NCBI GenBank assembly: GCA_029931535.1
Contig: JAQPZY010001664.1
Span: 3,812,501 to 3,876,500, forward strand
DNA from: Margaritifera margaritifera
Lineage: Eukaryota > Mollusca > Bivalvia > Unionida > Margaritiferidae
Direction: 5' to 3'
DNA length: 64,000 nt
The translations under genes were made by a program, and so were the position numbers. The stretch's first letter is position 1; every line of letters begins with the position of its first letter. This document shows positions 1 through 64,000 of this stretch, piece after piece. Under the pieces are notes generated by a model. It was not told where the DNA came from. It did not search any database and saw only the letters and a program-made list of their open reading frames with translations.

Positions 1-984
1 ATCATTATTATTATTAGAGGCACTCAAGGAGACATTAATAGTATAATAACTACATTCACAATGATCATTGTTACAATTATTCTTACAGCCACTGCATAAA
101 ACATTAGTTTTTCTTTCATTTCATTGAATTCTGTATTTCATTTCATAAGTTTATTTCAGAGTCCTTGTATATTAATATGGCCTATATGAAATCCTTTTCC
201 TCTCAAACCTGTACTGACTGAAGAATTAGCATTTAAATCACTTTGATCCTTACTCTGTCCTTACAATATATATCCGGGCCATGTGTGACCTCATGGGCCT
301 CAAGGGAGTACATGAATCATTATTACATTCATTAGTAAATATTTGTATTGTCGTTTTCATTATTTTCACATTTACATTCAAGCTGTTGACACTCTTGACA
401 TAGAGATTCAAAAATTTCATATATGTTATTGGTTTTATGGTGCAGTTAGGGTGACATTGGGAGGATTTTATGGCTTCATTGCCCTCTCCCTATTTATTCC
501 AACAGGCAGATTCCTTGTGACCCATAAGCCCACATGCCCAGCTTTGCATAGGGCCATAATGCCTGAATTTACTTGTGTTTCAGTTCATTACAATTTAAAC
601 ACTTTCTTTGAGGATGTGGGGTTATGTTGTTCCTGGCCCTTCATTGTATATGACATGGCCTGCTGAGAACTCCCTCCACTACAATGTGATTTCTGCTGTC
701 TGCTTCCACTGGTGAAAGCTACTTTATCAAATTCTTAATTACTTCAAAGTATCTGTTAATTGTTCCCAGGATGCTTGGAGCCTGATGCAGACAGATGGAT
801 GGAATCCCTCTCACAGTAGTACCTCAGAATTGGCAATCAATCTTTCCTGTGGAAAGCATAAAACAGATCTATGCATCCAATATGTCAGCCTTTAGCCAAC
901 CTTTCAATGATCATGGTTATGTCATCACATCAGTATCACAGCAAGGGTAACATTTGCAGAGGCAAAAATTTTTTTTATCTGACA

Positions 985-1530
985 TTCTCATAGTTGATTG
1001 TATTTTTCCTCAAAATACTCCAAACTTGTTTTCTCCAAAGTATCATTTCTTCCAATGCAGGCGATAGCAGTTGGTAAATTGTGAATATCATACATATTGA
1101 TGTTTGCACAGAGTGTCGATTCTAGCTCCAGGAATTGCATGTTGGTGTACATGGGCTTTAAGTCCTCTTGGATCAACCCCTGACAGTATTGATGAGCCTT
1201 ATAATGAGCAATACTTTTTTGCTGAAATCTCTTTTATTCTGGGGAAACTGGTTTAGTAATTGTTCTCTTTTTTTTCTGTATTAGAATTTCAGTGGATTGT
1301 GTTAGTTGAGGTTGAGGTAGATTGGTGTGGTTTTTATTTAGTCCAGAATTTACTGCATTAGGCAATGTCATGGAGGAATCCATGGCATCAGTGTCAGAGG
1401 AGAGTGTAGGAGGCACATCAGGGGTCAGTTTTTGCCTTGGAGACTTGTGATTTGCTGGTTTCCTACTAACAACAGAGGCATAGGATTTTGCCTGGGCTGC
1501 CTGTTCAACTAGTTGTTAACCTGGACAGTT
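985..1530 (-). pseudogene. Degenerate retroelement ORF1-like reading frame
   Basis: Read on the minus strand, one frame runs from about 1530 to 988 with a single TAA at 1234-1236. The upstream half (to 1237) contains AKSYASVVSRK followed by Ser/Pro/Thr-rich sequence. The downstream half carries ELESTLCANINMYD and ends at 988. The Ala/Ser-rich SYASVV segment followed by a disordered linker resembles the stretch after the zinc knuckles in ORF1 of some non-LTR retrotransposons, but no CCHC knuckle is visible. It could also be a broken host gene. I do not recognise it with confidence; what is seen is only a long same-frame reading with one stop. Confidence 0.3.
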
Positions 1531-1559
1531 AGATACTGGATTTATTTCTGTAATGTATT

Positions 1560-1618
1560 TATGACCCCTACAAGTGAGAATACCTCTGATCCCTATAAGT
1601 GAGAATACCTGCTGTATA
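1560..1618. repeat. Two-copy direct repeat, about 26 bp
   Basis: Two adjacent copies sharing AAGTGAGAATACCT preceded by ACCCCTA or TCCCTAT. This is a small tandem duplication with no coding context. Confidence 0.7.
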
Positions 1619-1743
1619 TGACACTCATATTGAGCTGTGTCTGTGTTTTATTCTGTGTTCAGTTGTTTGTTTTTTCAGTACAAATCATTCACATTGTTGT
1701 GATTCTCAAAAATGTACTAATAATACAGTAATATTATTAATGA

Positions 1744-1945
1744 TACTGTGGATTTTGCGATTTGAATTATTATTTTAATTAAACTGTTTATTCATAATTT
1801 AGTGGTGTGTACTGTGATTCATTAGGATATGCTAATAATAGACTAAAGCTGAGATTGTGGACTCTTTGATTATATTTAATGAAACTGTTCATTCAGTCAG
1901 TGATGCATATTTTGAGTCATAAGGATATATTAATAATGTAGCTAT
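1744..1945. repeat. Degenerate tandem duplication, about 110 bp unit
   Basis: Two diverged copies follow each other. Both carry a TTTGAWTAT-type stretch, then AAACTGTTYATTCA, then a GTGATTCATTAGGATAT or GAGTCATAAGGATAT block, then TTAATAAT. The unit is not found elsewhere in the window. Confidence 0.6.
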
Positions 1946-2463
1946 TGACCATCTCTTGAATTTATAGAAATTTTGTCCTTGAAAACTATTAAAATGAGGC
2001 TTTGAAAGTCCATTAATTTTAAACTTGTGAATCTGTATGAACCCGGAATTAAATATATATTACTCCGACTCTTAAATCTGCCATTACCTGTTATCTTCAA
2101 CCATTGCTATTGCAGGCAAAGGTGTGCGCATCATGCAATTTACAGGCACACTTTCAGCTTGTCAGACTTTAATGAACAATACCTGCCACCTATTCAACTG
2201 CCACTGTACCGTATTACCACATTACTATCTAGAAAACAAACCCCAAAAAGTTTCACTATACTTTTTCATTTTTATCCTACTGCGTATGTAATCAGAGTGT
2301 GGTGCATTTGTCACAGTGTATGATTTTAATTTCTGATCAACAGGACTGCCAAAGTGCTGGGTATTCCAAGGTGACCTCTAACAGGAGGTGCTCTAAAGAG
2401 AACATTCAATTACCATGGCAATTGAGAAATACAGTGACCATCGGTAGTACAGTATGAAAGTTA

Positions 2464-2526
2464 TAAAAAAAAATCAGGAAATACTATGTAAAAAAAATAA
2501 ATCGGGAAATACTATGTAAAAGCAAG
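2464..2526. repeat. Two-copy direct repeat, about 27 bp, A-rich
   Basis: GGGAAATACTATGTAAAA and CAGGAAATACTATGTAAAA lie next to each other, separated by A runs. A local slippage-type duplication. Confidence 0.7.
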
Positions 2527-3706
2527 ATATTTAATAATAAAATTTCCACATTAAATTCATAAATTGAATCAAGATCTTTATAAGCCGGAGTTGGAAATCC
2601 ATTTAATAATTATGATTTATGATATTCTTGGGTTATATTACATGGCATATTTTATAGTTAACGCCAATCCCCGTAAACTTGAATTGTATGCCCCATGTCT
2701 AGAAAACACCTTTTATGAATTATAAGCGATGACAGGCTTCATTAACTTGCAGTTATACTACTGATTTAAGAACACACACTGAAACAAAAATCACGAGTTT
2801 GAAAATACACCCTTGATGGGCCCACCACAAGTTAGATAAAAGTTTTTATTGATGAGCGTCAGTCATGTCACCAATTCTGTTAGTATTGTTTAAATTGTGA
2901 AGCAGATGATTTGTATACAGACATTGTGGTCGTCACGATTTTATGATTGAAAAGTACAAACAAGGGATTGGAACTGGATATGGTATGAATGAGATTTGAT
3001 CACTTACTTGAATTTGTACATGGCAAGGAAATCTACGATTTTGTTTACTCTAAATAGTTATTCTTCAAATTTTAAATATTCATGGCTATGCGAACTTCGT
3101 GACATTATGTTTACATGCAGGTTATTCAGATGCTACACATGGTGACATCACTGAACAAAAATATTTAAATGTCATGGTAATAGGCATACAGTGGTAATAG
3201 GACATGCCACTATATATCATATATAAATTCAACACATGTTTCAAGCATTTTTCATGCAATTTTCAGTATAAACTTAAAAATTACCAATAGTTCTCAACAT
3301 AAAATGCTCTGATTTTATATGATGTGCTATGATAATGAGTAAGGCATGATTATCTCAGCTCTTGCGATAGGTCAGTTGATTCATATTACCTGTGTTGATA
3401 TTGGTATATGCATATTATCATGAAAAAGGAACATGCTTATCAATCACCCACAATTTATATTCATCTTGTGTATCCTGTTTGATGTTCCATATTACCCAAA
3501 CCTTCCAAGACATGAGTATATTTGATACTTTTATTCTTATTATTTGAAAATGTGATATTTGTACAGCCTTATCACATACTTGAAAATCCTCATTTGTTCT
3601 TTTTTAAAACTCATATTACATTGTTATCAAAGACAAAAATTGGCATTATAAGATGTTCAGGGACAGAGAATTCTCAAGTACTCTCTTTTACAATTTTTTC
3701 TTACAG

Positions 3707-3811
3707 TGCTGGGACAATATTTTGGCACCCGTTGACCTTCCATCAGAAGCTTTGAAGGAAGCCTGGAATTCTGAAGCAGAGAAATACCTCAACTGCATGC
3801 TTAGAGGCGAG
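3707..3811 (+). CDS. Internal exon candidate, RNF213-like gene
   Basis: A 105-bp exon candidate, preceded by a pyrimidine-rich tract ending TTCTTACAG and followed by GAG|GTAATT, a good donor. Only one frame is open across it (35 codons, phase 0 in and out); it reads from CWDNILAPVDLPSEALKEAW to a LNCMLRGE end. Acidic, helical composition suits the N-terminal arm or stalk of an RNF213-type ligase, but this exon alone would not identify the gene. The call rests on its strand and its position upstream of the better exons. The next candidate exon (8540) enters in phase 1, so at least one exon between them is missing or this exon belongs elsewhere. A truncated LTR begins only about 50 bp downstream. 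Confidence 0.5.
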
Positions 3812-3936
3812 GTAATTTATGAAAATTTATATGACTATATTTAAGTAAGTGGCATGCAGTGAAGCAGAATATCCACACAAAATGAACCAATCTCGTTTAT
3901 GACCTCTCAGCTGACAAACTATGCAAGAATCCCAAG

Positions 3937-3943
3937 CACAGCA
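3937..3943 (+). repeat. Target site duplication of SINE (left)
   Basis: CACAGCA occurs here and again at 6608-6614, directly flanking the SINE. The undisturbed second LTR copy (7624-8491) aligns across this junction without the insertion. Confidence 0.8.
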
Positions 3944-3954
3944 GGGGCCCCGGG

Positions 3955-3965
3955 TGGCCGAGTGG
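3955..3965 (+). promoter_or_regulatory. Pol III A box of SINE
   Basis: TGGCCGAGTGG matches the A box of leucine-type tRNA genes. Its partner B box is at 6426-6436, about 2.46 kb away because of the hAT insertion, compared with roughly 60 bp before insertion. Confidence 0.75.
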
Positions 3966-3972
3966 TCTAAGG

Positions 3973-6373
3973 CAGTGGTCCCCAACCTTTTTATCGCTGC
4001 GGACTGGTCAACGTTTGATAATTTTACCGCGGCCCGCTGAGGGGGGGACGTTGATTGTTTATATTTTAGATTGTTTTGATTTAATAATTTTAATTTAATT
4101 GTATTTAAACATGCCTTCAAAATAAAATACAGTTACACCAAAAAATGAATATAAAGTGATTTAACATTTTAACTCACTAGAACGCTAAATCAATGAGAAC
4201 CCTGAGCTTCTTTCTTTGCAACGAGACGGTTCCATCTGGGGGTAATAGGAGACAATGACACCCGAAGTGTGTTGCTTATGTCCAGTTTATTCCGTTGTTT
4301 TGTTTTGGTTGCTGTCATTGCAGAAAACCCCGCTTCACACAGATAGGATGTCGGAAATGGCAGTAGGGATTTAAGTGCTGTAGTGGCAATCTCAGGGTAT
4401 TCCGCCATGACTTTAATCCAGAACACCGGCAGAGTTGTTGTCTCAAACGTAGTTTTAAGGCCGCCGTCATTTGCAATCTCCAGCAGTTGATCTTCTTCTT
4501 GCACAGACATGCTAGATTCGCCTGGTTTGTTGACAAATGGGTCGCAGATCCATTCCTTACCAGTTCGTGGGTCTTTTGTGGTTGGGAAGTAGCGCTCGAA
4601 CTCTTTTAAAAGCAAAGACAGGTGATCGTGCACCAACTGGGAGAATGAATGCTCAGGCTCAGTCTCGCCTAAAATCCCCGCTAATGTCTGAAACATGTCC
4701 AAAATGCCTCTGTTCACGCGCCGTCCCCACAAGTCCAGTTTGGCTTTGAATGCAGCTACTTTGTCTGCCAACTTGAAAACAGTTGTCATTTTCCCCTGAA
4801 GGCACAGATTGAGTTCATTGAGCAGGCTGAATATGTCACACAGGTAAGCCAGTTTTGCGACCCATACCTTGTCACTGAAATGTGCTGCCAGCGGTGACTT
4901 CTTTTCTGAGAGAAATCTTTGCAATGGCTCTCGTAATTCAAATACTCTGGTTAGCGATTTTCCTCTGGATAACCATCTTATTTCTGTGTGTAAGAGAAGG
5001 CATCTGTGCTCTGCGTCCATCTCCTCACAAATCTGCTCAAACAGGCGCGAGTTAAGGGCGTGTGCTTTGATGTGGTTAATAACTTTAACGACATCAATCA
5101 ATACGCTGTTAAATTCCGGTTACATTTTTCGGCTTGCCAGCATTTCCCTGTGAATGATACAATGCGTAGATTCACTCTCAGGTGCAACCTCGTTAATCCG
5201 AGCAGTTAAACCAGACAGTCGTCCGGTCATGGCAGCAGCTCCGTCTGTGCATATGCCGACACAAAAGGACCATTTTAGTTGTCCTGATATATAACCATCC
5301 AGTGACTTGAACAGTTCTGCTCCTGTGGTGTTGGTTGGCAAAGATAGTGCACATAACAAATCCTCATGCACATCCTCCTGATATAGATATCGCACATAAA
5401 CAAGTAGTATTGCCTTGTTGTCGATATCTGTAGATTCGTCAACCTGGAGTGCGTACCACGGTGATGTATTAATCCTCTCCAACAATTGTGTCTCAATGTC
5501 TTCGGCTATTTCCTCAATGCGCCTAGTCACAGTGCTAGCCGACAAAGGCACATGTGCTATCTTTTCCACAGCAGCCTCTCCTAGAAGTTCACGGCAAATG
5601 TCTTTAGTGGAGGGCAAGATCAATTCTTCACCGATAGTGAATGGCTTTTTAGCCTTAGCAATACGGTTAGCCACCAAATATGATGCTCTCAGTGCATTCT
5701 CCTTTATTGATGTGGTGGCCCTCATAAATTTCTTCTGTCCTTCGTGTTCCCGTTTTTTTCTTTCAAAATACTCCAGGGGCTTGTCTTTTAATCCAGGGTG
5801 CTTGGCGTTCAAGTCGCGAAGCAGTTTTGAAGGTTTCATTGCCTCATTAGAGAGCTGGTCGCCGCAAACTATGCAGAGCGGTTTTGGTGTGTGGGAATCA
5901 CTTGTCCCGATAAATCCATATTTCAGGTAGGACTCATGGTATTGTCTGTTAAAAGTTTTATGTTTCTTTGATGTTGAAGGTTCTTCTGCTGTCTCTTCAC
6001 TGGGCCTTTTCTTTTTCCCAAGGAAACTTTCTAACGACGTCTGTTTCGTACTCATTTTTGCTAATTTGTGGGTTAAATTTGAGCAAACACAATATACACG
6101 TACACCAAGCACAGTTAAACATGAGAAAGTACCGGTGAATAGAGAGAAAACCGCCCCGATATCACGATATTTTGCGCATGCGCGGTATTGGTGCGGCTTT
6201 AGGTGACGTCTCTCAGCTCCCGGTTAACCTCTCGTCCATGGAAAGTCGCACAAACCCGAGAGAAATACACCACAGTAAATAAAATGGAAATAATTTAATG
6301 TTCCTTGGGCGGCCCGGTACCATTTGATCCACGGACCGGTACCGGTCCGCGGCCTGGGGGTTGGGGACCACTG
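3973..6373 (-). mobile_element. ZBED-type hAT DNA transposon, nearly complete
   Basis: A 2401-bp element with perfect 15-bp terminal inverted repeats, CAGTGGTCCCCAACC at 3973-3987 and its complement at 6359-6373. Both sides carry the same 8-bp duplication GTCTAAGG (3965-3972 and 6374-6381), the length expected of hAT transposition. Subterminal CCGCGGCC-type GC-rich sequence occurs at both ends. One transposase gene fills the interior on the minus strand. Perfect ends and duplication plus a single stop codon suggest recent insertion relative to its surroundings. Confidence 0.95.
4190..6055 (-). pseudogene. hAT transposase, ZBED5-like, one in-frame stop
   Basis: One continuous minus-strand frame from the likely start at 6055 (MSTKQTSLESFLGKKKRP) to the stop at 4190, broken only by TAA at 5120-5122; both halves are in the same frame. 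It is about 620 residues, near the usual size of ZBED5/SCAND3-like hAT transposases. The frame also opens farther upstream at 6112, but the family normally starts at the inner Met. Counted from 6112, a BED-type zinc finger gives C80 and C83, but the first expected His is Asp100 (LLRDLNAKHP), leaving H105. RNase H-fold acidic residues appear as ALQVDESTD (D225) and GICTDGAAAM (D290). The C-terminal half has the hAT dimerisation segment around LPFPTSYLCEAGFSAM. The nonsense codon lies just after a HREMLASRKM segment. The product would bind transposon ends in the nucleus and excise the element; this copy cannot make full-length protein without readthrough. Confidence 0.9.
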
Positions 6374-6607
6374 GTCTAAGGCGCTCGCCTTTACAGATCA
6401 CTCACATCTCACCTCTGTCCGCATGGGTTCGAGTCTCGGGCTCGGCCAACGTGGGTATGTGAGAAAGCTTGCCAGTAGCTTCCTGTGGGTCGGTGGTTCT
6501 TCCCGTGGTGTTCTCGGGTTCTTCCTCCACCAAATATACTGGCCGCCATGTATAGCCTATCATGTGCTGGAAAATGGCGTTAAACCCATAACAACCAACC
6601 AACCAAA

Positions 6608-6614
6608 CACAGCA
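6608..6614 (+). repeat. Target site duplication of SINE (right)
   Basis: CACAGCA, the partner of 3937-3943. Confidence 0.8.
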
Positions 6615-7081
6615 TACATCTTATTATATAGCATCTGACTGCACAGAACAGAATAAGGAAAACCAATTTAAACTGTATTGCAACTTAAAAACAATTTAAT
6701 CCTTCTAGAAAACAATCTTCTCCGAACCAGACAGAAACTAGGTTATGCGTGACACCGCTAAAGTACCTGTGCACTGACGTTATTACCAGTCAACAAAGTA
6801 TTGACTTCTTATAGAACATAGAATCCAGGTCAAGAGTTCAACAAGTTCTCACGCTCTAGGTCACGTGACATGATTCATGTTTAACCGACAATATTTCCCA
6901 AGACCAGTGTACTGAGTCACATTGAAATACCATATATGTACTTTCGACAAGACGACAGCTGTTAGACTATTATGCAGAGATCATAAAACTATACCATTAT
7001 TTAAAAACGAAATGATACATAATTCCGTAACAACATGTATATGGTTGTAGTGTAGGGATCTCAAAACTTTCCAGTTGATGA

Positions 7082-7242
7082 GGGAGCCATGAGTTCAGTT
7101 GGTAAAGTGTCCAACTCATAATCCAGCCTGGGTCATCAGTCTCAGTGTGACTTTGGGAAAGGCACTTAGCTCCCATTTCCTTGGCATGGTAAGCCAACAG
7201 TGTGTTAAAAGTGCTGTTAAAACCAAAAAAAACAAAACAAAT
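7082..7242 (+). mobile_element. tRNA-related SINE copy
   Basis: A 161-bp element, head GGAGCCATGAGTTCAGTTGG, body with CAGTGTGACTTTGGGAAAGG and CTTGGCATGGTAAGCCAAC, tail of A/C-rich AAAACCAAAA. It is flanked by CCAGTTGATGA (7071-7081) and CCAATTGATGA (7243-7253), a 10 of 11 match that marks the target duplication. Same family as the copies at 46512 and 50166. It lies in the 590-bp spacer between the two oppositely oriented LTRs. Confidence 0.8.
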
Positions 7243-7623
7243 CCAATTGATGACTCAGCAGCAGCAATACCATGTTTATTATGCAGGGTTCCAATGTGTC
7301 AGAAAATTGGGAAAAAGTTGGGAGAAAGAATAGGTTTGTTCCCAACTTGGAAAAGCCCTTTAATTTTGCAAATATTGATCAAAATTGGGGAAACCTTGGA
7401 ATTTTCAGCCATCATTTGATGGCAGAAAAAAATATATAATTGAGTCGTAGTTGAACTAATCATGAGTTAAACTTAATGAGTTGATACCATAATTTTTAGA
7501 GGTTGCAGAACTCTTCAGTCAGTTGAGACACAATTGCTGTATGGATCATTTGGGTGCTTGCACTAAACATATTTGTATAGTCAATCTAAGTACTCGGGCA
7601 ATTGGATTAGTCAAGTAGCCTGG

Positions 7624-8491
7624 TGTTACAGAATTATGTATCATTTCTTTTAAATAATGGTATAGTTTTATTAGTGTATGACCTCTGTATAATAGTCTAA
7701 TAGGTGTCGTTTTGCAGAGTACACATATATGGTAATTTCAATGTGACCCAATACATTGGTCCTGGGAAAATCAATATTGTCTGTTGAAGCATGAGTCATA
7801 TCACGTGACCTAGCGCATGAGTTGTACTTTTGTTCTGACCTGGATTTTGCAATTCAAAGAATGATTCATTTGTTGATCAGAAGTTAGATTGTAAGATCGT
7901 AATAAGAAGATGTTTATTTAAGACGGAATTAAGAAATGGGTTTTATTTGTTTTTAAGATGCAATATAGAATACTATAAAAGAAATGTAATCTCTGCATCC
8001 AGGATTCTTCCTAATTACATCAGCTTGAGAGGTCATAAACGAGATTGGTTCATTGTGTGTGATTATCTACTTCAAAAATATTTCCAGACTACATTTTTGG
8101 GATTAAGTACTGACATTTAAAGATTTAAGAATTGTTCAGCTCTGTTGGAATTATTGGAAACTTTTTTAGAACTTGTGTGATATTATACATTCACAAGGAT
8201 TTATTTGGAAATAATAATATTTGGATATAACTGATTCTTGTTAGTACATCAGCACAGTGGTGTTTTCATTTGGAACATTCTTCATTCGGAATATTTTGGA
8301 TAACTTCCGGATCAGTGAACAATAGAACAATTTAGGATTATTTAGGAATTTCTAAACTGTAAGTTATTTTTTAATTCTTTCACTTTGTTTATTTGAAATA
8401 TTTGATATTTTAAGAAATTAAATTTGTTTGTAAATCTTGAAAGCTTGTTTGAGTAATTCTTTCTTTTGTTACATTACCCCTAGTCATAACA
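7624..8491 (+). mobile_element. Solo LTR (right copy), 868 bp
   Basis: Begins TGTTACAGAATTATG and ends CCTAGTCATAACA, giving TGTTA...TAACA inverted termini as in LTR retroelements. Its first 430 bp match the inverted copy at 3862-7032, and its last 35 bp (TTGTTACATT...TAACA) match one end of the solo LTR at 55734-56485, so all three belong to one family. No clear target duplication is left (flanks CCTGG and CCTTT). No internal region is present. Confidence 0.75.
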
Positions 8492-8539
8492 CCTTTTTAC
8501 TCCTTAGTCTGCTCGATATCGGTTTCTTTTCTTATGTAG

Positions 8540-8602
8540 ATGATAAGAAGACCAGTCAAGCATCACACTGTGCCATTACTTTGTTTGTGATGTATGATCT
8601 CG
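8540..8602 (+). CDS. Internal exon candidate (21 codons), RNF213-like gene
   Basis: A strong acceptor, TTTCTTTTCTTATGTAG, precedes and ATCTCG|GTAAAT follows. The only frame without a stop enters and leaves in phase 1 and reads DKKTSQASHCAITLFVMYDL. The alternating hydrophobic ITLFVMY run looks like a beta strand, compatible with the N-terminal beta-sandwich region of RNF213-type proteins, but the piece is too short for family assignment on its own. Joining to 17502 restores a GAT codon and an open frame. The left end lies 49 bp past the solo LTR. Confidence 0.5.
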
Positions 8603-9620
8603 GTAAATGTTAGAGGAAAATAAAGCTTATCTCCCCCAGTTTCCCTTTTGATGTGTAAATCTAACAAAATTGTATTGTAATAAAACTGTGCTTATTATTT
8701 GGTGGTTCAGACTGGAAACACGGTGTTAAGCATTATTGTCAACAGTAACCTTTGACACCCCCAACTAACTTTTGCAGTGAATTTTCCTTTCAGACCTTGT
8801 TAAATACATAGAAATCTGCTGACTGTTGGGGCAGTTTTCAGTGCAGATTCCCATGCTCAGGGTGTCCATGACCATGAGTGCATTTAATATACAATCCATA
8901 GTTGGATTACATTGTAAGTAGATGTTAGGACACTGACCAGCCAAAAACACGGCTCAGGAAAACCACACGTCTTCTTGTTCTGAGCATGTAAAAATTGGCT
9001 GAACCAAGGAAAACTTTGCTATTTACTCGTTCCTGAGCCAAGTAGATGCAGATTCGCTTCTTGAGAATATCTGTTTGCATTTTCTACTCTTAACAAGCTC
9101 TGAAGCTCAATATTGCTTAACATCTAGCATATATCAATTGTCAGTTACTTTTGCCTATTTTGCCTGCTTGTTACTAGTCCAGAACATGTTGCAAAGGAAC
9201 TGACTTTGCTTTTCACACAGGTACCTGACACAGACTTGATACTAAAATGGGTTCTGATCATGAAAATATTATGTTCAGAGTGTAGACTGCAGTTTTTAAA
9301 CCCTTCTAGTGTCAAGCTTGCATTGTGTGCCAGTGGTTTTTAGTAAGAGCACAAGTATTGTAGTGATAAGTGCACTGTGTTGAGTAAAGTAATGATGGGA
9401 ACATTTTTGCTGAGACCTACAAATGTGAATTTTTAAAAAAAATAAGTCCTTTTTATCTGCATGTATATAATTTTTAAGGGCTTCTTGTCAAAATTTAAAA
9501 TAATCCTTTTCCAAAAAATGTTCTTCATATCAGCATATGCTGTTAAACAGTAAAGTTGACATTTTTATTCTGCAAATTAAAATGAGTTACATGCAAATTT
9601 ATATAATTTTCAATAGTTAT
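8603..9620. other. Intronic sequence, nothing identified
   Basis: AT-rich sequence with no coding signal, repeat unit or structured element that I could recognise. A 61-codon minus-strand frame at 8765-8950 has no family resemblance and no splice context. Confidence 0.5.
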
Positions 9621-9627
9621 AGAGCAG

Positions 9628-9945
9628 ATCCCATGGGATACTATCACAATTTTTGATGATGCTGATGATATTCTAAACACTTGGTCAGATCTAGTTTTGG
9701 AAGCTGTCAATATGCATGCACATTTGAAGACACAGAGAGTGAAGTATGATCATCAACATGGCTTAGTCACCACAGAAATTTTAGATACTATGAAAAGATG
9801 AGACTGCTTGAAATCTGGGGGAAATGAAGATGAATACAAAATCTGGAGAAATAAAGTAAACAAAATGATAGAGCAAGCATAGAGAAACCACTGCCAAAAG
9901 ATTCAGAAAACTGTAGTATGGAATTTTACCCAACAACAGTATTTT
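9628..9945 (+). pseudogene. LINE ORF2 fragment (between endonuclease and RT)
   Basis: Reads IPWDTITIFDDADDILNTW, then HAHLKTQRVK, then a TTEILDTMKR stretch, DEYKIWRNKVNKMIEQ and RNHCQKIQ, with TGA and TAG stops in the frame. This order (DD...W, HAP-like, thumb 'W-T-EI..M-RD', 'Y..WRNKV') is the linker between endonuclease and reverse transcriptase domains of Jockey/CR1-group LINEs. Both ends are truncated, and it is on the opposite strand to the larger LINE at 10743-13293. It is an old, non-functional fragment. Confidence 0.7.
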
Positions 9946-10730
9946 ATGCCATTCTACTATTTTAAAAATTAATTATTAATTGACAACAAGCTGACATACT
10001 ACCTTGAAAGTACCTAGCAATTAACTTGTATTTCTGGTCAAGTCTGATGGTAAAGTTTTATATTTGATCAGGTCCTAAAACAGGTGTTGGAGGGTGATAA
10101 ATGTTAATTGTGTTGCTGGTATCTTTATTCTTTTTAAATGGGGCTTAGGCTACCCATATTGTGTTCTGAAAGTCTTAAATGCATTGACACAACTCCACAC
10201 AGTGTAGTTGAAAAGTGCATGATATGAGGGACTGATACAATGTCTATAGCACAATACCCTGGGGCAATCATTTGAATCCAAGGCTTTGATAAGTCCAGGA
10301 CATCAGCTTTCATACCTCTTTTTGTCTTGTGCTTTGTGTCTACAGGGTGTTTCAACAATTAGGAAAACATAATGACCAAATAATTACATGGGATGATTAG
10401 CAAACAGTAATTTCATCTCATTTGTCTGCCATTTTAGGATTTCTGATATATTTATCAGGGATGATTCCAACCATAAAATCAGTGGACCCCATGCCTATAA
10501 TTGGAAAGTTCTATTGCAAAATGAGTTATTTGGGGAATTGTTAAAACATAAGCTTCTTTTGTCTAATCTCCTATTCTTCATCACTCGTGTAATTTTTGTT
10601 GCAATTTTTAGCTCTTGCAGAAGGCTTTGTTCATCATTGGGAACAATGTTAAAGTTGTGTTAAAGTTCTTGAAAGTCATATATCTACGACATTTGTTGCT
10701 GCATTCAACTGAAACTTTGGTATATTATTA

Positions 10731-10743
10731 TTTCTACTGGTCA

Positions 10744-10745
<2 letters not shown>
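10731..10745 (+). mobile_element. Left piece of family A head, split by LINE
   Basis: TTTCTACTGGTCATA resembles the family A head TTTTTAGCTCTACTGGCC seen at 14571, and the missing continuation (AGAAGAGCTTATGGG) resumes at 13294 on the other side of the LINE. This suggests the LINE inserted into the head of element A1. Confidence 0.5.
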
Positions 10746-10774
<29 letters not shown>

Positions 10775-10968
10775 TCTTTATTTAACTAGGGTAGCTCAAT
10801 TAGATTACAGATGTATCTAGTCTCCCTTGAGGCCCTCAGCTGTTTTAAAAAAAAAAACACAGATTACCATGCACAGAGACAAAACAATTGGAGTAGAGAC
10901 AGGAGATGTTACATGGTGTATTGACATGTAAAGGTCAATTAAAAATCATGTTTCAAATATTTGAGATA

Positions 10969-11880
10969 TTATTCTTTAAAACTTTCAACAGAAGTGGCTG
11001 ATCTAACAGATGTGGGCAAGGAGTTCCATATCTTTGCTCCATAATATTTAAGACAATATCGAAATTGTTCAGTCTTGGGTTTGGGGAGTTTCACGTGGCC
11101 ATGTATGGTCGACTGTAAGGCATATGATCTGTGGATTTCATCAAAAATTTCTCTCATGTATTCAGGCATTTTCCAATTTATACATTTGTAGACAAGTACT
11201 GCCTTTTGAAAGTTAATTCTGTCATTTATTTGAAGCCATTTTAGTTCATGGAAAAGGGTTTTAGATGGTGTGTCAAAAGGAGCATCCAGTATTAGGCGTG
11301 CTACTCTCTTTTGTATCTTGTTAATTCTTTCTAATTGGCTTTTGGGGCAGTTTCCCCATATTGTCAAACAGTAATCAATAACTGGCAGAATGTAGGCATT
11401 ATAGTACATTATTCTAGTTTGTATGGATAGGTACTTCTTAATTTTACCTAGTGAAGTTATTTTACTTGATAAAGACCTACAGACATATTCAATATGCTTG
11501 TCCCACTTTAAATCATTTTCAGCTATCACTCCTAGGAGTTTTTCTTCTTTGACATTTTCAATGAGTTGCCCATTTATTGTCAGATTTAGCAGATTGTCAG
11601 AAGTTGAATGTTTCATTGATGAGGCTATTACCATACATTTTGTTTTTGTTTCATTTATAACCATTTTATTTTGATTTGACCACTTCTCAATGTTTCTTAA
11701 ATCAGTATCTAGTAGTGCTTCAACAGTAGCTATATTATTTCCTGAAGCAGTTACAGTAGCATCATCTGCAAATAAGTCTATATTTGATTGCTTTGTCCAC
11801 AGTGGAAGGTCATTAATGAAAATAAGAAAAAGCAGTGGGCCTAAAGTAGACCCCTGGGGGACACCATGTTTAATTTCCAT
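10969..11880 (-). pseudogene. LINE reverse transcriptase, C-terminal half
   Basis: A 303-codon open stretch beginning at the conserved GVPQGSTLGPLLFLIFIND block (RT motif B region), followed by LFADDATV, the YXDD-equivalent catalytic FADD about 37 residues in. After that come WSNQNKMVINETKTK and KLLGVI (motifs D/E), and a long C-terminal domain with RINKIQKRVARLIL and FHELKWLQINDRI. These are the hallmarks of Jockey/CR1/Rex-group LINEs. The product would copy element RNA at a nicked target; this copy lacks its N-terminal part in frame. Confidence 0.9.
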
Positions 11881-12183
11881 GGAGATGGACTGAACATTAC
11901 CAATAGCAGTTCTTTGTGTTCTGTTGCATAGGTAGGATGAAAACCAGTTTAAGGCATTACTATCAGATTTATAGTATTTTAGCTAGGATAAAAGAACATC
12001 ATGATTGACTAAATCAAAAGCCTTCCTAAAGTCTAGGAATAATACACCTGTTAGACTCCCCTTATTGATTTCCTGCAGCCAACAGTCTGTGAGTTTTGTT
12101 AAAGCTGTTTGACATGAATGATCCTTTCGAAAACCTGATTGTTCTTTGTGAAAGAGTGAGAATGTTCTGAAGTAATGGTATAC

Positions 12184-12618
12184 TTACTTAGCAATCAGTT
12201 TCTCAAAGATTTTTGATAATGTAAGTAGAATGGAAATAGGTCTGAAGTTTCCTGGGTCCAACTTAGAGCCTTTCTTATATATTGGGGTTACTTTTGCTTC
12301 TTTAAATTTATCTGGGAAAACACCAGACTGGATACTCTTGTTAATGAGGTTAGCTATAGATTGAGATATAACAGGTGCAGCAAATTTTAGGGCCATTGGG
12401 CCTATTTCATCAAGGCCAGTGGATTTTTTAACATTTAACTTCACAAGGGTACAGTATACATCATAGTCACTTACATTAACTATAGAAAATTCAAGTGGAG
12501 GATCAGCTGGAATTTTGGCATTTACATAATTGAGAAGCTTTTCATTATCAATGGTCTCTGTGTTCTCTCTGACATAATTATTTGCTACATTTGTAAAGTA
12601 GTGGTTGAAGATGTGCAC
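12184..12618 (-). pseudogene. LINE reverse transcriptase, N-terminal part
   Basis: A 144-codon stretch with IPADPPLEFSIVNVSDYDV, KKSTGLDEIGPMALKFAA and TPIYKKGSKLDPGNFRPIS, the usual RT domain 0 to motif A approach in this LINE group. The frame ends at a stop at 12184, right after FEKLIAK, and the rest of the fingers region (11890-12180) is out of frame. Confidence 0.88.
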
Positions 12619-12784
12619 AATTTCATGTACACTTGTAGCTGAGTCTCCATTGTGGTCTACAGTAATTGGGTAGGTGGAATACTTTTTGAAGAGGGACTAA
12701 GATCTTTTAGATACTGCCATAATGTGCTTGTATTTGTAGCACTCCCAATAGCTTGATTATAATAGTTTTTCTTAGCTTTATGTA

Positions 12785-13293
12785 TTAGGCTGCTTGTGAT
12801 GTTTCGCCATTCTTATTGTTATCCCAGTCTTTGATTCTATGAAACTTATCTCTTTTGTGTCTTGCTTCTTTTATCTCATTGGTCGTCCATTTAGGTTGAT
12901 GCTTATGTTTAAAACATTTTGTTTTACAAGGAGCATGTCTGTCCAATACATGGATAAAAAGTTTATACCAAGCTTCCCAGGCAGTATTGACATTTGGAAC
13001 ATTAGTGGTATCATTAAAAGGCATCAAATACAGGTCAGTAAGGAAGTTTTCTTCATGAAAGTTGCGAAAGTCTCTGTATTTTATCTCACAATAGTGTTTA
13101 ATGGTAAGTTTAGGCACATGTCTAGTGATACATACAGGATAATGGTCACTGATTGCAAACACAGGTACACAAATTTCACTTACATTTTCTACTTTATTTG
13201 TGTATATATGGTCAATTAATGTTGAACTGTCACTCATGATTCTAGTCGGACTGCTAATGACCTGAGTGAAATTACCAGTTTGGAAACTGAAGA
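12785..13293 (-). pseudogene. LINE endonuclease domain, C-terminal end
   Basis: The frame is open from 13293 and reads NFTQVISSPTRI then STLIDHIYTNK and VFAISDHYPVCIT. The SDHYPV motif contains the catalytic Asp-His of apurinic-type (EEP) endonucleases. It continues into the linker with APCKTKCFKHKHQPKWTTNE. Everything upstream is missing because of 5' truncation. Confidence 0.88.
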
Positions 13294-14530
13294 TCAGAAG
13301 AGCTTATGGGATGGCCTGTTGTTCATAATCCATCATCCATCTGTTGTCAGTCTGTTTCCCGTCTGTCATCCATCTGTCCATTAGCAACAGTTTGTTATTC
13401 CTACTCTTCCTAAACTGCTTGGAGGATTGACATGAAACTTTGTACACACATTCACCCCAAGGTCTAGTTGGTCCTAAATGAAAATGGTGCCGCTTGGACA
13501 TCCAATATGGGTGCAATAATGGCTGACTTGAAAATCTTGTTATACCCCCTCCCCAGATCGGATGGTCATATCAGCATTGGGTTTTCTTTGGAAGACTTCT
13601 TATGATGTCTTAAGTTGGTCTTAAAATGAAAATTGTTTCAGTCTGAAGCTCAGTATGGTGGTCATTTTAGAAATCTTGTTATTGCTGCTTATCCTGGATG
13701 GATGGATGGACATGGGAGTTTCACTAAAAGACTTTGTAAGAAGTCTAGTTGATCCAGATACAAAAACAGTGCCGATCTGACATCCAGTATGGCTGCCACA
13801 GCAGCCATCTTGTAAATCTTATTATTGCTATTCCTCCTGAATGGAAAATCTTATTGATATTGGATTTTCACCAGAAAACTTCATATGATGTCAAGTTGGT
13901 CCTAAATGTAAATTTTGCTGATCTGACCCCAAATATGGTGGTCATCTTGAAAATTGTGTTATTGCTACATATCCAGGATGGTCATAATGATGTGGGGATT
14001 TCACCAAATGACTTCCTGTGATGTCTAGTTGGCCTGAAATGAAATTGGTGCCGATCTGATAACTAGTTTGGCTGCCACCACGACAGCTATCTTCATAATT
14101 GTATCTGTATTCCTCCAAAGCGGAAAGTCATATTGACATGGGGTTTTCACCAGAAGACTTCTTATGGCGTCTAGTTGATCCTAAACGAAAACTATGCTGA
14201 TCTGACAGCTAATATCACTGCTATGAAAGTCTTGTAATTGCTACTCTCCCTGAATGGATGGTCATTTTGACATGGGTTTATACCAAATGACTTCTTATGA
14301 TATCTAGTTGGTCCTAATGGTGCTGATCTGTCATCCAATAGGGCTTTTATGTTATTGCTACTTCTTCAGAATGGATGGTCATATTGACATAGGCTTTCTC
14401 ATCAAAAGACCTGTTATGTTGTCTAGTTGGTCCTAAATGAAATAGTTTGCTTATCATGCATCCAATATGGCCACCATGGAAAATCCTTTTGGCCAGTAGA
14501 GTACTGGTCCCATCGAGGGTCTGTTGTTTA
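13294..14530 (+). mobile_element. Family A tandem-array element A1
   Basis: Head remnant AGAAGAGCTTATGGGATGGC at the left, a body of roughly seven to eight diverged units of about 150 bp, and a tail GGCCAGTAGAGTACTGGTCC at 14491. Each unit carries CCAATATGGCNNCCA, AGCCATCTTGAAAATCTTGT, TATTGCTACTCCTCCTGAAT, GGTCATATTGACATGGGG and TTTTCACCAGAAGACTTC. No protein is encoded; short frames through the units are by-products. The LINE at 10743 interrupts the head. Confidence 0.75.
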
Positions 14531-14570
14531 CAGTAAGTGTTGTCCCTTTTTATACCAGATGAATATATAA

Positions 14571-15800
14571 TTTTTAGCTCTACTGGCCATAGTCCAGAAT
14601 AGCTTATGGGATGGCCTGTTGTCCATCATCCGATATCCGTCCATATATTAGCACAAGTTTGTTATTGCTAGTCCTCCTAAACTACTTGGAGCATTGCTAT
14701 GAAACTTTACCCATACATTCATCCCAAGGCATAGCTGGTCCCAAATGAAAATGGTGCTGCTCAGACAGCCAGTTTAGCTGCCACAGCAGCCATCTTCAAA
14801 ATAAATTTTGTTCTTGCTACTCTGCCTGAATAGATGGTCATATAAAGCTGGGGTTTTCACTAAAAGATTTCTTATGATGTCTAGTTGATCCTAAATGATA
14901 ATGATGCCGATGTGACATCAAATATGCATGCCATGGCAGCCATCTTGAAAATCTTGTTATTGCTACTACTCTTGAATGGAAAGTCATATTGACATGGGGT
15001 TTTCACCAGAAGACTTTTTATGATGTCTAGTTGGTTCTTAATGAAAATGGATCTGCTTGGACATCCAATATGGCCACCACAGTGATCATGTTGAAAACTT
15101 GTTATAGATACTCCTCCTGAATTGATGGTCATAAAAACATGTTTTTTTTTTACTAAAAGACTTGTTATGATGTTTAGTTGGTCCTAAATGAAAATGGTTC
15201 TGATCTGACATCCAATATGGCTACCACAGATTCCATCTTGAAAATCTTGTTATTGCTACTCCCCTGAACAGAAAGTGATCACCATGAGGTTTTCACTGGA
15301 AGACTTCTTGTGGTGCTTAGTTGGTCTTAAATGAAAATGGTGATGGTCTGATATTCAATATGGCCACCACTTTTGCCGTCTTGAAAATCTTACAATGACT
15401 TCTCCTAGATGGAAACTGATATCAACATTGGCTTATCAGCAGATGTCTTGTTATGATATTTGGTTGGTACTAAATGAAAATGGTCCAATCTGACATCCAG
15501 TTACATGGCCACTATGGCAGCTATCCGAATGAAAATGGTGCTGATTTGATATCAACACGAGGTTTTTACCAGTAGTCTTCTAAATGTGTCTAGTTTATTC
15601 TGAATGAAAATGGTGCCATTCTTACATTGAATATTGCTACCACAGTGGCTAATTTGAAAATCTTTTTACTGAAAAATATAATAGAGGGTTTCAAGACTCT
15701 AGTTAAAAAGAAGAAATGGTTTTATCTTGAATTAATGGGAATTCTTTTTGGACAATGGAGCATCAGTCCTTTTAAGGGACTTTTGTTTCTTGTTTTGTAG
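14571..15800 (+). mobile_element. Family A tandem-array element A2
   Basis: Complete by the criteria seen here: head TTTTTAGCTCTACTGGCCAT at 14571, then TTATGGGATGGCCTGTTGTC, an opening unit mentioning ACTACTTGGAGCATTGC, a set of 150-bp units, and a tail with AAGAAGAAATGG then CAATGGAGCATCAGTCC and AGGGACTTTTGTTTCTTG. The head GCTCTACTGGCC is complementary to the tail GGCCAGTAGAGC found in sister copies. Confidence 0.8.
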
Positions 15801-15808
15801 AGAAATTG

Positions 15809-16992
15809 ACTTTTCTTAGCTGAAGTACTTATGAGATGGCTTGTCCATCATCTGTTGTCCATCTGTCTTCTGTCTGTCCATTTGCACAAGTTTGTTATTG
15901 TTACTTGTCCGAACCTACTTTGTTTGTTGTCACTACTCCTAAACTACTTGGAAAATTGCCATGAAACTTTAAACATGAATTCATCCCAAAGTCAAGTTGG
16001 TCCTAAATGAAAATGGTGCTTTTTGAACATCCAGTATAGCCAGCATTGCAGCCATCATAAAAATCTTGTTAACACTATTCTGTCTGAATGGATGGTCATA
16101 TCAACATGCAGTGTTGACTAAAAGACTTTTTATGATGTCTTGTTCCTAAATGAAAATGGTGCCGATGTGACCTCCAGTATGGCCACTATGGCAGTCATCT
16201 TGAAAAGCTTGTTATAGCTGTTCCTCCTGAACTGAAAGTCATATCAACATGGGGTTTTCATCAGAAGACTTCTTATGATCCTGAATGAAAATTGTGCCAC
16301 TTGGACCCCAAATTGGTGGCCATGGATGCCGTCTTGAAAATCTTGTGATAGCTGCTCCTCCTGGATAAATGATCATATTAGCATTGGGTTTTCACTAAAA
16401 GAGTTCTCATGCTGTTTAGTTGGCCCTAAATGAAAATGGCGCTAATCTGACATCCAATATAGCCACCATGTCAGACATCGTAAAAATATTGTTATAAGCA
16501 CTCCATATGGTGTCTGGTTGGTCCTAAATAAAAGTAATTCCAATCTGACATTCGATATGGCAACCATGGTGGCCATTTTGATAAATGTGTTATCACTACG
16601 CCTGAATGTATGTTCATATTGATATTTTATTTTCACCAAAAGACTTCTTATCATATCTAGTTGGTCCTACATGAAAATAGTGCTGATCTTACATTCAGCA
16701 TGGCTGCCACAATGACTCCTTAGAACATCGTTTTGTTAGCTACTCCTCCTGAATGCATAGTTATATTGCATATAGGATTTTCACCAAAAGACTGCTTGTG
16801 ATGCCTAGTTGGTCTTAAATAAAAAAGGTGCCAATCTGTCATCCAGTATGGTGACCTTAGTGGCCATCTTGAAAGTCTTGTTATAGCCAAGATTATCAGG
16901 GATGGTTTCAATACTCAGCAGTTAAAGAGAAGAAATGGTGTTTTCTTGGATTTCTGGATATTCTTTTTGGACAGTAGAGCATCAGTCCAGCT
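15809..16992 (+). mobile_element. Family A tandem-array element A3
   Basis: Starts TTTTCTTAGCTGAAGTACTT directly after the tail of A2 and ends ATTCTTTTTGGACAGTAGAG then CATCAGTCCAG. Internal units are as in A1 and A2. Its pre-tail GATGGTTTCAATACTCAGCA then AGAGAAGAAATGG matches those at 15685 and 63440. Three copies in a row suggest repeated insertion or tandem amplification of the whole element. Confidence 0.78.
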
Positions 16993-17329
16993 GCCTTAGA
17001 ACAAGTCCTTCATATGAGACTGGGTATTTGCAGCCAGCAAATGTATTTGTTTAATCATCTATCATAATTTAAATGTAGGCTTCACTATAATAATTATGTT
17101 TGTTATGTACCAGTCTTATTGGAGTAAACCTGCTGTATGATTAAATGGCACCTATATTTAGTTTTACATCAAATTAAAATCTTTAGCATCATATTTACCA
17201 AGCAGACACAAGTCAGCAAACTAGAATATTGAACACTGTTAAAAACTATTTTCCCTTTCCAATAAAAAAGGACAAAATAGAATGTCATAAAAATAATATT
17301 TTGGTTCATTAGGAGTAAAGTCACTGAAA

Positions 17330-17480
17330 AGGTCATTTAGCATTTCATACTAGAGCACATGACTCCAAGCATGACTTGGAATACAAATCTCAGGCCATTT
17401 GTTCATTTTAGACATAATGTATTTATGGGTCATTACTGGTATGTATTGTCAACTATCCAAACAGCTTTTCCAAAACATTG
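17330..17480 (+). repeat. Dispersed repeat shared with 20140-20290
   Basis: Shared blocks: TAGCATTTCATACTAGAGCA against TAGCACTTCATGCTAGACCA, an AATGTATWTATSGRYCATTAC-like stretch, and GTCAACTATCCAAACAGCT. It ends just before the exon at 17502, so the open frame that runs through it upstream of 17502 should not be taken as coding. Confidence 0.65.
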
Positions 17481-17501
17481 ATCTATTTAAGAACGGATTA
17501 G

Positions 17502-17612
17502 ATATCTGTCACTATGAAAATGGAGGAGTTGCTTGTCATGATGCTTGGAGAAGCAGAATACTTATGATTTATAGCAATACCAAGCTTTTGTATAATCAAC
17601 ATGACTTTTGTG
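17502..17612 (+). CDS. Internal exon candidate, RNF213-like gene
   Basis: Ends at TTTTGTG|GTAAGT, a consensus donor, in phase 1. Several AG acceptors are possible upstream (17464, 17491, 17501). I chose 17501 (AACGGATTAG|ATATCTG) because it gives phase 1, matching the donor at 8602. The exon then has 37 codons, reading DICHYENGGVACHDAWRSR and ending in a YNQHDFC segment. Aromatic and charged composition looks like real protein, without a recognisable motif. The start is uncertain; the donor is solid. Confidence 0.5.
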
Positions 17613-17865
17613 GTAAGTTAGAAATATACAATTACAGTTCAGATCAGTTACATATGTAACAGATAGGAATGACATGAGGGACACATTTAGGGAAGTGGTA
17701 ATATGATTAATCAGGTCTACATTAAAATAGTGGTGCTTTGTATTCTCGGTTTATAAATAGGCTCTTTTAAAACAGTAGATTTAGACAAATAAATTAAATC
17801 AGCATCAGCATGTACAGTTTATCTGGCAATCTATTACTCAATAATTTTGCATTTGTAACTTTCAG

Positions 17866-17979
17866 ATGCAGAGAGACCCAGGCATGAATTTTACAAAGAA
17901 GCTATTACATCTTTACTGTTCAAAAGTTGACACTTTTCACCCAAATGTACAGAACTGCTTGAGTCAGCTTGCCTTTAAG
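17866..17979 (+). CDS. Internal exon candidate with a one-base frameshift
   Basis: Acceptor AACTTTCAG and donor AAG|GTTAGT bound 114 bp. Entered in phase 1 from 17612, the frame gives AERPRHEFYKEAITSLLF, then meets TGA at 17928-17930. Skipping one A of the AAAA run at 17922-17925 moves into the frame reading VDTFHPNVQNCLSQLAFK, open to the donor, and leaves in phase 0, exactly what the exon at 25327 needs. Read straight through in phase 0 instead, the exon is open (38 codons) but fits neither neighbour. Either the assembly has an extra A or this gene copy is broken here. The short intron before it is 253 bp. Confidence 0.5.
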
Positions 17980-18044
17980 GTTAGTCTAGATCTGCAATCA
18001 ATTGACCTTTTACTGCTTGAAAATAAATGTTTGCTTTGTTGTAA

Positions 18045-18985
18045 TTTTTAGCTCACCTGGCCATAACGCCAAGTGATGTTATGGTATGGTCCTTCATCCA
18101 TCATGCATCATCCATTACCACCTTCATCTTCTTCTCCAAAACTGCTCAACAGAATTCATCCAAATTTCACAGGTGGCATCCTGGTGTTGGTCTATCTCTA
18201 GTTTATACCTATGATGCTGATCCACCAACAGATGTGGCCACTATTACTTAAAATAGATTTCTTTTTAAAAACAGCTTCTCATAAACTGCTTAACAGAATA
18301 TGACCAAATTTGACAGAAAGCATATTGGCATGAAGGTCTTTCAAAATTATACAAACGATGCCACTATGTTGTCACATTTGGTTGTTGATTTGTATAAAAG
18401 ATACCAATCTGCTGTCAGATAAGGTTGCCATTACTTCTCAAAAACCATTGAAAAGAATTTGACAAAATTTGTCATAAAGCATCTTAGCATGAAGGGTTTT
18501 CAGATTTATTTAAATGATGCCACTTTGTTGTCAAATATGGCTACCATTACTGAAAATATAAACACTTTAGAATTACTTTTTGCCAAAAACTGTTAAGCAG
18601 AATTTGACCAGATTTGACAGAAATCATACTGGCATGAAGGGCTTTCAGATTTGTAGAAATGTTGCAAATCTGCTATCAGATGTGGCCACAATTGCTAAAA
18701 AAAGACCTTTAAATGATTTTTTGAAAACTGCTCAATGATTTGGCCTCATAGTATTCGTATTTGACATTGGATGTTGATAATGATGAAATGTGTATGAAGA
18801 TGTCAACAAAAATGGAAAAGTCTTCAAACAGTTGTTTTCAGTCATATGCAATAAACAGTACTGGAAGAAATTTGTACAGAAAGCATCCTACTTAGCCAGA
18901 TTTCAAATCCAATTGCTTTTGTATTTGCCTATGAGACAGATATCAGTCGGGTGAGAGATCTCAAGTCCACTTGGGTCTCTTTTTT
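18045..18985 (+). mobile_element. Family B tandem-array element B1
   Basis: Head TTTTTAGCTCACCTGGCCAT at 18046; five to six diverged units of about 140 bp with AACAGAATTTGACCAAATTT, GACAGAAAGCATCCTGGCAT, GAAGGGCTTTCAGATTT, AAATGATGCCACTTTGTTGT and ATGGCTACCATTACTAAAA; tail CAGTCGGGTGAGAGATCTCA then GTCCACTTGGGTCTC. Head GCTCACCTGG and tail CGGGTGAG are complementary. It begins 65 bp after the donor at 17979. Confidence 0.8.
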
Positions 18986-19084
18986 GTTGATGAATTTACA
19001 ACTGCCTCTGGAAGGGCTTTCTGTAAAGATTTTAATTTTAATTAGAAGATATATATTCTCGCTTATAAGTTGGGACCCAACTGC

Positions 19085-19147
19085 AAACAACATAGACCCT
19101 GATCTGCCATCATATAATACACTGGCAGATCAGGGTCTGTGTTGTTT
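19085..19147. repeat. Short inverted repeat (hairpin), 25-bp arms
   Basis: Arms 19085-19109 and 19123-19147 (AAACAACATAGACCCTGATC and its complement) differ at one position around a 13-bp loop. A third, partial copy (CATAGACCCAGATCTGCCAG) follows at 19176-19195. Could be a MITE remnant. Confidence 0.75.
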
Positions 19148-19729
19148 GTTCCCACTGATTACTTGTAACAAATTGCATAGACCCAGATCTGCCAGTGCAT
19201 CATGTGAAAGCAGTTCACAGTTCGACCTGACTTGTGAGCAAATATATTTTCTTTAGCTTAAATACAATAGAAGTTTCAGTTCAGAAAAACTGTAAATGAT
19301 CTGAAGTCAAGGTTTAACAATTTTATGGCATTGTATAGTAAGACTAATTTATGGTGATGTTCAGTCAAATGTTGATCAGTCAATTGGTCAGTCAGTGGAT
19401 CCATCTATTCACTAATAAATTAATTAATTAATCAGACAGTCAATTGGTTACATAATAAATTGAGGAATCAAATAAGCAATATTGCATCATTGTTGAAAAC
19501 ATTCCAAAATATTCAACCTGACCATTGGACTGGTAGCTCTAAAAAACATCTGCTCTGTGCAAAACTTTACACTCCTACATTGTGAATAAAAACAAGAAAT
19601 GAAATTAAATTAAGCATTTAATGTTTCTTTATTGACTTATCATACTGTGTAGATACCTCTGGTAGACCCCCTACCCAACATGCGGGTAATATGCCTTATA
19701 CATCATGCAGCATATTAAAGCATATTAAA

Positions 19730-20100
19730 CATGACAACAAATACACCATCACTGAAATCCATGTTTGCAGAATCTGCATCAAATGTGGATAAAGTTATAC
19801 ATGGCAAGACACTGTTTGCCAACTTTTACAGCCGAACATAATCTCCTATTTATGGTAGCAGATCATTTTTCAGATCTAGTCAAAATAATGTTCCCTGAGT
19901 AGGAAGTTGCTCAAAAGTTCTCATACAAACAGACGAAAATGGATGAAAACTAATCACATAGTGACCCAAGCTTTGGGTCCTCATTGGGATAAGAAAATCA
20001 AAGATATGTGCTGCAATGAAAAATTTGCCAATTCTCATTGAAAGTCCTCCCTTTTATGAAGTCAAAACTCCTGACCAATTTTTTTTGCAAATCTCCCAAT
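19730..20100 (+). pseudogene. hAT-type transposase N-terminal fragment
   Basis: One frame reads MTTNTPSLKSMFAESASNVD then GKTLFANFYS before it shifts; the same protein segment is far better kept on the minus strand at 36376-36627 (SMFTESASNVDKDICAETLF then NLPFIEADHFSDLVKIMFPD). The nucleotide match continues to CTCCTGACCAATTTTTTTTGC at 20080. It is a broken, truncated copy of one hAT-like element family abundant between 29 and 39 kb. Confidence 0.7.
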
Positions 20101-20307
20101 TTCTCCTAAGCTGTCTTCTCTGTTCTGTCACATTTATGTTAGCACTTCATGCTAGACCACACGACACCAACCATACCTTGGCAGATGTATTTCAGGTCAG
20201 GTCTTGAATTTAACTAAATTTCAAAGCATAAAATGTATATATCGACCATTACCAATGTCAACTATTCAAACAGCTAGTCAGAAACATTTTTCTAATTAGG
20301 GTAGGAA

Positions 20308-21200
20308 TACGAGGAGTATTTTAAAAAGTTCTGAATATAAGTGAACTGTACAACAAAGTTCTTCATTAGTGAACAGTATATCAGTGCATCTCTCAGAGTA
20401 CTCCCCATGCACCTTTACACACTTCTTAGTTTCATTATCCACTTATTAAAACCATTTTGTATTCACCTTTTTGTATGTTGTTCATACACTAGAAAAGTAC
20501 ACTTTCAACTGCATGGGGGGGGGGGGGGGAGTCAAATTGTCTGTCCCTCAGTGAATCTGTTTGGAGGCATAACAGGCCTATTGCATCAGAAAATGATGCA
20601 AATAAAACTCCCTTCACACTCCAACTATGTTGAGCAATTTGTGGTATTGGCTCATTTTTCCCTGATCCAAAACTTAATTATTTTCTCGAGTCGGGTACAG
20701 AACAGTAAATCCATGTTTCATCACTTGAGACAATCTCATTCAAACATCTCTTATTACTCATTTCATATTTGGTGAGTAGCTGTTTGGCGATTTCAACCCA
20801 AGTCAGTTTTTGATCAGTCATCAACAAATATGGGATTCATTTGAGCTTCAAAAAATTATTCAGTACTTTAAAAACAGCTGATGAATTAATGCTTGTGATA
20901 ATAGAAATGTCTTTCACTGTGCATTTAGCATCTTCATCAATTGATCCCTTTACAGCAGCCACTTCCTGATCACCAATTACTGATAAAAGTATTTTTCCCT
21001 GGATTTATGACTGTCTTTAAAATGATGAGACCACCGCAAATTTGTGAGATCTGACAGAAAACTATATTCATAAACTCATCCAAGTCAGCATTGATATCAG
21101 TCTGTGAGTACTCTAAGAGTACGCAGATTTTACTGCATGATCTTTGCTCAGTAGCAGAATTTTTCTCATTTCTCATTCTCATTCTCCTACATTTTTATGT
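20308..21200 (-). mobile_element. mariner-family transposon remnant
   Basis: The left end, TACGAGGAGTATTTTAAAAA, is a typical mariner terminal inverted repeat next to a TA. On the minus strand a degenerate transposase can be read in pieces: RRWSHHFKDSHKS near 21030, then DAKCTVKDISIITSINSSAV, then TDQKLTWVEIAKQLLTKYE and IVSSDETWIYCSVPDSRK near 20690. SDETWIY carries the second catalytic Asp of the DD34D mariner transposase. Stops and shifts make it non-functional. The far (5') terminal repeat was not located. The G15 run at 20515-20529 lies inside. Confidence 0.8.
20515..20529 (+). repeat. G15 homopolymer
   Basis: Fifteen consecutive G. Length may be unreliable in the assembly. Confidence 0.95.
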
Positions 21201-23500
21201 GTCAGTTTTCTCTTCAAAGAGGAGCTGGAAAGATAGAAAAAGAAGACCTATGTTCTATAGTCAATTTTGATTCTTATTTGATGATCATAAATACCAGAAA
21301 TTACATTGCTATCTACAGAATTCCAGCCAAAAATTCACACATTATCCATGAAAAACAAGTGAAAAATTTAATTAAATAATTTTAGTAGCCGAATCCAAAG
21401 CAAATTGTGATTCAAAAGAATTAGTTTAAAGTGACTATTTTGAACTTTCTACATCTTCTTCTCAGCTATTTTCATCAGCTTTGCACTATTTGGGCTGGAG
21501 AGAGGTAATTTCACCCAAATACACCTCTTACTTGATAACTCGAGTCCAGATAACTTGCAAAACCACATATACAGTGGAGGCAGGCATGGATCCCATTTTT
21601 TTTCTCAAGAAAATGCCAAAAGAATTCACCCTTATTTGTTGAACATGAAGAAAATCGCAATCAAAATTGGTACATGAAACCTACATATATCACTCATTTT
21701 ATCAATGAAAACAGCAGTTAGTGTCAGGAAATTTGAATCAGCATCTTGAAATTCTCAACTTTTAATAAGTCCTATATTTTGTTACATTTTCTTTACAAGA
21801 AAAATTCTCAGTACACTGTAAATAGCAATATTCAGTTGAATGTCAGTCAATGAAAATGTCTTTAATGCCTACTGGTGGCAACACTTCAAGAAATAAATAC
21901 CAATGAAATAAGTTTTGTCAAGTAAAATTTGTCTTTAGCCCTATGTTTTAATTCGGTTTCAGTGTAATGGTCATAAATGCCATTTGCCCTCTTATATTCA
22001 AATGTGAAAAATGTCAATCTGCCATCACAGCTATGTCCAGGAGTGTTTCTGTGAGAACCTAATTAAGTGCCAACTGTGTTTTGATCTCCAATTTGTGGAC
22101 ATATTTGTTGTATTGTTACACTCAATTAGAAGCAGAACTGCTTTGTATTATCACGTTAATCATGTCTTTTGTATCAAATCAAATGATGGGGGTTGAATTA
22201 AAGAAAAGTTAAAAGACATGGAAATCCTACCTGCGTAAGAGCTATTGGTCATGCTGGTGTGTCATGTCAACTCATTTCAATTGATCACTCGAACACTGTT
22301 ATAAGTACTATTATGTAAGTAACATAATTAAACTACCTTAAGTTATCCAAGTCATTCACAAATGTGATCAAAGATAGCAAGGTAACCATGCGAAAGGAGT
22401 ACTTGGTGAATGCAAAGCTTTGTTTCATAGATTCGGTTCATTACAAAGAAGCAAGTTCCAGAGTTTGTAGTGAACTGAAAATTCCTGAATTGTCACTCAG
22501 AGATTTGCTCAAAGATGAGGACAAGTTTCAGTATTACCTGCAATGAAATAACGGCATCAGTATTTTACTAATAAAACAATTTGTAAAAAATCAAGTTTCA
22601 ACATTGATGGTTGTTTAACAAAATAAATGTCTCTGGTTTTTGAAAAAGGATGTAATACACATTGTTTTGCAGGTACACAATGAGGTACACAAGAACGTGA
22701 CATGTGTTGAAACCTCTTTCTGGGAGTAATGATTTTATTCATCTTTCAGAGATTGGTTATCTTGAAAATAAAGGTAATTTATACTGAAAGAGTGAACAAT
22801 TTCATTAGAAAAAGCTGTTTATTGACAGTTATTCCCAAAGCAATTATAAAATAAGTATGCAGCCATTAAATGGTGGCGCCACCCTTCCCAGTCTTCTTGA
22901 TGTCTAGCTGGGATGGTACCCCCTTCTTCACTTTTTAGAGGTCCCACTGTAACTTGCACCCTCGCTTATAGTGTGGTCTATGTTTTTGGACCCCTTTGTG
23001 CGCAAGTTATCAAGGGAGAGGCGTATTAGGGTCCAGCTTGGACCCCAATTTATGATTAAATGCACCTAAGGTCTCACTTGATAGTTTTGTATTTTGACAA
23101 CCCCCTAATTCTTAAGGTAGAGGGCATGAACCTTATAAACATGAGCCTTTAATGTGTTTAATAAATTCATGCATAAACTAAATCTGTAATTTGGTTTACA
23201 TTTACTTTGAGTTAGGCTTGAAAATTGATTGGTTTGTTTTGTGACTATCTTTGACAGTTAAACCAGTACAGGAGATTAAATGCGTAACTTGCGCTTGAAA
23301 TGAACATCCAGCTTAGTTTACGTGTTTATGTATGTCTGCTATAGATTTAAATATCTCAAAGTTGAGATGGTTGAGGGGTAAGAAGCATGCCAATTTGTTA
23401 TGATGACAACATGTGAATTTTAATCGTGCGTAGTGCCCATATTTTTTGTTTAAGCCACCTTTTTGGATGAAAAATTAAAAATACCCCTTGACTGTTGGTA
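21200..23500. other. Intronic sequence with one unexplained open frame
   Basis: Mostly AT-rich sequence without recognised elements. The frame at 22364-22546 is described separately. A stretch near 22930-23060 is less AT-rich (CACCCTCGCTTATAGTGTGG, GGACCCC twice) and could be part of an unrecognised LTR or transposon. Confidence 0.4.
22364..22546 (+). other. Unexplained 60-codon open frame, possible exon remnant
   Basis: Its second half reads HYKEASSRVCSELKIPELS and then RDLLKDEDKFQYYL, which looks like real helical protein. A possible acceptor, CTTTGTTTCATAG, precedes it at 22431. The frame ends in TGA with no good donor, and it is not needed by phase to join 17979 to 25327. It may be an alternative terminal exon, a decayed exon or part of an unrecognised transposon. 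Confidence 0.3.
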
Positions 23501-23508
23501 ATTAACAC

Positions 23509-23516
23509 TATAAAAG
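23509..23516 (+). promoter_or_regulatory. TATA-box-like site, possibly from an LTR
   Basis: TATAAAAG followed by GGAGGTTGCAGTAGTGTTGG, a layout like a retroelement or host core promoter. No gene follows within 500 bp, so an LTR remnant is more likely than a host promoter. Confidence 0.25.
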
Positions 23517-23959
23517 GGAGGTTGCAGTAGTGTTGGTTCAGTGTAAAAGCTACCAGTTGTACAAGGAATTAACCTGAATACCTTAATTAAAATCTTTCAA
23601 GCATGCTTTCCTCCAAAATCATTGGTTAGTTTTTATTTGTATCTTTAATATAGAATTATTCTCATTTTTCTTCAATCTGCCTTTGTCCAATGAAAATTCA
23701 CCAAAAAATGGTCCAGCGAGTCCTAAAAGCAACGCCAAGCTTTTGTATCATTAAGACAACTTATATTAAGGAGAAAAGTACAATTATGGTTCTGATATTG
23801 CAAAACATACTACGGATATGAATTGAATGAGGGAAAAGTTCTGGAAAGCAAGATTTACTAACATTCGATTGGGATATTTCAAATTAAAAATTTCTGGGAC
23901 TGCCAGTGGAAATTGAGGCCATCAGGCAGTTCTAATTAATATAGTAGAATCATCCCTGT

Positions 23960-24080
23960 ACTCTCTGTGTGTGCATGGGTATTAGTATGTGTATATCCAT
24001 ATATAATGTGTGAGTGTATATATGCATGTATGAGTACATGTATATATGTGGATATGTGTATGTATGTATATAAGTGTATA
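23960..24080 (+). repeat. TG/TA-rich microsatellite
   Basis: Irregular (TGTA/TATG)n sequence such as GTATGTATATAAGTGTATAT. The 72-codon minus-strand frame across it is a translation of this repeat, not a gene. Confidence 0.8.
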
Positions 24081-24089
24081 TCTCTTGTA

Positions 24090-24232
24090 CTGATTTAATG
24101 TTTGTACATGTGATAGATTTGTTTTCCTGTATATATCAAACATACCACCATAAATGTCTGTAGCAAACTTAAATTGACATGTACACTTGCTGATGGCCAT
24201 TTGGCCAAATGCAAATAAAGATCTATTCTATA
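24090..24232 (+). mobile_element. LINE 3' end remnant
   Basis: Ends GGCCATTTGGCCAAATGCAA followed by ATAAAGATCTATTCTATA, the characteristic AATAAA plus ATTCT-type tail of a non-LTR element. No coding part remains. Confidence 0.55.
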
Positions 24233-24234
24233 AT

Positions 24235-25215
24235 ATGTGTATTTATGTGGATGAAACAGCTGCTCAAGTTATGAAATTGAGAGTAAGCTAAATTGTGACA
24301 TGTCAAACTTTTCAACTTGGTCTAGCAGCAATGCTATGTGCATACATTCTGATAAAAACAAGGTTTTACTAATTGGCACTACTCAAAAGAAAAAAAGGAT
24401 CTTTCTGTATACTGCAGAGTTGCTGATGAAAAACTTGAGGAGTCACATGCAGGTAAGGAAACTGTTATCATGGAATAAACGAATCAATTCTGTGTGTAGG
24501 AATATTTACTGTACTTGAAGTTGTTTCATTTGAAAAGAATGTAGCATTTTTTAAAGCCAAATCAAGAAATGCTTTTTACAACTGTTTTATATTACCTCAG
24601 TTTGATTATTGTCCCAATATTCTTCATCTTTTTTTTTTTAAAAATCCATTGAACTCCTGCAAAAGAATGTGGCTAGAAGTCTTTTAGAAGAAAAATACTC
24701 ACTTTATTTGAAAGACTCAAATGATTACCTTCCAAAGATAGAGTAAAATGCAATGAATGAGTTCTCATGTACAAAATTCAAAAGAACTAGTGAGTGCCAC
24801 CAGATTATCTGAATACTTTTACTAGTCTCCAAAGTTCATATTCAAATCATGCACTCTTCTACTAAACATCAGCTGAGTATCCCATAATGCAAGACTGAAA
24901 TGTTTGAAAGGGTTTTACATACTAAAGTGTTTTAATATGGAATATCTTACCTAAAGATATTAGGTTATTTACAACCCTTGCTGCTTTTAAGCACAAATAT
25001 AAAACATTCTTTTTAACCCAAAATATAATTTTATATCTTTTTTACTAACCTGTTTTTTTTTTTACCTCCAGTCTGTGATACTACTTATCTGATACAGTTT
25101 ATGTATTTTGTTGTACATAATGTAAATACTTTATGTTTTAATATATCTCAACTCAGTATGAGATAAGCCTTCTGCTCAGCGGTCCATAGAGAATCAATAA
25201 TGTCTATTATCATTA
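24235..25215 (+). mobile_element. LINE fragment with RT motif C and ATT tail
   Basis: Starts at a degraded catalytic motif (YVDETAAQV for YVDD) and continues in another frame with FSTWSSSNAMCIHSDKNKVL then IGTTQKKKR, a thumb region highly typical of Jockey/CR1-group LINEs. Downstream frames are scrambled but show FDYCP and VARSLLEE-like pieces, and the element ends at about 25200 with TGTCTATTATCATTATTATT. It is 5' truncated and dead. Confidence 0.75.
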
Positions 25216-25326
25216 TTATTAAAGTCATCACATGGGAAACATTATCAGAGGGTGATGTTATGTTCCATTTGCAATTCTCTTACCAAATCAAACTAATAAT
25301 TAATTTAAAATTTCCATTTATTATAG

Positions 25327-25519
25327 GCAATAGAAACAGGGTATAGTGTTCAAATGCATCAGCTTGGAGACAATGAAAGAACTCGCTTTGGAAGACTCCT
25401 CTCAGATTTGTTTGAAAGTGTATGGGATGCTGCAATGAAGAGGAATGATGTGGAAGACAGAATTATTCTACACCATATCCTCAACTGGACACCATTTTCA
25501 TACTTTCTCAAAATGTTCT
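25327..25519 (+). CDS. Internal exon, RNF213-like gene
   Basis: Acceptor TTCCATTTATTATAG and donor TGTTCT|GTAAGC bound 193 bp with one open frame: phase 0 in, phase 1 out. It reads AIETGYSVQMHQLGDN, then RTRFGRLLSDLFESVWDAAM, RIILHHILNWTPFSYFLKMF. The RLL-LF..VWDAA and LNW.PF..FLKMF pattern is what I would expect just upstream of the RNF213 stalk, and the phase fits both the corrected exon at 17979 and the exon at 48155. The next intron, about 22.6 kb, is filled by transposable elements. Confidence 0.7.
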
Positions 25520-25913
25520 GTAAGCATCATTTACTAAGTTTTTCTTTGTCCACAGAAAATGGGTAAGACAGTGTGCAAAATTGCCACCAGCCTGTTGGTC
25601 TAAGGCCTGTTAACTTAATGTCAGACCATTGGGAAAATCAAGTCACTGGTCCATTTGCCTAGCTGATTTTTTATTGGCATAATTTTTATAAGTTAAAGGT
25701 ATTGCAACTACTTTTCATATCTTTACTTCAAACAATTATTTCCTTGCAAAGTTCAAGTAAACACCTAAATGTCGGTTTGTGTCTGTACTTGTTACACAAA
25801 CCTTCAAGCCGTCTCTATATTTTATATAAATCTCTATAAAGTCAATGTATTTTTTTTTTTGAGAAAAGGGATTAAAAATGACATAGATGGATTCATTATG
25901 TTGGATGTGTAAC

Positions 25914-25945
<32 letters not shown>

Positions 25946-26115
25946 CTTTATTTTTAGAAGAAGCTCATTTATTCAATTGACCAATCTTCCATGAGGCCTT
26001 CTACAATTACATGTATATGTTGTACAAGTTTTACAAGTTGTGGTGTCTTTAGACAACAATGCTATAAAAAAACTAGACAATTGATCTACTGCTACTATAA
26101 AATATGTACAAGGCA

Positions 26116-26673
26116 TTAAAGATTAGTACATACAGGATTCATACAAAGATTAGTAGTAAACCTGTGTAAAACATTACAGGTGAGTACATGAAAGAACATT
26201 GTTTTAAAGAAGAGTAGTACTGAATTACACAAAATCATACAAATTATTGTTTCTGTAAATGCTGACTGAAGCATCTTAAAATCTAGGGAAGAGTCAGCTG
26301 ACCTTATATAGGGTGGAATGGAATTCCATAGTTTGGCTTCAGAAAAAGCAAAACTCTTTTTATAAAACTCTGAATTTGGTTTAGGTAAATATAAATTGTT
26401 GTTTGAGATGGATTTTAGCTCATTCATATGTACATTTTCCACAAATTTAAAATTACATTTAAGATAATCAGGAATCAACCCATATAAGGATTTATAGAAT
26501 AGTAAATCGTTTTGAAGCTCAGTTCTCTGTTGAAATGGAGGCCACTTAAGGGTTTTTAAAAGATTTGTTGATAGTGTATATAAATCAGCATCAAGAATAA
26601 CTCTAGCTTCTCTTTTTTGAAATTTCAGTATTTCTTGATTTTCTGTATCACTATTACCCCAGATGGACAACAA
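26116..26673 (-). pseudogene. LINE RT C-terminal domain
   Basis: Reads MLSIWGNSDTENQEILKFQK, then REARVILDADLYT, LLKTLKWPPFQQRTEL and NSIPPYIRSADSSLDFKM. The order LSIWG...KFQKR.AR.IL..D...S...L...L.W.PF..R is the standard C-terminal stretch after the RT thumb in this LINE group and parallels 10969-11880. Confidence 0.85.
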
Positions 26674-26779
26674 AATATTCTATATGTGGTATGATGTAGG
26701 AATTGTAGAATATATTTCTCTGTTCTTGAGAGAGATAAGATTTTATTCTGTTTGAGAGATAAAGCAGTGAGTTTACTTT

Positions 26780-27085
26780 TTAAATGGCCTTATCAGTTTG
26801 CATTTTCCAGCACAAGATATTTTCTATCATAATGCCAAGTACTTTTTCATTTTCAGACTGTTGTATATCTATTCCATTTAGCATTACTTTGAAGTCATCT
26901 TTCTCAACTTTTACTCTGGCTCGACTGCCTATGATCATGGCTTTTGACTTAGCTGCATTTATCTTCATACCATTGTGCTCACACAAATCAACCAAATCCT
27001 GATTTAATTTAGTGCTACAGTCATGACCAGTTGATCCAGTGTTATATAATGTTGTGTCATCTGCAAACATGGTGGTGGATAGCAC
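26780..27085 (-). pseudogene. LINE RT catalytic motif region
   Basis: A 101-codon frame with the FADDTTLY catalytic motif, WCEHNGM-type KINAAKSKAMIIGS and NEKVLGIMIE (motifs C to E). The reading frame breaks near 26680-26780 before the C-terminal part. Confidence 0.85.
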
Positions 27086-27710
27086 AGTGTGATATGGTAA
27101 GTCATTTTTGTACAGCAGAAAGGGTAATGGTCCAAGAACTGATCCTTGTGGAATACCTGACTTTATGAGTTTCTTATCTGAAAGCTTTTTTAAAATAGAA
27201 ACTTGTTGTCTGCCTTCAAGATAGGATTGAAACCAAGTTAAACTTTCATTTGTGTTTGTGAGTTCCTTATGATATATAACTACATGTTTAAATTATTATT
27301 TCAATCTATTATGTTTTAAATATTGGTTAATTTGTGTGTTCAAGTACTTGAGAACAAATTTGATTCATAATACAGTGGTCCCCCTCTTGAACGGCCCCCC
27401 GACCAGCGGCCACCCGCTTTATTCGGCCACAATCCATTGATATCGACAAGTTTGTATTCAAAATTACCCCTCAAGGATGGCCACTCCTCTAACATGACCA
27501 GCAGCCGGTATTTTAGTGCAAAAATGGTCAAATTTACCCCTCACGAGCGGCCACATAATGGTTGTTTACAGATTAAAATCTCGTTAATATTTGTTAATTT
27601 CTCAACTCAAGACATTGACATTTGTTTCAGCATGCTGATAAAGTAACTTTGATCCATACAAAGAGGTAAATAATCCGATTGTCCTTACTGCCATGTGTTC
27701 CTTAGATGTT

Positions 27711-27777
27711 AGCTTTTGTCACTTTGATAATTACTGGCTATTATTACCACCGATAATTATCAAGATGACAAAAGCTA
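27711..27777. repeat. Hairpin inside the pogo-type element
   Basis: TTAGCTTTTGTCACTTTGAT at the left pairs with its near complement ending GACAAAAGCTAAA, about 26-bp arms with two or three mismatches. Confidence 0.7.
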
Positions 27778-28014
27778 AACGCTTAGAAGCACAGAATTGT
27801 TCAGCTCAAGTCAGCATGACATACGGTCACCAGATAGTAAAATGGTATGTTAGCCTTTTTGGCTTCCCTCTCTTAGATTATGAAATGTACTTAAGCAGGT
27901 AACAGACTGGAGGAGAAAACAAAAGTCGATCATGTGACAAGCTTACTTCCTTTGCAAACACTGCATCTCGTGTGATAACTACTTATTGCCCATGAAGGAA
28001 TAAGTTGTTGCAAA

Positions 28015-28194
28015 ATGTCGTCAGACATTCTCAGTTTAGAACAAAAAGTGAAAGCAATTAGACTAAATGAAAAGAGGGAGAGTCCTTTGATCACTACTGA
28101 GAAATTTTATGTCAGAAAGATTCAAATAAACATCATCAATATACATTCAACTGCAGTGAGTGGGAAGACGAAATCAACGGCTGTACGGGGATAG
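28015..28194 (+). pseudogene. Truncated pogo transposase N-terminus (59 codons)
   Basis: Starts MSSDILSLEQKVKAIRLNEK and ends KTKSTAVRG before TAG. LSLEQKVKAI.LNEK is the first helix region of the psq/CENP-B N-terminal DNA-binding domain of pogo/Tigger transposases. The segment that should carry a KFNVGKTQI-like recognition helix has decayed to FYVRKIQI. The frame jumps straight to a VSGKTK segment normally found after that helix. The DDE catalytic domain is absent. Confidence 0.75.
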
Positions 28195-28624
28195 TTACAA
28201 CCAAATGTTTGTGCCCAGAATTTACCGATAAGGTGGTTTTGCACCACGATTGATCATTATTCATATTTTTTTAAAAATAACATTGATAGTAGTTTTATGA
28301 CAAGTCCTAAACCAGATAATATTCCTGTGATTTTTAAATGAAAATATTAAATATGTAAAAATTAGTTACACCTTTTATACTTTATATGTAGTTATTACTA
28401 ACAACTGTGTGATCCCCCTCTAGAAAGGCCACCCCTCTTATAAGTCCACTTTCCTGCTGCAGAAGGGGTGGCCTTATAAGAGGGGGACCACTGTATGAGG
28501 ACATAATTATCACTCCACATCAATAGCAATTTCAGAAGTTATTTCAGCCAGTTTGAGGCATATTTACCTGAAATTCATATAGGAAAGGATACATGATTGG
28601 CTGAAGTAGCACACTAATACACTG

Positions 28625-28965
28625 GTGCAGTGCTAAATTATTGTCATGTTGGTGTATGTGGGGCATGCAGGGTTTGTCTTAAACCAGTTTCAGTTGGTTA
28701 CAAAGGTGTTAATTGCAGACCAGTGTTACATGTGCATTATGTTGTACACACCAATAAGGTTTATATGTTGGTATGCATATTTACAAGACCATGTGATGTC
28801 AATCTATGTTGCATTCGGAAGTTTGAAAAAGTCTTGTGTATCATGATTCTTAATATGATCAGATTTACATAATCAGCATCAGAAGAATTTGGCAATAACT
28901 GTAAAAAAAAATCTTTAAAAATTCTTTCAGTGTCTCATTTTGCAGATTGTTCAGACACAAAATGA
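28625..28965 (+). repeat. Dispersed repeat F, copy 1
   Basis: Matches 49060-49560 over several hundred bases: GGGCATGCAGG, CAGTTTCAGTTGG, GTGTYAATTGCAGAC, GATGTCAATCTRTGTTGC, AAAAAGTCTTRTGTATCA, ATCAGCATCRGAAG and TTTGGCAATAACTGTAA. No coding content; the two overlapping frames here read out of this repeat. Confidence 0.75.
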
Positions 28966-29292
28966 CAGAGAACAATATAGATATACTTGAATGAATTTAT
29001 GCACAGCAGAAAACAGATCTAGATAACTTTTTATTTATAAACATGTCTGTTTTGCCTTCTGCTACTGATGAATTTCAGTTCATTCTGTCAGTGAGTGATT
29101 TAGTGGTTACAGAATCGGCACAACAGGGCTATACAAAGGTCACATCAGGGCTGTGAAACTCCTGACAGAATTTTATGGATAACCCTCGAGTAAAGTTTCT
29201 ATAGTGGAAACTGAAAGACCCCAGTGAAGACTGGACTGGCCAACAAAAGTTGGGGATGACAGATGCAACTGTGTGGACTTCACTCAATGATT

Positions 29293-29960
29293 TTAGCATA
29301 CATATGACAGAACAGAGATCAGCTTAGGACAGATCAGGAGATTTGCAAAATTTGGTCAAGAGTTTGGATTTCACATTAGGAGATATTCATCGCCCCGATT
29401 TTTAACATACAAATGGACAAAAATGACAACTACTGAACAAGTTGACCTTTTTCTCTACTGTCCTTATATGCAGCACAAGCATATTTAGCCATTCTAAGTA
29501 GATCATTGCCTAGATTATGTTTGTGGCAGTCTTTTCATTGTTCATCTCAACACTTTGGAGATGATGTGTTGTACTGGATCCAGGTTTCCTCTGGAGTCAG
29601 CCTGAAGTTTCCTCAGAATAAAAAATGTCCTTTCAGTGTCTGCATTGGAATGTGGCAATATTAGTACAATTCTACTGAGTCCACCAAAAAGTTTAAATTG
29701 TTTCTTGCTTGTGGGTAGATTCAGGTTGCTGACTATCTGCCAGAACTTCTCAAGATTGGTGCTATCTGGGTTGAATTCGGGAAGTTCTTAAAATCCACTT
29801 TAAAGTAATGGCAGAATGTATGTTCATGTCCCTTTGAACTTTATTCCAACCACTGAAATGCCTGCTTCCATCCATTATTGAATTTCATATGATATTTAGG
29901 TTGTTGAGATTTTGGTGTTTTAGCAATGGAAGATAACAGTCACTGTCAGATATCTAGACA
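29293..29960 (-). pseudogene. Internally deleted hAT-type transposon copy
   Basis: On the minus strand, near 29950 one reads AKTPKSQQPKYHMKFNNGW (the N-terminal start seen also at 36700), followed within 250 bp by PHSNADTERTFFILRKLQAD at about 29600-29650, the hAT C-terminal dimerisation motif (normally N-A-D.ERxFS.L.KI). The catalytic core is absent. The block at 29293-29380 (GGAGATTTGCAAAATTTGGT) matches 36275-36300. A deletion derivative. Confidence 0.65.
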
Positions 29961-29969
29961 GACTTTAAA

Positions 29970-31330
29970 TACTGAAGCCAAACTGACCTGTTTTCTTCCA
30001 ACAGAGCTCTTTAGTAATGATTAATCCAACCATAACCCATTAACTTCTTTAATCCTTTCCAAATTACTAATCACACATTGTATTATCCAATGATTAATTT
30101 TAGGTTTTTGTCTATCGAATTATTAGTTAAAGGGTCATGCTCAAAGGGTTAGCCAGGTCACAGTCTTGAGATCACAGGAACTCTTTACTGGAAATATACT
30201 ATATTATAAGCAAGGTATGTATGTTCCAAAAGTTTTTAAATACAATTATGAGTATGAGAGGGATTTCAATGAGGGATGGGAGACCCCTCATCTCATAAGG
30301 AAAACTCTCCCTGCCAGGAGGTTCACATGTATGGTTTGTTTGAGTATGCAATATAGCACTGACATTAGATTCTTGGGTTAATAAACAGAATGGAATGAAG
30401 TGAATGCCCAAAGAGAACAGATGCATATCAGCTGTTGTCCCCCAAGAATTAAATACAGCAGGAAGGTCTATAGTGTACAGTGACATAATTAACAGCAGTC
30501 ATATTAACAATACTCGAGTAAGAAGGGTACATAAACAAGTATAAATATATTGACAACAGTAAGAAACAGCATACAAATATTGTACATATGAATTATCAGC
30601 ACTAGTTAAAGCTGCAATCATCACTGTCTTTGTATAATTGGAAAAAATATTGCTCATGCATTTACAAGAGCAGTATGGACCACATATGATGGCAAAAAAA
30701 CTTCTTCATCCATAGCAGTCCATAATCAAAAGAAGTTTTAGTTTGACAATTAGAAAGTAAGTCAACTATGTGAAATCTTAAGCTGTGACATAAATGTCCC
30801 AAGTTCTAATATTTTTGGACTGCAAAGTCTAGACAAGTGGATGGAAGCACTGCCAACACCATGAAAGTGATATTGGTAGGTCAATACTAGAGTCTGTACC
30901 GCAGTTAAATTATAATTCATAATGACTGTGTCATATAAACTCAAAGAAACCTGTTAAATATAAATATATACTGTCTTTCAAGAATAATGTCTCAGAATGG
31001 TTCTGTGTATGCCAAAAACCACACACTTGTTGCACAGTCCTATGATCACGTAAGGATAGATTAGACATGATGAATTCTTGCAAACCACTGCAGCTGATGC
31101 AAGTTCTACAACATTATCTAAATTCAATAGCCAACTTGGATTGGGTGTTAAGTTCATGTTTTAAAAATTGCAGAGAAACCAAGGACATATTAACAACAAG
31201 GATATGCAGTGAACATATGTGAACATTTCCATACAAATCAGAGTGGAATGCTGCTATCATATCCTGCGAAGGATATGTCTTGGAAGCCAGGAATGATGAA
31301 GCTATGGTGAATTAAGAATAGAGACAACTG
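29970..31330. repeat. hAT-related non-coding repeat, partly shared with 38640-39130
   Basis: Shared pieces with the right-hand block include GAGCTCTTTAGTAAT..ATCCAACCATAA, a run ending in GGAAATATACTA (30190 and 39000), TTTCARTGAGGGA and ACCCCTCATCT. These are flanks or deleted interiors of the same element family. The rest (about 30400-31300) shows nothing identifiable. Confidence 0.5.
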
Positions 31331-32640
31331 AAATAATCCATACTTGCCATATTCCTAGACAGTGTTGAGGCATTTTTGAGACTCAAAAAGTGTGTTTTGA
31401 GGTCCCAAGGTGGGTCAGTGTGTGTGACCTCCCAAAAGTGATGTAATCCAAATGAGGATAAGCTATCATTTCAAATCAGTCTATAGCAAATGACTGGAAA
31501 TTCAAATCTGAATAAAAGAAAATACCATTCATTTTCTCTGAAGCATTTAATATACTTACAAACAAAAAAATAGTGGACTTAGCATTGTCAAATAACATCA
31601 TCACACACATATGTACACATGTTCACAACCTCACAGACATTAAATACAAAAATACACCAAGTTACTGTCTTTAAAATCCATTGGACAGGGGAATGTAGTT
31701 TTAATTACATGCAGTCTTTGCTGCTTTCAATAGTTAAGTAGTTGGTTTGAAGGTAATGCAAGTGTCATTTGTGTTCATTTTTGCACTCATTAGAGCTTGA
31801 ATAGTGCTGTTGTTCAACCTTCCCTGAAGATCTTGTTCAATTTTTTTAAGCATAGAAAATTATCTTTCTGCATCTGCATTGCTGTGAGGGAATGTCAAAC
31901 ATGCAATGGCCACCTGAGTAAGATTATCACTTTTCCAACTACCAAAATTGATTGATTGATTTTGGGATTAACAACGTGTGCGGTCATTTGGCCATGTACG
32001 TTGGTACTACCGAAACAATCATGTTTTGCATTTTATACATGGAGTAAAAATCCGACTTCAAAGAATAGTTGCCACTGATCACAAACTTTAATAAAGATGG
32101 TTTCAACATTCTCATTCAATGCAGTCAGTGAATTGTAATAACATTTGTTCTTCAACACACATCTCTTTGAATGTACTTAACTTCAGACAAATTGGGTTGT
32201 TCCACTTAGTGTACTTTACCAATGCAAATTAGCCTAATGGGCTCTCACTCAGCAGTGCTTAAAGGATTTGACACAACATATCACCCAAGTTATTGTGAGC
32301 CAATTAAGTAAATCTCTGAAAGGTGGCTGTTTATTTCTGACTGCCTTACAATTTAATTGTCTCAAAAACAGCTGTATAAACTGCCCTGAGTATAGTTTTA
32401 CATGAGCTCTGAGCAGGACTGTTTACTGTTTATACATACACAGATTACGGGCATATATCATGGTGGTCAGGAAATACACAGGGTTTTTTTGTGTGAATTA
32501 TTTTTTTCTCGCTAAGATTGCTGAAAATTGTGTTTCTAAAAACACGACATTGTCGGGAGTTTGGGAGTCCAAAATCGTGTTTTTCGTTTGACACGTGTTA
32601 TGGCATGTATGATAATCACAACCAATGAACTAAGGATTTT
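31330..32640 (-). mobile_element. hAT-type transposon copy, C-terminus and flank
   Basis: Parallels 36830-38650. The minus strand near 31760-31900 reads PHSNADAER, a stop, FSMLKKIEQDLQGRLNNSTI then QALMSAKMN and LKAAKTACN, the C-terminal hAT dimerisation domain with stops. Right of that the two copies share ATCACAAACTTTAATAAAGA, AATGCAGTCAGTG, TTTGACACRACAYATCACCC and a terminal TCGCTAAGATTGCTGAAAAT ... GTTATGGCATGTATG stretch. This copy keeps a segment (about 31845-32010) that is deleted in the other. Confidence 0.7.
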
Positions 32641-32774
32641 TTTCCCCATGAATCAAAGCAGACACAACCAAGAAATCTGCACATGAATACCATGTGAATC
32701 CACAGACAAACACCTCCATAAACTGAATATAAATTGAATGCACACATGAAAAGAAATTGTATGCACATATTACC

Positions 32775-34896
32775 TAGGGGTGAAACGATACACCTGTGCC
32801 ACGTATCGATACGATTCACAATACACAGCCTACGATACAATACATTATCGATACACATATCAACTTAATGGTCTTTTCATCTTTAGAAGGTCTGTAAGTT
32901 TGTGGTGCTGTCCTTTTATGTGTGTTGACATGTTAGTTGTACTTCCAGTATGCAGATTACAGACAGACATAGACTTAGCATCAATTTATATGCCAATCTC
33001 ATCCATGACAAGATAACAACAATACTTCCAAACAGACTACCTGTTAGTTGTCAGTGATTTTGATTAAACCTTTTAGGCCATTTCAGGCTGCTCCATTTGA
33101 TCAGATGCAGGACTCATCTTGGCCACCACACTCTTTATTTTGCACTGCATGAATGCTTTAAAAACATCTTATTATAAATTTCATGTCTTCACTTAAACTT
33201 GGAAGACATTAAGGTGTTATCTTCAAAATAGAAGAAATAGTGCAATTTCTTTGTGTAAGGAAAATCTCATCAAAAGTGTATGTCAATGTGGTCATGTAGG
33301 TGCCTTTACTCATCTTAAATTAAATATTAATTGTTGCTCTAAAATTTAATACTAATATAGTTTAACCAAAGTCTATTCAATCCTGATTATTAAATGCTCT
33401 GCACTGTAACTGTCATTAAAAAACTCCTACACAAAAATTATTGATCGCTATGGACTTTTACAATTGTGGCCAGTTACATGTATTAAACTGAGTCAAGAAA
33501 AGAGCACGTCAGGTCTAATCATCATAATATAGGGTAGTATGATTTTTTGTTAACATGCGTAGCTTTAATTGTGACATCACAGCATGCAACATTCAGTCTG
33601 GATTGTACTGGATCACACTTTTAGGTTGACCTTGTCCAAAAATTTCCACATACTTTAACACTGAGTTTTGCCGTACGTGTTTCTCGGGGCGTGTAAATAA
33701 TGACTTTCGAAAGGATTAGGGATGTATGAGGATCCAAATAAAGTGAATACATGCTATTTAAAGATATGTGTAATCAAATTCTAAAAAATGACACCCATTA
33801 CTGAAATAGTCGGTACTGAATGTGTACATGACCTCTATGACTTTTACTTATAGAACAAGTTTGGGGTGTGGAAGTGGGATGAATATCAACAAAATCTATC
33901 ACATTTTACTTCCTGCAGATGCAAAACAATTGCTGCGGCCACAGACTCGTTTTTTGTTAGTGATAAAAGAAAACTATTGACAACACCCATTCCCCTTTTA
34001 TAAAAGATTAACAAATTTACACCAGGTGATTAACTTGTGCGCTTTGAAATCTGCCCCCTTGCCGATTCTGTGCTAATTTTATTTATCCCTTTGGAACTTT
34101 CAGTCCCAGATTACATATATCATCATAAAAAGAGACATTCCAAACTTGTTCCACATGTATGATATAAATACTTTAGAGATCGTATAATAACCACTTTTGC
34201 ATGAAGTTTCACTGTTGCTTTGTGTCTACTTGGATTTGTATCTACTTGGATGAGTTTGGATGCCAATACTTCATGTGTGTCACGCAGGGAATAAGCTACA
34301 TTAAGTTCTGATTGGTGGTTATTGTTTACCCTGAACTGGAAACAACAATAACCACCAGTCAGAACTGAATGTAACATATTTCACTGCGTGACACACCGGA
34401 AATGTAAACTTCAAATCGACCCAAGTAGACAGGATACGAAGCAACAGAGAAACTTCGCGTAAAAGTGGTTATTAAATCATCAGTAAAGTACTTCATTATT
34501 CATGGGGAGCACATTTGGAATGTCTCCTTTATGCTGAAAATACTGACGGGATAAAATAATTAGCATGTAATCAGCGAGGGGGAGGAGGGCAGATTACGAA
34601 TCAAGTCACCTTGTGTAAATTTGTAGAAGGCGAATGGGTGTTGTCAGTATTTTTTTTGTTGTTCTGACAAAAATGAGTGTTTGTGCCTGCAACAGCTGTC
34701 TCATATGAATTCTCAATACATGTATAAAGAATAAAAAGGCAAAAGACTAATAATTATTCATAACTGCTGAAAATTAAAGTAACTTGTATAGAGTAAGTAT
34801 TGTTTTGTATCAATTCTTCACCTCTTGTATCGATATGTGTATTGATATGGCAAAAGTATTGATGCATCAATATATTGATGAATCGTTTCACACCTA
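32775..34896. mobile_element. hAT-like foldback element, 2.1 kb
   Basis: Ends TAGGGGTGAAACGATACACC at the left and, on the complement, TAGGTGTGAAACGATTCATC at the right; subterminal sequence on both sides is rich in ATCGATAC and related words. Flanking octamers ATATTACC (32767-32774) and ATTTTGCC (34897-34904) agree at six of eight positions, a decayed 8-bp duplication. No transposase is recognisable. The interior holds a very large inverted repeat (33925-34700). I read it as a non-autonomous hAT-superfamily element. Confidence 0.7.
33925..34700. repeat. Long imperfect palindrome, about 370-400 bp arms
   Basis: Left arm 33925-34330 and right arm 34340-34700. Centre: TGGTGGTTATTGTTT / AAACAACAATAACCACCA near 34335. 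Further paired blocks: TGTGTCACGCAG / CTGCGTGACACA, TAATAACCACTTTTGC / GTAAAAGTGGTTATTA, GACATTCCAAA / TTTGGAATGTC, and TTGACAACACCCATTC / GAATGGGTGTTGTCA. Arms are roughly 80 percent alike by eye. A transcript would fold into a long hairpin. Confidence 0.85.
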
Positions 34897-34904
34897 ATTT
34901 TGCC

Positions 34905-35690
34905 ATGCCATGAACACTTGTATCACACTAGTGCACAACTTCACTACTCTGCTGATACACAGATATTATTTTGAACTGCACACATGTGATGAATATACAG
35001 ACACAGTGAACCACTATAGAAGCTGGATCCACTAAGAATACACCAAGAAGAGAGGGACAGTGTGAATATAACACCTCCAGTTCTCATATGTTGAATGCAG
35101 GCATCATCATCAGTTCTGTTTGTATTACTTTCCACTTGTATGGTAATTGCCCTCTGAGCTGTGGAGTACATATGTATCTCGTGTAACAATCTGATGACCA
35201 TTAGCCCAGGACTTTGATCATATGGTCTTCAAATTGTGCTGCAGCTGCTGAAGTTGCAGCGCTAATGTGGATTGAATGCTCACTATAATGGGAAGTGTCA
35301 ATTCCCATCGTACGGAAGAGAAGTCACATGTGACTTGCTACTACAGCTGTTGTACATCTTCCCTACTGCTGAGTGTTATCATATAAGCTACTGAGACTGC
35401 TGGGGCTGGTTGCTAGGCTGAATACTAGAGCATTATCATGGTTAACTACAGAAACTGACAGTAAAAACATGGCTACATTTATTTTCATTATTTCATTATA
35501 TATTGCTTGATTTAAATGAAAGAAAAAACAGCTTACCTTGTGTAGTGTTTTGCTATTGATATATTTCTACATTCATGTACTCGTATGTCCCATCATACCA
35601 GATATTTTCCAGTCATGTAAGTTGTTTTCAATGCCACCAGATAAATCCAATATTTGCATATTTACATATAAAATATGAATGAAATCCACA
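34905..35690. other. No recognised feature
   Basis: AT-rich sequence between the foldback element and the piggyBac fragment. A short CAGCTGCTGAAGTTGCAGC palindrome lies at about 35240. The 85-codon minus-strand frame at 34944-35201 shows no family resemblance. Confidence 0.45.
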
Positions 35691-36083
35691 TTCTCTATTT
35701 CCAAACTTGAGAGTGGTACATCTCAAAATAGCTATTGTCAAGACGTAAATGTACCTGGCACTGGTTACAGCTAAGGAAAACTTCATGTCTTCTCCCTTCC
35801 CTTAAACACATATTACATCTCCCATGTTTCACCCCCATTTTCATGGCATAAACATTCATTTCTTTCACAAGGTTTTCAACCAGTCATTCAGGAAAAAAAC
35901 TCAAGAAAAAATCTTGCTTTGTGGTCCAAATTCTACAGTTGAACAGACATGAGAATTGAAACAATCAATATCTAACAATGAGATATCATCACTCCATTGT
36001 GCAAGCAGGACTCTGACCTTCTCGTTGTCTGATTCAAAATTGCTTATATATGGTGTTGAAACTGGACTAACATTATTGTCCAA
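35690..36083 (-). pseudogene. piggyBac-type transposase, internally deleted
   Basis: On the minus strand the frame at 36083-35901 ends in VRVLLAQWSDD... and FGPQSKIFS; after a stop comes VENLVKEMNVYAMKMG, which resembles the N-terminal '..FF...L...IV.ETN.YA' segment of piggyBac (PGBD) transposases. It then runs straight into GVKHGRCNMCLREGRRHEVF, LSCNQCQVHLRL, YFEMYHS: the C-terminal cysteine-rich zinc ribbon (C..C...C..C...CF..YH) of the same family, with CF replaced by YF. The whole DDD catalytic core between them is missing. TTAA-flanked ends were not located. Confidence 0.6.
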
Positions 36084-36239
36084 GACTATTTCTAAGTTTG
36101 ATTCATAAAATATTTCTGTATCAATTGGATTAAACCCTTTAAACTTGCTAATATCCGAATTAACTGTAGATCTATAAAGTGTGGAAAAACCCTTCCTTTG
36201 TGTCTAAATTTAATTCATGATGTTACAAAGTTACATACA

Positions 36240-36930
36240 TATGATGGAACAGAGAAGTCAGCTTCAGACAAATTGGGAGATTTGCAAAATTTGGTCAGGA
36301 GTTTTGACTTCAAGAGAGGGAGGATTTTCCGTGAGAATGGCGAATTTTTCATTGCGGCACATGTCTTTGACTTTCTTATCCCAATAAGGACCTGAGGTTT
36401 GGGGTCACTATGTGAGTAGTTTTCCTCTGTTTGTATGAGAACTTTTGTGTGATTTCTGAGTCAGGGAACATTATTTTGACTAGATCTGAAAAATGATCTG
36501 CTTCTATAAATGGGAGATTATGTTTGGCTATAAAGTTGGCAAACAGTGTCTCAGCACATATATCTTTATCCACATTTGATGCAGATTCTGTAAACATGGA
36601 TTTCAGTGACGGCATATTTGTTGTCATGCTTTGAACTTGATTCCAAAAACTAAAATTCCTGTTTCATCCGCCATTGAATTTCATGTGAAATTTTGGTTGC
36701 TTAGATTTAGGTGTTTTAGCATTGGGCGATAATGCATGCTTAGACATCTTGACAAACTTTTGACACTTAAGCTAAACTGACCCAGTTTTATGCCACTAGA
36801 GCTCTTTAGTAATCCAACCATAATCAACATCTTCATACTTGCCATATTCCCAGACAGTGTTGGCGGGGTTTTGAGTTCAAAAAGTTTGTTTTGAGGTCCC
36901 AAAGGGGGTCAGTGCGCGTGACCCCCCAAA
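36240..36930 (-). pseudogene. hAT-type transposase N-terminal region
   Basis: The best-kept copy of a hAT subfamily in this window. On the minus strand: SKHALSPNAKTPKSKQPKFH, a stop, then MTTNMPSLKSMFTESASNVD, ETLFANFIAKHNLPFIEADH and FSDLVKIMFPDSEITQKFSY. The motif 'LF..FIAEHNLP...ADHFS.L...MFPDS.IAKKF' is found in hAT-like proteins annotated as KIAA1586/ZNF862-like. No BED finger or catalytic residues survive. The same segment, more decayed, is at 19730-20100. Confidence 0.7.
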
Positions 36931-37053
36931 AAAGACGTGATCCAAATGAGAATAAGCTATCTTTTCAAATCAGTCTATAGCAAATGACTGGAAATTCAAA
37001 TCTGAATAAAAGAAAATACAATCTGTTTTCTCTGAAGCATGTAATATGTAATA

Positions 37054-37092
37054 TTCTTTAAAAAAAAAAAAAAAAAGAAAAGAAAAGAATAT
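37054..37092 (+). repeat. A-rich microsatellite
   Basis: A17 followed by AAAAG repeats. Confidence 0.9.
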
Positions 37093-37435
37093 TAGACTTA
37101 GCATTGTCAAATAACATCACCACAAACATGGCCACAACCTCACATACATTAAATACAAATATACACCAAGTTACTGTCTTTAAAATCCATTGGACAGTGG
37201 AATGTAATTTTAATTACATGCAGTCTTTGCTGCTTTCAATAGTTTAGTAGTTGGTTTGATGGTAATGCAAGTGATATTTGTGTTCACAAATATGCCTACA
37301 CTTTTCCTTTGCGAATGTGCATCCACGTCTATGTTGGCGTAAGCAATGGTCAAAGTCGTTAAAAGTGATAAAACCTTTAAGATGGCAATGAATATCCATT
37401 TCGAAACAATGAATCTGGCAATGAAAACATTCAAG

Positions 37436-37510
37436 GTTTGTGGTAGTTGGCCGAGGTGGTAAAGTCTTTGACTGCCGCTATTGTAACGTATTTTCGAGGT
37501 TAAAGTCATA
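37436..37510 (+). mobile_element. tRNA-like SINE head fragment (tentative)
   Basis: TGGCCGAGGTGGTAAAG resembles a leucine tRNA A box with its following stem, and CGAGGTTAAAGTC about 45 bp later resembles a B box. It sits in the foreign block that interrupts the hAT copy. No recognisable SINE 3' end follows. Confidence 0.4.
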
Positions 37511-37893
37511 CCTACGGCAGTGAAGATTTAATTTATTCTCAGGCTGAATTAATTAAAAAAGGTACTAATTTATGCAAATACACAATTTGTGAGTTGATTA
37601 ATGATTTAATACTTTGAAATCAAAAAATTCCATGGTGCAGTTCATTTCAGGTTAACCAGATATTCAAACATGTTAATGTTTTCACGAGTTATTTGATCAC
37701 ATGATAAAACGTAAATTGCAATCATGTAAATGTCTAAGGAAAATACAAGAAAGTTAAGGTGGCAAAACTTTCAAAGCAAATAAGATTATCTCTTTTTTTT
37801 TAGCACTTCTAGTCCCCCAAATCTGCAGGGTGGGGACGCAGTGTCCCCTGACCTTTGGATCCTAGGTGCAACACTGCATTAGAGATTGAATGT

Positions 37894-37990
37894 AGTCCTA
37901 CAATGTAAGACGTCTACCCTGATATTTATGATGTTTTGGTAGCACCCAAACATTATAAATATCATGGTGGATGTCTTACATTGTAGGACT
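37894..37990. mobile_element. 97-bp palindromic MITE with target duplication
   Basis: AGTCCTACAATGTAAGACGT at the left pairs with its near complement ending CTTACATTGTAGGACT; arms of about 45 bp around a short GTAGCACC-type loop. AGATTGAATGT flanks both sides. The paralogous hAT copy at 31790 (AGAGCTTGAATAGTGCTG) lacks the insertion and acts as an empty site. Confidence 0.8.
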
Positions 37991-38639
37991 AAGATTGAAT
38001 GTTGCTATTGTTCAACCTACCGAAATAATCGTGTTTAGAATTTATATATGGAGTAAAATTCCAACATCAAAGAAACGTTGCAGCTGATCACAAACTTTAA
38101 TAAAGATAGCTTCAACATTCTCATTCAATGCAGTCAGTGATGTGTAATAACATTTGTTTTTCCAACACGCATCTGTTTGATGTACTTAACTTCAGACAAT
38201 TTGTGTTGTTCCACTTAGTGTACTTTACCTATGCAAATTAGCCTAATGGGCGCTCCCTTAGCAGTGCTCAAAGGATTTGACACGACACATCACCCTAGCT
38301 ATTGTGAGCCAATTCAGTAAATCTCTGAAAGGTTTCTGTTTATCTCTGACCACCTTACCTTTCAATTGTCTTTAAAACAGTTGTATAAACTGCTCTGAGG
38401 ATAAGTTTACATGAGCTCTGAGCAAGACTGTTTACTGTTTATACATACCACAGATTACGGGCATATATTATTGTGATCAAGAAATGTACATTATTTTGGT
38501 TTTTTTGTGGGAATTTTTTTTTTCTCGCTAAGATTGCTGAAAATTGTGTTTTTTGAAACACGACTGTGTATGAGGGTTTAGAAGTCCAAAATCGTGTTTT
38601 TCGCGTGACACGTCGTGTTATGGCATGTATGCAGCTTTA

Positions 38640-39210
38640 ATCCTGTCAGAATTACTTTTGAGCACACATAGTATAGATTCTAATCCATCTTGACAACTTT
38701 AAGCACCGAAGCAGAACCTACCCAGTGGAGAGAATCAAAGTAATCTAAATTGTTTTGTGCTGACTAATCTCTTTAGTAATCCAACCATAATCAAATAATG
38801 TCTTTAATCCTTTCGAAATCACTTCTGATGAAACATAGTATAATCCATGTTAACAAACTTCAAACACTGAATCCAACTGACCCTGCTGACATAATGAAAG
38901 GGATGTTAATTGTTTTATGCTGCTTGAAATTAGCAACTGAATGGTCTTGCCCTGCTTAAGCCAGTTCAGAGTCACATGATCACAGACAGTGTTACCGTAA
39001 ATATACTACACTGGAAGCAAGGTGTTTTTCAAGAATAATTTTGCATATGCAGGAGATTTCAGTGAGGGAAAGGAGACACCCCTCATCTTGGGAGGAAAAC
39101 CCTCAAAACTTGGAGGTTCACACATAACTTGCATCAAAATGTCAAATAAACTGTCCTCATTTGTCATGAGAATCAAAAATATGTAAACTTCTGTACTTTC
39201 AACCAATCAA
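38640..39210. repeat. hAT-related repeat shared with 29970-30340
   Basis: Contains two internal near-copies of a CTTTAGTAATCCAACCATAATC / TTTAATCCTTTCGAAATC block and the GGAAGCAAGGTGTTTTTC, TTTCAGTGAGGGA and ACCCCTCATCT words seen near 30200-30300. The 66-codon minus-strand frame is part of this repeat and not a gene. Confidence 0.5.
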
Positions 39211-39389
39211 CATTAAGTTAACATAACGTTAACATACATATATAAGCAGCACTGAGGACTCTTTTGCAATGCATCACAAAGTAAATTAAGGTGTCCTTTG
39301 TAATAGCTGATAAAAGCTGCATATTCAAGGCAGAGCCACACCAGCATGAAGGTCCTGAAAATATTGGATCAAGTGTTGTAGGCATTATG

Positions 39390-40470
39390 GACCCACAATC
39401 AACCACTCTGGATAGCCTATGTTGACCTAAAAGCTGCCTTTGACTCAGTTTGAACAAGCCACCCTCTGACTTTTACTCAAGAGCATACTCATGAAAGTCC
39501 TGTATTCTGATACCATCAGCTGCATTAGAGTCAATGGTGAATGTTTGCAATGGTTTTATATCAACAGGGGCATTTGACAGGGATGTACCATTGTCCCAAA
39601 TGTTTTCCTGCTATCAGTGGACTGGACGCTTGAACAAATGGCAAAGAAGGGACAGCTGGGTACAACCATAGATGACTGAGTTTTTACCAACTATGATTAT
39701 ACTGATGACAATGTCTGAGATGCTACAAATCTGACTGCTCAGCCTGGACATCATGCAGGAGGAAGCAAACACTTTCGGTATCTAGATCAACTGGAGTAAG
39801 ACCATAATATAAATGACCAGTCCACAAGTCATGACATCAGCAAAAACACCACAGGGGCATGAGGTTGAGTTACTGGACTCGTTAACGTATCAAGGCTGCT
39901 TACTCCACAGCTTAGATAGTAGCAAACCAACGATCAGGTGCTGCATCGAAATCACTCATAGCTGCATGAAAACCACGGATAGATATGTCTGGCACTAAAA
40001 AATCAGCATTGTTACAAAGATTGAGCTGTATATCACATACATCCTATCAATCTTGCTGTATGGTGCGGACACATGGGCACTTAATGCCTTTGACCAGTGG
40101 TGCTTCTGCAGCATTCTTCATGTCATATGCACCCAACATATCACGAATGCAGAGATCAGAGACAGAACAAAGCAACAGCTGTACACAGACACCGTCAGGT
40201 CTAGATGCTTGCAGCTCTTTGGCCACATTGCCAGAGCACTCTTTGATATGGATAACAATCATGCACTTAAAGCTGCAATTGGCAAACCAGCATGGTTGTG
40301 GAAGCACCCAGTGGGAAGACCGAGGAGCACCTGGCTCCAAATGGTGGAGCAGGACCTTAAGGAGTTCAGCCTCGGACTGCACACAAGATGGCAAAAGGCA
40401 TGAGATCACATCTGCTGGCATGGTCTTTGTATCTACAGTGACACTGCCTTGGGTTGCACGCAAATGATGA
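39390..40470 (+). mobile_element. LINE remnant, RT and C-terminal domain
   Basis: Begins with WIAYVDLKAAFDSV (RT motif A) and continues through many stops and shifts. The last part is open at 40053-40403: LYGADTWALNAFDQWCFCSI, IRDRTKQQL, RCLQLFGHIARA and HPVGRPRSTWLQMVEQDLKE. The sequence 'LYGAETW...R.LR.ILGI...D.I.N..I..RT' then 'RRLR.FGHV.R' and 'GRP..TW...V..DL' is the classic C-terminal region of I/R1/RTE-like LINE proteins. It ends at ATGATGATGATG (40466-40477), the likely tail. Clearly dead, and of a different LINE clade from those at 10.7 and 25.9 kb. Confidence 0.8.
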
Positions 40471-40759
40471 TGATGAGCCAGTATGAGTAGAAGGACATAA
40501 AGCCTGGTTTCATAAAATATCTACTTCTTTGTCCAAGTCCATAAGACTTCCGATGGTTGGGGGGGCATTTGCAGGGATGTAAATCCTCATCCAGAGACAG
40601 TGCATGGAATTCTGAAATCGAAGGCGGGATAAAACATCGGCTACATTGTTGACATACCACACAAGACGACCTAATGGTACTAATGTACAAAATAAACATA
40701 CAAATTTTGTCTCATTCTGCTCTCAACTCAAAAATCCAATTATAATCAAAATAAAAGTA

Positions 40760-41240
40760 CTCATTAAGACTTTTGTTGTTAGTAGTTGATGAGAGAGAGA
40801 GAGAGAGAGAGAGAGAAGAGATGGTTGAAACGATAATTTTGTCAGTGTGCAAGTTCATGTGTATTCAGGGCATACTTCTTTGTAGCTGTTATGGTGTGTT
40901 ATGTTGGCAAAATGATTAAGATGGTCTGTGCATGTATTATTTATAGGTATTATTTATCGGTAAATTGTACACAACAATATGAGCCTCTTTTGTCAAAAAG
41001 CTAAGTGTAACTTGTATTCTTACAGCAACAGTAACCTCATTATCAAATTACTTTAAAAAATAAAAGAACCTGAAAAGACTTTTTGTTTTTAGTGAATGTA
41101 TGTTTGTGTGTGTGCGTGTGTGTGTGTGTGAGAGAGAGATGAAACAATGTTGTGTCAGTTTGTAAGATTGTATATGTTCAGAGCAATTTTTATTTGTAGC
41201 TTTTGGAGAGAGAGAGATAAAAAGAGAGGTTACAGGGCAA
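40760..41240 (+). repeat. Local duplication with GA/TG microsatellites
   Basis: Two copies about 330 bp apart share ACTTTTKTTKTTAGT, a GAGAGAGAGA tract (40793-40820; 41130-41140), GRTTGAAACRATAAT/GATGAAACAATGTT, TTGTCAGTKTGYAAG and TTTGTAGCTKTT. The first contains (GA)13-14, the second a (TG)n(GA)n tract. Confidence 0.65.
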
Positions 41241-41559
41241 TTGTAATTGGTATTTTTCAACTACCTGACAGTTGTGATGTTCCTCATGTATAAGGGCACT
41301 ACTATATTCCATTATCAATTAACACCTCTAAATAAACAATTTACTCTTGTTTTAATTATGATATCCATTGTTACAAGAACCACATGGCTATGCAGTGTTA
41401 CATACATGCTAATTAAATATGACTAGAGCTTCGGCCAGGTTATTCCATTTGACACCAGATTGAGAACAAGATTCGACCAAAGAGATCAAATTAGAGAGGC
41501 TACCAATAGGGAAATGAGGCTATCCATAGGGAAATGAAAATCAGTCCATGAACTATGAA

Positions 41560-42890
41560 GGCCATTGTCCAAACAGCAGTAGATGTTGTAATGACAAGCA
41601 ATCACACACATCATTTGTTATTCATACTCGCTGATAAAGATATCAATAGAGGGGTGTATCATAGATTAGATTCTCAATAAAATGTTAATTTGATGAGAAA
41701 ACATCAAATTACGTCACAGCTCGTTTTAAAACGCACGAGCTATACCATAGTTGTTTGTGACAGTGACATCCTTAATAAAGAGTACTAATTAACCACATTG
41801 TTTAAGGACTGAAACCAAGAACTTTTTAATAAAGATCCAAGTAAAAGCAGTACAAGCACTTAAAATATATTATATAAGAATCAAATTCATTGAGTCAATG
41901 ACTTTCACATTTATGATAGAAAATGACAAGGTTTTTATATTTTGTTTTTGTAATACTATAATGAAGCAATAAGACTAATTGACCAATGGCCTGTGCTCTT
42001 CACTTTAGCATGTACTGGATAAGAAAACATCAAATGACTTCTGAACTCGTTTTAAAAGGTGCGTGATGCTTTGTTACAGCGATCGAGTTAATAAATTGCA
42101 CTTATTAACAATATTGTTTAAGGATTATGTACTGTAAAGGCCATTGTCCAGTTGTTAATGAACAGCAGTAGATATTGTAATGACAATAAAAAATCATGAG
42201 CATCAATCATTACCTTGTCTTGCCGACAAAAGAAAACAAAGAAGGGCGGATCGATGAATGAGAGTAGATACTCAATGAACAAAACAGTTACTCATTCAAC
42301 ATGAGATGATCAAATGCCTTTCTGTATGATTATAAATGGTTACTATTTCTTTATTTCTTGATCTCCTTTTTTATTATTCAATGCCTCAATTAAAAATTTA
42401 TGCAAAGTTTACAAATAGTTTGGGTAAGTTTTAATTGAGGCAACAGATAGTTGTGTTTTTCATATAGGATTATATCAAGCATATACTCAGCAAACAATAC
42501 ATTGGTCGTTTGACATATTGAAATCATACATAAGTATTTTTTCAAAGCCGTGTGAACAATGAACTTCTCTTCCTGATTCAAATAAAAAACATCAAAATAT
42601 GTGGTAAAAACAAAATAATAAAAGAATGAAATGATTATTGACCTTTCTGCACGACTATAAATGATGATTCTTTTCTTTCTTAATCTCCTGTTTCATTATT
42701 TGATGCCTCATTTAAGAACTTACCCATAGTTAATCACCATTTATAACATTCTTAGCAAAATACTTTGATCACTGGACGTATCAAAATCGCACTTCGGTAT
42801 ATTTTTGAAGCCGTTTGAAATGGGAACCTCTCCAATTTTAGGACATCAAAATACGAGGAAAAAAAAAAACAAGAACAAAAGCCCCACTTT
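41560..42890. repeat. AT-rich region of diverged local duplications
   Basis: Pairs of similar blocks: GCCATTGTCCA..CAGCAGTAGATRTTGTAATGACAA (41566 and 42136); GAAAACATCAAATKAC then AACTCGTTTTAAAA or AGCTCGTTTTAAAA (41697 and 42020); and TTTCTTTATTTCTTGATCTC / TTTCTTTCTTAATCTCCTG with GATGCCTCA or AATGCCTCA (42348 and 42676). This suggests two or three rounds of segmental tandem duplication. No coding signal. Confidence 0.55.
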
Positions 42891-43169
42891 AATTATATAT
42901 GATTTTCATCGCTTATTCAGTTTTGTAATAAAAACAAAATGTCAATATTTTTGATCTTTTCACCAAACGTAAAGTTTCTTAGTAGAACTTTTATGTACAA
43001 AATTGTATAGTATTTGACGAAAAATATGAAGTGCTATGTACGAAAAAATATAATACATTTTTAATTCATTATTTTTATTGCTAGATTGTGTACGAAAAAT
43101 TAAAGGGTAAGAAAAATTACTTGAAATATGGGTATATGCATACATTTCGATCTCCCCTTCAGAAGTATA

Positions 43170-44340
43170 TTTACTGTAGCCATATTGTTACATAGGAATA
43201 CTATGTGTTTGCATCCCCATTCTTTACCCCAAATAACAGCAGTACCACATTAGGATATAACTCCCTGAATGCCATAGAAAGTCATTCTCCACTGCCAAAA
43301 ACTTTTTAAAATACGGTGAGTTTTTAAATAACCTATCTATCCTACTGTGGATGAAGCATCCATGTATAAATTGTCAAATGTTGTGTAGTGTTGGTCATGA
43401 AAGAAGCTCCATTCCATGTAGTCAGAAACTGGTACTACATATATAATTCCTCTCTACAGTTTGCATCTAAATGTATATAATGATGGAGTTCCCTGACTTT
43501 AGTAAATAGTTGGATGAGATGAGACATGAATGCATGTCCTAGTAGAATAACATGGGTAGCAGAATTGAAGTGGTCTAGTAACTGGAACAGCTCTTGCTTT
43601 TGGACACTTTGTTAAGAAAGTGTGTGATGTAGTTCACAATATGTTTGACTTCATCTGTAGTAAACGGGCTTGCATTTTTTCAGAGTCCAAACTGTTTCAT
43701 AAATGTTCCAAAACTGTTGAATGGCCAAGGGTCTTGCTTTGAGCTGTGGGAATCTTTAATCTGTCAAAAATGAAAGTCAGCAAATCCATGTGCTCTCACC
43801 ACATGCAAAAGGAGGATCTTTTGTAAGAAAATCATAAAGAAGGTGCAAGAAAACATCAATACCATAATTATGTTTGGCTGTCAAACAAATGGCTTGAGAT
43901 AAGGTATCAAATAACTTTGGACTTTAATTTGAAGTCATACACAAAATTAATATTGTCCTCTCCATTTCATATAAAACAAATACCATATAAAGGTGTAATG
44001 GAAATCTGTTCGAAAGCATCTGAAATATCCATTTTACACATGATAGCTCCCTTACTATACTTTTGAATAACGTGGAAGGCATCATGAATCTTAATGTCAG
44101 TTAGGGAGCATTTGTTCTTGTCAGTAAGTTGATTTATGCTGTAATGTGCACAATCGCCATGGGAAGATGACAGGACAATAATAAGTCTTTTCTTTTTTGC
44201 ATATTTACCTTCTGCAACACTTATAGGAATAACTCTGTGGTTTGGATATGGTGGAGAGGGTAAAGGGCTAAATAGGAAGCCTTTGTCACATTCCTTTTCC
44301 AATAATTGATGCAGTGTTTGGCTGTTTTACAGCAGAGTGC
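43170..44340 (-). pseudogene. DIRS/Ngaro-type RT and RNase H remnant
   Basis: On the minus strand 44302-43967 reads CDKGFLFSPLPSPPYPNHRV, PISVAEGKYAKKKRLIIVLS, SHGDCAHYSINQLTDKN and KGAIMCKMDISDAFEQISIT. The order F.IGP....P..N..VSPIGVAEGKYS.KKRLIVDLS.PHG.S..SIN...... then K.DISDAFKQIP is the RT fingers and motif A of tyrosine-recombinase retroelements. Downstream, in other frames, come LLHVVRAHG, VKHIVNYITHFLN, NLYMDASSTVG (RNase H catalytic Asp) and ELYPNVVLL. The D-A-F motif A is kept; later parts have many stops. Neither terminal repeats nor a recombinase domain was found around it. Confidence 0.7.
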
Positions 44341-46240
44341 AAGTTTTTGAATTCTTTTGTAGGTAACTGAGTTTGCTCCACCATGGTGTCAAAACCATGT
44401 TTCAGACCTGTAGACAAATAATAAAAACAAAGTTCTGATCAGGATGATTAAGGAGTTCAAGCTGCAATCTGGATATGTCAATGGAGGTGCAAGCATGTGG
44501 TGAGAACGTAGGTCAGATTTGTGGAGTCTTCTCAGCTACTGATGCAAATTTATAGTAAAATTTGGCTGCTGTTGCAAAAAAATAGAAAAACCACTAAAGT
44601 ATTTTATGTTAATAAACACTCTACAAAATTTGACCAAAATTAACAAAAGCACCCTCCTTAATCAGTTTACTTGACCACTTGTTTTGGGAATTAGCCTTGA
44701 GGCTGGTGTCAGGTCATTGATCTTAGGCATACATGACACCCATTTTCATATATTCTCATTAATTTCTCATGAATCATATGGCCAGTTGTGTTCAAACCTA
44801 ATGGTAGTGATCCTTGAACAATATATTTCCATGATTTGGTGTGTTTGATGGTCTCCCTACTAGCTGCAGGTACTTTCCTAGAACTTTGTTGGTAATCATA
44901 AGTCAGTTTTAATGGATGTGTTGCTTCATTTTAAAATTGGTACCTGTTTCCTCAGCACATGCTTGATCTCCTCAAGAAACAACTTTTTCCAACTATTTCT
45001 TAAGTGCTGCTGGCTGACTCTAATCAAATTTGGCAGCAGTTTTAATTACATAGAGTGACTTTGAATCATTTGTATAAGAGCCTCAAAATGTTAACCAGTC
45101 ATTGCAATGATTCAGTGATAAGGTCTTTAACTCTTACATGTTTACAAAGTCAAGCTAACCATTTTAAATCCACTTTTAGCTCGTATTCCCCGAAGTATGC
45201 AAAGCATAGAATTGTTTACATGAACTGTTTACATATATTTAGTGAATTTTTGGAATGGAAGCTTGATTGAAAACAATTTATCCTTCAACAAACAATTTAT
45301 TCTTCAACAAATCTTATGAAGTTAAGATGTGAAAACAATCACTCTTTTGGAGTGAACAAGTTACGGCTGTTGCCTTGACTTAAGCTGGATATAAATCAGA
45401 GATGCCAACCATTCTGGTTTTTGTTGAATTATAATAAATTTTTAGTCAATATTCCAAATTTAGTTGATAAAGTTCTGCAAACAAGTATTTTTGGGGAGAT
45501 AATTTCAGATAGGAGGTTTTTTTTAAGTAGATACAGGTTGGGGCAACAAATTACTTAAGTACCAAGATTCACAACTGAAATATTGCCACCATTTTCTTCC
45601 AAATTATCAATTACTGTATTCAGTTTAATACCACCAGCACATGTCTTAATAAGCACATACCCCTCCTATTGGTTGAAAATTGCATACAACTCTAAATTAA
45701 CTGTTTCTTTTAGAAATGAGCAGGAAAGAAAAATTCAGAAAAATGATGAGCAAAATCTTGTTGTCGTTATTTTGGGCCTAAAAAGTTCATGCTGCAGAAA
45801 TTGGAGGAATGAATATGTCAGTTTGTTTCCTGGGACCTAGTTACTGTGTACTTATATGCATTAATTTGCTTATAGTAAGAGTGTAATAAGTAATTATTAC
45901 TTTAGAAGTTTGTTCCTGTTTACAAAAGCATCATTATTTCTATACAGGCTGGTTAGGGTCTGGAAAATGTGCACTAGGATTACTGACAAGTATGGTCATG
46001 TGTTGGCATTTCTTTTGTGTTGCATGCATATTGCCTAAGAGGTAGTTTTAAAGAAATGAACAAGACCAGTATGCAACAATGCAACACAGCCTTGGAAAGA
46101 AATTGGACAAGCATTTACTTGTAGACTGCTGGTAATGTGTACATTTTAACCACCAGTCAGGATAATGTACATGATAACTACATTTGGTATGACTGTAGTT
46201 CTGTATCGATTGAATTATTTACACCCACATTTTGATAAGT
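44340..46240. other. Intronic sequence, nothing identified
   Basis: Low-complexity AT-rich sequence. A 20-bp two-copy repeat (CAATTTATYCTTCAACAAA) lies at 45269-45310. The frame at 45583-45840 holds KIQKNDEQNLVVVILGLKSS with a pyrimidine-rich AG upstream, but there is no donor before its stop and I do not accept it as an exon. Confidence 0.5.
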
Positions 46241-46249
46241 TGGTGGATT

Positions 46250-46500
46250 CACTTTGTCACTGGATAGATTCACTTTGACACTCCATCCATTGTCTGTCCA
46301 GATGCCCATGTGTGTGTCCTGCCTCCTTGTGCAGGTTGTAACTCCAATATTACTTCATCTGTTGATATCAAACATGTACTGTGTATGCATCTTGGAATTA
46401 CTATGAGTTGTGTACTAAAAACCTGGGTCACTAACCTACTTTTGAGGATTTATTAAAACAAATTTAAAATTGTACCTGAGCTGTAAGTCCAATACCTTTT
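46250..46500 (+). repeat. Family C repeat, short copy
   Basis: Contains CAAACATGTACTGTGTATGC, ATCTTGGAATTACTATG, AGTTGTGTACTAAAAACCTG then GGTCACT..CCTACTTTTGAG, GATTTATTAAAACA and a CCAATACCTTTTCC end. The same words recur in order at 47270-47930. Confidence 0.7.
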
Positions 46501-46511
46501 CCTGTTTGAGA

Positions 46512-46696
46512 GGAGCTGCAGTAGCTCAGTTGGTAGTGAATCAGACTTGTAATCCAAGGGTCACAGGCTCGATACCCACCAAGGCCATCCTGGGTCAGCT
46601 ACCTCAGTGTGTCCTTTCGAAAGCCACTATGCTCTCGTGTCCTCGGCATGATACAGCCAAAAAATGTGTTACAAATGCCATTAAAATCAACCAACC
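46512..46696 (+). mobile_element. tRNA-derived SINE copy
   Basis: Head GGAGCTGCAGTAGCTCAGTT with A box TAGCTCAGTTGG (46522-46533) and B box GGCTCGATACC (46566-46576), then a body with CTGGGTCAGCTACCTCAGTG, CCTCGGCATGATACAGCC and a tail ending AAAATCAACCAACCA. It has better kept boxes than the copies at 7082 and 50166. It could still be a Pol III transcription unit, but it is not a tRNA gene because no acceptor stem closes. Confidence 0.82.
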
Positions 46697-47199
46697 ATCA
46701 TGTTTAGGATGTAACTCTTATAATATCACAACATTAAGTATTATTTTTTTGTTGATAAATATGAAATATTCTGTTCTATGTATGAAGGGATAGGTTTAGA
46801 AGCAATTGTTCCCCGAAGTTTAATGGGTATAAGTTTGAACTGTGTATTGCGGCAGAGGCTAATAGAAATTGAAATGTAAGAAGAATTGCCCTCTTTATCC
46901 ACAGAATCTCATTATATCACTATTCTATAAACTATTATTGTATATACAACTGTATGTCAACTGTATTAACCTGTACACACAAAATTCTTGTTTTGGCTTG
47001 TACTCAGCTTAATAATGTATATGTTAAATTTTTGTTTCTTGAATGGAGGACTGACACATTATGTCAATACTTCATTTCATGTTCATTCTCTTTTTTTTTT
47101 TTTTATTTTGTCATGCATGTTGAAGTGGTACAGATTCATAACATTGAATTCAATGGTTAATTTGTATATGTACCAGTTATTTGCATGTTATTCTTAGTA

Positions 47200-47275
47200 T
47201 AGTAGAGGTTTCAGGAAAGATTGGTTGTTACTAATTGTGTTACCTTCATTAAATAAAGAATTATTATTATGCACA
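47200..47275 (+). mobile_element. LINE 3' end remnant with ATT tail
   Basis: TTAAATAAAGAATTATTATT closely matches the complement of the 3' end of the LINE at 10743 (AAATAAAGAATT followed by ATT repeats). Only the last part of the element is present. Confidence 0.5.
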
Positions 47276-47935
47276 TCAAACTTGCACTGTATGTACATTA
47301 TGGGATCAGCATGTGTCATGCACCAAAACTGTATTGCTGAGACTTTTTAAAATTTTAAAAATTAAAAAAAGTCATGTCTGGGTTCAAATTTGAATACCTT
47401 TTCATTTGTTGCCATCAATCTTACAGTAAAGGTGCATCTTAGGATGGAAGTGTTTCACACACGAAAAATGTATCACTTTCACTTGGCCATCTTTCCAGGA
47501 TTGATTCAAAATTATTTTAAAAAATTACACCATCTTCATTATCCAGGATGCAACATCTATACTGCTACATCTTTTGACATCTTATATACATTTTGTATGT
47601 ATCTTCGAATAAGCATGTGTTTAATAAAACAAATATATATACTTTGACCTACTTTTCAGGATTTAATAAAACTTGGTTAAAGTTTTGTCTGGTTCAAACT
47701 ACATTATCTTTCTGCATGTTGCTACAGTACTTACACTTGGAGGGCATCTTGGAATGATAGCATTTCACACTTCAAAACTGGGTCACTGTGATCTCATTTC
47801 CAGGATTTTGAACATTCTTAAAGATGGTGTCTATGCTCTAACTCAGCATCTTTTAACCTATTTCCATCAAACATGTATCATAGGTGCATCTGGAGGTTAA
47901 GCTGTGTCAAACACACACACACACACAAAATTAGG
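47270..47935 (+). repeat. Family C tandem repeat
   Basis: Four diverged units of roughly 160-170 bp, each with CATCAAACATGTA-like, CATCTTGGAATGA, GTGTTTCACAC-like or GTGTCATGCACC, AAAACTGGGTCACTGTGACC, TTTCCAGGATT and TTTTAAAAATT-like parts. It ends at (AC)9. Open frames at 47390 and 47673 are read-through of these units. Confidence 0.7.
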
Positions 47936-48154
47936 TTGGGATGACCTACTTTCTGTGATTAATTGGACACTAATTAAGATGCTGGTTTGGTTGCTTACAG
48001 ATAAAACTAATTTCCATTCTTTTTAAGGCAACACATGCTGCTCTTAGACTGTACCTGGAGCAAATACACATGTACCAATATTTACATTCAGCTAATGTTT
48101 TGACATTTATTGCAAGCAAGACTGTCACAATGATTATTAGATTTTCTTTAACAG

Positions 48155-48472
48155 ATGGAGAGGAAAAGAAAATGTTCCTTCTATCAGAGACCTGCAATCT
48201 TGAACTAACACAAGCCATATCTGTGAAGGATCAAAGAATAAGTGCTTTGGAGGATGGAACAATCACCTTCACAGACCTTGATGTTATCAAAGAAGCAGAA
48301 GAAAAATTTCTGGAACTGACCATGATTGTGTCTGAAAAATCTGATGAAAAGAAAGGGAAAAAACTGAATGTCTCCAATGCATTGAAAGTTCGACAGAAAG
48401 AGGTGGACAGTTACCACACACAAAAGAAATATGTCACAACTCTGGTTCTTCTGTGCCAGCATATAAATTCTG
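48155..48472 (+). CDS. Internal exon, RNF213-like gene
   Basis: A 318-bp exon: acceptor GATTTTCTTTAACAG, donor AATTCTG|GTATGA, phase 1 in and out. It joins to 25519 through a TAT codon. It reads GEEKKMFLLSETCNLELTQA, DQRISALEDGTITFTDLDVI, then a strongly charged KSDEKKGKKLNVSNALKVRQ and KKYVTTLVLLCQHINS. Long helical, charged sequence with 'LN..L..R..E...(F/Y)....E(Y)V..LL.LC..I' is typical of RNF213 upstream of its stalk. In the family this part lies in the cytosolic N-terminal half of a >5000-residue dynein-like AAA+ ubiquitin ligase. The open frame extends upstream to 48070, but that part is intron by the acceptor. Confidence 0.72.
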
Positions 48473-49006
48473 GTATGAAAATTATTAAATTAGAAAAGAT
48501 CTTTTGTTTTCATCTCCATGCTTTTGTGAGAAATATTGTGATACACTCTGTCTGTCCATCAGTCTGTTCCCACACCTCCTAAACAGCTGCATGGAAATTC
48601 ATAAAACATTGTGGTTACATTGCCCCTGGATTTGACAACTTCTACACCTGGATCAAGTCCCTGTGTGGGTCCATGTGGTCAATATGTATGACACCTTTTG
48701 CTGACAGTTTTGATTTCATCTCATGTTTAAAAAAATTCTTATCCAGTTCACTACAAATCTGGAATTCTATATAATCCCAAACTTCTCCCTTTCCTGTATT
48801 GTCCACAGGATTACATCTCTGGTTGGGGCCAACAGGTTAATAAGTAGGATATCTTTTAGTTATTTTCATCCCACCCAATATTTAAATAACCTTTCACTCA
48901 ATTCGCTTCATAGTTGGAATTTTATATGATCCCATACTTTCCTTTCCCCATATACCTCCATATGGGTGTGGCCATCATAATCAAAAAGATTAATTTTATT
49001 AATTTC

Positions 49007-49032
49007 AATATTATTATTATTATTATTATTAC
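49007..49032 (+). repeat. ATT microsatellite
   Basis: About eight ATT triplets, possibly another LINE tail. Confidence 0.85.
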
Positions 49033-49059
49033 TATATAGAGCCTTATCCAGTTAGTGTA

Positions 49060-49560
49060 GGCAGGGCATGCAGGTTCTTGCTTAAAACAGTTTCAGTTGG
49101 CTAAGTAGAGGTGTCAATTGCAGACAGGTGCAGAATCGTGTGTATTTTTGCACACACTAATATAGCATATATGCTGGTATGAATATTTATGAGACAATGT
49201 GATGTCAATCTGTGTTGCAATTGGAAATTTCAAAAAGTCTTATGTATCACGATTCTCAATATGGTCAAATTAACAGAATCAGCATCGGAAGGATTTGGCA
49301 ATAACTGTAATTGCTAGGCAATAGGCATGTAATGTTTATAGGTGTGTAAGGGAGCAACTTATGAAACACTAGCCTGTCCAATACAGGTCTATTGTATTTA
49401 ACTCTCTGTTATCAAATAAAATATTTAAAATGAAAATTAGAAAGAAAAAAAAATCTGTCAAAATTCTTCCTGTAGTTCAGTTTGCAGATTGTTCTAGGAA
49501 GGACACTTACGATGGTAAAGAGACAAATGTATATTGTGCAGTGTTTGAATGAAATTATAG
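49060..49560 (+). repeat. Dispersed repeat F, copy 2
   Basis: Same repeat as 28625-28965, extending further to the right (GTTTGCAGATTGTTC shared). It lies about 30 bp after the ATT microsatellite. Confidence 0.72.
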
Positions 49561-49794
49561 TGTCTTAAATGGTCCACCACCAAAAATGCAAGTAAGCATG
49601 GTACAAACAGTGCCTTTTTTCACACTTCACTTTGAAAAAATCCACATCTATCATTTTAATAGCCTGTCATGTACCAATACCACAATAAAGTGCTATAGCA
49701 GTATAAATATCTATTAATGCACAAGAAATTTAAAAGCACTTTGTATCATTTTTGGCATAGTGGCGTCCTGTTAAAAGAAAAAAGGTACTATTTT

Positions 49795-50565
49795 CTGTCA
49801 GCAATGTTTTGATGGTTGCCAGGAATATATATTGATGATATTTGACAGAAAGCATCCTGGCATGAATACATTTCAAATTTGTGCAAGTTATACTGATCCA
49901 CCATTAAATATGGTGGCCATTACTAAAAATAGAAAAAACATTAAATGAGTTTTTCAAAAATGTGAAACAGGATTTTACCAAACTTTACAGAAAACATCTT
50001 TGTTTGGTGTTTTACAGCACAGCAATACAAGTAGGTTATTTAGTGCTGAGGCAATAGGAGTAAAATGTTTTGCCAAAGGACACATCACGGTAGCCAACCT
50101 TTATCCTGTGGTAGAATTCAAACATGCACCCTTTCAGTTGCAAGTCCAGTGAGCCACTGTGGCTCCTGCTTCCATTAGTAGCTTCTTACAACATGCAAGA
50201 GTGTGCATTGGGCCTATTCTACATCCCTGATCATCCTGGCATGATGACCTTTCTAGTTTATACAAATGATGCTGAACTGCCGTCAAATATGGCTGCCATT
50301 ACTAAAACTGGAAAAAAAGCCGATATACAACTTCTTCTCCAAGGATTGAATTTTATGAACCTTGATAGAAAATATCCTGGTATGAAGACCCAATCAAATT
50401 CGTACAAATGATGTCTATCTGCCATCAAATATGGCCACCTTTACTAAAATAAGAAAATCGTTAAACAACATTTTCTCCAAAACTGTGGTATAATGTTTGA
50501 CCAAACTTGATAGAAAGCATCTTGACCTGAAGACCATTCAAATTTGTACTTTTTGTGACATATAA
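49795..50565 (+). mobile_element. Family B tandem-array element B2, headless
   Basis: Four or more 140-bp units with GACAGAAAGCATCCTGGCAT, ATGGTGGCCATTACTAAAAA and AAATGATGCTGAACTGCCGT. No TTTTTAGCTCACC head was found. A minus-strand SINE (49999-50166) interrupts it. The 95-codon frame at 50124-50411 is read-through. Confidence 0.72.
49999..50166 (-). mobile_element. tRNA-related SINE copy, minus strand
   Basis: On the complement it starts GGAGCCACAGTGGCTCACTG, has a B-box-like GTTTGAATTC, and ends GCTGTAAAACACCAAACAAA. Same family as 7082-7242. It lies inside array B2. Confidence 0.72.
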
Positions 50566-50677
50566 AAGTGGGTGTGCTTTAATGGAAATTACCGTTGAGG
50601 AGGTTTTCTTTAAGTCCTCACTTGGTGACACATCTACTTGAATTACATTTAATTGTCTGTTTATGTCTTCTTTTCAG

Positions 50678-51243
50678 TTCAGTGTACTGAGTTGGACAGT
50701 ACTATTAAAAACCTTGATGAAAAGAAGGACCTTTGTATTAAGGACATTTGCCAACCAGCTCTTGTGGAGATGACTGCACCAGACCAATTTCAGCCACAAA
50801 TAACAGCATTCAAGCTTAGTGATAAGGTTATCAGTATGCTTGAACCTCTCAATGCATCATATGATGGTAATATTTTCTTGGAACTGTGGAGAGATACCGG
50901 ACGTACATCAAGGGCTGTAACCTTTGATGATGTGTATGAACATGTTTGGAAACCAGTATTTTTCAAAATGAAGGATATTACACAGAAACTTGTGACAGGT
51001 GAAATCCAGTTTGTTGATATGGAAAGGTATCTAGGAAATATTTACAAGGAAGATTATGACAAAATGGTGCAAGAGATGACCTTGATAAATGTTCCAAAAG
51101 AACATGGACGTAAAAGAGTAAAGCAACTGGAGCAGTTTCGTCAGATGGAGGCATGTTTTCATGGAGCTGAGACCATCTTGAATGTTGCCACAGCCTACAG
51201 ATTGAGAGGTGACTTTAAAGTGATCAAGGCAATTGCATCACTG
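50678..51243 (+). CDS. Internal exon, RNF213-like stalk region
   Basis: A 566-bp exon with acceptor TTATGTCTTCTTTTCAG and donor TCACTG|GTAGGT. It enters in phase 1 (GTT codon across the junction with 48472) and leaves in phase 0. About 189 residues: ELDSTIKNLDEKKDLCIKD, QITAFKLSDKVISMLEPLNA, IFLELWRDTGRTSRAVTFDD then VYEHVWKPVFFKMKDITQKL, and RVKQLEQFRQMEACFHGAET with AYRLRGDFKVIKAIASL. The pattern 'F..LW........ .....VWKP.F......L..G..... (D/E)...' followed by '....Q..QYR....C...A..IL.V....L.GDF..(I/L)..(I/L)' is the RNF213 stalk signature as I know it. RNF213 acts in the cytosol on lipid droplets, vessels of infection and ubiquitinated membranes; in molluscs such genes are expanded. No catalytic site lies in this part. 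Confidence 0.75.
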
Positions 51244-52452
51244 GTAGGTATTTTTTTTATTTAGCTTACCTGGCTGCAGGGCTAAGTGAGCTTATGATTG
51301 GTCCCTTGTCCATCACCTGTTGATTGTTTCAATTGCTGTTTACAACTTCTTCTCAAAATCTGTTCAGCAGAATTTGACAAAATTTGACAGAAAGTGTTCT
51401 GGCATTAAGCTCTTTCCAACTTCTTCAGATTGTGCTGATCTGCCATCAGATATGGCTGCCGTTATTAAAAATTGAAAAACATTTAAACATCTTCTTCCAA
51501 AAAAAATACTCAATAGAAATTTACCAAATTTCAAAGAAAACATTCCAGCATGAAGGTTTTTCAAATTTGTTTGAATAATGCCACTCTGCAATCAGATATA
51601 GCCACCATTACTAAAAATAGAAAACCCTTAAATTAGTTCTCAAAATTTTTTCAACAGAATTTGATAAAATTTGACAACATTTAACAGAAAGCATCCAAGC
51701 ATTAAGTTTTTTTTAAGTTCAAATGATGCCTATCCACCATAAATATGGCCACTATTACTAAAAATAGAATAACCTTTAAATGCCTTCTCAAAAACTCCTC
51801 AACATAATTTAACCAACTTTGACAGCAAGCATCCTGGCATGAAAGTCTTTCAAGTTTGTTCAAATGATGCTGATCTGCCATCAAATATGGCTACGGTTAC
51901 TAAAAAAAGAAAAATCTTTAAACAACTTCTCTAAAACTGCTAACCGAATTTGTCTAAATTTGACAGAAAGCATCCTGACATAGATTGATTTCAGATTTGT
52001 ATAAACGGTGCTGATCTGCGATAAAATATGGCTACCATTACTAAAAATAGAACAAAATTTAAATCACTTGTCAAAAACCACTCAACAGAATTTGGCCAAA
52101 TTTGTGATAGAAAATTTTGTGCCTTAAATGCCTTTCAAAATTATTCAAAAGATGACAATCTGACATCAAATATGGGCACTGTTACTAAAAATATATTAAA
52201 AATAAAAACTTTAAATGACTTCTCAGAAAATGACTTCTCAGAAACTACTCATCAGAATATTAGTAATTTGACCCAAAAAAATAATTCAGGCATGAAGGGC
52301 TTTCAAATCTATACAAATGATGCCATTATGCCATTAAATATGGTCACTGTTACTAAATATACAATATTCTTTGAATGATTTCTTAAAAATAACTCAACAG
52401 AATCTGACCAAATTTAACTAAAGGCATGTTGGCACGAAGGGCTTTAAAGTTT

Positions 52453-52460
52453 ATACAAAT
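52453..52460 (+). repeat. 8-bp target duplication (left)
   Basis: ATACAAAT, repeated at 54247-54254. Uninterrupted units elsewhere read TTTATACAAATGATGCC-like, i.e. the empty site. Confidence 0.9.
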
Positions 52461-54246
52461 TAGAGGTGCATGGTATTACCGGTATACCAGTTTACCATGG
52501 TATTTTTTTTATGGTGGTACATACCATGGTACTTTTTCACTGTATCGGTACTTCGGTAGTTTCCATCAGTAAGGAATGTACAGAATTTCCTGAGTAATCA
52601 TGTTACAAATTTATTGATATTAACAGCATGTGTTCATTTTTCAGGACAATATAATTCGACTTTTTTTTTTTAACAAAACAGTTACAAATATAAATATATT
52701 TATGATCCTTGAATCACATGTTTGACACGTGTCACATATATCAACATGGTGGTCAAATGGGATGTTGTAAAAGATATTTGAGCCAAATCCAACATTTGCA
52801 AAAATTTAGGAGAATTTTTTTTTTTATTTTTTAGTTATTTACTAGCATATATTAATGTGATAAGTACCTGTATTCCTTTGTAGGACTCTGAATCATCCCA
52901 AGATTTTAAGGAGAGCAGTTGTTTTCTGTTTGAATTTTACATAATTTCTCAAGTCCACTATATATTTTTCATTTGTTGATTAAGACAGTTATATTTTATG
53001 TTTACTGGCCCTCTCTGATAAATATCTTGCCTGGGTGTTGGCATCCCACTCAAAGTGCCCCTGCCTATTATATCAGTAGTGTAGCTAGTAAATTGTACGC
53101 TTCAGTGTCAACACTTTCCATTTTTATCAACAAGCTCTCTAATAGTCAGCACCATGTCTTTCAAAGGGTGTCACCTTCAGTGCAAGGGACAGTTTTTATG
53201 CAAAAATGTAATGCCGCATCCACCTGCCTATGGTAATATAAAAATTCATAAAAAATAAATTGCACAAGTGAGGTCAAAAAGGTCCATATTTTTGGATAGC
53301 TATAATAAAACAAAACATAAGAATATCATTCACTTGACCTGACAAGTAAAAGTTCATAGCAAAAGAAGTTTATGCACCCCAACCCCAAATTTATACATGG
53401 ATTTTTCACATCCAAAAGACATTTTTGACACAAAGTGATGCTCACAATGCAAATGCAAGCCCTTTCCCTAGGTGATAATTTTGAAAAACATTGTGTACTA
53501 AACAGTTTGATGCAATTCAAAATAGTTGCCATCCAGGCCATTTTTGAGATATTCTACTTGCCTTCAATGTACATGTCTACTGCTATGGGTGACTAGCTCT
53601 GCTACTAGCCAACTATTGGTATTTCAGTGTCTACATAATGTGAAGTAACTATGGAAGGTGTAGGTGCCTCACATCAATTTCAAGAACAAGACAAGCCTGA
53701 AACACCTAATTCACAAATATATCCATATCTTTAATTACTAAACAATAGCTGAAAAAGTCACATCAAAGCCTTAAGTTAAGAAATTTGACAGAGGCCAATT
53801 TACAAAACTATACTCTGCAACACTATAGTATAAACTTAATCATCCCACTTTAATTACAGTTTTTAGATTACAACTTATACCACAATTTACATACACATAG
53901 CAAATTCATCTACTGTAAGGTACTGATCATTTTAGTTCATGGGGGGGGGGGGGGGCAGCTGAGATTTTATTTTGAGCTATTTTATTTTATTTAATCTCAA
54001 GACAATTATTTTTCTTTATTGAAATAATATGATGGATGTAATATGGTGTTATTTTGCTATTAAAAAGAGCACGATATTTTTCCAGCTATTGACAGACGGA
54101 AATTTTAAAACAAAGTCCCTGGCCCCTGCCCCAGAACATTAAATTGTTCGTCCCTAATATAATTGCGGTATATCATGGTATGTATCGCAGTATGTTCAGA
54201 AATACCACTGTATGCTGTGGTACATTTTTCATGGTGTCCAGCTCTA
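52461..54246. mobile_element. Non-autonomous hAT-like element, 1786 bp
   Basis: Left end TAGAGGTGCATGGTATTACC; complement of right end TAGAGCTGGACACCATGAAA. Subterminal sequence on both sides is rich in ACCATGGTA / TACCGGTATACC-type words. A perfect 8-bp duplication ATACAAAT flanks it, as expected of hAT transposition. No transposase can be read; the frames at 52973-53236 and 53326-53541 have no recognisable motifs. Contains G15 at 53941. Confidence 0.85.
53941..53955 (+). repeat. G15 homopolymer
   Basis: Fifteen G in a row inside the hAT-like element. Confidence 0.95.
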
Positions 54247-55109
54247 ATACAAATGATGCCAATCTGTCATCAGATATGGCCTTTGACTCTAAAAATAGAA
54301 AAACTTTGAATAACTTCTTTTATAAAGCTGCTTAAGAGAATTTGACCAAATTTGACAAAGCATGCTAGCTTAAAGATCTTTCACATTTATAGAAATGATG
54401 CCATTCCACCATCAGATATGGTGGCTATTACTTAAAGTAGGACAATATTTTTACAACTTTATTTTTAAAAAAGCACTTAACAGAATTTGACTATCTCTGA
54501 CAAAGTATCCTGCAATAGAGGCCTTTCAATATTTGACAAATGATGTTGATGTGTTATCAAATATGGATGAAGGTATAAAAACTGAAGAAACCTTGAAACA
54601 ATGATTTCATAACATATGCAATCAACAGCATTGGAAGAAATTTCTATAGAAAGCATCCTATTGATCCAGACTTTTGGCAAACTGCATTTGGCTATTGGGC
54701 AGATGTCAGCTGGGTGAGCAATCTCAGGCCCACTGGGCCTCAGTGGCCATATTTCACATCAAATTGATTTGGGCCACCAGTTGATGATGATGAGGATTGT
54801 GGTGATGACAACAATAATGATTAAATGGGGAAGAAGGAGGATTAGGAGGACAGATATTATGCAGATTATCGTAATAACAGCAATACAGTAAAATCCGGTA
54901 AATACTACATTGTGGTTTCAATCTTATTATCTTCATGGATTTGACAATTTATCTGTTGTCACTTTGGGGGAAAATATTTCATGGACTGATAAAGTGAAGG
55001 AAAATCTACTAATCCATGAATATTTGTTGGCATTACATAATTGTTCAACATAAAATGGTGAAAGTTGGCTTACAGTTATACATTAAAAGCACAGTAACAT
55101 AACCTGTTT

Positions 55110-56530
55110 TTTAGTCCCCTGATGCTAAAGTGAGGGTACATTGAAATGGTCTCTGTCTGTCTGTGCTTTCTTCCATCTGTCTGCCTTCTGAAGGCTCTAT
55201 TAGCATACACAGTTATTATTATGTTTGAACAAATTTGCTATGCAGCTTCATAGCAACAAGAGTTTGGAATAGTTTGATGATGAACTCATTTTGCACATAT
55301 TTCCTAGAGTTATGGTCTTTGATCATCTTATTGTTGACATTGCCTATGCACAACCTTGTGGACACTCCTGAATCCAGTTTTCATTTGATTTTAAACAAAT
55401 CTGCTGTGAAGCTTTATCTCAGCAAGAGCTTAGATGAGTTCACTGACGAGCACATATATTTCTTAAAGTTATGGCCCTTGATCATCTTAGCAATGGCGTA
55501 GCTAATACAGAAGCTTGTGAGCACACTCTAGCTTCCATATTTATAATTAGATTTCAACCGGATTTGCTGTGAAACTTCATCTCAGCAAGAGCTTGGATGA
55601 ATTTAAAGATGTTCTGCTTATGTTTCTTAGAGATATGACCTTTTGATCATCTTAAAATTGGCATTGCTAATGCACTGACTGTGAACATTCTTCTGTTTCC
55701 ATTTGATTTAAACCAAATTTGCTGTGAAGCTATTGTTACGACTCTATGGTCTAAGAAAAATGTAACAGAAAGAAAGTGAAACCAACAAATCAAGTAAAAA
55801 TCAACAAGCAATTTATTACTAGATAATTAAATGAAAAAATCAAAAAGTCACTTACAGTAATGTGTTTTGAAATCCTAATAATCCAATAAGAATGATTGTT
55901 CTAATCACAAGTCCTAAATATAGAATGTTCCGAATTCACGGCTGTGTCCTTGAATGTTATGATGTGCCAATGGTCTCCAAGGTCCTGATGTACTAGTAAT
56001 CTTTGATGTGCTGATGTCAAAATGAAGTATTCCAAAATATCTGAATAAGTTCACTTAAATTCCAAAATCATTAATTAAAAATCCAAAATCCAAAAGTTTA
56101 TGAGCACTGTTATAATCCAATGAATATTTAAAATAATTCCTCTCTTAGAATTTGTAATGAATTTTCACAACTGTAATAGCTCTTTACAAGACTGATGGTA
56201 ATGTCAAAACTGAATAAATGTCCACCAAACATGGCATATATAAAGATTGGTCACATGACAGAATGTTCTAGAACATGTGTCATCTTAATGGAATTTTACT
56301 TGTAAACAAAATTCAACCTTGACCTTCAAATTGAGAAAACATATTGATCAAAACAACCTAATTCAAGGACACTAGTTAAACATGTTTTTCCTGATAGACA
56401 TAAAGATTTAAGCAAATATTAAAGTGAAGAAACATTTATAATTTCCTAAAATATTTATAATATTATATAAACATCATACATAACACTATATCTCAGCAAG
56501 AGCTAATATCTGAACAAGAGTTTGATGGAT
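55110..56530 (+). mobile_element. Family D repeat array, split by a solo LTR
   Basis: Head TTTTTAGTCCCCTGATGCTA with AGTGAGGGTACATTG, then CTGTCTGTCTGTGC. Units of about 170-180 bp: AAATTTGCTRTGAAGCTTCA, TCTCAGCAAGAGCTTGGATG, TATTTCTTAGAGTTATGGCC, TTGATCATCTTANAATTGGC, ATTGCTAATGCA, GTGAACACTCTNGCTTCC. Three units before 55730; a fourth is cut by the LTR and resumes at 56486. The 88-codon frame at 55235-55501 is read-through. Confidence 0.75.
55734..56485 (-). mobile_element. Solo LTR, 752 bp, CTAT duplication
   Basis: Begins TGTTACGACTC and ends CATACATAACA, so termini are TGTTA...TAACA. CTAT flanks both sides (55730-55733, 56486-56489). Joining the flanks restores the family D unit, GCTGTGAAGCTATATCTCAG, almost as in 55402-55421. 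Its start on the plus strand, complemented, matches the 3' end of the LTR at 7624-8491 (CTGTTACATT...TAACA), so the proviral orientation is probably minus. On the minus strand AGTAATAAATTGC near 55810 could be the polyadenylation signal. It arose by LTR-LTR recombination from a full element. Confidence 0.88.
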
Positions 56531-56599
56531 TTTTGATCAATGTAGCATTGGAATCCTAGTGACCTTTGAACATTCTAGAATTCACATTTGTATATTCTA

Positions 56600-56615
56600 C
56601 CCCCCCCCCCCCCCC
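56600..56615 (+). repeat. C16 homopolymer
   Basis: Sixteen C in a row, third long G/C run in the window. Confidence 0.95.
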
Positions 56616-56639
56616 GATTTCCCCTAACATATTGTAATC

Positions 56640-56799
56640 CTAATATCTATCCATCTGTCTATCCTTTCATCAGGCACACAATCTCATTAGCACAACTAAT
56701 CATGCAGTTTTTCATGGATTGCCATGTAACTTAGTAAATGCATGCATTATTGTCATTACCTGAAGATGTGCATATTGGCAAATAACTTTGCTTCCGCAA
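56640..56799 (+). repeat. Family E repeat unit (left part)
   Basis: CACACAATCTCATTAGCACA, ACTAATCATGCAG, GATTGCCATGTAACTTAGTA and TACCTGAAGATGTGCATAT. The array resumes at 63545 beyond element A4. Confidence 0.75.
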
Positions 56800-57361
56800 T
56801 TTTTAGCTCATAGACCAGAAGAGCTTTTGAGATGGCCTGTTGTCCATCGTGTCCATTAGCACAAGTTTGTTATTGTTACATCTCCTAAATTTTCTTGGAC
56901 TTGATCCTAAATGAAAATGGTGCTGCTTGGACATCCAATATGGCTGCCACAGCCATCTTGCAAATCTTGTTATTGTTACTGCTCTTGAATGGATCGTCAT
57001 ATCAACATGAGGTTTTCACGATTATGATGTTTAGTTGGTCGTAAATGAAAAAGGTGCTGATCTGATGTCCAGTATGGCCACCATGGCAGCCATCTTGAAA
57101 ATCTTATCTCAACACCTCCTGAATGGAAAGTCAGATCAACAAGGGGTTTTTACCAGAAGACTTTTTATGATATGATCCAAATGAAAATGGTACTGCTTGG
57201 ACATCTCATGTGGCAGTCACAGTGGCCATCTTGAAAATCTTGTTATCACTACTCCTCCAGAATGGTAAGTCAAATTGACATATAGTTCTGACCACAAGAC
57301 TTCTTATGATTTCTAGATCATCCTAATGCAAATGGTGCCACTTGGGGTTTTCACTAAAAGA

Positions 57362-57475
57362 TTTATGGTTTTTGTTTTTGTAGGTTTTAACATATTATTG
57401 ACTATATCATGCTGAGGTAATGGGAGGTAAGTGCTTTTCCCAAGGACACACAGAATCAGCCCACTTAGAGGATTG
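57362..57475 (-). mobile_element. Truncated SINE, minus strand
   Basis: On the complement: a CTTGGGAAAAGCACTTACC stretch, CTCAGCATGATATAG, AATATGTTAAAACC and a TACAAAAAC tail: the 3' two thirds of the SINE seen at 7082 and 46512. The tRNA-like head is missing. Confidence 0.65.
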
Positions 57476-57617
57476 TCATGAAAGTTTGCACACACATTCA
57501 TCCTAAGGTCTATTTGGTTCATAATGAAAATGGTGCCACTCGGATATAAAATATAGCTCTCACAGCAGCCATCTTAAAAATCACATTTTTAATAGCATTA
57601 ATACCTTAATTCTTCAT

Positions 57618-58990
57618 ATGAGTGCCAAAAAGAGAAAAAAAAATCATGATCCCAGTCAGATTCCTTTGTCATATCCAGCATACAGAATACCCAGTAGTGA
57701 GTCTTCCTTTCACCCCATGGAATCATGGAGAGAGGCCATAGATCTTTTCCATCCCCTTCGGCCTTTTCCAACAAATTGGAGGCAGGCCACTGCTCACCTC
57801 CTAGATCATTAAGAAGGGATCATCAATCCTGTTCTTAAAGTAGGAAAGATCAGAGGGTTAGTCCCATTGCCCGACATGAGCAGTTATGGGACAATGAAAC
57901 CTCCATTTTATGGTCTCCTTTTCCAGAGATGGAAACCAGGACGGAAAGTACTGTCTCAACTCAAGAGCAAGGTCAGGATGATGATGCCATTTCAATTCTG
58001 ACAGACTCAAATGAGTTTCTTGAAGAGGAGGATGAGGTAGGCTCTTCCCTTCCATTATGGTCCCCTACTTCATCCCATCTTTTGGATCAGGTGATGGAAG
58101 AGGAGTAAATCTGGCCTTTTGATAAGGGTTAAACAAGGTTTATCACCTCCTTCCCCCAGAGCTGTGTCCAATGCCATTGGGAGCTGAGGACACTAGGATT
58201 CTCTCTAGTTTGAAGAGACTTTATGGGGCACATTCTTGGTAAGATCTTCAGTTGCTCCCACACTCAGTGATGGTTTGGGAGCTTACTCTGAGGTTTTCTT
58301 TGGGCCTGGAAGCTGCCAGACAGCAGAAGGAGTGATCTGTCTCCTCTTTTGTGCTTTGGCTGCTGGTTTCACCTCTAGTTATTGGGTTCATTCTCCTGCT
58401 TGGCCTCTTTAGAGGTGCCAGGTGTGTGTGTGTGTGTGGGGTGCTTCCCAGCTGGGTATATCAGCTGGGATCCTGGCTCATTTCCCGTCAAATCTTTAGA
58501 GGTCTTGGAACTAAAGACCAGAACCCTGGTCACAATAGCCTCACATGCTGATGTCATTTTGGCAGCCTCCTTCAGTTTGTTGAAAGAGGAATCATTGTCT
58601 CCAACCACTTTACATCGCTTGTTGGATGCTGTGCCTTAAGTGTCCAGGCATGCACTCTCAGTGTCCATGGCACTGTCTGCAGAGCTTCTCCACCTCTGTG
58701 GAGATGCCACTCTGGAAACTTACAAGGTTTCGCTGTACCACAGCAAAAACCTGTTGAGGACTGCACTGCTTCATGTGGAGACACTCTTTGAAGGTCTAAT
58801 CTCTCCATGGCATCACAAGATTTGAGGGACCAACAACACTGGTCTCTGGCCATCACTCTAGGTCCCTCTAAACTGGCCAAGAAGTGCACCCACCCTGATT
58901 GGTTGATGAGACCTCCTCCTAAGTTTTTCAAACAGGGTCAACTTCAATCTGCCCCAGTTCAAACTCCCTCCCACCTGTCCTTCCCTGGAT
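57618..58990 (+). pseudogene. DIRS-like Gag region
   Basis: Frames in order: 57618-57812 begins MSAKKRKKNHDPSQIPLSYP; 57930-58109 (59 codons) begins METRTESTVSTQEQGQDDDA and is very acidic with EFLEEEDEVG; then scattered Leu/Ser-rich pieces to a C-terminal PPPKFFKQGQLQSAP at 58910. A basic N-terminus, acidic middle and Gly/Pro/Gln-rich end are usual in DIRS Gag proteins, which pack the RNA. Assignment rests on position more than on sequence motifs. Confidence 0.5.
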
Positions 58991-59309
58991 GAGGTGTTTA
59001 TAGGGGCCAAGAGAGAAAGTCTCCAGACTCCTTCTCTTCCCAAATTAGGGAGGTAGTCAGCCCTAGGGCCTGACTAGCCCTCAGGCATAACCGACTCTGT
59101 ATGGGTCTTTTCCACATTAAAGAAAGGTTACTGGCTTCGTTTCTTGGAACTTTCTCACCTTTTGCAGACACCCATTTCCATTCACTAGTCCAAACTGCTA
59201 TATCTAAGGGAAGAGTTGTGCACCCTTCTATGGAAGGGTGCTGTAGAGTGTGGCAAATGATCAAAGTCAGAGTTTCTATTCCAGGGTCAAGAAAAGGTAG
59301 AAAGGTCGA

Positions 59310-59890
59310 TTCATAATCTATCTTTCCATCTTAATAAATTTATTCGGGAAGAACATTTCAAAATGGAGACAAACACCTTGGTCAGCAATGCCATAAGATC
59401 CAGTGACTGGGTGGCCTCCATAAATCTTCAGTAAATGCACCTTCACATCCCCATCTTTCTGTCCGACAAGAAATACGTCCGGTTTTGTATGGGCCAGGAA
59501 GTGTTACAATTTTGGGCTCTTCCATTTGGCTGGCTTCCACCTCCAGAGCCTTCACCCCAGACAGGATTGCAAAATCAGATCCCCTAGAAATACTTCATTT
59601 GCATCCTATCCCAGTTTCTGTTTTTAGCAAACTGCAGACCACACAAGGACCCGCTATCAGCTTGGACCCCCCCTGGTATCAATCAGTACTGATTTCTGAC
59701 TGGAGTCCCACTCATTCTGTACACAGATGCATCAAATTTTGGATGGGGTGCTCACCTGGAGCCAGAGGGGGTAGGTCTTCAGGGACTATGGTCTCAAGAA
59801 GAATACCCTTCATATCAACAATCTGGAAATGCAGGTAGTGTTTCTAGTCCTACAGGAGTGTCAGTCTCATAAGGCATTGTTGCTTTATGA
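59310..59890 (+). pseudogene. DIRS-like reverse transcriptase and RNase H region
   Basis: Reading across frames: LNKFIREEHFKMET, then DWVASINLQ (motif A, D replaced in this copy), LHIPIFLSDKKYVRFCMGQE, QFWALPFGWLPPPEPSPQTG (the 'F.ALPFGL..AP..FTK' block), and LILYTDASNFGWGAHLEPEG, the RNase H-type TDAS..GWGA motif. In functional relatives this enzyme copies element RNA into DNA. Motif C (YXDD) is not identifiable. Confidence 0.82.
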
Positions 59891-60559
59891 TTGCCTCGTG
59901 TAATTGTAGTATACCTCAGACATCAAGGAGGTACACATGCTGTTCTCTTTGCATGGAAGTCTGGAACCTCCTTTGATAGGTAGTATTGGAGATTACTCTT
60001 GGGGTCTGCCATATTCTAGGCAAAAGGAATATCATGGCAGACAGCCTGTCCAGAGGAGGCCGTGTGGTCCTTATGGAATGATCTCTGCACCAGATGGACT
60101 TGTTTGCTATGAGACTGAACAATAACCTCATTCTTTATGTTTCTCCAGTGCCAGATCAGAGGGCCTGGGCAGTGGACATTTTCAGTCTGTAGTGGGATCA
60201 TCGTATGCTTACACCTTAATACCTTTCAAGATAATTCCAATTGTTCTCCACCAAGTCAGGATCTCTGTGTCTTTAGTCATCCTGATAGTCACCCTCTGAC
60301 CCCAATGGTTGTGGTTCAGCTCTCTATTCGACCTGTTTGTAGACTAGCCCAGGAGATTATGCGGGAGGAGGGACCTGGTGTTGTAGCACAGGTGTCTCTC
60401 CTACACAACAGTCAACAGATTCACCACTTTCACACTTGACTCATCTCAAACAATCAATCTGCCAAGACTGATTTTCGAGCAAGGTTGCAACTGCATTGCC
60501 CAGGCTCAGAGGCAATCTACTTCAAAAGTTTACAGTGCAAACAAAGAATCATCTCTAAT

Positions 60560-61330
60560 TGGCGCAGTAGGAAATGTGTTGATCATATCTGTACCCCTTG
60601 ATACAGTTGCAGATTTTCTTCTGTTCCTTTTCAAGCAAAGAGAATGTTCTGTATCTACCATTAACGGCTATACAGTAGCCCTTTTTCATACTCTCAAGGT
60701 CTCTGTGGGTTCTGCTATTGGGTTGGAGCCTCACCTTTCTGATTTAATCCAGTATTTTGAGTTTCAGAGACTCGTATTTCATGCCTTAAAGACTAGATGA
60801 AACCTTTTGTGTGTTCTTTTGGAATTATGAAAATCCCCCTTATTAACCTTGAGTGAAGTTTCTGTTTGAGAACCTTACCCTTAAATCAGTCTTCTTTCCT
60901 TAGCGTCAGTAAGGAGAATGAGTGAAATTTGTGCCTTGTCAGTGGAAAAAAGTTGTTTATGGTTCAGTGGTAACTAGAATTCAGTTTTCACTTTGCCAAC
61001 CTTGGTTTTTGGCTAAAAATCAGCTACCCTCAGTAGCTCTTGTTTCTGTTGAGATCCCAAGTCTCAGTAGTATATGTGCTGAGGATGATCAGTATAGGCT
61101 GCTTTGTCCAGTTAGGGCCTTAAGGATTTATTTGACTTCCTCTAGAAAGAGAAGGAAGGGTCATAATCATCTCTTTCTCCCTCTCAAGGGGTTCCTCTGA
61201 TATTTTGGTGGCCACTATTTCCAGGTGGATTGTGCTCACTATCAAGAGAGCTTATCAGTCCCTCACTGAGAGGACCTTTCTTTCATGAGAAATAAAGCCC
61301 ATGAGATTAGGGCAATTGCTGTATGTTATG
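60560..61330 (+). pseudogene. DIRS-like tyrosine recombinase region
   Basis: Reading 60576-60800: VADFLLFLFKQRECSVSTIN then GYTVALFHTL (the SAM-like N-terminal domain, 'L..FL..L....S..TI..Y.SAI'). Reading 60922-61200: QPWFLAKNQLPS, then VEIPSLSSICAEDDQYRLLC and PVRALRIYLTSSRKRRKGHN with LFLPLKG ('LCPVRALR.Y...T...R.....LF'). The catalytic Arg/His/Tyr set cannot be confirmed because the frame breaks at 61200. These enzymes integrate a circular cDNA without duplicating the target. Confidence 0.82.
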
Positions 61331-61644
61331 ACTACTTGATTCACTCCTTTTTGGATGATGCCATGCAAGCCACCTTCTGGTGGTCTCTCTCTACCTTTTC
61401 ATCCTTTTACCTTTGATCTTTGGCACACCAGTGCAGAGGCATTTATTGGGTACTGTTGTGTCAGAACAACATGTGTCCAAGCCATCTACTATCTTGCAAT
61501 GGGAACACTTTTACAGTAAGAGTAAGTGCATTTTTTCTTACTTTAGTTTTTTTTTTTTTTGAGGTCATCAGCCTCCCTCATAACTGGTAAATTCAGCAGC
61601 AATGCAATAGCAGTAGGTATTGTATTATTGCTATTAAAATGTAG

Positions 61645-61668
61645 GGGGGTTGGGGGTTTGGGGGGAGT
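61645..61668 (+). repeat. G-rich tract, possible quadruplex
   Basis: Three runs of five or six G separated by TT and TTT (61646-61667), located between the recombinase region and the terminal inverted repeats of the DIRS-like element. Confidence 0.8.
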
Positions 61669-61673
61669 AAAGT

Positions 61674-61960
61674 ATAAAATTAATTTTAATTATGTAATAC
61701 TTACCTGCTACTGTTGAAAAGATTCCCTCCTCCCACCCCACTCTTGTGTTTTGTAGTCTTAGTCCAACTCAAAAGAGGAATATATTCTGTATGTTGGCTG
61801 TGACTAAGGAATTAGACTGGAATCATGTTCTTTTTTTTTCTGACCCACCAATTACTGCTTGAAGGGTGGGATATTTAGCTTCGACTGGGGATTTAGCATC
61901 CCAGAAAACCAATGCAATAGTAGCAAGTAAGTATTACATAATTAAAATTAATTTTACCTC
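61674..61960. repeat. Inverted repeat pair at the 3' end of the DIRS-like element
   Basis: Left arm 61676-61718 (ATTAATTTTAATTATGTAAT then ACTTACCTGCTACTGTTG) and right arm 61913-61958 (its complement with about two differences). DIRS elements have inverted terminal repeats, but normally one at each end; here both lie at the right end. Confidence 0.8.
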
Positions 61961-61965
61961 CCAAA

Positions 61966-63430
61966 AACTTTATATCGCTACTCCTCCTGAATGGGTGGGC
62001 ATATCAATGTAAAAGACTTCTTAAAATGTCTAATTGTTCCTAAATGAAATGGTGCCAATCTGACATCCAATATGACTGCCATGGCAGCAATCTTGAAAAT
62101 CGTATCACTGTTCCTCTTGAATGGAGAGTCATATTGACGTGGGGTTTTTGATGATAAGGCTTGTGATGTTTGGTTGGTCCAAAATGAAATTGGTGCCAAT
62201 CTGACCATTAATATGACCGCCATGGTGGCCATATTGAAAATCTTCTTATTGATACTCCTGCTTGATGCATGCCCATATCATTTCACCAAAAGATTTCTTA
62301 TTGGGTTTACATGGTCCTCTATGAGAATACAGCTGATCTAACATAACATTCAGTATGGTCAACATGGCAGCCATCTTGAAAATCTTATTATGGCTATTCC
62401 TCCTAATGGAAAGTCAGATTGACAGGAGATTTTCACTGGAAGAATTCTTATTATCTCTAGTTGATACTAAATGAAAATTATGCACCACAGCAGCCATCTT
62501 AAAAATTATGTTAATATCATTCCTCCTGAATGGAAAGTTATATTGACATTGGATTTTTACCAGAAGACTTTTTATGTTATCTAGTTGGTATTAAATGAAA
62601 ATTGTGTTGAGTATGGCCTTCACAGTGGCCATATTGAAAATCTTGATATTACCACTTCTGAATGGAAAGTCATTTCAACATTGGGTTTTCACCAAAAGAC
62701 TAATTATGATGTCTAGCTGAACCTAAGTCAAAATGGTGCCAATCTGACTTCAGATATGGCCTCCATTATGGCCATTTTGAAAGTCTTGTTCTCATTACTC
62801 CTCCTGGATGGTTATCAACATGAGGTTTTCACCAAAAGACTTATCATAATGTCTAGTTGGTAATAAATAAAATTGGTGCTGATCTGACATCCAACATGGC
62901 CACTATGGCAGCTATCTTGAAAATCTTGTTATTGCTACTTATCCTGAATGGATGATCAGATTGACTTCTTGAGGTGTCTTGTTGAATCTAAGTTAAAATT
63001 TAACCGATCTTAGGCCCAATATGGCCATCATTGTGGCTATCTTGAAAATCTTATTATTGCTACTCCTTCTGAAGGGATAGTCGTGTTGACATTGGGTTTT
63101 CACAAAAGATTTCATATGATATCTAGTTGATCTGATATGAAAATGGTGGTAATCCTAATCCAATATAGCCACCATAATGGCCATCTATAAAACCTTGTTT
63201 CACTACTTCTCCTCAATGGATGGTCACATTGAGATGGGATTTTCACCAAAAGTCTTCTGATGATATCTATTTGGTCTGAAATGAAAATCTTGGATGGTCA
63301 TATTGAGATGGGGTTTTCACCAAAAGACTTTTTTTATGATGTCAAGTTGGTCCTAGATGAAAATAGTGCAGATCTTATGTCTAATATGGCTACCGTGGTT
63401 GCCATCTTGAAAATCTTGCTATTGCTGAAC
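61966..63430 (+). repeat. Family A unit array, right part of A4
   Basis: About nine to ten units of roughly 150 bp with CAATCTGACATCCAATATG, GCAGCCATCTTGAAAATCTT, TATTGCTACTCCTCCTGAAT, GGATTTTCACCAGAAGACTT and TATGATGTCTAGTTGGTCCT. The frames at 61978-62232 and 63260-63550 are read-through of units. Confidence 0.8.
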
Positions 63431-63544
63431 AATATCAGAGATGGTTTCAACAGTCAGAAGTTGAAAAGAACAAATGATCTTATATTGGATTCCTGGAAAT
63501 TCTTTTCGGTCAGTAGAGCACCAGTCCCTTTGAGGAAGCTTTGT

Positions 63545-64000
63545 TGTTAGAGTTATTGCCCTTTTTTGTCTTGTAGCTTAATGCGTTGTATGACACAATC
63601 ACGTTAGCGCAACTAATCCTGCAGGTTTTGATGGATTGCCTTGAAACTTAGTAAATATTATGGTCTTGACCTGAAGATGCATATCTCAACAAATCACTTT
63701 GCTCATGCAATTTATTTTGCAGCTATTGCCCTTTATGTCTTGTAGCTGAATGTAGTGACTGACACAATCTCGTTAGCACAACTAGTCCTGCATTTGGTTT
63801 CTATGAAACTTTGTAAATATTAAAGGTACCAATTGAATATACAGATATCATCAAATCACTCTGGTCCTGATATTTTTTTTATGTTAATGCTCTTTTTTTC
63901 TTGTTGCTCAATGCAGTGTACAACACAACCTCATTAGCACAACTAGTCCCACAGTGTTTGATGGATTGGCATGAAACTTGATAAATATTATGGTCTTGAC
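63545..64000 (+). repeat. Family E repeat array, continues past window
   Basis: Nearly three units of about 165 bp: TTATTGCCCTTTTTTGTCTT, GTAGCTTAATGCGTTGTATG, ACACAATCACGTTAGCGCAA, CTAATCCTGCAGGTTTTGAT, GGATTGCCTTGAAACTTAGT, AAATATTATGGTCTTGACCT, GAAGATGCATATCTCAACAA. It joins by homology to 56640-56799. Confidence 0.78.

Follow-up and report, generated by a model that had tools for sequence, protein, structure and literature searches.

Within a 64,000-nt stretch of the genome of Margaritifera margaritifera (contig JAQPZY010001664.1, positions 3,812,501 to 3,876,500 of the forward strand; hereafter the window), three arrays of tandem repeats follow one another at 13.3-17.0 kb. What kind of sequence carries these arrays, where does it begin and end, and how might it have spread? 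The initial annotation grouped them as family A and proposed that each array, bounded by a fixed head and a complementary tail, is mobile. The three array copies are indeed members of one dispersed family, and the arrays are the interior of an old, abundant mobile element. We consider it very probable that family A is a family of non-autonomous Helentrons (HINEs) with satellite-like central repeats. The HINE-type element itself is already known from oysters and flies; family A adds a family, not a kind.

Ends and overall anatomy

An alignment of 33 tail and 24 head matches places the 5' boundary between a T-run and AGCTCTACTGGCCATAGACCAGAAGAGCT, and the 3' boundary directly after GGCCAGTAGAGCATCAGTCCCTTCGAGGGACTCTTGTT. 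The sample consists of the 28 loci with an exact match to the 12-mer GGCCAGTAGAGC that come first along the contigs, a choice biased toward copies in which this 12-mer is intact. A family-A head or tail scores at least 25 bits in 26 of the 28 (the exceptions are L020 and L024), a recovery that is not independent, the models having been derived from the same loci and the window. The ends are in register over the aligned matches; the lowest-scoring ones are degraded, and the weakest rows (e.g., W 16968, L026 6469, and L019 3218) lack full ends. Head and tail could be paired in 13 elements of 1.07-2.58 kb, in which conserved termini enclose a variable number of units, as had been described for the window.

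From left to right, the layout comprises a T-run, a 5' subterminal inverted repeat (subTIR) with a local inverted repeat (IR), a GTCC-rich stretch, n units of ~142 bp, a pre-tail module, a 3' subTIR, a palindrome, and TCTTGTT, after which host DNA resumes. The 5' start reads AGCTCTACTGGCC-ATA-GACCAGAAGAGCT behind the T-run, which is the subterminal repeat followed by its local complement. The 3' finish reads GGCCAGTAGAGC-ATCA-GTCCCTTCGAGGGAC-TCTTGTT, which is the 3' subterminal repeat followed by the palindrome. Of these subterminal inverted repeats, which in HINEs measure 11-15 bp, one lies next to the 5' end (GCTCTACTGGCC is one base from the T-run) and one is set back from the 3' end (GGCCAGTAGAGC begins 38 bases before it). 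Beyond the 3' repeat stand 26 further conserved bases that include the palindrome, so the inverted repeat is not terminal on that side.

The complementarity of head and tail is confirmed: the two 12-mers are reverse complements, and the genome (2.45 Gb) contains GGCCAGTAGAGC 950+951 times but the reversed pattern 28+40 times. The element had been taken to end at CAGTCC, and this end must be moved. The consensus continues for 18 bases past CAGTCC, completing the palindrome and ending in TCTTGTT. Because the real 3' end had not been reached and the 5' IR had been missed, the terminal structure seemed to differ from known ones; with the true ends, the layout is that of HINEs as given in published accounts (PMC4067079, PMC7492417).

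The 5' IR stands directly behind the head as its complement, with 9-13 of 13 positions pairing in 13 heads (mean 10.4), and is followed by a GTCY-like microsatellite stretch (head consensus GTCCGTCCATCATCCGTC, by inspection). DNA folding, performed on typed variants of head and tail, gave -8.2 kcal/mol for the 5' hairpin (6 of 200 shuffles as good) and -13.9 for its other variant (0 of 200), and -5.9 kcal/mol for the 3' end (6 of 200) and -8.9 for its other variant (3 of 200). The arms of the head covary barely (10.38 vs. 10.10 of 13 pairs; 22 of 1000 shuffles as high), and covariation between the arms of the 3' palindrome is absent within the family (4.62 vs. 4.66 of 6 pairs; 799 of 1000 shuffles as high).

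Both ends are abundant in the genome. The 22-base head TTAGCTCTACTGGCCATAGACC, with at most 2 mismatches, has 10,595 matches (5,225+5,370), and the exact 3' end AGTCCCTTNRAGGGACTCTTGTT, palindrome included, has 3,041 (1,530+1,511), with reversed controls of 0+0 in each case; these totals are counts of ends, not of complete elements.

Copies within the window

Models derived from other loci alone (24 tails, 4 heads) recover the family-A copies of the window with best E values of 7e-11 to 7e-56, compared with a best E of 0.023 in a control of 20 Markov shuffles x 2 models. The head model also matches 18,040 at 5e-8, where a second family lies (see below), and gives weaker matches within arrays. 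The window holds three successive plus-strand copies; in addition, a piece at 56.8 kb retains a head, and another piece, which ends at 63,545, retains a tail. The features are as follows.

10725..10745, + strand: copy 1, 5' piece, with a T-rich run, degraded 5' subTIR TTTCTACTGGTC and ATA; a LINE separates it from the remainder of the copy, at a boundary that the ATA repeat makes ambiguous
10746..13290, - strand: retrotransposon of LINE type lying inside the 5' hairpin of copy 1, with (ATA)n at its 3' end; ORF 10969-11982 matches RVT_1
13291..14528, + strand: copy 1, remainder, with 5' IR GATCAGAAGAGC, ATCC/GTCC-like stretch, array, 3' subTIR (14491-14502), palindrome region (14507-14521) and end CTGTTGTT
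14576..15787, + strand: copy 2, complete element, 1212 bp
14577..14588, + strand: copy 2, 5' subTIR GCTCTACTGGCC
14592..14603, + strand: copy 2, 5' IR GTCCAGAATAGC, a near-complement of the subTIR
14733..15670, + strand: copy 2, central array of ~142-bp units, final match ending at unit position 79
15671..15749, + strand: copy 2, pre-tail module, not repeated
15750..15761, + strand: copy 2, 3' subTIR GGACAATGGAGC, mutated
15766..15780, + strand: copy 2, 3' palindrome GTCCTTTTAAGGGAC
15817..16988, + strand: copy 3, subTIR lost at the 5' end, 3' end broken inside the palindrome; subTIR at 16969-16980, then ATCAGTCC
56800..57600, + strand: further family-A copy, head partly deleted, array degraded, no tail match
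61966..63545, + strand: further family-A copy with array, pre-tail, 3' subTIR (63508-63519) and a 3' end that reaches 63545; its start does not match a head

Copy 1 had been assigned a start at 13,294, and its true start is near 10,725. It seemed to begin at the later position because a minus-strand LINE sits inside its 5' hairpin. To the left of the (ATA)n end of the LINE stands TTTCTACTGGTCATA, which, when joined to the sequence from 13,291 onwards, gives an alignment of ~45 columns with the head consensus. The score of the 5' piece against the head consensus was reached by 0 of 2000 random 50-mers from the window (known element regions skipped). The opposite nesting, with copy 1 inserted into the LINE, was rejected, as the joined flanks place the LINE inside copy 1. 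Further frames of the LINE lie at 12184-12696 and 12785-13303, and one of its three frames (that with RVT_1) has a Pfam match.

The proposal that each copy starts with the head is correct for copy 2 (14,576-15,787); the head of copy 1 is split by the LINE, and that of copy 3 is without its subTIR. The terminal 18 bases after CAGTCC are present with mutations in copies 1 and 2, and copy 3 stops inside the palindrome at 16,988. The three copies lie head-to-tail in one orientation, with T-rich spacers of 47 (14529-14575) and ~30 (15788-15816) bases between them.

Other elements share the window. A second family with the same layout is present at 18046-18130 and 51258-52460, with heads TTTTTAGCTCACCTGGCC... 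and TTTAGCTTACCTGGCTGCAGGGCTAAGTGAGCT, TCC/ATCC-rich stretches behind the heads, and then ~141-bp units of different sequence. This is probably another HINE family with subTIR GCTCACCTGGCC. At 4190-6223 on the minus strand, two long adjoining open frames of 367 and 309 aa resemble, by eye, a relic of a hAT- or ZMYM-type transposase; these frames gave no Pfam match at E<=0.001.

The central array

The units had been estimated at about 150 bp. They are real tandem units, and their length is ~142 bp: a 142-position unit profile tiles the interior of all 15 elements compared (the 13 paired elements plus window copies 1 and 3). Their orientation is constant, with 132 plus-strand matches versus 45 minus-strand matches, each of the latter at most 68 bases long and at most 22.0 bits. 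Gaps of several hundred bases or more interrupt the array in some elements, e.g., L018, L019, and L021. In 10 of the 15 elements, the final unit match ends within unit positions 77-83; the others end at 44, 51, 61, 70, and 104. The idea that array boundaries fall at random was rejected.

Among 97 near-full units, identity is 70.9% (0.709) within an element and 70.4% (0.704) between elements, and the best-matching unit lies in the same element for 7 of the 97 versus 5.9 expected. First units of different elements are 73.1% identical, and last full units 68.3%. The equal identity within and between elements implies that the arrays were probably near-homogeneous at insertion and were not homogenized afterwards. 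Together with the common tail phase, these unit identities support the view, already advanced in the initial annotation, that the whole array is mobile as one element. Units are 81.2% identical to their own consensus. The sampled copies are old, given that the pre-tail module (27 tails) is 84.7% identical to its consensus.

A comparison of units distinguishes array growth in a source element from growth after insertion. We tentatively entertain the further idea that expansion or shortening of the array might be part of rolling-circle transposition itself. The source element would rebuild near-homogeneous arrays and release them in register, its ends staying fixed; no homogenization would follow insertion, and the Helentron source behind the whole process would by now have died out in this genome. 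Such coupling, which we regard as doubtful, would explain why arrays share a tail phase, why they vary in unit number, and why units diverge equally within and between elements.

Insertion sites and alternative classifications

The element is flanked by T residues. Among heads scoring at least 22, T occupies position -1 in 17 of 17 and position -2 in 16 of 17. At the final two positions of the element, T is found in 24 and 25 of the 28 tails scoring at least 24, counts that lean toward T, the tails being aligned to a core ending in TT. T-richness apart, the bases adjoining the ends differ among copies by eye. Flanks of the 13 paired elements share 4.08 bases versus 3.35 in shuffled pairs (sd 0.30; 11 of 1000 as high), and the contributors to this excess are T-runs or poly-T and one 9-base match in L019. 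No target duplication of constant length was found among the 13 flank pairs, but the small excess leaves room for a duplication.

Of 26 flank queries taken from the 13 paired elements, each at most 300 bases long, 9 match other sampled loci, mostly through arrays or other repeats that lie in the flanks. Two minus-strand elements, in L006 and L025, have left flanks whose similarity extends nearly to the junction. A third copy of this shared repeat, without an element, is present to the right of the L025 element, and its match to the L006 flank ends exactly at the start of the L006 element, with other sequence beyond. This third copy is a candidate empty site for L006, on one side only. Either two insertions into one target repeat or a single insertion that underwent duplication afterwards could explain the pair. 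A second potential empty-site case, L027, whose left flank is LINE-like by eye, was rejected when its right flank proved to be another abundant repeat; none of the 40 rows scored, of 3005 candidates, spans the L027 junction. That repeat starts ~13 bases from the junction and is 91-95% identical in 38 of the 41 matches listed.

These data bear on the class of the element. The complementary 12-base sequences near both ends could be true TIRs bound by a DDE transposase, in which case family A would be a cut-and-paste transposon of the MITE type and its target would be duplicated. The weak excess of flank similarity could be read in this way, and pearl, a comparable bivalve element, was first named a MITE (PMC7492417). 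We nevertheless judge a MITE very unlikely, because the 3' repeat is followed by 26 conserved bases with a palindrome, no flank duplication of constant length was found in the 13 elements, and T flanks with a 5' IR are features of HINEs (PMC4067079, PMC7492417).

True Helitrons begin with 5' TC, end with 3' CTRR after a hairpin, and insert between A and T. A 3' hairpin is present in family A as well, the rolling-circle class would be the same either way, and the Rep relics described below could be of either type. The ends AGCTC...TCTTGTT, with subTIRs, a 5' IR, and T flanks, are in contrast those of the Helentron layout (PMC4067079), making assignment to true Helitrons highly improbable. Least credible of all is an ordinary dispersed satellite, with arrays spread by recombination or segmental duplication and common flanks carried as passengers: its tandem units of satellite-like length, the classical satellites formed by related oyster repeats (PMC7492417), and the left flank common to L006 and L025 are outweighed by the sharp common termini, the tail phase shared by 10 of 15 arrays, and the more than 10,000 head matches versus 0 in the control.

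Search for an autonomous partner

The initial annotation suggested looking for an autonomous relative between the same termini, and this search did not yield one. No autonomous Helentron with family-A ends was found in this genome by searches whose counts are lower bounds. PF14214 has at least 3 matches, all with stops. A Rep query, taken as a fragment from one PF14214 place, gave at least 9 matches at at least 7 places, itself included (16 candidates scored). Stops interrupt 7 of the other 8 matches, and the eighth is a fragment of 50 residues. At E<=1, the six Rep loci read as 10-kb stretches (L032, L033, and L040-L043) showed neither heads nor tails nor units of family A; the seventh place, C740, lies outside this set. 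A link between family A and the inspected Rep relics was rejected on this basis, and no intact enzyme source for family A was found in this genome.

Decayed Helitron-type Rep sequences are located at L042 3065-6200, L032 5810-6558 (minus strand), and L041 883-9032. Helicase-like pieces are recognizable by eye in L042 and L041, and those in L041 are separated by a long frame (2024-6070) that appears gypsy-like by eye.

Proposed mechanism

Where the initial annotation named neither mechanism nor enzyme, the observed anatomy, flanks, copy number, and array statistics can now be set beside a candidate. We infer rolling-circle transposition by a Helentron protein acting in trans because every one of the following traits is a published HINE feature (PMC4067079, PMC7492417): the subterminal repeats, the 5' IR, the GTCC-rich stretch, the central repeats, the 3' palindrome, and the T flanks. 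The enzyme would be a Rep/helicase (with an endonuclease in typical Helentrons) supplied by an autonomous Helentron and recognizing family-A ends. It would nick within T-rich sequence, and one strand would be copied out from the 5' end. Termination would occur at the 3' subTIR and palindrome, where copying would halt. Strand transfer would then join the copied strand to a new T-rich target without duplicating that target. Unit number may be altered by slippage or recombination in the arrays.

Comparison with known systems

Among the closest published parallels by layout is Cg_HINE from the oyster Crassostrea gigas (Vojvoda Zeljko et al. 2020; PMC7492417). That report describes an 11-12 bp 5' subTIR with an IR 1-12 bp behind it, a GTCY-type microsatellite in several elements, central repeats mostly of 140-180 bp, and a 3' subTIR with a palindrome, all as in family A. 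Cg_HINE, like family A, occupies T-rich sites, and in Cg_HINE these are described as not duplicated. The two belong to different genomes and are likened by described layout, not letter by letter. The missing partner is also shared: the authors could relate none of ten autonomous oyster elements to Cg_HINE, which leaves oyster and mussel families with the same gap.

HINE-Mo, DINE-1, and Helentrons (Thomas et al. 2014; PMC4067079) resemble family A, as described, through subTIRs of 12-15 bp (~2-4 nt inside the 5' end and 38-60 nt inside the 3' end), a 3' palindrome, at least two T residues on each side, and tandem repeats in some copies. HINE-Mo is without a 5' IR, whereas DINE-1 and family A carry one. 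Some families of the HINE-Mo/DINE-1 type have been linked to autonomous Helentrons, unlike family A.

The initial annotation had also pointed to a likeness with Helitron-related bivalve elements of the pearl/DTC84 type, and the HINE layout bears this out (PMC4067079, PMC7492417). As described, pearl (Crassostrea, Anadara), DTC84 (Donax), and MgE (Mytilus) share with family A short arrays between fixed modules; pearl carries up to six ~160-bp repeats, compared with the ~142-bp units of family A (PMC7492417, PMC5139131). Pearl is counted as a HINE and has been re-classed as a non-autonomous Helentron, with DTC84 and MgE of comparable architecture (PMC7492417). A literature search for Helentrons in freshwater mussels found no match, and from this and related literature searches family A is probably undescribed. 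Its exact ends are now usable for annotation, and satellite repeats borne by HINEs, known from oysters and other bivalves, are hereby extended to a freshwater mussel genome.
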